From a virus, in the IMG/VR virus record IMGVR_UViG_3300030012_002202, positions 1 through 24,481 of that record: a stretch of DNA of 24,481 nucleotides; one strand, given 5' to 3'. Below are positions 1 through 24,481 of this stretch, in pieces. Position 1 is the first letter of the stretch. Every line of letters starts with the position of its first letter. The translations under genes and the position numbers were made by a program. Under the pieces are notes generated by a model. The model saw only the letters and a program-made list of their open reading frames with translations. It did no database searches and had not been told where the DNA came from.

Positions 1-1676
1 ACCAGGTATGTGTCATCCTCGTTCAGGTCGCCGGGTATGGTTGCCACACTCTCGACATGGCCAAAAGCATCTGAGCCAAACGCACCGCCAATAACGTGTT
101 CATGCCAGGCAATCACATTTTCTTCGCGCCGGTAGGTCATGCCGACAAACTTGCCATTCTCAAGCACGCACCAGACGACGTTATCCGGCTCTTGCTGCAG
201 CGACATTTCTTTGATGCCGCCCTCAGTGATGTGCTCGGCTAGTATCGTCATGTCCGGTGCCTGATATGAATCTGTGCTCAAATCAAACACCAGCTCGCGC
301 AGCTTGCGCTTAGCGCGCTGCACAAACAACGTGACATTCGCCACCTGTACCGGCTGTATGTCTGCCGACCCATATGTGGCCTGACGCTTCACAACGGCGT
401 TTGTGGGGCTCAGAGGGGCATCTTCTGAGCTTGTAACGACAAACTCACCACCAGACGTGCCAACAAGCAAAACGCGGCCTGCTTGCAGATATCTAATAAT
501 ATTTACCTGGTTAGAGCCCAGGGTGTAGGTCAGTGCGTCGTCAGCATCGACGCCGGCACCAAAATCCTCAAAACTGCCGCCTACAGAGAAAAACAGCGTT
601 TGCGGCTGCTCAGTCGTTGAAGCGAACACCAGGCGCTGTTCATAGAAAGCAACAGCAGAAGGGTGGCCTGTGGTGGCTGAAAACGCTCCTAATGCCCAAT
701 CTGTGCTGGCAGTTAGGTTGCCGCTGATTGTCACGCTATCGCCGGCAGCCTCATCTGTTAGATCTGACGACGGCGCTAGCAGCAATGTGTCGTCCGTTAC
801 TTTAACAATGATTGCTGAAGTTTCGTTGTTGTTGGCGGTCGTAAATCCAGTGACTGTCACCTTCATGCCAACCTTAAAACCCTGGGTAACAAACTGGCCA
901 GCTGAATCTTGAAAGCGGTCATTGTGCTCTAAGCCAGTGGCTGATGGGTCACCCTCATGCGCTGAAATCGTGGTTGCATTGTAGCTTGGCATAAGCTCGG
1001 TGCGACCGTCTGTGTTTTCTTGCACAGTTGCATTTACGTTCTGCGCGTCAGTGAACACAGTGATTTTAGCAAAACCCTCATGAACTTTGACCAGCCGGCC
1101 AACATCAGTGCTAGCAAAAGTGTTTGCGCTGGCTGTAATCGTCACGGTTCCTGTTCGCGCACTAGCGAGCAAGGTGGTTGCCGTTGTGTTATCTTCGCCC
1201 ATCGGGCCGCGCAACAAATCAACCTCAGCAATAGTCCAGGCTGTATGGCTGGTGCGCGTAATCTTGCGCGGCGCAAAATCAGGATGCACCAGGTACATCA
1301 CATCAGCTGACTGCGTAAACTTTAGCTTGTCTAGGTCGGTGTGCGCGTATGGCGTTGCTATCTCAACCGGGCTGCCGCTCGACACGACAGTGCCGCCATC
1401 TTTATGGACACGGAAATATTGGTCGCCAAACTCCAGGATATAGGTTTGTGTTACGTTGAACTCAAATGGTATCAAACGCGCATTATGAGCGCTATTCTTT
1501 ACTTCGCGAACAAAGATAGTGCCAGGGCGCCGGCTAGCGCCGCCATGCGGATGCACAACAAAATTCTGCAGCTTCTTACAGCCGTTGAAATACTTGCCAA
1601 CATCAGTCCGGCCATCAAGCCTGGGGCTTAGCTCGCCGGCCGTGAAATTGGTAAAAGCTGGTGACGCCTTCGCCAT
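1..1676 (-). CDS. Large tail (stabilisation / tail-tubular-B-like) protein, C-terminus cut by window edge
   Basis: The minus-strand frame starts at an ATG at 1676 and was read open at both ends: the start gives MAKASPAFTNFTAGELSPRL and the left edge gives ESVATIPGDLNEDDTYL. I did not translate every codon between. The N-terminal pattern (NFTAGELSPRLDGR, later HPHGGASRRPGT) and the distal SVATIPGDLNED motif are typical of the large podovirus tail protein that joins the portal/tubular-A ring to the distal tail, comparable in role to T7 gp12. About 558 codons are visible; family members as I recall them run longer, so part of the C-terminus lies outside. The ATG overlaps the stop of the tail tubular A gene (TGATG), so translation is probably coupled. 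Family call is by motif memory; function follows from family and position. Confidence 0.82.
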   Translation of the reverse strand, partial: MAKASPAFTNFTAGELSPRLDGRTDVGKYFNGCKKLQNFVVHPHGGASRRPGTIFVREVKNSAHNARLIPFEFNVTQTYILEFGDQYFRVHKDGGTVVSSGSPVEIATPYAHTDLDKLKFTQSADVMYLVHPDFAPRKITRTSHTAWTIAEVDLLRGPMGEDNTTATTLLASARTGTVTITASANTFASTDVGRLVKVHEGFAKITVFTDAQNVNATVQENTDGRTELMPSYNATTISAHEGDPSATGLEHNDRFQDSAGQFVTQGFKVGMKVTVTGFTTANNNETSAIIVKVTDDTLLLAPSSDLTDEAAGDSVTISGNLTASTDWALGAFSATTGHPSAVAFYEQRLVFASTTEQPQTLFFSVGGSFEDFGAGVDADDALTYTLGSNQVNIIRYLQAGRVLLVGTSGGEFVVTSSEDAPLSPTNAVVKRQATYGSADIQPVQVANVTLFVQRAKRKLRELVFDLSTDSYQAPDMTILAEHITEGGIKEMSLQQEPDNVVWCVLENGKFVGMTYRREENVIAWHEHVIGGAFGSDAFGHVESVATIPGDLNEDDTYL

Positions 1677-2266
1677 CAGAACCTCGCGTTAATGAACGTA
1701 TCAGCTGCGACAGTCCGGCTGTCAGATATTACAGATGTATTAATGTCGTTATCCTCTGTTGCGTCTACAAAGCGCGCCTCAGTCAATTTGTTCTGATAGA
1801 GCTGGTACATGTTGGCGCCCAAAGCAGAGCTGCCGACCAGCGGGTACGCTAGGTCAGCCGCTAGGGCTGCCGCAAGCGATTCGATTAGCAACAGGTCATA
1901 TTGGTTGCCGTCCTCGACCCGGCCAATGTAAATCATCTCAATGCTGCTCTCATTGCATAGCAGCTTGCGGCCTTCAATCTTATACAAGATATCTGTATCA
2001 CTTAGCTGCAGAACGCGCAGGCAGAATGGGTCAGTTGGTAATGTAAACTGTTTGCTAAACTCAAAAGCAGGCGCTGCTGTGTCCGGCGTAATTGTTGTTC
2101 TGGTTGTTAAGCAATTCCAGGGGTGCGAGCGAAAGACACTATCACGAATGAAAGTAAAGCGCTGATTGCAGATACGCGCAGCCTTACTGTCTTCAGTCAG
2201 ACTGATGATGTTAGAGGCGCCAATCTGGTTGAGAGCGCTGTTACAGATATCAACAATAGATGCCAT
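1676..2266 (-). CDS. Tail tubular protein A-like (head-tail adaptor / gatekeeper)
   Basis: A 196-aa protein beginning MASIVDICNSALNQIGA, the usual opening of the T7 gp11-type tail tubular protein A family, and of family-typical length. Further family features are the FIRDSVFRSHPWNCLTTRT stretch around residues 39-57 and the long helical segment LLIESLAAALAADLAYPL near 125-142. These proteins form the ring that docks under the portal and carries the tail nozzle. A good ribosome-binding site (AGGAG) lies about 7 nt before the ATG. The gene follows the cement-like gene but is separated from it by a terminator-like hairpin and a second G/C-rich hairpin, so it may be expressed at a lower level than the capsid genes. 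Confidence 0.85.
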   Translation of the reverse strand: MASIVDICNSALNQIGASNIISLTEDSKAARICNQRFTFIRDSVFRSHPWNCLTTRTTITPDTAAPAFEFSKQFTLPTDPFCLRVLQLSDTDILYKIEGRKLLCNESSIEMIYIGRVEDGNQYDLLLIESLAAALAADLAYPLVGSSALGANMYQLYQNKLTEARFVDATEDNDINTSVISDSRTVAADTFINARF

Positions 2267-2288
2267 GCCAAACTCCTAGAGGGTGGTC

Positions 2289-2313
2289 GGGGGGTGTTTC
2301 GGATTGACCCCCC
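2289..2313. repeat. G/C-rich inverted repeat in the leader of the tail tubular A gene
   Basis: GGGGGGT at 2289-2295 pairs with ACCCCCC at 2307-2313 around an 11-nt loop. On the minus-strand transcript it lies directly upstream of the AGGAG ribosome-binding site of the tail tubular A gene and just downstream of the terminator-like hairpin at 2325-2348. It could be an mRNA stability or processing structure; no function can be read from sequence alone. Confidence 0.5.
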
Positions 2314-2324
2314 TACCATAGAAA

Positions 2325-2356
2325 AGAGGGCAGCGTTGGCTGCCCTCTAGTTTTTT
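2325..2356. terminator. Bidirectional rho-independent terminator candidate inside the virion operon
   Basis: AGAGGGCAGC (2325-2334) and GCTGCCCTCT (2339-2348) form a perfect 10-bp stem with a GTTG loop. Read on the minus strand, the direction of the flanking genes, the stem is followed by TTTTC; on the plus strand it is followed by AG and six T. The structure begins directly after the stop codon of the cement-like gene, so it would end most transcripts carrying coat and cement genes before tail tubular A. The minus-strand T-run is short, so partial read-through is expected. Confidence 0.7.
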
Positions 2357-2819
2357 AGTCGATGACGTACAGCATCGTAACAGCAACAGTGCCAGTGCCT
2401 GCAGCACCGCCCATAGTCACTGTGACGACTTTGCCGTCTTCGTTGGCGTCTACCTCTTCGCCATTCAGCAATGCGAGTGTGGCAGCAATGTCCACAATCT
2501 GTGCTGACGTTGAAGCAGCTGCAGCTTTGTACGCTGCGGCAGATGCAGAGACTGTTGTGCCAGCAGAGTTTTTGTGCTCCGCAAAGCCAACAGACAATGT
2601 TGTAGACGAACCCATTGCATCGTGAGCCAGCTGGCCTTGCAGGATGCGCGCGCCGTTTGGCAGTGCGAACATCTCAATCACATCACCAGATGCAAGTGAA
2701 GATGCTTCGTATGTGCCATATGCAACACGAACATTTCCTGCAAGCTCATTTGCCTGCACGAAGCCGGAAGGGTCGTCCTGAGTCAGCGTGGTGCGCTGAG
2801 TGCTATATACAGTAGCCAT
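2355..2819 (-). CDS. Probable capsid decoration / cement protein
   Basis: A 154-aa protein, rich in Ala, Thr, Ser and Gly with alternating hydrophobic residues, suggesting a beta-rich fold. It starts MATVYSTQRTTL and ends in a Gly/Thr/Val-rich strand. It sits directly downstream of the coat gene, with GGAGG about 10 nt before the ATG, and is followed by a terminator-like hairpin, so it is probably co-expressed with coat at high level. BPP-1-like podoviruses encode a jelly-roll cement protein near the coat gene, and this position and composition fit that role. I recognise no diagnostic motif; the cement role is an inference from context. Confidence 0.6.
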   Translation of the reverse strand: MATVYSTQRTTLTQDDPSGFVQANELAGNVRVAYGTYEASSLASGDVIEMFALPNGARILQGQLAHDAMGSSTTLSVGFAEHKNSAGTTVSASAAAYKAAAASTSAQIVDIAATLALLNGEEVDANEDGKVVTVTMGGAAGTGTVAVTMLYVID

Positions 2820-2833
2820 ATCTCATGCCCTCC

Positions 2834-3697
2834 TTATGCTGATTCGTCACAGTCGATTTGCACAACTTTTTCTTCTTCCATCCGGGTGGCGCCGAAAGTG
2901 GCACAGTAATACACCTGAGTAGAATAAGATTTGTCAGAGCGCTCATCGATGCGTGACATTACGTCTTTACCGACAGCCAACTTGATGCCGTCTTCGGCCC
3001 AAGCAAAGCATGTACGGATATTGCCAGACTTAGCCAAGCGAGTAGACACATGGAATTGAAAGCCCAAAAACGTGTTTATCTCACCTTGGACGAGAGCCTT
3101 GATGGTATTGAAATCAGAACTGGTGACAGTTGTGCTGTTCAACAGTGCTTCAATCTGGTCAGGCCCAACGGCAATGTGACGCGGGATGGATGGGTCAACA
3201 GATGCAAGGTCAAGTATCTTCTTGGCCTGAATCAGTTTCGCCAGGGTTAGGTCAGCTGAGCCGTTAGCAATCTGGTGTGCAGATAGCATTGTTGTGCTAG
3301 TGCCGCCAGACTTGCCTGTCTTAGCTGTTCCTGTTGCTGCTTCAATGATAGCATCGTCCATGGAACGACCCATAGCTGCGGCAGCCGCGCGAGCGTATGT
3401 GCTTGTGGGGTCAATCAACATGCGGACTTTGTCAGCATCATCGATTAGATCGGCCCATTCATACGAATCCATGGTCACCATGCGCCTTGAATGGGGTGTT
3501 TCGACCGTGGGTGTATCCTGGTGCCTAGAGGTGCGCTTCACAGCGGCTGCAGCTCCAACCTGGTCGAAGAAAGCCTTCTCACCAGTAACAGCTTCCTCAG
3601 AGACGCCACCACGAAGGATGGAACCAGTTTGCTGAGAAAGCAGCTGTACGTTGGCGCTAAACTGCTGGGAAAACGCAGTATCTATTTGAACGCTCAT
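2834..3697 (-). CDS. Major capsid (coat) protein
   Basis: A 287-aa protein preceded by a strong ribosome-binding site (GGAGGACGCT then ATG). It starts MSVQIDTAFSQQFSANVQLL and contains FFDQVGAAAA, then RHQDTPTVETPHSRRMVT near residues 58-75, and YEWADLIDDADKVRMLIDPT just after. This arrangement matches the coat family of BPP-1-like and other marine podoviruses, expected to have an HK97-type fold with an N-arm, an E-loop and a C-terminal A-domain. No protease gene or obvious processing site is visible, so the protein is probably used full length with the separate scaffold encoded upstream. Context (scaffold before, cement-like and tail tubular genes after) supports the call strongly. Confidence 0.87.
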   Translation of the reverse strand: MSVQIDTAFSQQFSANVQLLSQQTGSILRGGVSEEAVTGEKAFFDQVGAAAAVKRTSRHQDTPTVETPHSRRMVTMDSYEWADLIDDADKVRMLIDPTSTYARAAAAAMGRSMDDAIIEAATGTAKTGKSGGTSTTMLSAHQIANGSADLTLAKLIQAKKILDLASVDPSIPRHIAVGPDQIEALLNSTTVTSSDFNTIKALVQGEINTFLGFQFHVSTRLAKSGNIRTCFAWAEDGIKLAVGKDVMSRIDERSDKSYSTQVYYCATFGATRMEEEKVVQIDCDESA

Positions 3698-3788
3698 AGC
3701 GTCCTCCTTTCACTGAGTTTTGAAAAAGCTCGCTACCCGACGGATGCCGGACGAAAGGTTTTTGCAATTACGGTTGCGCCGACCGGGG
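3698..3788 (-). other. Short intergenic leader of the coat gene
   Basis: About 90 bases separate the 64-aa gene from the coat gene, unusually long for this tightly packed operon. On the minus strand the segment ends with the coat ribosome-binding site AAAGGAGGACGCT. I see no convincing terminator or -35/-10 pair. It may act as an mRNA leader that sets high coat expression. Confidence 0.3.
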
Positions 3789-3983
3789 CTATGCAGCTTG
3801 TCCGGGTTTTTTGCTTGGTGCCGTAGCCTTTTGGGCTTGTGGCTTATCAATAGGCTGTAAGCACCATTGCAAATTCTTTTCTGCGTGTTCTAGCGGGTTT
3901 GCGATAATCGCAGCTGAGCCTGATTCCAATGTCAGCCTCAGTACCTCAAGCCGGAACTCGCGGTCTGTTTCTGTATTAGCCAA
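3789..3983 (-). CDS. Small protein between scaffold and coat genes (TTG start)
   Basis: A 64-aa protein starting MANTETDREFRLEVLRLTLE, with an amphipathic helix over about residues 5-30 and a basic, Pro/Lys/Ala-rich tail (PQAQKATAPSKKPGQAA). The only usable start is TTG at 3983, overlapping the last codons of the scaffold gene, with an AGGGG ribosome-binding site inside the scaffold 3' end, so translation is probably coupled. Small proteins of this kind occur between scaffold and coat in related phages, and an assembly or minor capsid role is possible. I do not recognise a named family. Confidence 0.6.
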   Translation of the reverse strand: MANTETDREFRLEVLRLTLESGSAAIIANPLEHAEKNLQWCLQPIDKPQAQKATAPSKKPGQAA

Positions 3984-4797
3984 TCATCATTCCCCTGTAT
4001 TTCAGAGCTTCGTTCACATAGAACTCATGCTCGGGGTGGCGCTGATCCCAATATGGCGAGCCTTGGGCAGTCAGCTCAGACAGACGTTCCTGGGCATCAC
4101 CTGGCGTCATTGCGCCTGATGTTTTGATGCCTTCTAGGCTGTCTTCGCCTATCTTGCTGTTGATGAACTCGCCTATGTTCACCATCATTTTAATCATTTC
4201 TGGGTGGTCGCCCAGCAGCCGGCCATCAGCCAGCTGGATCTCAGAGATGTCTTCTGTGCCAAATTCCTGCAGCACAGCGTTGCCGTTAGCCATGCGGTCA
4301 TCATATGCCGCGCCAAACTCGCGCTTTAGCTCCATTTCAGCATCAACGCGCATCTGGTCGGCCTGGCCGCTATCGTTTTGCACCATAGTGCCGAGCATTT
4401 CATTATACCCGCCCAGCAGCTTTTGTGCTTGCTGCGGGGTCAGCCCGGCGTCATGTGCAGCGCCCTTGAACCAGGACAGCATGTCGTCACTGGCCTCAGC
4501 GCCTTCCGGCAGCTCGTTGGTCAGCTCATAGCCTTCCGGGCTATCTGGCCGGCCAAGCCGCCTAAATACCTCGCCCCAGTCTTCATCGGTCGCGTGTTTG
4601 CCAGGAATGGCAATCTTATCCGCGCCAATCATAGACTGTGCGTTGACGTAGGATTTCGCAAGAGCGCCTACGTCCTGAATATGTTCTAATGATTTATGAC
4701 CCCGGATTTCTTCGGGGATACCTGAGCGCCAATCATCTGGCACAGACTGGGCTACCTCTGCGTCGGCAGAGACCTCAGCTACCTGTTCTTCACTCAT
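3976..4797 (-). CDS. Scaffold / capsid assembly protein
   Basis: A protein of about 273 aa, acidic, Glu/Asp/Gln-rich and predicted helical, lying between portal-side genes and coat, the standard place for a podovirus scaffold (T7 gp9 role). Near the N-terminus it has DDWRSGIPEEIRGHKSLEHI, then LAKSYVNAQSMIGADKIAIP and WGEVFRRLGRPDSPEGYEL, a pattern seen in many phage capsid-assembly proteins. The C-terminus is basic/aromatic (YWDQRHPEHEFYVNEALKYR), suitable for coat contact. I chose ATG at 4797; an in-frame TTG at 4806 is possible but sits only about 4 nt from the GAGG ribosome-binding site. The start lies within the last codons of the Bbp19-like gene. Confidence 0.82.
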   Translation of the reverse strand: MSEEQVAEVSADAEVAQSVPDDWRSGIPEEIRGHKSLEHIQDVGALAKSYVNAQSMIGADKIAIPGKHATDEDWGEVFRRLGRPDSPEGYELTNELPEGAEASDDMLSWFKGAAHDAGLTPQQAQKLLGGYNEMLGTMVQNDSGQADQMRVDAEMELKREFGAAYDDRMANGNAVLQEFGTEDISEIQLADGRLLGDHPEMIKMMVNIGEFINSKIGEDSLEGIKTSGAMTPGDAQERLSELTAQGSPYWDQRHPEHEFYVNEALKYRGMMIG

Positions 4798-5014
4798 CTG
4801 ATGCAAATTCCTCTAATGGTTTACGGTCGCGGAGCATAGATTTAATAAACAGCAGCACCGTCCGCTGACCTTCGCGGTATGCTGTTTCACAGGGGTCTGT
4901 GGAAAAAGTTGAACTATGTTCACAAAATCTCACACCCATGTCCTCAAGAACGCGCTGTCCGTCTTCTGTAGAAAAGACGACTTTGTACAGCTCTATGATT
5001 TCTTCCGGGGTCAT
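4790..5014 (-). CDS. Bbp19-like phage structural protein
   Basis: A 74-aa protein: MTPEEIIELYKVVFSTEDGQ at the start, then RVLEDMGVRF, and a later TAYREGQRTVLLFIKSML segment. The order (aromatic-F-S/A-T-x-x-G-x-x-VL at the start, GQR followed by a hydrophobic helix) matches the small Bbp19-type domain named from Bordetella phage BPP-1, which lies next to the portal gene in many podoviruses. Its start overlaps the portal stop (ATGA), so translation is coupled. The precise role is not known to me; location indicates a virion assembly or portal-associated function. Confidence 0.65.
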   Translation of the reverse strand: MTPEEIIELYKVVFSTEDGQRVLEDMGVRFCEHSSTFSTDPCETAYREGQRTVLLFIKSMLRDRKPLEEFASDE

Positions 5015-6624
5015 TCAGCTGCCCCTACACCCAGAGCTCTGAGCGCAGGCGCTGCATTGCCGGCAGCCTCAGCGCTCTGCATCAGCTCGGCCTGCTCAGC
5101 TGCCTGGGCTTGCTGTTCCTGGCGTTGGGCTCTAATCATGGCAACCTCGCGGTCGCCGCGTATAGCTGTGGCCGGCACACCCAGAATCTTAATCAGATGT
5201 TTCGATATACCGTCACTATCGACATAATCCATAATGCCTGGGTCAAGCTGTGACAGCGGGGTCATCAGCTCTAGCAGCCGGGTCATGGACTGGATATCGC
5301 CCTGGCGCTGTGCTTTTGCCAGTGGGCTCACATATTCGATTTCGATGTTCTGCCCCATCATACTGTCTGGAGCCGCCCTGAAAGCCTTCTGACGCGCCAA
5401 GATGCTATAGACGCGGGTTATCAGCGGCTGTAGCAACTCCTGGCTCAGGCGGCCTGTGAGCGGCCCTAGCAGGCGCATTTTCTCTTCAGTGCGCTGCACG
5501 ACCTCTGTGGCTGTCATCTGCGGCCCTGTACCCAAAATGAGCTGGTCAACATAGAACGCCGCGCGGATAGCTTGCCGGCGCTGCTCTTCCATGTTCAGGC
5601 CGAGCGGGTTGTTTGCACCAATGTTAAGCGGTTCAATCCGGTCTCTTGTCCCGGAGCGGTAGAAATTAAGACCGCCTGGGATAGTCCGAACTGGCAACAT
5701 AAAGCCGTCGTCCGGCACCAGGAGCGGCGGGTCTACCTGTTTTTGAGCAGCCCTGATCGTGACCTCACTCATTTTGTTCAACATTTTGATATCTGCTAGT
5801 GCAGTCATCGCAGGGCTGCGACCATAGCCAATCTCGAAAGATGACTTGGTGTAGCGTGGCGCCATGTATGGAAACTCATCAAAGCCTGATTCGGACAAAA
5901 CGACCTTTTCTTCAGGCTCAATGTAAACAGACGCAAAAGGTTTGTTATCAGCTGTAATCTTGACCGGGTCTCTGTCCTGGCGCGCATATACAGCGTGAAT
6001 AAGATTTATCTGCTCGTATGGATTTTCTGACGCTTTTTTTAGAATTTTGGTGCTTAGCTTTTCGTCACCGAAACGCGCAACAGCTCCCCTGGCCGGCATC
6101 TTGAATTTTCTAAATACCGTATCGACCCGCCCCTTGTCATCCTCTGACAGAAAGCACTCTTTGATGTGCCTTGAGCTAAATCTGATTTGCTGCTCTTCAT
6201 CCGAATCAACGAACATCACAGCGGTTCCGAAGGTCACCAGATCTTGGTACAGCTCACTAATCTGCTCCTGAAAGTTAGAGCGATTGAACGCCTGGTACAT
6301 AACATCCTCGACGCCCTGCAGCCATTCCATTGCTTCGTCGTCGCCGTTCAGCTCGGGCTCAGAATAGCGTAGGCTAAACCAGCTGGTGCTGCCGTTGGTC
6401 AGCATACCGTGCAGCGAAGCGCTTAGCAGCTCAGCTGCATGGATAGCGGTGCCGTCAAACACCAGCTCAGAGCGCTTGTCGCCCGGTGAGCGGTTCTTTG
6501 TGACGTCAGCTTTCCGTGGCACGACATAGTCTGCCACCTCTTGCCAGTGGCTTTCCCATGTCTGGCGCTGTGTCTCCAGGCTGCCGAACTGCTTCAGCAG
6601 AATGGTTGCTACTTCATCAGCCAT
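5011..6624 (-). CDS. Portal (head-to-tail connector) protein, podovirus type
   Basis: A 537-aa protein with the typical podovirus connector opening: SLETQRQTWESHWQEVADYV, then PRKADVTKNRSPGDKRSELV and FDGTAIHAAELLSASLHGML, followed by NGSTSWFSLR. Length and pattern fit the T7 gp8-like head-to-tail connecting family, which forms the dodecameric ring at the capsid vertex through which DNA is packaged. Later hallmarks are GYGRSPAMTALADIKMLNKM and RAAFYVDQLILGTGPQMTAT. The C-terminus is Gln/Ala-rich and probably helical (RAQRQEQQAQAAEQAELMQS). The ATG directly abuts the preceding stop (TAAATG). This is one of the safest calls in the window. Confidence 0.92.
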   Translation of the reverse strand: MADEVATILLKQFGSLETQRQTWESHWQEVADYVVPRKADVTKNRSPGDKRSELVFDGTAIHAAELLSASLHGMLTNGSTSWFSLRYSEPELNGDDEAMEWLQGVEDVMYQAFNRSNFQEQISELYQDLVTFGTAVMFVDSDEEQQIRFSSRHIKECFLSEDDKGRVDTVFRKFKMPARGAVARFGDEKLSTKILKKASENPYEQINLIHAVYARQDRDPVKITADNKPFASVYIEPEEKVVLSESGFDEFPYMAPRYTKSSFEIGYGRSPAMTALADIKMLNKMSEVTIRAAQKQVDPPLLVPDDGFMLPVRTIPGGLNFYRSGTRDRIEPLNIGANNPLGLNMEEQRRQAIRAAFYVDQLILGTGPQMTATEVVQRTEEKMRLLGPLTGRLSQELLQPLITRVYSILARQKAFRAAPDSMMGQNIEIEYVSPLAKAQRQGDIQSMTRLLELMTPLSQLDPGIMDYVDSDGISKHLIKILGVPATAIRGDREVAMIRAQRQEQQAQAAEQAELMQSAEAAGNAAPALRALGVGAAE

Positions 6625-6975
6625 TTATCCACCTAACAGCGTAGCTTTTTGAGTAGGAGCATCACCAATGACGCCTTTCGAGCTAGTCATAATGGTGCCG
6701 CCTTTTTTCTTTCTTTTCTTTTTGCCGCCCATATCGCCGCCCTCGCCGGAATAAGTCACATCGGCTGGGTTGGCAGCATCAACGACCTCAACTTGCTGCT
6801 GGGCTTTTAGAGCTGCATCAGCCTTTGCTTTTGCCTCAGCTTCAGCCGCTGCCTTAGCAGCTGCCTCAGCTGCCGCTCGCTGCTGTGCCGCAGCTGCAGC
6901 TGCTTGTTTCTTCGCTTTATTAGCGCCGGTTATGCTTCCAATACCCCGGCGAATTGTTCTGACTATGCCGCCCAT
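6625..6975 (-). CDS. Ala-rich coiled-coil protein between terminase and portal, C-terminal GVxxDAP..LLG motif
   Basis: A 116-aa protein. Residues 18-63 are almost wholly Ala, Lys, Glu and Gln, a long helix or coiled coil. Then come a short acidic stretch, a Gly/Lys-rich basic patch (GGKKKRKKKGG) and the C-terminal motif MTSSKGVIGDAPTQKATLLG. The N-terminus (MGGIVRTIRRGIGSI) is basic and amphipathic and could contact membrane or lipid. The C-terminal motif recurs in the neighbouring 82-aa gene, so the two proteins probably share a docking partner. I recall similar small proteins ending in LLG between terminase and portal in marine podoviruses, but know no assigned role. Its start overlaps the previous stop (TAATG). 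Confidence 0.65.
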   Translation of the reverse strand: MGGIVRTIRRGIGSITGANKAKKQAAAAAAQQRAAAEAAAKAAAEAEAKAKADAALKAQQQVEVVDAANPADVTYSGEGGDMGGKKKRKKKGGTIMTSSKGVIGDAPTQKATLLGG

Positions 6976-7223
6976 TACATCTGTCCTTTCTTCTGTCCTA
7001 GTAATGACTGATACTCAATAGGCGCGTCTGTCATTACGCCCTGCGCCGACGTCTTCACGTTGGTCTTTTGATTGGCTTTTTTCTTTGCCTTCTCGCCGGT
7101 CATCTCTTTTTTGGTTGCATCGACCACCTTGCCAGGCTTTACAACTGGATCAGGAATCGCAACAGGCGGTGGCGGCGGCGGCGGGGGCGGTGGCATCATC
7201 ACCTTCGGTTTCAAAAATCCCAT
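6975..7223 (-). CDS. Polyproline / basic small protein downstream of terL, C-terminal GVxxDAP..LLG motif
   Basis: An 82-aa protein with a run of ten prolines at residues 11-20, a Lys-rich middle (EMTGEKAKKKANQKTNVKTS) and the C-terminal motif AQGVMTDAPIEYQSLLG. The polyproline segment would form a rigid PPII rod. The C-terminal motif is shared with the downstream 116-aa protein, while the rest differs, which suggests an exchangeable N-terminal module on a common docking tail. The start overlaps the terL stop (TAATG). Position suggests a minor virion, DNA-ejection or packaging accessory protein. Function is unknown. Confidence 0.6.
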   Translation of the reverse strand: MGFLKPKVMMPPPPPPPPPPVAIPDPVVKPGKVVDATKKEMTGEKAKKKANQKTNVKTSAQGVMTDAPIEYQSLLGQKKGQM

Positions 7224-8503
7224 TATAAACTTACTCCTAATGGATTGTAGCTGCTGTCAGCTACGGCTTGTGGCGGCCGGTCATACTGCGTATTTTCTTT
7301 AAGACCGACCGCGAGGTAGCGAAAAGCATCCGCAGCGTGGCTTGACCAGTCATGGACAGGCGTGTTCCTAAACGTCCGCAGCCTTTCATTATAAGCCCGG
7401 TGATATTGCCTGAGCGCTTCGAGGCCTGCCTTGCACTGCTCCGCATCAAACCAGCAGCGTGGTATAAGCATCTGTGCAGCATGTAGTCCGTCCTCGACAG
7501 GCAGCTTGGGAACCACCCTAAAATTTATTCCTAAATCCCAGGCAGTCTCCCGCCTGCTTTTGCCAGAGCCCAATTCTCTGACCTCAATGTCATGCGGCGC
7601 ATTATGTGTGCCGTAAAAATAATCCTTGCCGGAAAGCACCTTCGCGTAATGCGGCAGGCCTTCCCCCCGATTTTCATAAAAATCTATAACGTGAACGGCT
7701 CTTCCAACAGACTGGGTAAACCATATGACGTTACTGTCCCCTACGCCCAGATCCCACCAGGTATCTACCCGGACTGTCGGGTCATACGGAACTGAACTGA
7801 TGCGCCCCTTCTCCTGAGCCTCTTGCAGCTCTTTTCCAAAAATAGCCCCCGGTACATTCGCAACCCAAGAGCACTCAAACTCCTGCTCAAACTGGTCAGG
7901 CGTCATCATCGCCCTGGCAGCGTCTAATTCCTCGCTATCCAGTATGCCGGTCTCACTTGCCCGGTATATCGACGTGTGCCAGTCGTCCTGGCCCTCAGCT
8001 GCGTTGTATAAATCAAAGAAGGCGTTATGCCCCCTGGGTGTACCAATAAACAACGCCCAACCCTTACGGTCACTCAGCGCCGGCCTGATAATTTCTGGAA
8101 ACAAACTTTCCGGCATATCAGCCATTTCATCCAGCACAGCGCCATCCAAATAGATGCCCCGCAGGCTGTCAGGGTTCTCAGCACCGAGCAGCTGTATCCT
8201 TGCCCCATTAGGCAAATCAGCTCGCAGCTCTGTCTCATGGAACCGCACCATAGGAACAGCCCCCGCAAACTGCTTGAGATAGTCCCACGCCACAGCCTTA
8301 GCCTGGCGATAGGTCGGCGCTATGTAAGCAAAGCGCGGGTTAGTCTTGCCGTTCAGCACAGCATCCCGGAGCAAGTGATTGATGGCCATCACCGTTTTGC
8401 CCCAGCGACGATGACAGACTACGACGCCCCAGCGCTTGGCTTGCAGCTCTCCGTGTAGCTGCGCCTGCCCTGGTCTTGGCGTGTAGGGGATTTCAATGTT
8501 CAT
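7223..8503 (-). CDS. terL: Terminase large subunit
   Basis: A 426-aa protein with both terminase domains. ATPase: Walker A-like CHRRWGKT at residues 30-37, Walker B AVLDE with D125-E126, and the coupling motif GTPRG at 154-158. Nuclease: RNase H-like acidic residues in WWDLG (D251), VIDFYENRG (about D274) and SHAADAFRYL (D392). It cuts concatemeric DNA and pumps it through the portal. Length and motif spacing fit the Terminase_6-type large subunits of podoviruses and siphoviruses. Small terminase lies upstream across a 249-base gap, and portal follows after two small genes. All key catalytic residues appear intact. Confidence 0.95.
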   Translation of the reverse strand: MNIEIPYTPRPGQAQLHGELQAKRWGVVVCHRRWGKTVMAINHLLRDAVLNGKTNPRFAYIAPTYRQAKAVAWDYLKQFAGAVPMVRFHETELRADLPNGARIQLLGAENPDSLRGIYLDGAVLDEMADMPESLFPEIIRPALSDRKGWALFIGTPRGHNAFFDLYNAAEGQDDWHTSIYRASETGILDSEELDAARAMMTPDQFEQEFECSWVANVPGAIFGKELQEAQEKGRISSVPYDPTVRVDTWWDLGVGDSNVIWFTQSVGRAVHVIDFYENRGEGLPHYAKVLSGKDYFYGTHNAPHDIEVRELGSGKSRRETAWDLGINFRVVPKLPVEDGLHAAQMLIPRCWFDAEQCKAGLEALRQYHRAYNERLRTFRNTPVHDWSSHAADAFRYLAVGLKENTQYDRPPQAVADSSYNPLGVSL

Positions 8504-8752
8504 GTGAGAGACAGGCTCTTGATAGGTTATATATGTGTATAGACTCGGCGGCCGACTTTTGGGGTGGGTGGGGGTGCGCTACAGGATTTGCCACCCCCCT
8601 CGACAGGCTACAATCCCGCGCCCACATCCAAGCCAGGCAATGGTCTCAGCCTGGCGTGTGCCAAGCCTGTGCCAAGCTGCAGCATGTTAACCAAAATCTG
8701 GTTAAGCCTGCCTCGTGCGCGCGAGCACTGCCACAGGCAGACAGCACCAGCA
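8504..8752 (-). other. Unusually long gap between terS and terL (candidate packaging or regulatory region)
   Basis: In a genome where genes mostly overlap, 249 bases here lack a convincing gene; the best minus-strand frame, from an ATG near 8685, encodes only about 25 residues. The gap holds two TTGGCACA-type repeats phased by 11 bp (8655-8676), an inverted repeat GGGGGTG...CACCCCC around 8570-8600 and a CGGCCG palindrome near 8550. Any of these could be a packaging (pac) site, a protein-binding site or an mRNA leader for terL. No good -35/-10 pair was found. Confidence 0.4.
8655..8676 (-). repeat. 11-bp-phased TTGGCACA repeat pair, like those at attP
   Basis: On the minus strand TTGGCACAG and TTGGCACAC-type words occur with their GTGCC cores at 8658 and 8669, 11 bp apart. 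The same word with the same 11-bp phasing flanks the attP core at 17834-17854 and 18020-18040. This could be a binding site for the same protein, or chance. Confidence 0.45.
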
Positions 8753-9163
8753 CTACTGAGCAGCTACTTCAGCGTTACCCCAGCTCAGAGTAATCGTCCC
8801 GCTACTCTGCTTGTTGTCCTCTGCTTTGTCTCGTATTCCGAGAGGCTGCATCTGCCTGATGTGCTTGTCCTTGTGGTCTGCCTCAAGTCTTCTGCGTTGC
8901 ACTTCAGCCATTGCTAGCTTCGGGTCGCTTGGCAACGGAGCTTCGACCAGGTCAATAATCTGGTCTCGCATTGCTTCGCACTGCAATGTCCTGGCTACAC
9001 GATACTGCGTGTAAGCCTCTTCATTCTCTTGTACCCAGCGCAGCACGGTACGCCATGAAGGCAGCGAACTGTCTTCATTGCAGATCCGCGTAAGGCTTGT
9101 GCCTTCAGCTATCCGCTCGCAGATAATCGTCATCTGCGCTTTGGTTACTCGTGTCTTTGCCAT
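8753..9163 (-). CDS. terS: Terminase small subunit (Sf6 gp1-like)
   Basis: A 136-aa protein with an N-terminal helix-turn-helix (ICERIAEGTSLTRICN, SLPSWRTVLRWVQENEEAY, residues about 14-50). A helical segment with CEAMRDQIIDLVEAPL follows, then VQRRRLEADHKDKHIRQMQPLG, which corresponds to the conserved RLRVDTRKW...P.(K/R)YG(D/R)K pattern of Sf6-like small terminases. Such proteins form rings that recognise the pac site and hand DNA to the large subunit. The upstream start context lacks a clear ribosome-binding site; instead a strong hairpin with a CCUCC-containing loop precedes it. A promoter-like sequence lies at 9308-9337. Confidence 0.82.
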   Translation of the reverse strand: MAKTRVTKAQMTIICERIAEGTSLTRICNEDSSLPSWRTVLRWVQENEEAYTQYRVARTLQCEAMRDQIIDLVEAPLPSDPKLAMAEVQRRRLEADHKDKHIRQMQPLGIRDKAEDNKQSSGTITLSWGNAEVAAQ

Positions 9164-9179
9164 GATAATCCATAAAGAA

Positions 9180-9207
9180 CAGGCTCAGCGGGAGGAAGCT
9201 GAGCCTG
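9180..9207 (-). promoter_or_regulatory. 10-bp hairpin in the terS leader, loop UUCCUCCC
   Basis: CAGGCTCAGC and GCTGAGCCTG pair perfectly around an 8-nt loop. On the minus-strand RNA the loop reads UUCCUCCC, complementary to a ribosome-binding site, and the stem is followed by TTCTTTATGG, too poor in U to be a strong terminator. It could act as an attenuator, a weak terminator or a protein-binding site; the terS start just downstream lacks its own clear ribosome-binding site. Confidence 0.5.
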
Positions 9208-9307
9208 CTATAGTTGGTGCAGCTGGTCGTGTTGGAACCAACCGAGCTGCATAAGGTCTAAGTTTCAGGGAGAATACAACGCCACATCTTGTGTCATTGT
9301 AATTAGA

Positions 9308-9337
9308 TTCATACAACATTCAGGACAACCGCGTCAA
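9308..9337 (-). promoter_or_regulatory. Candidate promoter for the packaging/virion operon
   Basis: On the minus strand TTGACG (9337-9332) and TATGAA (9313-9308) are separated by 18 bp. It lies just past the stop of the DUF6362-like gene and about 145 bp before terS, where a late promoter is expected. The -35 matches consensus at 5 of 6, the -10 at 4 of 6, so it might need an activator. Not experimentally supported. Confidence 0.35.
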
Positions 9338-9358
9338 GAGGCTTAACGAATAGCGTCA

Positions 9359-9757
9359 TTACAGCTGGTAATACAGCCTGACCAGGGCATCTTGGTATCT
9401 TCGTTTAACTACTCTGGGGTCGTTCAAGCCCAGTATCCGTGCGAGCTTAGACCATGCAGGGCCACGCTCTCTGAACGCAGCTGAGTGCGCTACAGCCCAG
9501 ACAAGCCGCCTGTCATCCTGATCCATCTTGGTAATGCCAAGCTCTAAAGCTATTTCGTATTTCGTAATCTGTGCAGGCGTAGCTTTGATGATAGGCACCT
9601 CGAAGGCATGATAGCCATAAGCTGACCATTCCTGGGCATACTCAGGCCATGAGCTCATCTTCTGCTTGCGAATAGCAGCTGGCAGCTTCCGCTCGGTCTC
9701 AGCTGCTTCCATGAACAGCTCATCGAGCTCTGTGATGCTTGCCCTAGCGCTGCTCAT
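9359..9757 (-). CDS. DUF6362-like protein with C-terminal sigma-like helix-turn-helix
   Basis: A 132-aa protein. The N-terminal half has ETERKLPAAIRKQKMSSWPE, then PAQITKYEIALELGI and RRLVWAVAHSAAF. The C-terminal part (PAWSKLARILGLNDPRVVKR followed by RYQDALVRLYYQL) looks like a sigma region 4-type DNA-binding unit. The WP...LVW.. and W..(I/L)A..LG..R...R..R..AL pattern resembles DUF6362 proteins that often lie beside terminase genes in alphaproteobacterial phages. It is the last gene before the putative late promoter, so a late-gene activator role is plausible but is an inference. The start overlaps the preceding gene by 14 nt. Confidence 0.6.
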   Translation of the reverse strand: MSSARASITELDELFMEAAETERKLPAAIRKQKMSSWPEYAQEWSAYGYHAFEVPIIKATPAQITKYEIALELGITKMDQDDRRLVWAVAHSAAFRERGPAWSKLARILGLNDPRVVKRRYQDALVRLYYQL

Positions 9758-10064
9758 TGAGCCGCCGTTCTTCTTCGCTCAGCCAGTCATACCTGTCTAG
9801 CGGCGACATGCTGCTCACAGCTGTGGATAATTCTTTAAACCTGTCAGCGCTGAGCCTGGGCCGAAGCTTCTTAAAAACACGTCTGTGAAGCTCGTCGAGC
9901 GGCTGTTGCTTAGCTCTAGCTACAGCTGAGCTATAAGCATAGCTAGTGTTCTTAGCTATGTTATTTATAAGTTTATTTATTTGGGGGTTTGCTGAGACTT
10001 GTGCTGAGCTTAGCTTATGCTTAGCTTGTGCGACTGCGTCGATTTTATTTTTATTTTCAACCAC
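9744..10064 (-). CDS. Hypothetical protein containing an iteron-like repeat cluster in its DNA
   Basis: A 106-aa protein with a probable GTG start at 10064 (GGGGG ribosome-binding site about 8 nt upstream). The sequence is hydrophilic: an Asn/Ser/Ala-rich N-terminal half with NPQINKLINNIAKNTSYAYS, then PLDELHRRVFKKLRPRLSAD and an acidic/basic C-terminus (DWLSEEERRLNEQR). No family recognised. Its 5' half encodes the clustered AGCT/GCTTAGCT words flanking an AT-rich tract (9908-10027). A gene carrying its own origin repeats would parallel lambda O, but no initiator motif is seen, so this is only a possibility. Confidence 0.6.
   Translation of the reverse strand: MVENKNKIDAVAQAKHKLSSAQVSANPQINKLINNIAKNTSYAYSSAVARAKQQPLDELHRRVFKKLRPRLSADRFKELSTAVSSMSPLDRYDWLSEEERRLNEQR
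9908..10027. repeat. Iteron-like cluster of AGCT/GCTTAGCT words around an AT-rich tract
   Basis: AGCT occurs nine times in about 115 bp, starting at 9912, 9918, 9924, 9929, 9941, 9954, 10007, 10012 and 10023. The longer word GCTTAGCT(T/C) occurs at 9908, 10008 and 10019; the last two are 11 bp apart, with a TCTTAGCTA variant at 9951. The centre (about 9958-9981) is nearly all A/T. Repeats plus an AT-rich core inside an early gene resemble a replication origin. Confidence 0.4.
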
Positions 10065-10067
10065 CTG

Positions 10068-10205
10068 TCAAGCCCCCTTTCGCAATCCGACAAGCAGCAT
10101 GATACGCTGCCACCAGGTGAGCTTGGCCTGCCTTTTCTTTTCCCAGGCTTCTTTAATCTTGCGTGACTGTGCGTCCCGCTGTGCTTTCGTCCACTTTCTC
10201 GGCAT
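10068..10205 (-). CDS. Small basic protein with C-terminal amphipathic/hydrophobic segment
   Basis: A 45-aa protein. ATG at 10205 is chosen because AAGGAG lies about 8 nt upstream; a longer in-frame reading lacks such a signal. The sequence begins MPRKWTKAQRDAQSRKIKEA, a helical Arg/Lys-rich segment of a type frequent in small phage proteins, and ends with LTWWQRIMLLVGLRKG, which may associate with membrane. The first 53 nt overlap the end of the zinc-finger gene upstream in another frame. Function unknown. Confidence 0.5.
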   Translation of the reverse strand: MPRKWTKAQRDAQSRKIKEAWEKKRQAKLTWWQRIMLLVGLRKGA

Positions 10206-10386
10206 CTTTTTTCTCCTTGTACCAGTTAGCCAATATTCTCCAGCAGCTGTCGTTGTGACAAACAAAGGCGCCGCTAGCTAGAATTACCCAGTCGTTGCCG
10301 GCAATGGCGTGGCGCTTGCCACAGGCCTTGCAATGGTCATGGCCCAAATTTGCCGGCTGACTTATCCGTTTGCTGCGTTTAGCCAT
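10153..10386 (-). CDS. Small zinc-finger protein
   Basis: A 77-aa protein, start at ATG 10386 (MAKRSKRISQ) within the end of the preceding gene. Cysteines are arranged as CKAC at residues 19-22 and CHNDSC near 43-48, giving a C-x2-C...C-x4-C zinc-binding site. A Lys/Glu-rich helix follows (LANWYKEKKDAEK). Likely a nucleic-acid or protein contact module of the early operon. It overlaps the downstream 45-aa gene by 53 nt. A start 13 codons upstream is possible but adds only an Arg-rich run from the overlapping frame. No named family recognised. Confidence 0.55.
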   Translation of the reverse strand: MAKRSKRISQPANLGHDHCKACGKRHAIAGNDWVILASGAFVCHNDSCWRILANWYKEKKDAEKVDESTAGRTVTQD

Positions 10387-10658
10387 GTGACCTCGACCTC
10401 TTCTTTTTCTAAAATACGCTCGCACTGGTCAGCCAGCTGCTCACGCAAATACCCCTCAGTAATCACACCGTGACCCTGTGCTTTGATGTAATCAGGCAAT
10501 GCCTGCCAGTTTACATCGTTCTCTGCCTGTGCGTCGGTGCAGTACCGTATGCGCGGCACGTCATACAGCTCAGCAATCCTAAACAAACCAAACCCTTCTA
10601 AAATCAATCTGCCAATCTCAGCATCAGCCTGCTGCAGGGCATACTCACGCCGGGTCAT
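10362..10658 (-). CDS. Hypothetical early protein
   Basis: A 98-aa acidic protein beginning MTRREYALQQADAEIGRLIL, with an N-terminal helix containing FGLFRIAELYDVPRIRYCTD, then PDYIKAQGHGVITEGYLREQ and a helical Glu-rich C-terminus. The GLFRIAELYDVP piece could be one half of a helix-turn-helix, but there is not enough to call a DNA-binding protein. The start overlaps the preceding gene by 14 nt and the end overlaps the next start, so it is translated as part of the early leftward operon. Family unknown. Confidence 0.6.
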   Translation of the reverse strand: MTRREYALQQADAEIGRLILEGFGLFRIAELYDVPRIRYCTDAQAENDVNWQALPDYIKAQGHGVITEGYLREQLADQCERILEKEEVEVTWLNAANG

Positions 10659-10926
10659 GCGCTTCCTCTAATTCTTTAATTCTTTTTTGTAGTGATTGTA
10701 TTTGCTCCTGCACTCTGGCTTCTCTTCTTTGCCTGCCAGCCGCAGCTCTGCACGAATTGCTACAATACTCAGCTTTTTTCCAACTGTTAAAATTTTTGCC
10801 GCAGTTTCGCCAGCTGCAAATTCCTGCGTAAAAATTTTGTTCAATGTTTACTTTTTCTTTTTCATCGATTGGCACAAAAATAGTCCAGCCCATAGTGCGC
10901 CTCTTATGTTTTCTTCGTTTGCTCAT
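10645..10926 (-). CDS. Zinc-ribbon protein with C-terminal coiled coil
   Basis: A 93-aa protein. The start at ATG 10926 overlaps the methyltransferase stop (ATGA), preferred over a start 18 codons upstream that would overlap by 58 nt. The N-terminus is very basic (MSKRRKHKRRTMGW). A zinc site CSWRNC...YCSNSC occupies about residues 37-59, followed by an Arg-rich helix and a heptad-like helix (VQEQIQSLQKRIKELEEAHD), suggesting dimerisation. The CxxxxCGK...YCSxxCRxxA pattern occurs in small zinc-ribbon proteins of phages and bacteria. A DNA-linked role next to the methyltransferase is plausible; function unknown. Confidence 0.6.
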   Translation of the reverse strand: MSKRRKHKRRTMGWTIFVPIDEKEKVNIEQNFYAGICSWRNCGKNFNSWKKAEYCSNSCRAAAGRQRREARVQEQIQSLQKRIKELEEAHDPA

Positions 10927-11453
10927 ATCCAACCCAGCTGGGGCGTACCGCTCCAGTCCTTGCGCCATACCATCCAGCAAAACGCCATCTTGCCGCTGCC
11001 ATACCAGCTTTCGTCATGGTCGCCACGAATCATGGTCAGCCTTTGACTGAAAACGTACACAGCTGCCGGCGGGTGCTTGCTGTACAGTGTTTGAAACCGT
11101 GCCTTGCCCTCTAGAAAGGCCAGCCGTAGCAGCCAGGCGTGTTTCTCTACACCCAGGTCTATTGCATGGCTGATAAACTCACCAGCGAGCTTGTAAGGCG
11201 GGTTAGTGATAATTGTGTCGGCCAGGGGCTGACGTTCCATCAAAAAATCGATGCTGGTCTGGGCATCCGGGTAGCCGTAGCTGTTCAGGTCTGTGCTCAC
11301 CACGTCATAGTCGTGCAGCTTCAAATGCTCAGATATGGCTCCGTCACCACAGGCCGGCTCCCAAATAGTGCCTGTGAACTGTTCACAAGACAGTAAAGCC
11401 TCGGTCGCTTCCGGCGGTGTTGGATACCAGTCATCTTTCTGCCGGTCGCTCAT
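10923..11453 (-). CDS. SAM-dependent DNA methyltransferase, probably N6-adenine type
   Basis: A 176-aa protein from ATG 11453, which overlaps the preceding stop (ATGA). An in-frame start 14 codons earlier is less likely. Motif I, the SAM-binding loop, is WEPACGDGAIS at residues 31-41; the catalytic motif IV is TNPPY at 83-87, characteristic of N6-adenine and some N4-cytosine methyltransferases. The opening DDWYPTPPEATEAL is common in small phage methyltransferases. No target-recognition domain is visible, so specificity cannot be read. Neighbours are a VRR-NUC nuclease and zinc-ribbon proteins. As a solitary phage enzyme it may protect phage DNA from host restriction or mark DNA for packaging; these roles are inferred. 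Confidence 0.85.
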   Translation of the reverse strand: MSDRQKDDWYPTPPEATEALLSCEQFTGTIWEPACGDGAISEHLKLHDYDVVSTDLNSYGYPDAQTSIDFLMERQPLADTIITNPPYKLAGEFISHAIDLGVEKHAWLLRLAFLEGKARFQTLYSKHPPAAVYVFSQRLTMIRGDHDESWYGSGKMAFCWMVWRKDWSGTPQLGWI

Positions 11454-11689
11454 GCTGTCCACCCCTTGCCGTCGCAGCGGTAGCAGCTCGTCCATTGCAC
11501 ACAGCCATAGCCGTCAGGCTCGCGCACCATGCCGTCCTTACATTCATCGCAGGGTTTTACAGCTATGCCCAGCCCACAGGTTTTGCAAACAACTAGACCG
11601 CCCTGACGGTTAGGCAGCGCCGTGTCACACTTTGGGCATATGCCCCAGCGAAGCCTGGTCTGCCATGTGCCGTCACCGTTCACTCTCAT
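11450..11689 (-). CDS. Double zinc-ribbon / DnaJ-type Cys-rich protein
   Basis: A 79-aa protein with four CxxC pairs: CPKC (residues 18-21), CKTC (35-38), CDEC (47-50) and CYRC (69-72). The last is followed by DGKGW, as in the DnaJ CxxCxGxG zinc-binding repeat. Two zinc ions can be modelled by pairing the outer and inner motifs. The small globular protein probably binds nucleic acid or a partner protein. It overlaps both neighbours by ATGA junctions, between the VRR-NUC nuclease and the methyltransferase. Function unknown; zinc binding is well supported by sequence. Confidence 0.65.
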   Translation of the reverse strand: MRVNGDGTWQTRLRWGICPKCDTALPNRQGGLVVCKTCGLGIAVKPCDECKDGMVREPDGYGCVQWTSCYRCDGKGWTA

Positions 11690-12075
11690 ACCCCTGCCCT
11701 CAGCTTGACCAGGGGCTCCAGTATCTCGTGAACCTGTTCGACCGACCGAGCCAGTCCCCAGTGACAGCCGGCAAGCAGCAGCCGAGCTTTCATCTCTTCT
11801 TGATTCGCATTGAGCTTGCCGCCCTTCAAACGCTTTAGCTCTATAAAGATTGACGTGCTGACGCCATGCACGGCCTGGTCGCCTGGCACAAATATCTCCA
11901 GGTCAGGCCAGCCATACTGCGTACCCATCTGGCGCAGCTTGCGCTTGAACGCTACATGCCGGCGCCCTTCATTCGGGCTGTGATGAAATACGCAACCAGG
12001 CGGCAAGGCTAAATTCAGCCATTGCACAACCTGTTTTTGCAGCTCGTCTTCAGTCACGCCTGAGGTAGAAATCAT
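11686..12075 (-). CDS. VRR-NUC domain nuclease
   Basis: A 129-aa protein with a complete single-domain VRR-NUC, a PD-(D/E)XK fold. It has the N-terminal helix EDELQKQVVQWLNLA, FHHSPNEG at residues 30-37, GWPDLEIF with catalytic D58, IFIELKR with E79 and K81, and NQEEM near 91-95. Phage VRR-NUC proteins are suggested to be structure-specific nucleases that resolve branched DNA. Here it is the second gene of the leftward early operon and starts inside the end of the Cro-like gene (26-nt overlap). All expected catalytic residues are present, so it is probably active. Confidence 0.88.
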   Translation of the reverse strand: MISTSGVTEDELQKQVVQWLNLALPPGCVFHHSPNEGRRHVAFKRKLRQMGTQYGWPDLEIFVPGDQAVHGVSTSIFIELKRLKGGKLNANQEEMKARLLLAGCHWGLARSVEQVHEILEPLVKLRAGV

Positions 12076-12262
12076 TAGGCATCACCTCACCCGCACTGAT
12101 TTGAACAATGCGATCCATAAACAATTCGTTGGGAATAAGCCGGTCATCATGGCCATGCGGTAGGCACCAGCGGCGCGACACAGTCGCATGTGATGCACCT
12201 ACTTGCCTGGCTAATTCGCTGTATGACCAGCCCTTCTTTTTTCTGAAATCATCGAGTGTCAT
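12050..12262 (-). CDS. Cro-like helix-turn-helix regulator
   Basis: A 70-aa protein starting MTLDDFRKKKGWSYSELARQ, with a helix-turn-helix at residues 13-31 (SYSELARQVGASHATVSRRW). It is divergent from the repressor-like gene, exactly the position of a lambda-type Cro. No ribosome-binding site is seen before the ATG at 12262, and candidate -10 hexamers lie close to it, so its mRNA may be leaderless or short-leadered. It would bind the 12263-12351 control region and repress one or both divergent promoters. Strong call as a regulator; the Cro analogy rests on position. Confidence 0.75.
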   Translation of the reverse strand: MTLDDFRKKKGWSYSELARQVGASHATVSRRWCLPHGHDDRLIPNELFMDRIVQISAGEVMPNDFYLRRD

Positions 12263-12351
12263 GCGTATCGTGTTAACATATCTTGACGTATGCCGTCTAG
12301 CACATTATCTTCACTTTATATATTTAACGGAAACCGACAAGGTGATACACT
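12263..12351. promoter_or_regulatory. Divergent operator/promoter region between Cro-like and repressor-like genes
   Basis: An 89-base segment separating the two divergent regulators, AT-rich relative to its surroundings. Visible symmetry elements are the palindrome TGTTAACA near 12271-12278 and GACG-N5-CGTC around 12285-12297. A clear rightward promoter lies at 12283-12311. The leftward promoter is less clear; a GATAAT-type -10 exists on the minus strand near 12304-12309 with a poor -35. The segment should contain the operators for the lysis/lysogeny switch. Confidence 0.6.
12283..12311 (+). promoter_or_regulatory. Candidate promoter for the repressor-like gene
   Basis: TTGACG at 12283-12288 and TATCTT at 12306-12311 are separated by 17 bp. 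A start near 12318 would give a leader of about 34 nt containing AAGGTG (12339-12344) before the ATG at 12352. The -35 overlaps the GACG-N5-CGTC symmetry, so binding there could regulate the promoter. Confidence 0.55.
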
Positions 12352-13017
12352 ATGTGGATGGCAAATAACCTCGAAGTAATGATTGCCAAAGCTGGCATGA
12401 CAAAAAGAGAAGTGGCGGCCCTGAAGGGCATTACGCCTGAAACCTTGTCGCGTCATGTTCATGGCAAGATACAGATGACGCTGCAGGACGCCGAGCAATA
12501 CGGCAAGATCCTTGATTGCTTGCCCCAAGATGTTTTGTTTGCCACAAAGCCTATACCTATTATGGGTCATGTACACATTACTATGGATGATGTGTTTGAG
12601 AGAAAGATTGCAGCTGGTAAAAGAATGGGCAAAGTCTACGCAAACTCTTCAAAGACAGACGATTGCGCCGCTGTAATATACAGCGCAGAAAAAGGCTACG
12701 CCGGCAGATGGTATACTTACAGAAATGCAATAGCTTTGGTGCAGCGAGACCCCATCCAAGAATACCTGGTTAGTCCCGACGCCATTATGAACGAATCATT
12801 CGTGCTCGCGGAAGATGTGCCAGACGAAACAGACAACATATGTCACACAAGATTATTTTCTGGCATTGTCTACCCTGAGCCAGGTGGCACATACACAGTG
12901 CATACTTTACCCAACGATAAGATCCGAAAAGGCCTTAAACTTATATGGGCAACGCCGCTTCTCTCTATTACGTTCAGGCCTGACCTAAGAGACATTTCGA
13001 TAGTATACGATAAGTAG
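12352..13017 (+). CDS. Phage repressor-like protein with HTH and a non-S24-looking C-terminal domain
   Basis: A 221-aa protein. ATG 12352 is preceded by AAGGTG at about 7 nt; a second ATG two codons on is possible. Residues 5-62 form an XRE-type DNA-binding unit (MIAKAGMTKREVAALKGITP, then TLSRHVHGK). A linker with PIPIMGHV (68-74) resembles the start of LexA/CI C-terminal domains, but no Ala-Gly cleavage site or Ser/Lys catalytic pair is evident, so RecA-triggered self-cleavage is doubtful. The C-terminal part may be a ligand-sensing or dimerisation domain. Divergent orientation to the Cro-like gene supports a lysogeny-repressor role. Base composition is more AT-rich than the surrounding genes. 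Confidence 0.7.
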   Translation: MWMANNLEVMIAKAGMTKREVAALKGITPETLSRHVHGKIQMTLQDAEQYGKILDCLPQDVLFATKPIPIMGHVHITMDDVFERKIAAGKRMGKVYANSSKTDDCAAVIYSAEKGYAGRWYTYRNAIALVQRDPIQEYLVSPDAIMNESFVLAEDVPDETDNICHTRLFSGIVYPEPGGTYTVHTLPNDKIRKGLKLIWATPLLSITFRPDLRDISIVYDK

Positions 13018-13019
13018 GC

Positions 13020-13049
13020 TTGACATATAACGTCATAGCGTAATACGTT
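13020..13049 (+). promoter_or_regulatory. Candidate promoter for the recombination operon
   Basis: A perfect -35, TTGACA (13020-13025), lies three bases after the repressor-like stop codon. The -10 is weak: TAATAC after 15 bp or TACGTT after 18 bp. Between them is ATAACGTCATA, containing the inverted repeat TGAC-N7-GTCA, a possible operator. A strong -35, weak -10 and embedded symmetry fit a regulated early promoter. Confidence 0.45.
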
Positions 13050-13052
13050 CTA

Positions 13053-13072
13053 TCCCATGCAAGTATGGGAGA
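13053..13072 (+). promoter_or_regulatory. Hairpin covering the exonuclease ribosome-binding site
   Basis: TCCCAT (13053-13058) pairs with ATGGGA (13065-13070) around loop GCAAGT. The 3' arm contains the GGGAGA ribosome-binding site (13067-13072) of the gene starting at 13080, so the folded RNA would hide it. It may reduce translation until melted or bound by a factor. Confidence 0.5.
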
Positions 13073-13079
13073 AACTATT

Positions 13080-14018
13080 ATGCTACATGACGTGCCGGAC
13101 TGGGCATTGCGCCACAATGTGCGTACCCACTCCAATCCTCGCTCGAAAGACAGAGCAAAAAACTTTTTTGAAAAAGAACATGTAAGGCCGATTGTTGGTG
13201 CGGCTTTTGATGTGCTGCGGGACACCAGCTCCTCAGATGCTGACAGGCTACGCGCCAAAGATGTTCTGTATCGCCTGCACGATAGGCGCAGCTCAGCCAA
13301 CATGGAAGGCGGCAAGGCAGCTCAGACTATCTGTGACCTACACCTGGTTATGGATGAGCTCGGCGAGACCTTGCCCCTGGCGGACGCTACCCTTGCCGGC
13401 GTCGAACAGCTGCACAGCTACGAGCCCAAAGATGAAGACGACGCAGAGCGCAAAGAAAAATATCTAGAAGAGCTGCCCCTGGTCGCAGAACATGCCATTA
13501 AAGGCCTGCAAGAGGCTATGGCTAGCGACAACAGAATCCTGGGCGAGATGCAGCTGCTGGGCGCCCTACCCGGCACAGCGCTGCCTCACGATACCCGCCC
13601 GGACTATGCCAACCGGGGCGACCTCAAAACAAAATGGTCTAAACGAAACGCCAAAAGCAAATCTGGTTGGTCTGCCGCCGGCTTGCCTAGCTCTCTGACT
13701 GGCATGTTTGACATGAACAATGTCTACCAGGTAGCTGGGTTCTGGGCGCTGAATGGCCACCGGCCACCGTTCTTGTTGTACGCTAACGCCACAGACTACC
13801 GGCTGTTCACGCCGGAGAACGCGCCCGAGCTGCGCGACGATTTTCTGCAGGACGTCGTGAACGACATTATTTTGCAGCACAAAACCACTGAAAATATCCT
13901 GCGAGCTGCCAGCACAAAAGACGAGCTTTTCGGCCTCGTGTCGCCTGACTGGCAGGCAATCTATTGGCAGGAACCTGAAACATACCTGGCTGAAGCCCGG
14001 AAGATATGGAGTGTGTAA
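13080..14018 (+). CDS. Probable PD-(D/E)XK phage exonuclease (recombination module)
   Basis: A 312-aa protein from ATG 13080, chosen because GGGAGA lies 7 nt upstream; an ATG at 13065 lies inside a hairpin and lacks a ribosome-binding site. The catalytic region appears as GEMQLLGALPG (E156), then PDYANRGDLKTKW with D181-x-K183, and later YQVAGFWALNG with Q217. This E...D-x-K...Q order, with the LPG...PDY...DLKTKW spacing, fits PD-(D/E)XK exonucleases of phage recombination modules. These resect dsDNA ends to give ssDNA for an annealing protein, and a probable one lies four genes downstream. The N-terminal 150 residues are helical and unassigned. Call by motif; no close homologue named. Confidence 0.62.
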   Translation: MLHDVPDWALRHNVRTHSNPRSKDRAKNFFEKEHVRPIVGAAFDVLRDTSSSDADRLRAKDVLYRLHDRRSSANMEGGKAAQTICDLHLVMDELGETLPLADATLAGVEQLHSYEPKDEDDAERKEKYLEELPLVAEHAIKGLQEAMASDNRILGEMQLLGALPGTALPHDTRPDYANRGDLKTKWSKRNAKSKSGWSAAGLPSSLTGMFDMNNVYQVAGFWALNGHRPPFLLYANATDYRLFTPENAPELRDDFLQDVVNDIILQHKTTENILRAASTKDELFGLVSPDWQAIYWQEPETYLAEARKIWSV

Positions 14019-14128
14019 TGAATAAATGGGAATGGATAAAAGAAATCATTGGGGGCTTAGCCTTCGCTATCCTGATGGCTGAGCTTTACTTTCTATTGTG
14101 GGTGCTCGCACCAGAAGGGAGCTGGTAA
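14018..14128 (+). CDS. 36-aa single-span membrane protein
   Basis: A very short gene linking its neighbours: its ATG overlaps the exonuclease stop (TAATG) and its TAA overlaps the next ATG (TAATG). The product starts MNKWEWIKEIIGG and has a hydrophobic span at about residues 9-30 (IKEIIGGLAFAILMAELYFL), ending APEGSW. The exact junctions on both sides argue that it is translated. It may be a membrane-acting early peptide, for example for superinfection exclusion, but function is unknown. Confidence 0.55.
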   Translation: MNKWEWIKEIIGGLAFAILMAELYFLLWVLAPEGSW

Positions 14129-14478
14129 TGGTACAGCAAGACCTTCTCGAATGGCCTGGTGACCCTGGCCCAAACGTCCACAAAAACGCCAAAGACACTG
14201 AGCTGGCAGCAGCTGAGTTTATCGCACCTAAAGTCACTGGACTGAGGCTACAAGCCCTGCAAAGCCTCGCCTCAGCCCAGCCCGGCCTGACTGGTAGCCA
14301 GGTTGCCGACAGAATGGGCGCTTGGTTGTACAGCGTCAAGCCTCGCCTGACAGAGCTGCAACGCATGGGCCTGGTCGCAGACAGCGGCGAGCGCGCAAAG
14401 AATGAACGTAAACGCCAAGAGGTTGTCTGGAAAATCACCGACGCCGGCATTGAATTTTTGGAGAATATCAATGACTGA
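14128..14478 (+). CDS. Winged-helix DNA-binding protein
   Basis: A 116-aa protein from ATG 14128, which overlaps the preceding stop (TAATG). The C-terminal two-thirds form a winged helix: RLQALQSLASAQPGLTGSQV, then ADRMGAWLYSVKPRLTELQR, MGLVADSGERAKN, and VVWKITDAGIEFLENI. The TG.qvA....(W).SvkPRLtEL...GLv.DsG.R.N pattern is common in phage early proteins annotated as winged-helix or replication accessory proteins. The N-terminus is acidic and flexible (LLEWPGDPGP). In this operon it may help replication or recombination initiation, or regulate transcription; the sequence does not decide which. Confidence 0.65.
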   Translation: MVQQDLLEWPGDPGPNVHKNAKDTELAAAEFIAPKVTGLRLQALQSLASAQPGLTGSQVADRMGAWLYSVKPRLTELQRMGLVADSGERAKNERKRQEVVWKITDAGIEFLENIND

Positions 14479-14758
14479 ACAAGTTTTAACAAAAGATGAG
14501 CGGATGCAGCTCATCGAAATCAGAGAAAATTACATTGATATTATGCACACAAAACCTGAGCTGCGAATAGAAAACCCAGATCTTTGGCATCAGGTTGTTG
14601 ATCAATACGAGGCCGTCACGTTGAGATTAGAAGACGACGTATCGCAAAAATCACTCGCTACCGTAACGCGACAGCTGAATGATAATGATGAGCTGATGAT
14701 AAAAAAGCTCGACGGTGTGGAGCATCCGTTCGGTCAATGGGAGTTGGCTGATGGCTGA
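14471..14758 (+). CDS. Hypothetical acidic early protein
   Basis: A 95-aa protein beginning MTEQVLTKDERMQLIEIREN, mostly helical with many Glu, Asp, Leu and Gln residues and no cysteine. It overlaps the winged-helix gene and the downstream probable annealing-protein gene by 8 nt each, so it is an integral member of the recombination operon. No domain recognised. Its size, acidity and position would suit an accessory or DNA-mimic-like partner, but nothing specific supports that. Confidence 0.6.
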   Translation: MTEQVLTKDERMQLIEIRENYIDIMHTKPELRIENPDLWHQVVDQYEAVTLRLEDDVSQKSLATVTRQLNDNDELMIKKLDGVEHPFGQWELADG

Positions 14759-15425
14759 TTTACCCAACAAACTGATTGAGATCTTCAAGCAGATAGGTCT
14801 CACAAGAGAGCAAGCCACTTGGGATTGCCACGGCACCCCGGTTGCGCTGCACAAGGCCTTAGAACAGGTTGCTGCTCATCTGGGCATTACCTTTGACCCG
14901 CCGGTCATCATTGAGGCTAACGCTGAGAAAAAGACGGTTGCTATGCAAGTGTCTGGCCGGCTCGGAGATGCCGTCGAATGGTCAATAGGCGAGGCTGTGC
15001 CATACAACAACAAGAACAGCTATCCCTATGCGATGGCAGAGAAGCGCGCAAAAGACCGGGTGATTCTCAAGCTCATTGGTGTGGCCGGCTTTGTCTATTC
15101 AGAAGACGAGGCTGACGCCTTCAAAGAAGAGAGGCCAGAGAACATGGGCGGGGCGCCGCAGCCACCAGCTGACCCGCCGAAGCCACCGAAGCCACCGAAG
15201 CTAGATGCTGACAATATACCCTTTGCTGAGAACCCCTGGCGGGACTGGGTAGACCAGGAGAAAAGACGTATCGATGCAAAGGAAAACATCAACGGTTTGC
15301 TCGGCTGGGCGCGCAGCACAGAGAAATCAAGGCATGAACTTTTCGAGGCTGACAGAGAGCTATGCGCTGAGCTCAAAGATCACTACGCAGCGCGATATGA
15401 TGAACTTAATTCAGGAGTAAGATAA
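14751..15425 (+). CDS. Probable single-strand annealing / recombination protein
   Basis: A 224-aa protein from ATG 14751. The first 125 residues look like a compact domain: DPPVIIEANAEKKTVAMQVS (49-68), WSIGEAVPYNNKNSYPYAMA, and AMAEKRAKDRVILKLIGVAG (94-113), then YSEDEADAF. The AMAEKRAxDRxxLKL...G...YSExEAD signature occurs in phage proteins of the Erf/Sak-type recombination group as I remember them, but I cannot assign a subfamily. A Pro-rich linker (residues 138-149) leads to a helical C-terminal domain. It lies in one operon with a PD-(D/E)XK exonuclease, the usual partner. Low-moderate confidence in function, high confidence that it is a gene. Confidence 0.55.
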   Translation: MADLPNKLIEIFKQIGLTREQATWDCHGTPVALHKALEQVAAHLGITFDPPVIIEANAEKKTVAMQVSGRLGDAVEWSIGEAVPYNNKNSYPYAMAEKRAKDRVILKLIGVAGFVYSEDEADAFKEERPENMGGAPQPPADPPKPPKPPKLDADNIPFAENPWRDWVDQEKRRIDAKENINGLLGWARSTEKSRHELFEADRELCAELKDHYAARYDELNSGVR

Positions 15426-15811
15426 TGCCGCATTTTTCACGTTCAAAATTTAAGATGAGAGGTAACGTCCAGATGATGGATGAGACCGGCGAACCAATCG
15501 AATACCGGGGCATCGCCTTTATCCAGTTCCGTACTGAATGGGATGACCAGGCGAAGCGCTTCACGCCAATGACTCCCGAGCAGAAGCAAATCTGCGAAGG
15601 CTTGCACAAGCAACTGGCAGATGCCGGCGTGGAGCTCGGCGTCACGGTATCGCGGCGAGTGCCGGGCGTTGAAGATGTGCGAGACTACCCGAAGGTCATG
15701 CAGTTTCAGCTGATGGTCAATGACCCGCAGGGCTACACGCCAGCGCCTACGCCTGCAGCTGCACCGGCTCAAAGCTATGAGGCAGCCAAAGGGGGCGGTA
15801 ATGGATGGTAA
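15425..15811 (+). CDS. Hypothetical protein downstream of the probable annealing protein
   Basis: A 128-aa protein coupled to the preceding gene by TAATG. The first 100 residues are mixed alpha/beta (FKMRGNVQMMDETGEPIEYR, then GIAFIQFRTEWDDQAKRF and GVELGVTVSRRVPGVEDVRD). The C-terminus is a Pro/Ala/Gly-rich flexible tail ending GGGNGW. A folded domain plus low-complexity tail recalls ssDNA-binding proteins, but the tail is not acidic and no OB-fold motif is clear, so I do not call it SSB. Likely a recombination or replication accessory protein by position. Confidence 0.6.
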   Translation: MPHFSRSKFKMRGNVQMMDETGEPIEYRGIAFIQFRTEWDDQAKRFTPMTPEQKQICEGLHKQLADAGVELGVTVSRRVPGVEDVRDYPKVMQFQLMVNDPQGYTPAPTPAAAPAQSYEAAKGGGNGW

Positions 15812-16061
15812 TCTTCTCACGTTGCATGAAGCAGCTGCGTACCTTTTTGGCGAAGACACAGTCGCAACGTACAAGCGGACGTGGCGCCTTATTAAAAGCA
15901 ATGACGTCCAAACGATTTCGTCTGGCAAGAAAATCTATGTCGCACGAGCTGTGCTTGACGACGTCTGCGGAATTTCTGGTGTACCCGGTGCCGGGCAAGG
16001 TCTGCGCGATAGTGCTTGGCCAGTTCGTGACCAGAAAGGCGACAGCGGGGGAGCTGGATGA
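15801..16061 (+). CDS. Excisionase-like / MerR-type winged-helix small protein
   Basis: An 86-aa protein from ATG 15801, preceded by GGGGG at about 5 nt; its start overlaps the end of the previous gene. It opens MDGNLLTLHEAAAYLFGEDT, then VATYKRTWRLIKSNDVQTIS and GKKIYVARAVLDDVC, the plan of excisionase/MerR-like proteins: 'LT..EAA..L' helix, recognition helix, then a wing with K-x-Y/W-V. It lies in the operon that converges on the integrase gene, so it is the best candidate for the recombination directionality factor. The Gly-rich tail after residue 60 is unassigned. Confidence 0.6.
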   Translation: MDGNLLTLHEAAAYLFGEDTVATYKRTWRLIKSNDVQTISSGKKIYVARAVLDDVCGISGVPGAGQGLRDSAWPVRDQKGDSGGAG

Positions 16062-16318
16062 CCTCGCATTTCGATTCCACCAAGCAGCCAGGGAGACCAG
16101 AAGACAGGCCCAAGATTGACACAGACATACCGATACCAAAAAGTCGCCGCGTGTCTAAATATCAATGGGTGACCGAGCTAGAAGTTGGCCATAGTTTTGT
16201 GATTGAAGAATCAAAGCGGTTCCAGCCAGAACGAATAGCCAAGTTAAACGGCATGAAGCTGCAAGGCACGAGAGTAGGGCAAGAGCCCGGCATGTTGCGG
16301 ATGTGGCGAGCAAAATAA
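16058..16318 (+). CDS. Small conserved-type phage protein with PIP...GHSF pattern
   Basis: An 86-aa protein coupled by ATGA to the excisionase-like gene. The N-terminal third is polar and probably disordered (TSHFDSTKQPGRPEDRPKID). Then come DIPIPKSRR, YQWVTELEVGHSFVIEESKR, and a helix with basic residues ending LRMWRAK. A short 'PIP...(Y)..v..LevGdSF.v......' domain is common in small phage proteins of unknown function, as I remember them. It is the last gene before the bidirectional terminator that separates this operon from the convergent integrase. Confidence 0.55.
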   Translation: MTSHFDSTKQPGRPEDRPKIDTDIPIPKSRRVSKYQWVTELEVGHSFVIEESKRFQPERIAKLNGMKLQGTRVGQEPGMLRMWRAK

Positions 16319-16321
16319 AAG

Positions 16322-16348
16322 AAGGGGCGCTGAGGCGCCCCTTTCTCT
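16322..16348. terminator. Bidirectional terminator between the recombination operon and integrase
   Basis: AAGGGGCGC (16322-16330) pairs with GCGCCCCTT (16335-16343) around TGAG. On the plus strand TTTCTCTT follows; on the minus strand TTCTTTTATTTT follows. It lies 3 nt past the last plus-strand gene and just past the integrase stop, ending both convergent transcripts. Confidence 0.85.
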
Positions 16349-17466
16349 TAGAAGGCTGACGATATCGCGTCAGCAATCTTGGCGTCCTGCTCTTCGCTTT
16401 CAAGCCAGTGGCCATAGATGCTGGTAGTTGTCTTGATGCTCTCATGGCCCATCAGGTTAGTAACTGTCCACCAGTCACCGTTGAACGCCTGCAGGATCCG
16501 GCTGGCATAGTAATGGCGAAGGTCATGCCAGCGGATGCGCTCAACACCAGCTGCATCACAGGCCTTGTGCAAAGCGGCCAGGAAGCGGCTGTCAGAGAGC
16601 ACATTGCCGGTTGTGCTAGGAAACACCAGCTGGCCAGCTGATGGCCGCCCAGCGCGCAGATAAAGCTCTTGCAGCAGCTGCTTGACGTCCGGGGTCAGTG
16701 GCACCTTACGGTTGCCTTTGGCGGTTTTTGTGTCGCCTACCGCAGCCCGGTGCTTTACAGCCTTTGTGACGTACACAACGCCGGCATCCAGGTCGATATC
16801 TGACCACAGCAACGCGCGCTGCTCACCCTGGCGCAGGCCAGTAGTCGCAGCAAAGCGAGCGCGCAGAGCCCATACCTCGGGCATATGTGCAATGATTGTC
16901 TCAATCACCGCCGGCTGTATACGCTGTGCCTTGCCAGTGTCCTGGCTTTTGCTGCCCTTGGCCTTAACGCCTAGCGCCGGGTTGCTGTTACGGCAGCCCG
17001 AATCAATCGCAAAGTCGAGCATGACGCGGACGTTGCCCAGGATGTTCTTCACAGTCTTGATAGAGCGGCCTGCCTTCAGCTGGTCAATCAGCTGCAAACG
17101 AACCTGGCCGGTTGTCAGGTCGCGCACCTTAGCCTTTGCCAGTGCTTTGTTGTTCAGCTTCAAGTCAATGAAGGTCTGGCTGTGGCGCTTTTTCTCGATG
17201 TAACTAGACCGTGTGATCTCATCGTTTTCATAGTATTTCTTGAGCTGCTTTTTAAATTCATCGCGCAGCTGCTGAAATGTCCAGTCCCAGCTCTCGCCCA
17301 GGTTGGGCGCCAGCTCGGATGCGACCTGGTCAGCATAGGCCTGAGCCTGCTGCCGGGTTGCAAAAAAGTTGCGCTTGCCGCCATCGACCAGGGTGCGTGT
17401 GTCTACGCAAAAGGCAGAGTGTCCTGCCTTCGCGCGTGATTTGATTTCTTTGACTACGATAACCAT
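16348..17466 (-). CDS. int: Tyrosine recombinase / phage integrase
   Basis: A 372-aa protein with AAGGGGGC about 4 nt before the ATG. The N-terminal 55 residues look like an arm-binding domain (FATRQQAQAYADQVASEL). A SAM-like core-binding domain covers about 60-165. The catalytic domain carries R212 (TTGLRQGEQR), K247 or K250 (GDTKTAKGNRKVPL), H314-x-x-R317 (WHDLRHYYAS), H341 (LMGHESIKTT) and nucleophile Y351 (SIYGHW). All catalytic residues are present. It integrates phage DNA at a host tRNA gene; attP with a tRNA 3' end lies 430 nt upstream of the start. It is convergent with the excisionase-like operon. Confidence 0.95.
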   Translation of the reverse strand: MVIVVKEIKSRAKAGHSAFCVDTRTLVDGGKRNFFATRQQAQAYADQVASELAPNLGESWDWTFQQLRDEFKKQLKKYYENDEITRSSYIEKKRHSQTFIDLKLNNKALAKAKVRDLTTGQVRLQLIDQLKAGRSIKTVKNILGNVRVMLDFAIDSGCRNSNPALGVKAKGSKSQDTGKAQRIQPAVIETIIAHMPEVWALRARFAATTGLRQGEQRALLWSDIDLDAGVVYVTKAVKHRAAVGDTKTAKGNRKVPLTPDVKQLLQELYLRAGRPSAGQLVFPSTTGNVLSDSRFLAALHKACDAAGVERIRWHDLRHYYASRILQAFNGDWWTVTNLMGHESIKTTTSIYGHWLESEEQDAKIADAISSAF

Positions 17467-17476
17467 GACAGCCCCC

Positions 17477-17731
17477 TTAAAACGCTATTGCTTTGGCGCA
17501 GTGCAGAAAAAAGTCCATCGGGTCGCCGTTCATGAAATCAATCTTCACCAGATTTTGCTTGACGGTATTTTTAGCTGTCACGTCTGCTTCGTTTTTGATG
17601 AAGTCAACAACGCAGCCCAGCGGGATAAAGTTGGTGCCGTGCTCACGACCCTCGACTTCAAACACGAAATTAAGGTCTAGGCCTTTCTCTTCAACGAAAG
17701 TGTCCAGCCATTTGTTAAATGTTGCAGTCAT
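17477..17731 (-). CDS. 84-aa protein of unknown function between attP and integrase
   Basis: Start at ATG 17731 with AGGAG about 8 nt upstream; a longer in-frame reading would run through the terminator and arm repeats and is not credible. The product starts MTATFNKWLDTFVEEKGLDL, then NFVFEVEGREHGTNFIPLGC, VVDFIKNEADVTAKNTVKQN and LVKIDFMNGDPMDFFLHCAK. The F-E-V-E-G...GTNFIPLG...V.IDF.NGD..(F)F.HLAKAI pattern looks like a real conserved family that I have no function for. It is probably co-transcribed with integrase (10-nt gap), from a promoter in the left attP arm. It could modulate integration, but that is inference. Confidence 0.7.
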   Translation of the reverse strand: MTATFNKWLDTFVEEKGLDLNFVFEVEGREHGTNFIPLGCVVDFIKNEADVTAKNTVKQNLVKIDFMNGDPMDFFLHCAKAIAF

Positions 17732-17752
17732 TTGATTTCTCCTAAACTTAAC

Positions 17753-17787
17753 CTTATACGTCATAATATAGTGACGCTTTCCGTCAA
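17753..17787 (-). promoter_or_regulatory. Candidate promoter for the 84-aa gene and integrase
   Basis: On the minus strand TTGACG (17787-17782) is followed after 16 bp by TATGAC (17765-17760); TATATT and TATAAG lie nearby as alternatives. CGTCA-N8-TGACG (17759-17776) is an inverted repeat overlapping the promoter, a candidate operator. The pattern (good -35, poor -10, embedded symmetry) resembles the promoter at 13020. Confidence 0.4.
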
Positions 17788-17833
17788 GTTCAAGGTGAAA
17801 TCCCGCACCCACCCATGATTTTTTCCGTAATCT

Positions 17834-17854
17834 TTGGCACACACTTGGCACACA
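17834..17854 (+). repeat. Left arm-type repeats of attP
   Basis: TTGGCACACA occurs at 17834-17843 and 17845-17854, exactly 11 bp apart, about one helical turn. The same word recurs on the other side of the core, as expected for integrase arm-binding sites. Confidence 0.65.
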
Positions 17855-17859
17855 GACAC

Positions 17860-17894
17860 AAAAAAAGCCGTCAAAAGCTAATGCTTTCAACGAC
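17860..17894 (-). terminator. Rho-independent terminator adjacent to the tRNA 3' end in attP
   Basis: Read on the minus strand, GTCGTTGAAAGC (17894-17883) and GCTTTTGACGGC (17878-17867) pair over 12 positions (some G-U) around ATTA, followed by seven T (17866-17860). It lies 5 nt past the tRNA CCA end, so it may be the host tRNA terminator carried in attP. It would also stop late-operon transcription before the 84-aa gene and int. Confidence 0.85.
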
Positions 17895-17899
17895 TTGGG

Positions 17900-17924
17900 T
17901 GGCGGGAGTGACGGGACTCGAACC
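17900..17924 (-). other. tRNA 3'-end fragment (attP core homology)
   Basis: On the minus strand the segment reads GGTTCGAGTC, then CCGTCACTCCCGCCA: T-loop TTCGAGT, the 3' half of the T-stem, the acceptor 3' strand CACTCCC, discriminator G and an encoded CCA. The 5' half of the T-stem pairs at four of five positions, and no D-arm or anticodon arm was found upstream, so it is a fragment and not a full tRNA. Amino-acid identity cannot be assigned. The host target tRNA should have a 5' end like GGGAGTG. Confidence 0.85.
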
Positions 17925-17951
17925 TGTCAAGAAAGCGTCCTAACATGTCCC

Positions 17952-17981
17952 ATTACAGTATATTACAGTGGTTTACGGTGC
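17952..17981 (+). repeat. Three tandem 10-bp TTACAGT-like repeats beside the attP core
   Basis: ATTACAGTAT (17952-17961), ATTACAGTGG (17962-17971) and TTTACGGTGC (17972-17981) are head-to-tail 10-bp units. Phasing near one helical turn suggests cooperative binding of a small protein such as an excisionase or a host bending factor. Confidence 0.5.
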
Positions 17982-18019
17982 AAGCATGTACTGCAGTATC
18001 CCATTCAATCCCGCCCAGT

Positions 18020-18074
18020 TTGGCACACGGCTGGCACACGAAGCTGCGCTGTGTGCCAAAAACTATGGCACACG
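18020..18074. repeat. Right arm-type repeats of attP
   Basis: TTGGCACACG (18020-18029), CTGGCACACG (18031-18040), the inverted GTGTGCCAAA (18051-18060) and ATGGCACACG (18065-18074). The first two are 11 bp apart, matching the left-arm pair. Six copies of TGGCACAC in about 240 bp around the core are best explained as integrase arm sites. Confidence 0.65.
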
Positions 18075-18172
18075 GCGTGTCCATATAACCCTGCCCTCTG
18101 CACCGTGATGGCCCGATATGCGGGTCATGTCCCAGCCGGGCATGTCGTCAGTTTCAAAGCCGTAGCGACAGA

Positions 18173-18406
18173 CTACCTGAAGCGCCTCGTTTTTTTCATG
18201 ATGCTTTCGGGCTGCTTCGAGAACTGTTTGCCCTGGCGTTTCGCCTTGCGCTTCGCTCTCGTAGTAGCGGCATATTCCTTGGGGCTCAGAGCTTTGATAG
18301 CTGCTTCCGGCAGATACCGCTCGCCTGTCTCGCTGCTCTTCTTTCCGCTCTTGGTGCGCCATTTCTGTTTGCCCCAATTCTTCAATGACCGTTGTGGTGC
18401 GCGCAT
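18173..18406 (-). CDS. Small basic protein, DUF5872-like
   Basis: A 77-aa, strongly basic protein whose ATG overlaps the previous stop (TGATG). The pattern GKQKWRTKSGKKSSETGERY, then LPEAAIKALSPKEYAATTRA and GKQFSKQPESI matches what I remember as DUF5872, found in marine phages and large viruses with no known function. It is the last gene of the late operon before attP and its terminator. About 30% of residues are Lys or Arg, so DNA or RNA binding is likely. It is one of four consecutive tiny basic proteins. Confidence 0.68.
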   Translation of the reverse strand: MRAPQRSLKNWGKQKWRTKSGKKSSETGERYLPEAAIKALSPKEYAATTRAKRKAKRQGKQFSKQPESIMKKTRRFR

Positions 18407-18588
18407 CAGTCTCTATAGCCCCCGCCCCGCTTTTTATATTCCTTGGCCAGCAACTGAGCTTTCCGAGCACTCCACTTACCAGCGGCTGTGCCGTGCGTAG
18501 CCCTGCCCAGAATAGACTTATACAACCGCTTTCTCATGCCGGCCTTGGTGTAGTTGCCGGCCTTGTTTACCTGGCTTTTTTTGGCCAT
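18406..18588 (-). CDS. Small basic protein (MAKKSQVNKAGNYTK family)
   Basis: A 60-aa protein: MAKKSQVNKAGNYTKAGMRK at the start, then SARKAQLLAKEYKKRGGGYR at the end. Lys/Arg/Gly-rich, no cysteine and no membrane segment. I recall near-identical openings in many marine phage proteins without assigned function. Its ATG overlaps the stop of the 49-aa gene (TAATG) and its stop overlaps the next ATG (TGATG), so the three genes form a coupled unit. Probably nucleic-acid binding. Confidence 0.68.
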   Translation of the reverse strand: MAKKSQVNKAGNYTKAGMRKRLYKSILGRATHGTAAGKWSARKAQLLAKEYKKRGGGYRD

Positions 18589-18737
18589 TACTTTTTCTTC
18601 TTCTTGGCCTTCATGATTTTAGACTGCAGAGCCTTCGGCAGTGTCTTCTGCTTGGCTGTCAGTCCTGCTTTTTTCATGCCTGCCTTTTTCTTTGGACGGC
18701 CTCTTTTGCTTCCATATGTTCCTGGCCCCATTGGCAT
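18588..18737 (-). CDS. 49-aa Lys-rich protein
   Basis: A short gene with AAGGAG about 8 nt before ATG 18737. The product opens MPMGPGTYGSKRGRPKKKAG (containing an AT-hook-like GRPKKK motif), continues KKAGLTAKQKTLPKALQSKI and ends with a run of lysines. More than a third of residues are Lys or Arg. It lies 17 nt after the DUF6321-like gene and overlaps the next start by TAATG. It probably binds nucleic acid, perhaps in the AT minor groove, but this is inference. Easily missed because of its size. Confidence 0.65.
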   Translation of the reverse strand: MPMGPGTYGSKRGRPKKKAGMKKAGLTAKQKTLPKALQSKIMKAKKKKK

Positions 18738-18754
18738 CGCTCAATCTCCTTTGA

Positions 18755-19018
18755 TTAACATTTCCATCTACGCCTTGCGGCTTTTCCTCTGGGGCCAGTC
18801 CAGTTTTTAGATCTGGCACAGAAGCTCTTGCGCCTTTTGGCAGCCTTGCTGCCTGGCTTTACCTTGCCGGTCACTGGCGCTTTTAGTTTGCTGCCTGTAG
18901 CCCGGTTGTATTTGGCACGGCCTTTTGCTGTGAGGCCGCCACCCTGTTTGACCGAGCGCTTTTCACCGCGCCCGACAGACAGGTTTACAGATTTCTTTTT
19001 TGTCTTTGCCTTAACCAC
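18755..19018 (-). CDS. Small basic protein, DUF6321-like
   Basis: An 87-aa protein with a GTG start at 19018, overlapping the muramidase stop codon. It contains KKKSVNLSVGRGEKRSVKQG, then GGLTAKGRAKYNRATGSKLK, a SKAAKRRKSFCARSKNW piece and RGKAARRRWKC. This is the conserved layout I remember for DUF6321 proteins of marine phages: GGGLTAKGRAKYNRATGS..LK.PV, RRKSFCARM/S and a C-terminal (R)KW.C. Two cysteines (CAR and the terminal C) could bind a metal. Function unknown; strongly basic, so nucleic-acid binding is likely. Confidence 0.75.
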   Translation of the reverse strand: MVKAKTKKKSVNLSVGRGEKRSVKQGGGLTAKGRAKYNRATGSKLKAPVTGKVKPGSKAAKRRKSFCARSKNWTGPRGKAARRRWKC

Positions 19019-19544
19019 GGGCTAGCTCTATTGCTTGCTCAAGTGTTTCTTCATTGCGTCGCGTCCAGCCCTTGCCAAATGTCTCAAATGTTTTGAGGCG
19101 CTCATAGAAAGCCTGGCGCCGGCTGTACATATCTGTAATGAGTTTCTCTGCATCCTGAGCTACGATAGCGTTCAGCGTCATTGGGCCTATGCTGCCGTCA
19201 GCTGTGACGCCGATAATCTTTTGCAACGTGCGAGCTGACCGACCGACGCCGCTGTTCACAGCCCAGTCAAACACAGACCAGTCCAGCCCAGCTGGCAGCT
19301 TGTCGCCAGCTACCCGGTTCCAATATTCCTCGCGGTAAATCGCTGCGACGTGATTGTCTGGAATGTTCCGCATGGTTTCTTCTGTGACAACCGGCTCGCT
19401 GTCCACTGTCTCGGACAGCCACTTTTCATAGACCTTGGCCGTGATGCCTTTGTTGGTCATGCCGCCCGGATCGTCTGGGTGATTTACGAACCCGCCCTCG
19501 TGGTGTAGCAGCCAGGCCAGGCATTGCTCAAAGTTACCCTTCAT
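19011..19544 (-). CDS. Endolysin: GH108-type N-acetylmuramidase
   Basis: A 177-aa protein with LLHHEGGFVNHPDDPGGMTN and KGIT at residues 12-34, the GH108 signature with catalytic Glu16. The rest of the domain includes YREEYWNRVAGDKLPAGLDW. The C-terminal part (ADGSIGPMTLNAI near 115-127) fits the PG_binding_3 region that usually follows GH108. It cleaves the glycan backbone of peptidoglycan. No signal peptide is visible, so export depends on the holin encoded just upstream (ATGA overlap). The active-site Glu is present and the length is typical, so it should be active. Confidence 0.9.
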   Translation of the reverse strand: MKGNFEQCLAWLLHHEGGFVNHPDDPGGMTNKGITAKVYEKWLSETVDSEPVVTEETMRNIPDNHVAAIYREEYWNRVAGDKLPAGLDWSVFDWAVNSGVGRSARTLQKIIGVTADGSIGPMTLNAIVAQDAEKLITDMYSRRQAFYERLKTFETFGKGWTRRNEETLEQAIELARG

Positions 19545-19945
19545 TTAGGTTTCCTATTTGCTAGCGCGCCGAGCCCCGCCTTGCCTATGCGGTATCCAAA
19601 GCTGGCGCTGATGGATATGTAAAGACAGTTGGCAAACCAGGGCGGCGTGTGCTCGTCCAGGAAAATGAAACCGTTCTTCACATATTCTTGTGTCCATGGC
19701 AGGAAGCAGGCGACCAGAATCGAGCCAAAAATTATGACCCAAAATTCGTCTTTCCAGCTGCTTTCCATTTGCCTGGTCAGCTGCTGTTCCATAAGCATTG
19801 TGCTGGTTGCCTCGGTCTCGTAGACCTTTGCCTCAGCTTTTTTCATGGCGACCTTTGCTTCGGTCTCTGCAGCTTTCTGTGCAGCCTTCGACTTGAACCA
19901 GCCGCCGGCCAGCTCAATAGCTGGGCCAATAAGCATATTAATCAT
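19541..19945 (-). CDS. Holin, multi-span type
   Basis: A 134-aa protein: an N-terminal amphipathic/hydrophobic helix (MINMLIGPAIELAGGWF), a long Ala/Glu/Lys helix (18-60), then WKDEFWVIIFGSILVACFLP (first strong membrane span about 69-84) and a second span around 103-119 (FANCLYISISASFGYRI). The WKDE motif just before the first span and the Gly/Ala-rich C-terminus fit the three-segment phage holins of the GTA/marine-phage kind. It lies directly before the endolysin, with ATGA overlaps at both ends, so it forms the core lysis pair. Confidence 0.75.
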   Translation of the reverse strand: MINMLIGPAIELAGGWFKSKAAQKAAETEAKVAMKKAEAKVYETEATSTMLMEQQLTRQMESSWKDEFWVIIFGSILVACFLPWTQEYVKNGFIFLDEHTPPWFANCLYISISASFGYRIGKAGLGALANRKPK

Positions 19946-20151
19946 TCTTCAACGAACCCCACGATATGGCCGTCCTGCAATTTCACCTTCAGCTCTTTGC
20001 AACTCCATTTGTTGTCAAAGCTGCTGGTGTAGCCGACGTTCCGTTTAATTTTTCTTTTGACCGCCAGGCACTGTGATAGTGAGTGATAAGGTGTATATTC
20101 TACACGTTCTCCACCCATAACCAGCAGCAAGACAAAGGTAACTTCAATCAT
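19942..20151 (-). CDS. Small exported or membrane-anchored protein, lysis cassette
   Basis: A 69-aa protein with a very hydrophobic N-terminus (MIEVTFVLLLVMGG) that could be a short membrane anchor, followed by RVEYTPYHSLSQCLAVKRKI and a polar domain with two cysteines (SQC and SCK) that could form a disulfide in the periplasm. I remember similar proteins in marine phages without assigned function. It overlaps its neighbours (8 nt upstream, ATGA downstream). A role in outer-membrane lysis or in holin control is possible. Confidence 0.6.
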   Translation of the reverse strand: MIEVTFVLLLVMGGERVEYTPYHSLSQCLAVKRKIKRNVGYTSSFDNKWSCKELKVKLQDGHIVGFVEE

Positions 20152-20539
20152 CGCCGTTTCGCATTTTCTCTATGTTGGTTTCTATGGCAACAATTCGCGC
20201 CGTCAGGAAGTCTAGAGTTAATCGTTGTTGCTGATCATGTGGCGCGCGGCCTTCTTCTATTTCCGTCTGTAGTTTCTCTAGCTCTCCGCTTAAATGCTCC
20301 AGTAGGAGATATTGTTCTTGGTCAGCCGGGAGGCTTCCCATCTCACCGCGCGGCCACTTTATTACAAAATTTTTGTTATGCTCTACATCAGCTTCCATCA
20401 TCGTGATGCTGGTCTCAATCTGGTTCAGTCTTTCGATGATTCCGAAATAAGCCCAGGTTGCTAGCGACGCAGCTGCTACCATGCTGATGATGTTTCTGAG
20501 CGGTAGTGCGACCTCAGTATTTTCGCTGAGTTTTGGCAT
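20144..20539 (-). CDS. Single-span membrane protein with long coiled coil, spanin-like topology
   Basis: A 131-aa protein: polar N-terminus, one membrane span at about residues 13-34 (PLRNIISMVAAASLATWAYF), then a long helical domain with heptad character (ERLNQIETSITMMEADVEHN; GELEKLQTEIEEG; FLTARIVAIETNIEKMRNG). Between the helices is FVIKWPRGEMGSLPADQEQY, a conserved-looking loop. The N-in, single-span, coiled-coil layout is that of an inner-membrane spanin subunit, but no lipoprotein partner is visible nearby, so the name is only tentative. It is coupled by TGATG to the gene before. Confidence 0.6.
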   Translation of the reverse strand: MPKLSENTEVALPLRNIISMVAAASLATWAYFGIIERLNQIETSITMMEADVEHNKNFVIKWPRGEMGSLPADQEQYLLLEHLSGELEKLQTEIEEGRAPHDQQQRLTLDFLTARIVAIETNIEKMRNGDD

Positions 20540-20754
20540 CAGCCTTTCTCAGAATTGATCCAAACGGCAAGCGACCCAGTGGCGGCACCTGTGACCACAG
20601 AAATGAGAGCTGCCCTTTCAGCTGTCGTTTCCTCGACCGACAAACCAGTGAACCAAAAAATGCAGTACATATAGACGCCGGTGAAAACCAACATCATGAA
20701 CCGGGGCAAAATTTTTAGCTCCAGCATTTTGCGAGCTATACTTTCCACACTCAT
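20539..20754 (-). CDS. 71-aa two-span membrane protein (holin-like)
   Basis: The start codon overlaps the preceding stop (TGATG). Two hydrophobic segments are seen: about 15-36 (ILPRFMMLVFTGVYMYCIFW) and 47-65 (ALISVVTGAATGSLAVWI), separated by an acidic turn (SVEETTAERA) that should face the periplasm or cytoplasm as in two-span holins. It ends in a short polar tail. Small two-span proteins of this size beside an endolysin cassette are often holins or antiholins, and the window already has another holin candidate, so this could be the antiholin or a second holin. Confidence 0.6.
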   Translation of the reverse strand: MSVESIARKMLELKILPRFMMLVFTGVYMYCIFWFTGLSVEETTAERAALISVVTGAATGSLAVWINSEKG

Positions 20755-21200
20755 CAGTCAAACATTCCTTTCAACCAAGCCACCCAAGCAACGAGGCCGG
20801 CTATCATTGAGGCTATTAACAGGGCGGCAAAACCGAACCCCAGCATTTCGATAATCTCTGCGCGTCTGCGCTTGGCTAGCTCTTCCTGCACCCGGCGCTC
20901 TTTGCGCGCGTTTGCCTGGAACCGCTGCCAGTCATTCCACAAGCCAGGCCGGCCTGCGTATATCATTATCTGCTTAAGCTGCTCTTCTTGTGAGCGAATC
21001 TTTTCAAGCGCTATGAACTCTTCTAAGTCAGATGTTCTTACACCAGACTTTTTCTTTTTGTTACCTTTACGCTGTAGTTCTTCTTTGGCAATGACAAAAT
21101 CAGATATAGCCCGACCGGCCTTAGCCAGATCGCCGGTATTGCTAATAGTTTTTTTGATAATAGCAAAAGCGGCATTGGCGGCTGCGAGCTCAGCAAGCAT
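20754..21200 (-). CDS. Coiled-coil protein with C-terminal membrane anchor
   Basis: A 148-aa protein with a GCGAGGA ribosome-binding site. It starts MLAELAAANAAFAIIKKTIS, an Ala-rich helix I remember as a common opening in marine phage proteins. The middle is basic (QRKGNKKKKSGVRTS) and then helical (LEEFIALEKIRSQEEQLKQI), with GRPGLWNDWQRFQANARKER near residues 83-102. The last 30 residues form a membrane span (GFGFAALLIASMIAGLVAWV). Function unknown. It belongs to the lysis/tail-end operon and may be a virion or membrane-associated protein. Confidence 0.65.
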   Translation of the reverse strand: MLAELAAANAAFAIIKKTISNTGDLAKAGRAISDFVIAKEELQRKGNKKKKSGVRTSDLEEFIALEKIRSQEEQLKQIMIYAGRPGLWNDWQRFQANARKERRVQEELAKRRRAEIIEMLGFGFAALLIASMIAGLVAWVAWLKGMFD

Positions 21201-21221
21201 CGGCGTATCCTCGCAGTTTGA

Positions 21222-21395
21222 TTAGACTAATTTAAAGATGATGCCAGCCATGCTGCCTATCATGGTAGCAGCTGTGCCAATCAAGATAGCTTCCAGCCGC
21301 TTGATGCGAATGATCGTTTCTTTCCACCGCTCAGCACAGACCGCCTCATGCGTGTCTATCTGAGACTTGACCTCGTGGATATTCGGGCGAGACAC
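21222..21395 (-). CDS. 57-aa one-span protein (XhlA-like layout), GTG start
   Basis: A short gene whose GTG start overlaps the preceding TAG (TAGTG). The product begins MSRPNIHEVKSQIDTHEAVC, with a helical, charged N-terminal half (AERWKETIIRIKRLEA), then one hydrophobic span (ILIGTAATMIGSMAGIIF). This 'charged helix plus C-terminal membrane span' layout is that of XhlA/hemolysin-type lysis accessory proteins of phages. No specific motif proves the family. Exact start-stop coupling on the upstream side and the open frame support that it is translated. Confidence 0.6.
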   Translation of the reverse strand: MSRPNIHEVKSQIDTHEAVCAERWKETIIRIKRLEAILIGTAATMIGSMAGIIFKLV

Positions 21396-21574
21396 TAGCC
21401 AGCCTTTTCGATTGTTAACTCGCCAGCATCAATTTTAGCTTGGATGTCATCAGGCAAATTGTCTTTGTTGTTTCGCAACCATTCTTGAAAAATTACATCT
21501 ACGCCAATGCAACTTCTTTTACCGTCACCATAAATGGTCACACCTTCTGCGGTATCAACAATCGAATAACTCAT
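21395..21574 (-). CDS. 59-aa protein directly after the tail fibre gene
   Basis: The ATG at 21574 overlaps the tail fibre stop (ATGA), and the TAG is shared with the next GTG start. The product starts MSYSIVDTAEGVTIYGDGKR and includes CIGVDVIFQEWLRNNKDNLP and DDIQAKIDAGELTIEKAG. It is soluble, acidic and compact, with no membrane span. Small genes just downstream of fibre genes are sometimes fibre-assembly chaperones, but there is no motif evidence for that here. Confidence 0.6.
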   Translation of the reverse strand: MSYSIVDTAEGVTIYGDGKRSCIGVDVIFQEWLRNNKDNLPDDIQAKIDAGELTIEKAG

Positions 21575-22701
21575 AACTCAGCACTCCAAGCTAAAAAAGA
21601 ATCAGCAGACTTTGCTTGTATTACACCCGCTTGCCCCTGTGTCACACTATTACTCGCATAAGGAAATCTAACAAATGATGTATTTAATGACGCACGAACA
21701 AAAGTAGGAACTGAATTACAAGTTACATTTACGCCAGCAGTTAAAGATCCGTAATCTGTTGCTGTACCAGTTGTTTCCACGGCTGTTGGTATGCTCCTCA
21801 TTGTAACAGGAAAATGGCAAATGGCATCACTTCTTGAGGAGCTATTACTGTTACAACTAGCATATCCACTCGCAGTAGAGCCAGGTGAAAGCTTATAATA
21901 ATACCGCTGACACCTTCTCAACTCATCCCCAAATGACCGATGCTCAAATGGTGTGGCCTGTTCACCTACTTCAAGCTGTACGCCTGTGAGGAAAAAGTTC
22001 CCTGTCTGTCCAGCAAGATTAACTTGGTCGCTAAACATAAAATCATCTGTTGCAGTATAAGCCCCCCAGCCAGTGTGAGGAGTTCCATGATAATCTGACC
22101 CGCCAGCTAAAGGAAAGAATATGATTAATCCAGAAGCATTTGTATTTGCAAAACCACCAGATTGGTCTCCATCAATGGTAATTGTTATTTTTTCCCAAGT
22201 ATTAGCAGAGGAAACTGTGTAAGCCTGTAAATTAGAGCGAACATTAGTGGCGTCATAAAATAGTACAGAATGTTTCCCAGCTAAAGGAGATTTAACAAAA
22301 AAAGATAAAGTTATACTTTTTGCTGATGAAGTTCCAAAACCTAAATGTTGAAGATTTTGACCCTCAATTCTTTGGTCAAGGTACATTACTTCATCTGACC
22401 CTATTGCGCTTTCTGCTGTCGTAATAGCAATTTTCAAAGAATTGGAAAAACCTTCACCAGAGGGTGTGTCAGTATCTTGGTTTACAGCGACAACTAATTC
22501 GTCAAAATTTGTTGATTTTACAAACTGAAATCTATCTACCGTATAACCAGTTCCAGTTGTCGTAGCATTTCTCTGGTTAACCTGCATCGCACCATTGATA
22601 ATCAGATTTTTGTTTGCATTAAATGCGGCATCAGCAATTTTGTCGGTGGCTATCGTCGAGCCAGTGCCGAGGAGATTTGCGAGGTTTCTTGAATTTCCCA
22701 T
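21571..22701 (-). CDS. Tail fibre / receptor-binding protein, marine-phage type
   Basis: A 376-aa protein with AAGGAG before the ATG. The N-terminal region has ADAAFNANKNLIINGAMQVN, the NLIINGAMQVNQR motif widespread in marine phage tail fibres. A beta-rich carbohydrate-binding-like domain follows (residues about 60-245), then the conserved TGVQLEVGEQATPFEHRSFG and DELRRCQRYYYK (about 240-270). The C-terminal 100 residues are Ser/Thr/Ala/Val-rich, probably the receptor-binding tip. Base composition is clearly more AT-rich than in the capsid genes, indicating recent exchange. It is the last large gene of the tail module. Confidence 0.8.
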   Translation of the reverse strand: MGNSRNLANLLGTGSTIATDKIADAAFNANKNLIINGAMQVNQRNATTTGTGYTVDRFQFVKSTNFDELVVAVNQDTDTPSGEGFSNSLKIAITTAESAIGSDEVMYLDQRIEGQNLQHLGFGTSSAKSITLSFFVKSPLAGKHSVLFYDATNVRSNLQAYTVSSANTWEKITITIDGDQSGGFANTNASGLIIFFPLAGGSDYHGTPHTGWGAYTATDDFMFSDQVNLAGQTGNFFLTGVQLEVGEQATPFEHRSFGDELRRCQRYYYKLSPGSTASGYASCNSNSSSRSDAICHFPVTMRSIPTAVETTGTATDYGSLTAGVNVTCNSVPTFVRASLNTSFVRFPYASNSVTQGQAGVIQAKSADSFLAWSAEL

Positions 22702-22713
22702 AACTATCTCTCC

Positions 22714-23244
22714 TTAAATCTCATATGAAACATGGGCAGAACCACCTGTAAAAGAATCCCCACTATCCTCAACAGTCAGGCCAGTTATAGGCGCAGATAA
22801 AACAACAAAATTACCATTCATAGCTTGCCCACCGCCTTGATTATAGCCATAATGTTGCCAAAGAGCTGAACCAGAATATTTAAAATCAGAAACCCTAACT
22901 AGCTCTAAAAGCCCAGAATGAAAAACTCCTGAACCCCAATTCCCTATTACCGATAGAAAAAGACCACTTTGAGCGCCTGCATTAGTATCATGCTGGGAAT
23001 CAGAATCTGCATTATCAAAGCCATAATGAAAGACATGATTGTAACTTGCACTAGTTATTGTTGAGCCATTTACTCTCACTCTGAATTGTAGAGTGGCACT
23101 AGCTTTTACTTGCGATAGTGTTAATCTTATTATCTTTGCATTTCTTGGTATGCCATCTATATTTTGAGAAGTTGCACTGCTCAAATCTCTTATTGGCAAT
23201 TCACCATACATAGTGCGATGAGTAGAACCTATTAATCTAGACAT
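22714..23244 (-). CDS. Tail fibre accessory / distal fibre protein
   Basis: A 176-aa protein starting MSRLIGSTHRTMYGELPIRD with an ATG overlapping the previous stop (TAATG). Beta-rich, with Gly, Ser, Asn and aromatic residues (VFHYGFDNADSDSQHDTNAG; SALWQHYGYNQGGGQAMNGN), which suggests a surface-exposed trimeric fibre or lectin-like domain. No cysteine; no catalytic motif seen. It lies between two other fibre-type genes in the AT-rich segment, so it probably belongs to the receptor-binding apparatus. Not matched to a named family. Confidence 0.6.
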   Translation of the reverse strand: MSRLIGSTHRTMYGELPIRDLSSATSQNIDGIPRNAKIIRLTLSQVKASATLQFRVRVNGSTITSASYNHVFHYGFDNADSDSQHDTNAGAQSGLFLSVIGNWGSGVFHSGLLELVRVSDFKYSGSALWQHYGYNQGGGQAMNGNFVVLSAPITGLTVEDSGDSFTGGSAHVSYEI

Positions 23245-23609
23245 TAGGAAATTTCCTCGTAAGAAATAATAATCATCAAATCACTTGCAGCAGATGCGCC
23301 ACCCCTAATTCGTGTATCTTCTTCAAGGTAGATAACGCTATTTTTGTCAGTCAAAACAAGTGTACTTCCTGCTGGTACAGATATTGTTGTGCCAATAGAA
23401 TAATTACTTGCCGAACCATCGTTATAATAAATACTAGCATCTGCGGTGTTTGTACCGTCAATGTTGCTAATAAGAATTGTATTAACCTTAAACACCTTTC
23501 CTGACGATGCCGCATTGACAAGAATATCTGTGGTAAGTGTTGTAGTTAAAGCTGCCGCGTGTGTTTTAGCGGTGATGGTTGATACGTTTACTATGTTTGG
23601 TGCGGCCAT
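23244..23609 (-). CDS. Small beta-rich fibre-associated protein
   Basis: A 121-aa protein with a good ribosome-binding site (GGAGG, about 8 nt) 4 nt after the large fibre gene. It begins MAAPNIVNVSTITAKTHAAA and has a Thr/Ser/Ile/Val-rich beta pattern (LISNIDGTNTADASIYYNDG; ISVPAGSTLVLTDKNSVIYL; YEEIS at the end). I remember small proteins of this look in marine phage tail-fibre modules. A beta-sandwich joining fibre segments is plausible; no catalytic residues are visible. Confidence 0.6.
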   Translation of the reverse strand: MAAPNIVNVSTITAKTHAAALTTTLTTDILVNAASSGKVFKVNTILISNIDGTNTADASIYYNDGSASNYSIGTTISVPAGSTLVLTDKNSVIYLEEDTRIRGGASAASDLMIIISYEEIS

Positions 23610-23613
23610 TGGA

Positions 23614-24481
23614 TTAACCTCCGAATACTATTGCCATTGCGATTGACTTGCCCATTGTGGCGACAGAGGCGCCGTTTACCTGAACGTCTGTGGTTGCGTT
23701 TAATGTGCCTGTTACAGTGACGCTAGAAGCGAATGTGCCGCCTGATGCCTTGGACACAGTGTCAGCGACAGTGAATGATTTAAATGCAAAGATGACAAGC
23801 TCGTCATTTAGAGCTGCTCCGCTGTCAAGCACGACTGAGGAGCCGTTGGTGGCCGTGAACTCATCAGGATCAAGCACAGCGCCGTTCATCATTACGATGA
23901 GGTTGTTCGCTGTATAAGATAGCGTAGCGCCATTATCATCCGTGCTGGTAAATGTCTGCTGCCCTGCGCTTGCAGTGAACTCAAATATTTCCATGCTAGA
24001 CTGGGCAGCAGCTGATGCCGCAATCCAAGCAGCTCCCGAGTACACCCGCATCTCTTGGTCTGTCGAATTGAAATACAACATTCCACTGGACAGCGCACCA
24101 TTGTCATTGTCCGTGCTAGGGCCGTCTAGGCTGCTGTCAAAGGCGCCATATACACCATAACCTTGAAACACTACCGCTGTGCCAGACCCAGCGATTGTTG
24201 CCACATGCGAGATGGTCACAGTTGTCCCAACTACGCTGAGCACGTTTGCCTGGTTAGGTATGCCGGTAGCTTGCACGTTCTGCCCAATTTCAATGCCGGT
24301 AGCGTCAGCGACAGTGATTGTTGAGCCGCCAACAACCCAGGTGCCTGTGGTTGACGCATTGCTAGCTGTATCTGTGTCAGCCATCGTGCCAAGGTATTTA
24401 TCGTCGAAGCCGTCAAGCGCTGCTGCCAGAGAAGCAGCTGACGCCGCAGCTGCAGTCTGCGAGGCCTGAGCGGCCACCACG
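23614..24481 (-). CDS. Tail fibre protein, N-terminus cut by window edge
   Basis: The frame is open to the right edge, so the N-terminal part, which should attach to the tail, lies outside; about 289 codons are visible. It opens with an Ala/Ser-rich coiled-coil (QASQTAAAASAASLAAALDG), then DDKYLG and, after an inserted beta-rich stretch (about 75 residues, Thr/Val/Gly-rich), the familiar SLDGPSTDNDNGALSSGMLY and FNSTDQEMRVYSGAAW fibre motif. Next comes EIFEFTASAGQQTFTSTDDN with MMNGAVLDPDEF, a repeat type common in marine phage fibres. The C-terminus is Thr/Val/Ser-rich. Overall this is the shaft of the main fibre. Confidence 0.75.
   Translation of the reverse strand, partial: VVAAQASQTAAAASAASLAAALDGFDDKYLGTMADTDTASNASTTGTWVVGGSTITVADATGIEIGQNVQATGIPNQANVLSVVGTTVTISHVATIAGSGTAVVFQGYGVYGAFDSSLDGPSTDNDNGALSSGMLYFNSTDQEMRVYSGAAWIAASAAAQSSMEIFEFTASAGQQTFTSTDDNGATLSYTANNLIVMMNGAVLDPDEFTATNGSSVVLDSGAALNDELVIFAFKSFTVADTVSKASGGTFASSVTVTGTLNATTDVQVNGASVATMGKSIAMAIVFGG

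Follow-up and report, generated by a model that had tools for sequence, protein, structure and literature searches.

Two pairs of small basic phage genes with relatives in virion proteins and among head genes: a possible role on DNA at the phage head

Results

Four coupled genes at the end of the late region

Four very small genes, which code for proteins of 87, 49, 60 and 77 amino acids, lie between the endolysin gene and a candidate attP site in the window, that is, the whole stretch of DNA analyzed here. They form two co-inherited pairs, and we consider it on balance probable that they belong to a modular set of basic proteins whose target is the DNA at, or inside, the phage head. Since the window is a linear IMG/VR record, 24,481 bases long, part of the genome may be missing.

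All four genes are found in the minus strand. Gene 1 (18755..19018) has a GTG start and codes for 87 amino acids with a net charge of +29; it contains the DUF6321 domain (PF19846). Gene 2 (18588..18737, 49 amino acids, net +18) has no library match, its family is MPMGKGTYGSKRGRPKKK...LTAKQKTLPKALQKKIMKAKKKK. Gene 3 (18406..18588, 60 amino acids, net +15) belongs to phrog_17747, appears to be DUF5872-like and corresponds to one half of a two-domain cellular protein. The other half of the same protein corresponds to gene 4 (18173..18406, 77 amino acids, net +20), which belongs to phrog_14910. Lysine and arginine amount to 34%, 37%, 28% and 32% of genes 1 to 4; the other window genes examined have 6–18%, with net charges from -29 to +17.

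The endolysin gene (19011..19544, minus strand, Glyco_hydro_108 and PG_binding_3 domains) is directly upstream. Its end overlaps the start of gene 1, whose GTG lies over the endolysin stop codon (CGTGGTTAA). The ATG of gene 2 is preceded by the Shine-Dalgarno sequence AAAGGAG, while genes 3 and 4 have coupled starts, at TAATG and TGATG. About 280 nt after gene 4 there is a terminator-like hairpin (17865..17896, minus strand, 14 pairs and a T-rich tail), detected by pattern match, which is probably the end of the late transcript. A pattern search revealed no promoter-like site inside the four-gene unit. Because of the coupling, the hairpin after gene 4 and the lack of an internal promoter-like site, the simplest view is that the late transcript ends with these four genes.

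The candidate attP core, GGGAGTGACGGGACTCGAACC (17904..17924, plus strand), is a perfect tRNA-3'-end-like string, with 0 occurrences expected by chance. It adjoins the integrase gene and its flanks contain TTTGGCACAC repeats; an attP beside the island is plausible. A further small basic protein of the head region is coded at positions 6625-6975 of the window, between the portal and terminase genes: It has 116 amino acids, is rich in alanine and lysine, has a net charge of +10 and contains GGKKKRKKKGG.

Families and conservation

Gene 1 matches DUF6321 with 62.6 bits, the Pfam cut-off being 28.5. Genes 2, 3 and 4 have no Pfam match to this domain, and no other Pfam family, nucleoid and protamine-like families included, matches any of the four at E values up to 1. 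Genes 3 and 4 have strong full-length matches to phrog_17747 (E 1.4e-23) and phrog_14910 (E 1.8e-33), both families without known function. Genes 3 and 4 are tied to DUF5872 (PF19197, a profile of about 116 residues) only indirectly, at scores that narrowly miss the cut-off: Gene 3, gene 4 and the joined sequence of both from the window do not match it at the Pfam cut-off, and two fused relatives (L381 and L417) reach 26.4 and 25.4 bits, under the cut-off of 27.5. The first of these covers profile positions 2-94 of 116, and the DUF5872 profile, at these scores just under the cut-off, appears to span both the gene 3 and the gene 4 halves. We have found no mention of DUF6321 in the literature searched, and one paper that mentions DUF5872; a single query for DUF6321 gives 543 phage records.

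Gene 2 carries KRGRPKKK, and its family consensus keeps GRP. As a putative AT-hook, it presents the RGRP core in one copy only and no Pfam match. The preliminary description of this DNA had pointed out this GRPKKK string, together with four tiny genes rich in lysine and arginine, translationally coupled, between the endolysin and attP; we have found all of these in place. It had also suggested that at least two of the products match domains of unknown function; this has to be corrected, as gene 1 (DUF6321) is alone in exceeding a Pfam cut-off and genes 3 and 4 match nothing but PHROGs.

Homologues of the island genes are found in hundreds of contigs, and a single scan of IMG/VR gave 296 relatives of gene 2 in its candidate stretches. 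Short relatives of gene 2 adjoin gene 1 in Lederberg and HTVC022P. Median dN/dS values against near relatives are 0.03, 0.08, 0.12 and 0.08 for genes 1 to 4, many pairs being saturated, and they indicate purifying selection in all four. We have rejected a chance or compositional artefact, which is contradicted by the homologues and by dN/dS. In gene 4, 33 of 77 columns are invariant in 50 sequences, nearly all of them 69-85% identical to the window protein. Conserved residues include W, G, P and Q positions, not only K and R, which favors folded proteins, with a presumably specific binding, over plain polycations. The possibility that DUF6321 is a bacterial household gene has also been rejected: It is present in 0 of 14 control genomes.

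Co-inheritance of the four genes

We have studied co-occurrence with profiles from 326 loci, run over all ORFs, and have counted only those loci that are flanked by 1.5 kb or more at both ends. The loci are the best 80 matches of each scan, so they lean toward near relatives. Gene 3 is present in 51 of 51 gene 4 loci and gene 4 in 49 of 49 gene 3 loci, always in the same strand, while gene 1 is present in all 43 gene 2 loci. Gene 1 is often solitary, gene 4 appears in only 7 of 45 gene 1 loci, and the gene 3-gene 4 pair is also found without gene 1. The unit consists of two pairs, not of one fixed foursome. Both pair orders exist: genes 1, 2, 3 and 4 in 56 loci, genes 3, 4, 1 and 2 in 23.

The preliminary description considered the four proteins to be unrelated, acting as a nucleoprotein unit, and raised the question of whether their genes occur together. 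They do so within each pair, in 100% of loci for gene 3 with gene 4 and in 43 of 43 for gene 2 with gene 1. The word unrelated has to be withdrawn: Genes 3 and 4 are the halves of one cellular protein, and gene 2 keeps company with gene 1. For the same reasons, fusion in one pair and constant association in the other, we have rejected the idea of four unrelated genes thrown together. A nucleoprotein unit agrees with the strong co-occurrence and with the virion-associated relatives described below, but there are two pairs instead of a fixed set of four.

Non-island neighbors vary between loci, which indicates that the co-occurrence of genes 3 and 4 goes beyond phage kinship. Each of these neighbors is found in at most about 30% of the loci; the commonest one around gene 4 is the terminase small subunit family (36 of about 140 loci), and eight gene 3-gene 4 neighborhoods have no other gene family in common. 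The pair is found in HMO-2011, where the relatives of genes 3 and 4 are about 2 kb apart, in roseophages CRP-1, CRP-9, CRP-13, CRP-345 and CRP-603, in pelagiphages such as HTVC034P and Lederberg, and in the Methylophilales phages MEP401 and MEP402.

Other tiny basic genes accumulate around the pair. Considering same-strand ORFs of 40-110 amino acids, with genes 1 to 4 left out, 83 of 342 are strongly basic near genes 3 and 4, compared to 16 of 191 farther away (Fisher p = 3e-6). The recurrent members of the island are c20 (phrog_7595), c23 (phrog_16028), c44 (DUF5872), c28, c55 and c72. The tiny basic c20 (L258:6576-6857 and L078:3206-3490) accompanies genes 3 and 4. It has an RRxSFxAR motif in common with DUF6321 and weakly matches phrog_220, annotated as 'minor head protein and DNA pilot' (E 1e-4).

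Fused proteins in cells

When species genomes of bacteria and archaea were scanned, relatives of gene 4 turned up in chromosomes, where gene 4 and gene 3 form a single ORF. In SAR11 the order is gene 4-gene 3, with 138-142 amino acids. The order gene 3-gene 4, followed by a C-terminal Rho_N-like segment (about 165 amino acids), is found in Sphingomonas, Methylobacterium, Roseomonas, Aureimonas, Salinarimonas and Pseudomonas luteola. Rho_N is a nucleic-acid-binding domain; the Rho_N-like end has 21.9 bits, below the Pfam cut-off of 24.9, and is absent from the phage and SAR11 forms. Several MAG contigs also have the order gene 3-gene 4, with 131 amino acids; some of them have gene 1 nearby and are therefore probably phage. 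No NCBIfam family matches the fused proteins.

Of the 147 Pelagibacteraceae genomes that we sampled, 13 (about 9%) contain the full-length fused gene; in the Sphingomonas order the sample was 120 genomes, one of which has it. Its neighbors in SAR11 are SDR, TspO, FAD oxidoreductase and FolD genes. The fused gene is at 7986-8402 in L363, L380 and L371. An SDR gene is often adjacent to such genes, and some of them adjoin TspO and FAD oxidoreductase. S-CRES1 is the one phage of our set with a fused gene 3-gene 4: In this cyanophage, gp97 (L008:4842-5240) has 132 amino acids and adjoins c20. An uncultured proteobacterium (L376:7035-8600) has a 521-amino acid protein with the gene 3-gene 4 unit in the middle and unrelated flanks.

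The cellular fused proteins of SAR11, Sphingomonas, Methylobacterium and Pseudomonas luteola have the same domains as genes 3 and 4, and the gene 4 part is about 50-79% identical. On the other hand, they are single chains, in two domain orders, coded in chromosomes without phage neighbors, and the Sphingomonas type is less basic than the phage proteins (net about +10) and has an extra C-terminal domain. The fusion in cells is Rosetta-stone evidence for a joint action of genes 3 and 4.

Relatives in T4-like virions and among head genes

DUF6321 is the C-terminal domain of nine of the nine T4-like cyanophage proteins scanned (PF19846, E 3e-10 to 6e-23), and all nine genes are located between terS and terL. 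S-RIM32, S-WAM1 and S-SZBM1 have DUF6321 as a smaller separate protein at this position. The whole of gene 1 aligns with the C-terminus of S-CRM01 g34, at 67% identity; the C-terminal domain of this protein, as well as those of S-SCSM1_29, S-CREM2 ORF137 and P-RSM4_120, is homologous to the whole of gene 1. Six DUF6321-tailed T4-like proteins also contain a DUF5872-like domain (c44 profile, iE 1e-12 to 1e-14), and so resemble the islands of tiny genes; in other phages c44 has a tiny basic gene of its own, close to gene 1. The arrangement is different: T4-like phages have the modules joined in proteins of 365-926 amino acids, among head and packaging genes, whereas the window has separate tiny genes after the endolysin. 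Another large basic protein is found between terS and terL in S-SZBM1, gp082 (L328:1550-3673), with a DUF3008-like start and a match to the S-adenosylmethionine lyase domain near its end (E 7e-8).

Two of these fused relatives have been assigned to virions. Mass spectrometry of CsCl-purified S-CREM2 virions detected 4 unique peptides of ORF137 (PMC10665884, Table 3), which cover 4.1% of the protein; its DUF6321 domain is at 415-488 (E 3.5e-10), and the peptides need not fall inside it. The authors caution that carry-over is possible after CsCl purification (PMC10665884). S-SCSM1_29 is annotated as 'virion protein' in its record, and the virion proteins of S-SCSM1 have been determined by mass spectrometry (PMC9602691). 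The literature searched contains no report of genes 1 to 4 themselves in a virion. Trypsin would cut proteins so rich in lysine into very short peptides, and standard virion proteomics would therefore easily overlook such proteins.

In all six T7-like marine phages checked, DUF6321 is found inside the head genes, always adjoining c23, and in some cases with a gene similar to gene 2. In five of them (S-TIP37, S-CBP4, HTVC168P, Jormungand and HTVC022P) it is enclosed by scaffold and major capsid genes, and in P-SCSP1u it directly follows the capsid gene. In MEP401 the order is gene 1, gene 3, gene 4 and then directly terL, while in Venkman one gene separates DUF6321 from terL. The cryo-EM structure of P-SCSP1u presents a capsid shell of major capsid protein only; proteins embedded in DNA would escape this analysis.

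Profile and structure comparisons

We have compared 78 profile pairs with hhalign, c44 against its own T4-like copies having been set aside. The outliers are gene 4 with the W-rich domain of the DUF6321-tailed T4-like proteins (19.9), gene 1 with c20 (19.7) and gene 3 with c44 (19.6), the next value being 9.4. Their absolute probability is about 10%, below normal significance, and these links are suggestive only. The gene 4 model (pLDDT 84.6) predicts a small helical domain. When it was compared with viral model structures by Foldseek, the S-SCSM1 virion protein and the P-SSM3 DUF6321 protein were among the weak matches. No solved fold in the PDB matched the models of genes 3 and 4 (Foldseek and VIA-align). 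A sequence search of the PDB gave nothing useful, the best matches of gene 4 are designed 'Cake' proteins, over 12 residues only.

Discussion

According to the reading we favor, genes 1 to 4 would be a small island of late genes, timed with head assembly and DNA packaging, with basic products that associate with nucleic acids. They would represent stand-alone versions of the modules joined in the T4-like virion protein. Gene 1, with gene 2, and the gene 3-gene 4 pair would bind DNA, rather than RNA, through conserved basic helical modules. The four small proteins would be taken into the head together with the DNA or around it, or else be stationed at the packaging machinery; there they would organize, locally neutralize or protect the genome; they may also be injected along with it. 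The virion association proposed in the preliminary description is seen in relatives only, through S-CREM2 mass spectrometry, the S-SCSM1 annotation and the head location in T7-like phages, and we infer that it extends to genes 1 to 4 and to a packaging or protection role. Silencing of host DNA had also been suggested, but nothing in our analysis points in this direction.

One set of the four proteins has a charge of +82 and about 31 kDa, against 70,000 phosphates in a genome of 35 kb. Full neutralization of such a genome needs about 850 sets, which weigh roughly as much as the DNA itself, so bulk condensation or a main counter-ion role is unlikely. Local organization, protection of ejected DNA or help in packaging would fit better.

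We have considered other explanations, all of them with a low probability. The four genes adjoin attP and integrase in the window, and chromosomes carry homologues of genes 3 and 4 in 13 of the 147 Pelagibacteraceae genomes sampled, as well as sporadically in Sphingomonadales and other groups; the four genes might thus be attachment-site cargo (a moron or lysogenic conversion genes) exchanged with cells, which would act on the host nucleoid or stress state. This is unlikely: They are apparently part of the late transcript, overlap the endolysin gene and have no promoter-like site of their own, the integrase family is near only 11 of 122 gene 4 loci, and HMO-2011, CRP-13 and MEP401 have genes 3 and 4 without a recorded integrase nearby. 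We find it rather unlikely that the proteins are directed to RNA, binding late mRNA, ribosomes or transcription complexes and favoring late phage expression. Small basic domains, predicted to be helical, and the Rho_N-like C-terminus of the alphaproteobacterial fused form are consistent with it, but this end is missing from the phage and SAR11 forms, and DUF6321 in virion proteins would be left unexplained.

The position of the genes after the holin-like and endolysin genes, with coupling to the latter, suggests late cationic lysis helpers, released with holin and endolysin, which would disturb the outer membrane or aid the spread of progeny. In fact, a lysis gene is found within 3 kb in 41 of 122 gene 4 loci, but terminase genes adjoin equally many, 42 of 122 (37 loci have only a terminase neighbor, 36 only a lysis neighbor and 5 have both). 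DUF6321 is placed amid scaffold and capsid genes in T7-like phages and is part of virion proteins in T4-like phages, and the neighbors of the fused cellular gene (SDR, TspO, FAD oxidoreductase, FolD) are metabolic. The sequences are polar throughout, no membrane segment is evident and the residues of a folded domain are kept. We consider this explanation quite improbable.

For proteins acting on DNA in the head, the nearest phage kind is that of the T4 internal proteins, minus their defining capsid targeting sequence. IPI-IPIII and Alt have a role similar to the one proposed here, inside the head and delivered with DNA. T4-type internal proteins carry an N-terminal capsid targeting sequence, which is cut by the prohead protease (PMC7697877, PMC7411985). 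Such a sequence is absent from the N-termini of genes 1 to 4 (MVKAKTKKK, MPMGPGTYG, MAKKSQVNK and MRAPQRSLK), and we have found no homology between these genes and IPI-IPIII or Alt. Of the T4-like DUF6321 proteins whose sequences we inspected, S-SZBM1 gp084 alone has such a start. This protein (L328:3800-4297) begins with MKTFKQYITEA, and an upstream S-WAM1 ORF (L332:9001) with MKTFKQYIGEA, both of which we take to resemble the T4 capsid targeting sequence; as these are the only cases, we have dropped it as a general feature of DUF6321. Neighboring small ORFs in S-SZBM1, S-SCSM1 and S-B43 begin in a similar way (MKSFKSFLSES, MKTFKQFMSES and MKSFQDFLQES), and a search for leaders of this type could list prohead-targeted cyanophage proteins.

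In eukaryotic viruses, DNA is known or has been proposed to be coated by small basic proteins such as DVNP (PMC11953307). DVNP and the protamine-like proteins of eukaryotic DNA viruses are also small, very basic and common in marine viruses; nevertheless, they belong to eukaryotic viruses and have no sequence match to genes 1 to 4 in Pfam scans. For tailed phages, a paper on chlorella viruses states that there is no evidence of much DNA neutralization by basic proteins (PMC3281028). Small basic proteins that act on DNA in the head are known from only a few tailed phages.

DUF6321 and its companions are found in hundreds of records of cyanophages and pelagiphages, which are among the most abundant viruses of the sea. 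The link to virion proteins detected by mass spectrometry, together with the split versus fused relation with hosts, makes these ignored 'hypothetical proteins' directly testable. A wider and more tentative possibility is that marine phages of the T4-like, T7-like and pelagiphage types package shared modular basic nucleoproteins (DUF6321, DUF5872-like, gene 2-type and others), whose modules are swapped as tiny genes, as a joined virion protein and as genes in host chromosomes. If this is true, it would amount to a 'phage chromatin kit', whose joined form would serve the bacterial nucleoid in host chromosomes.
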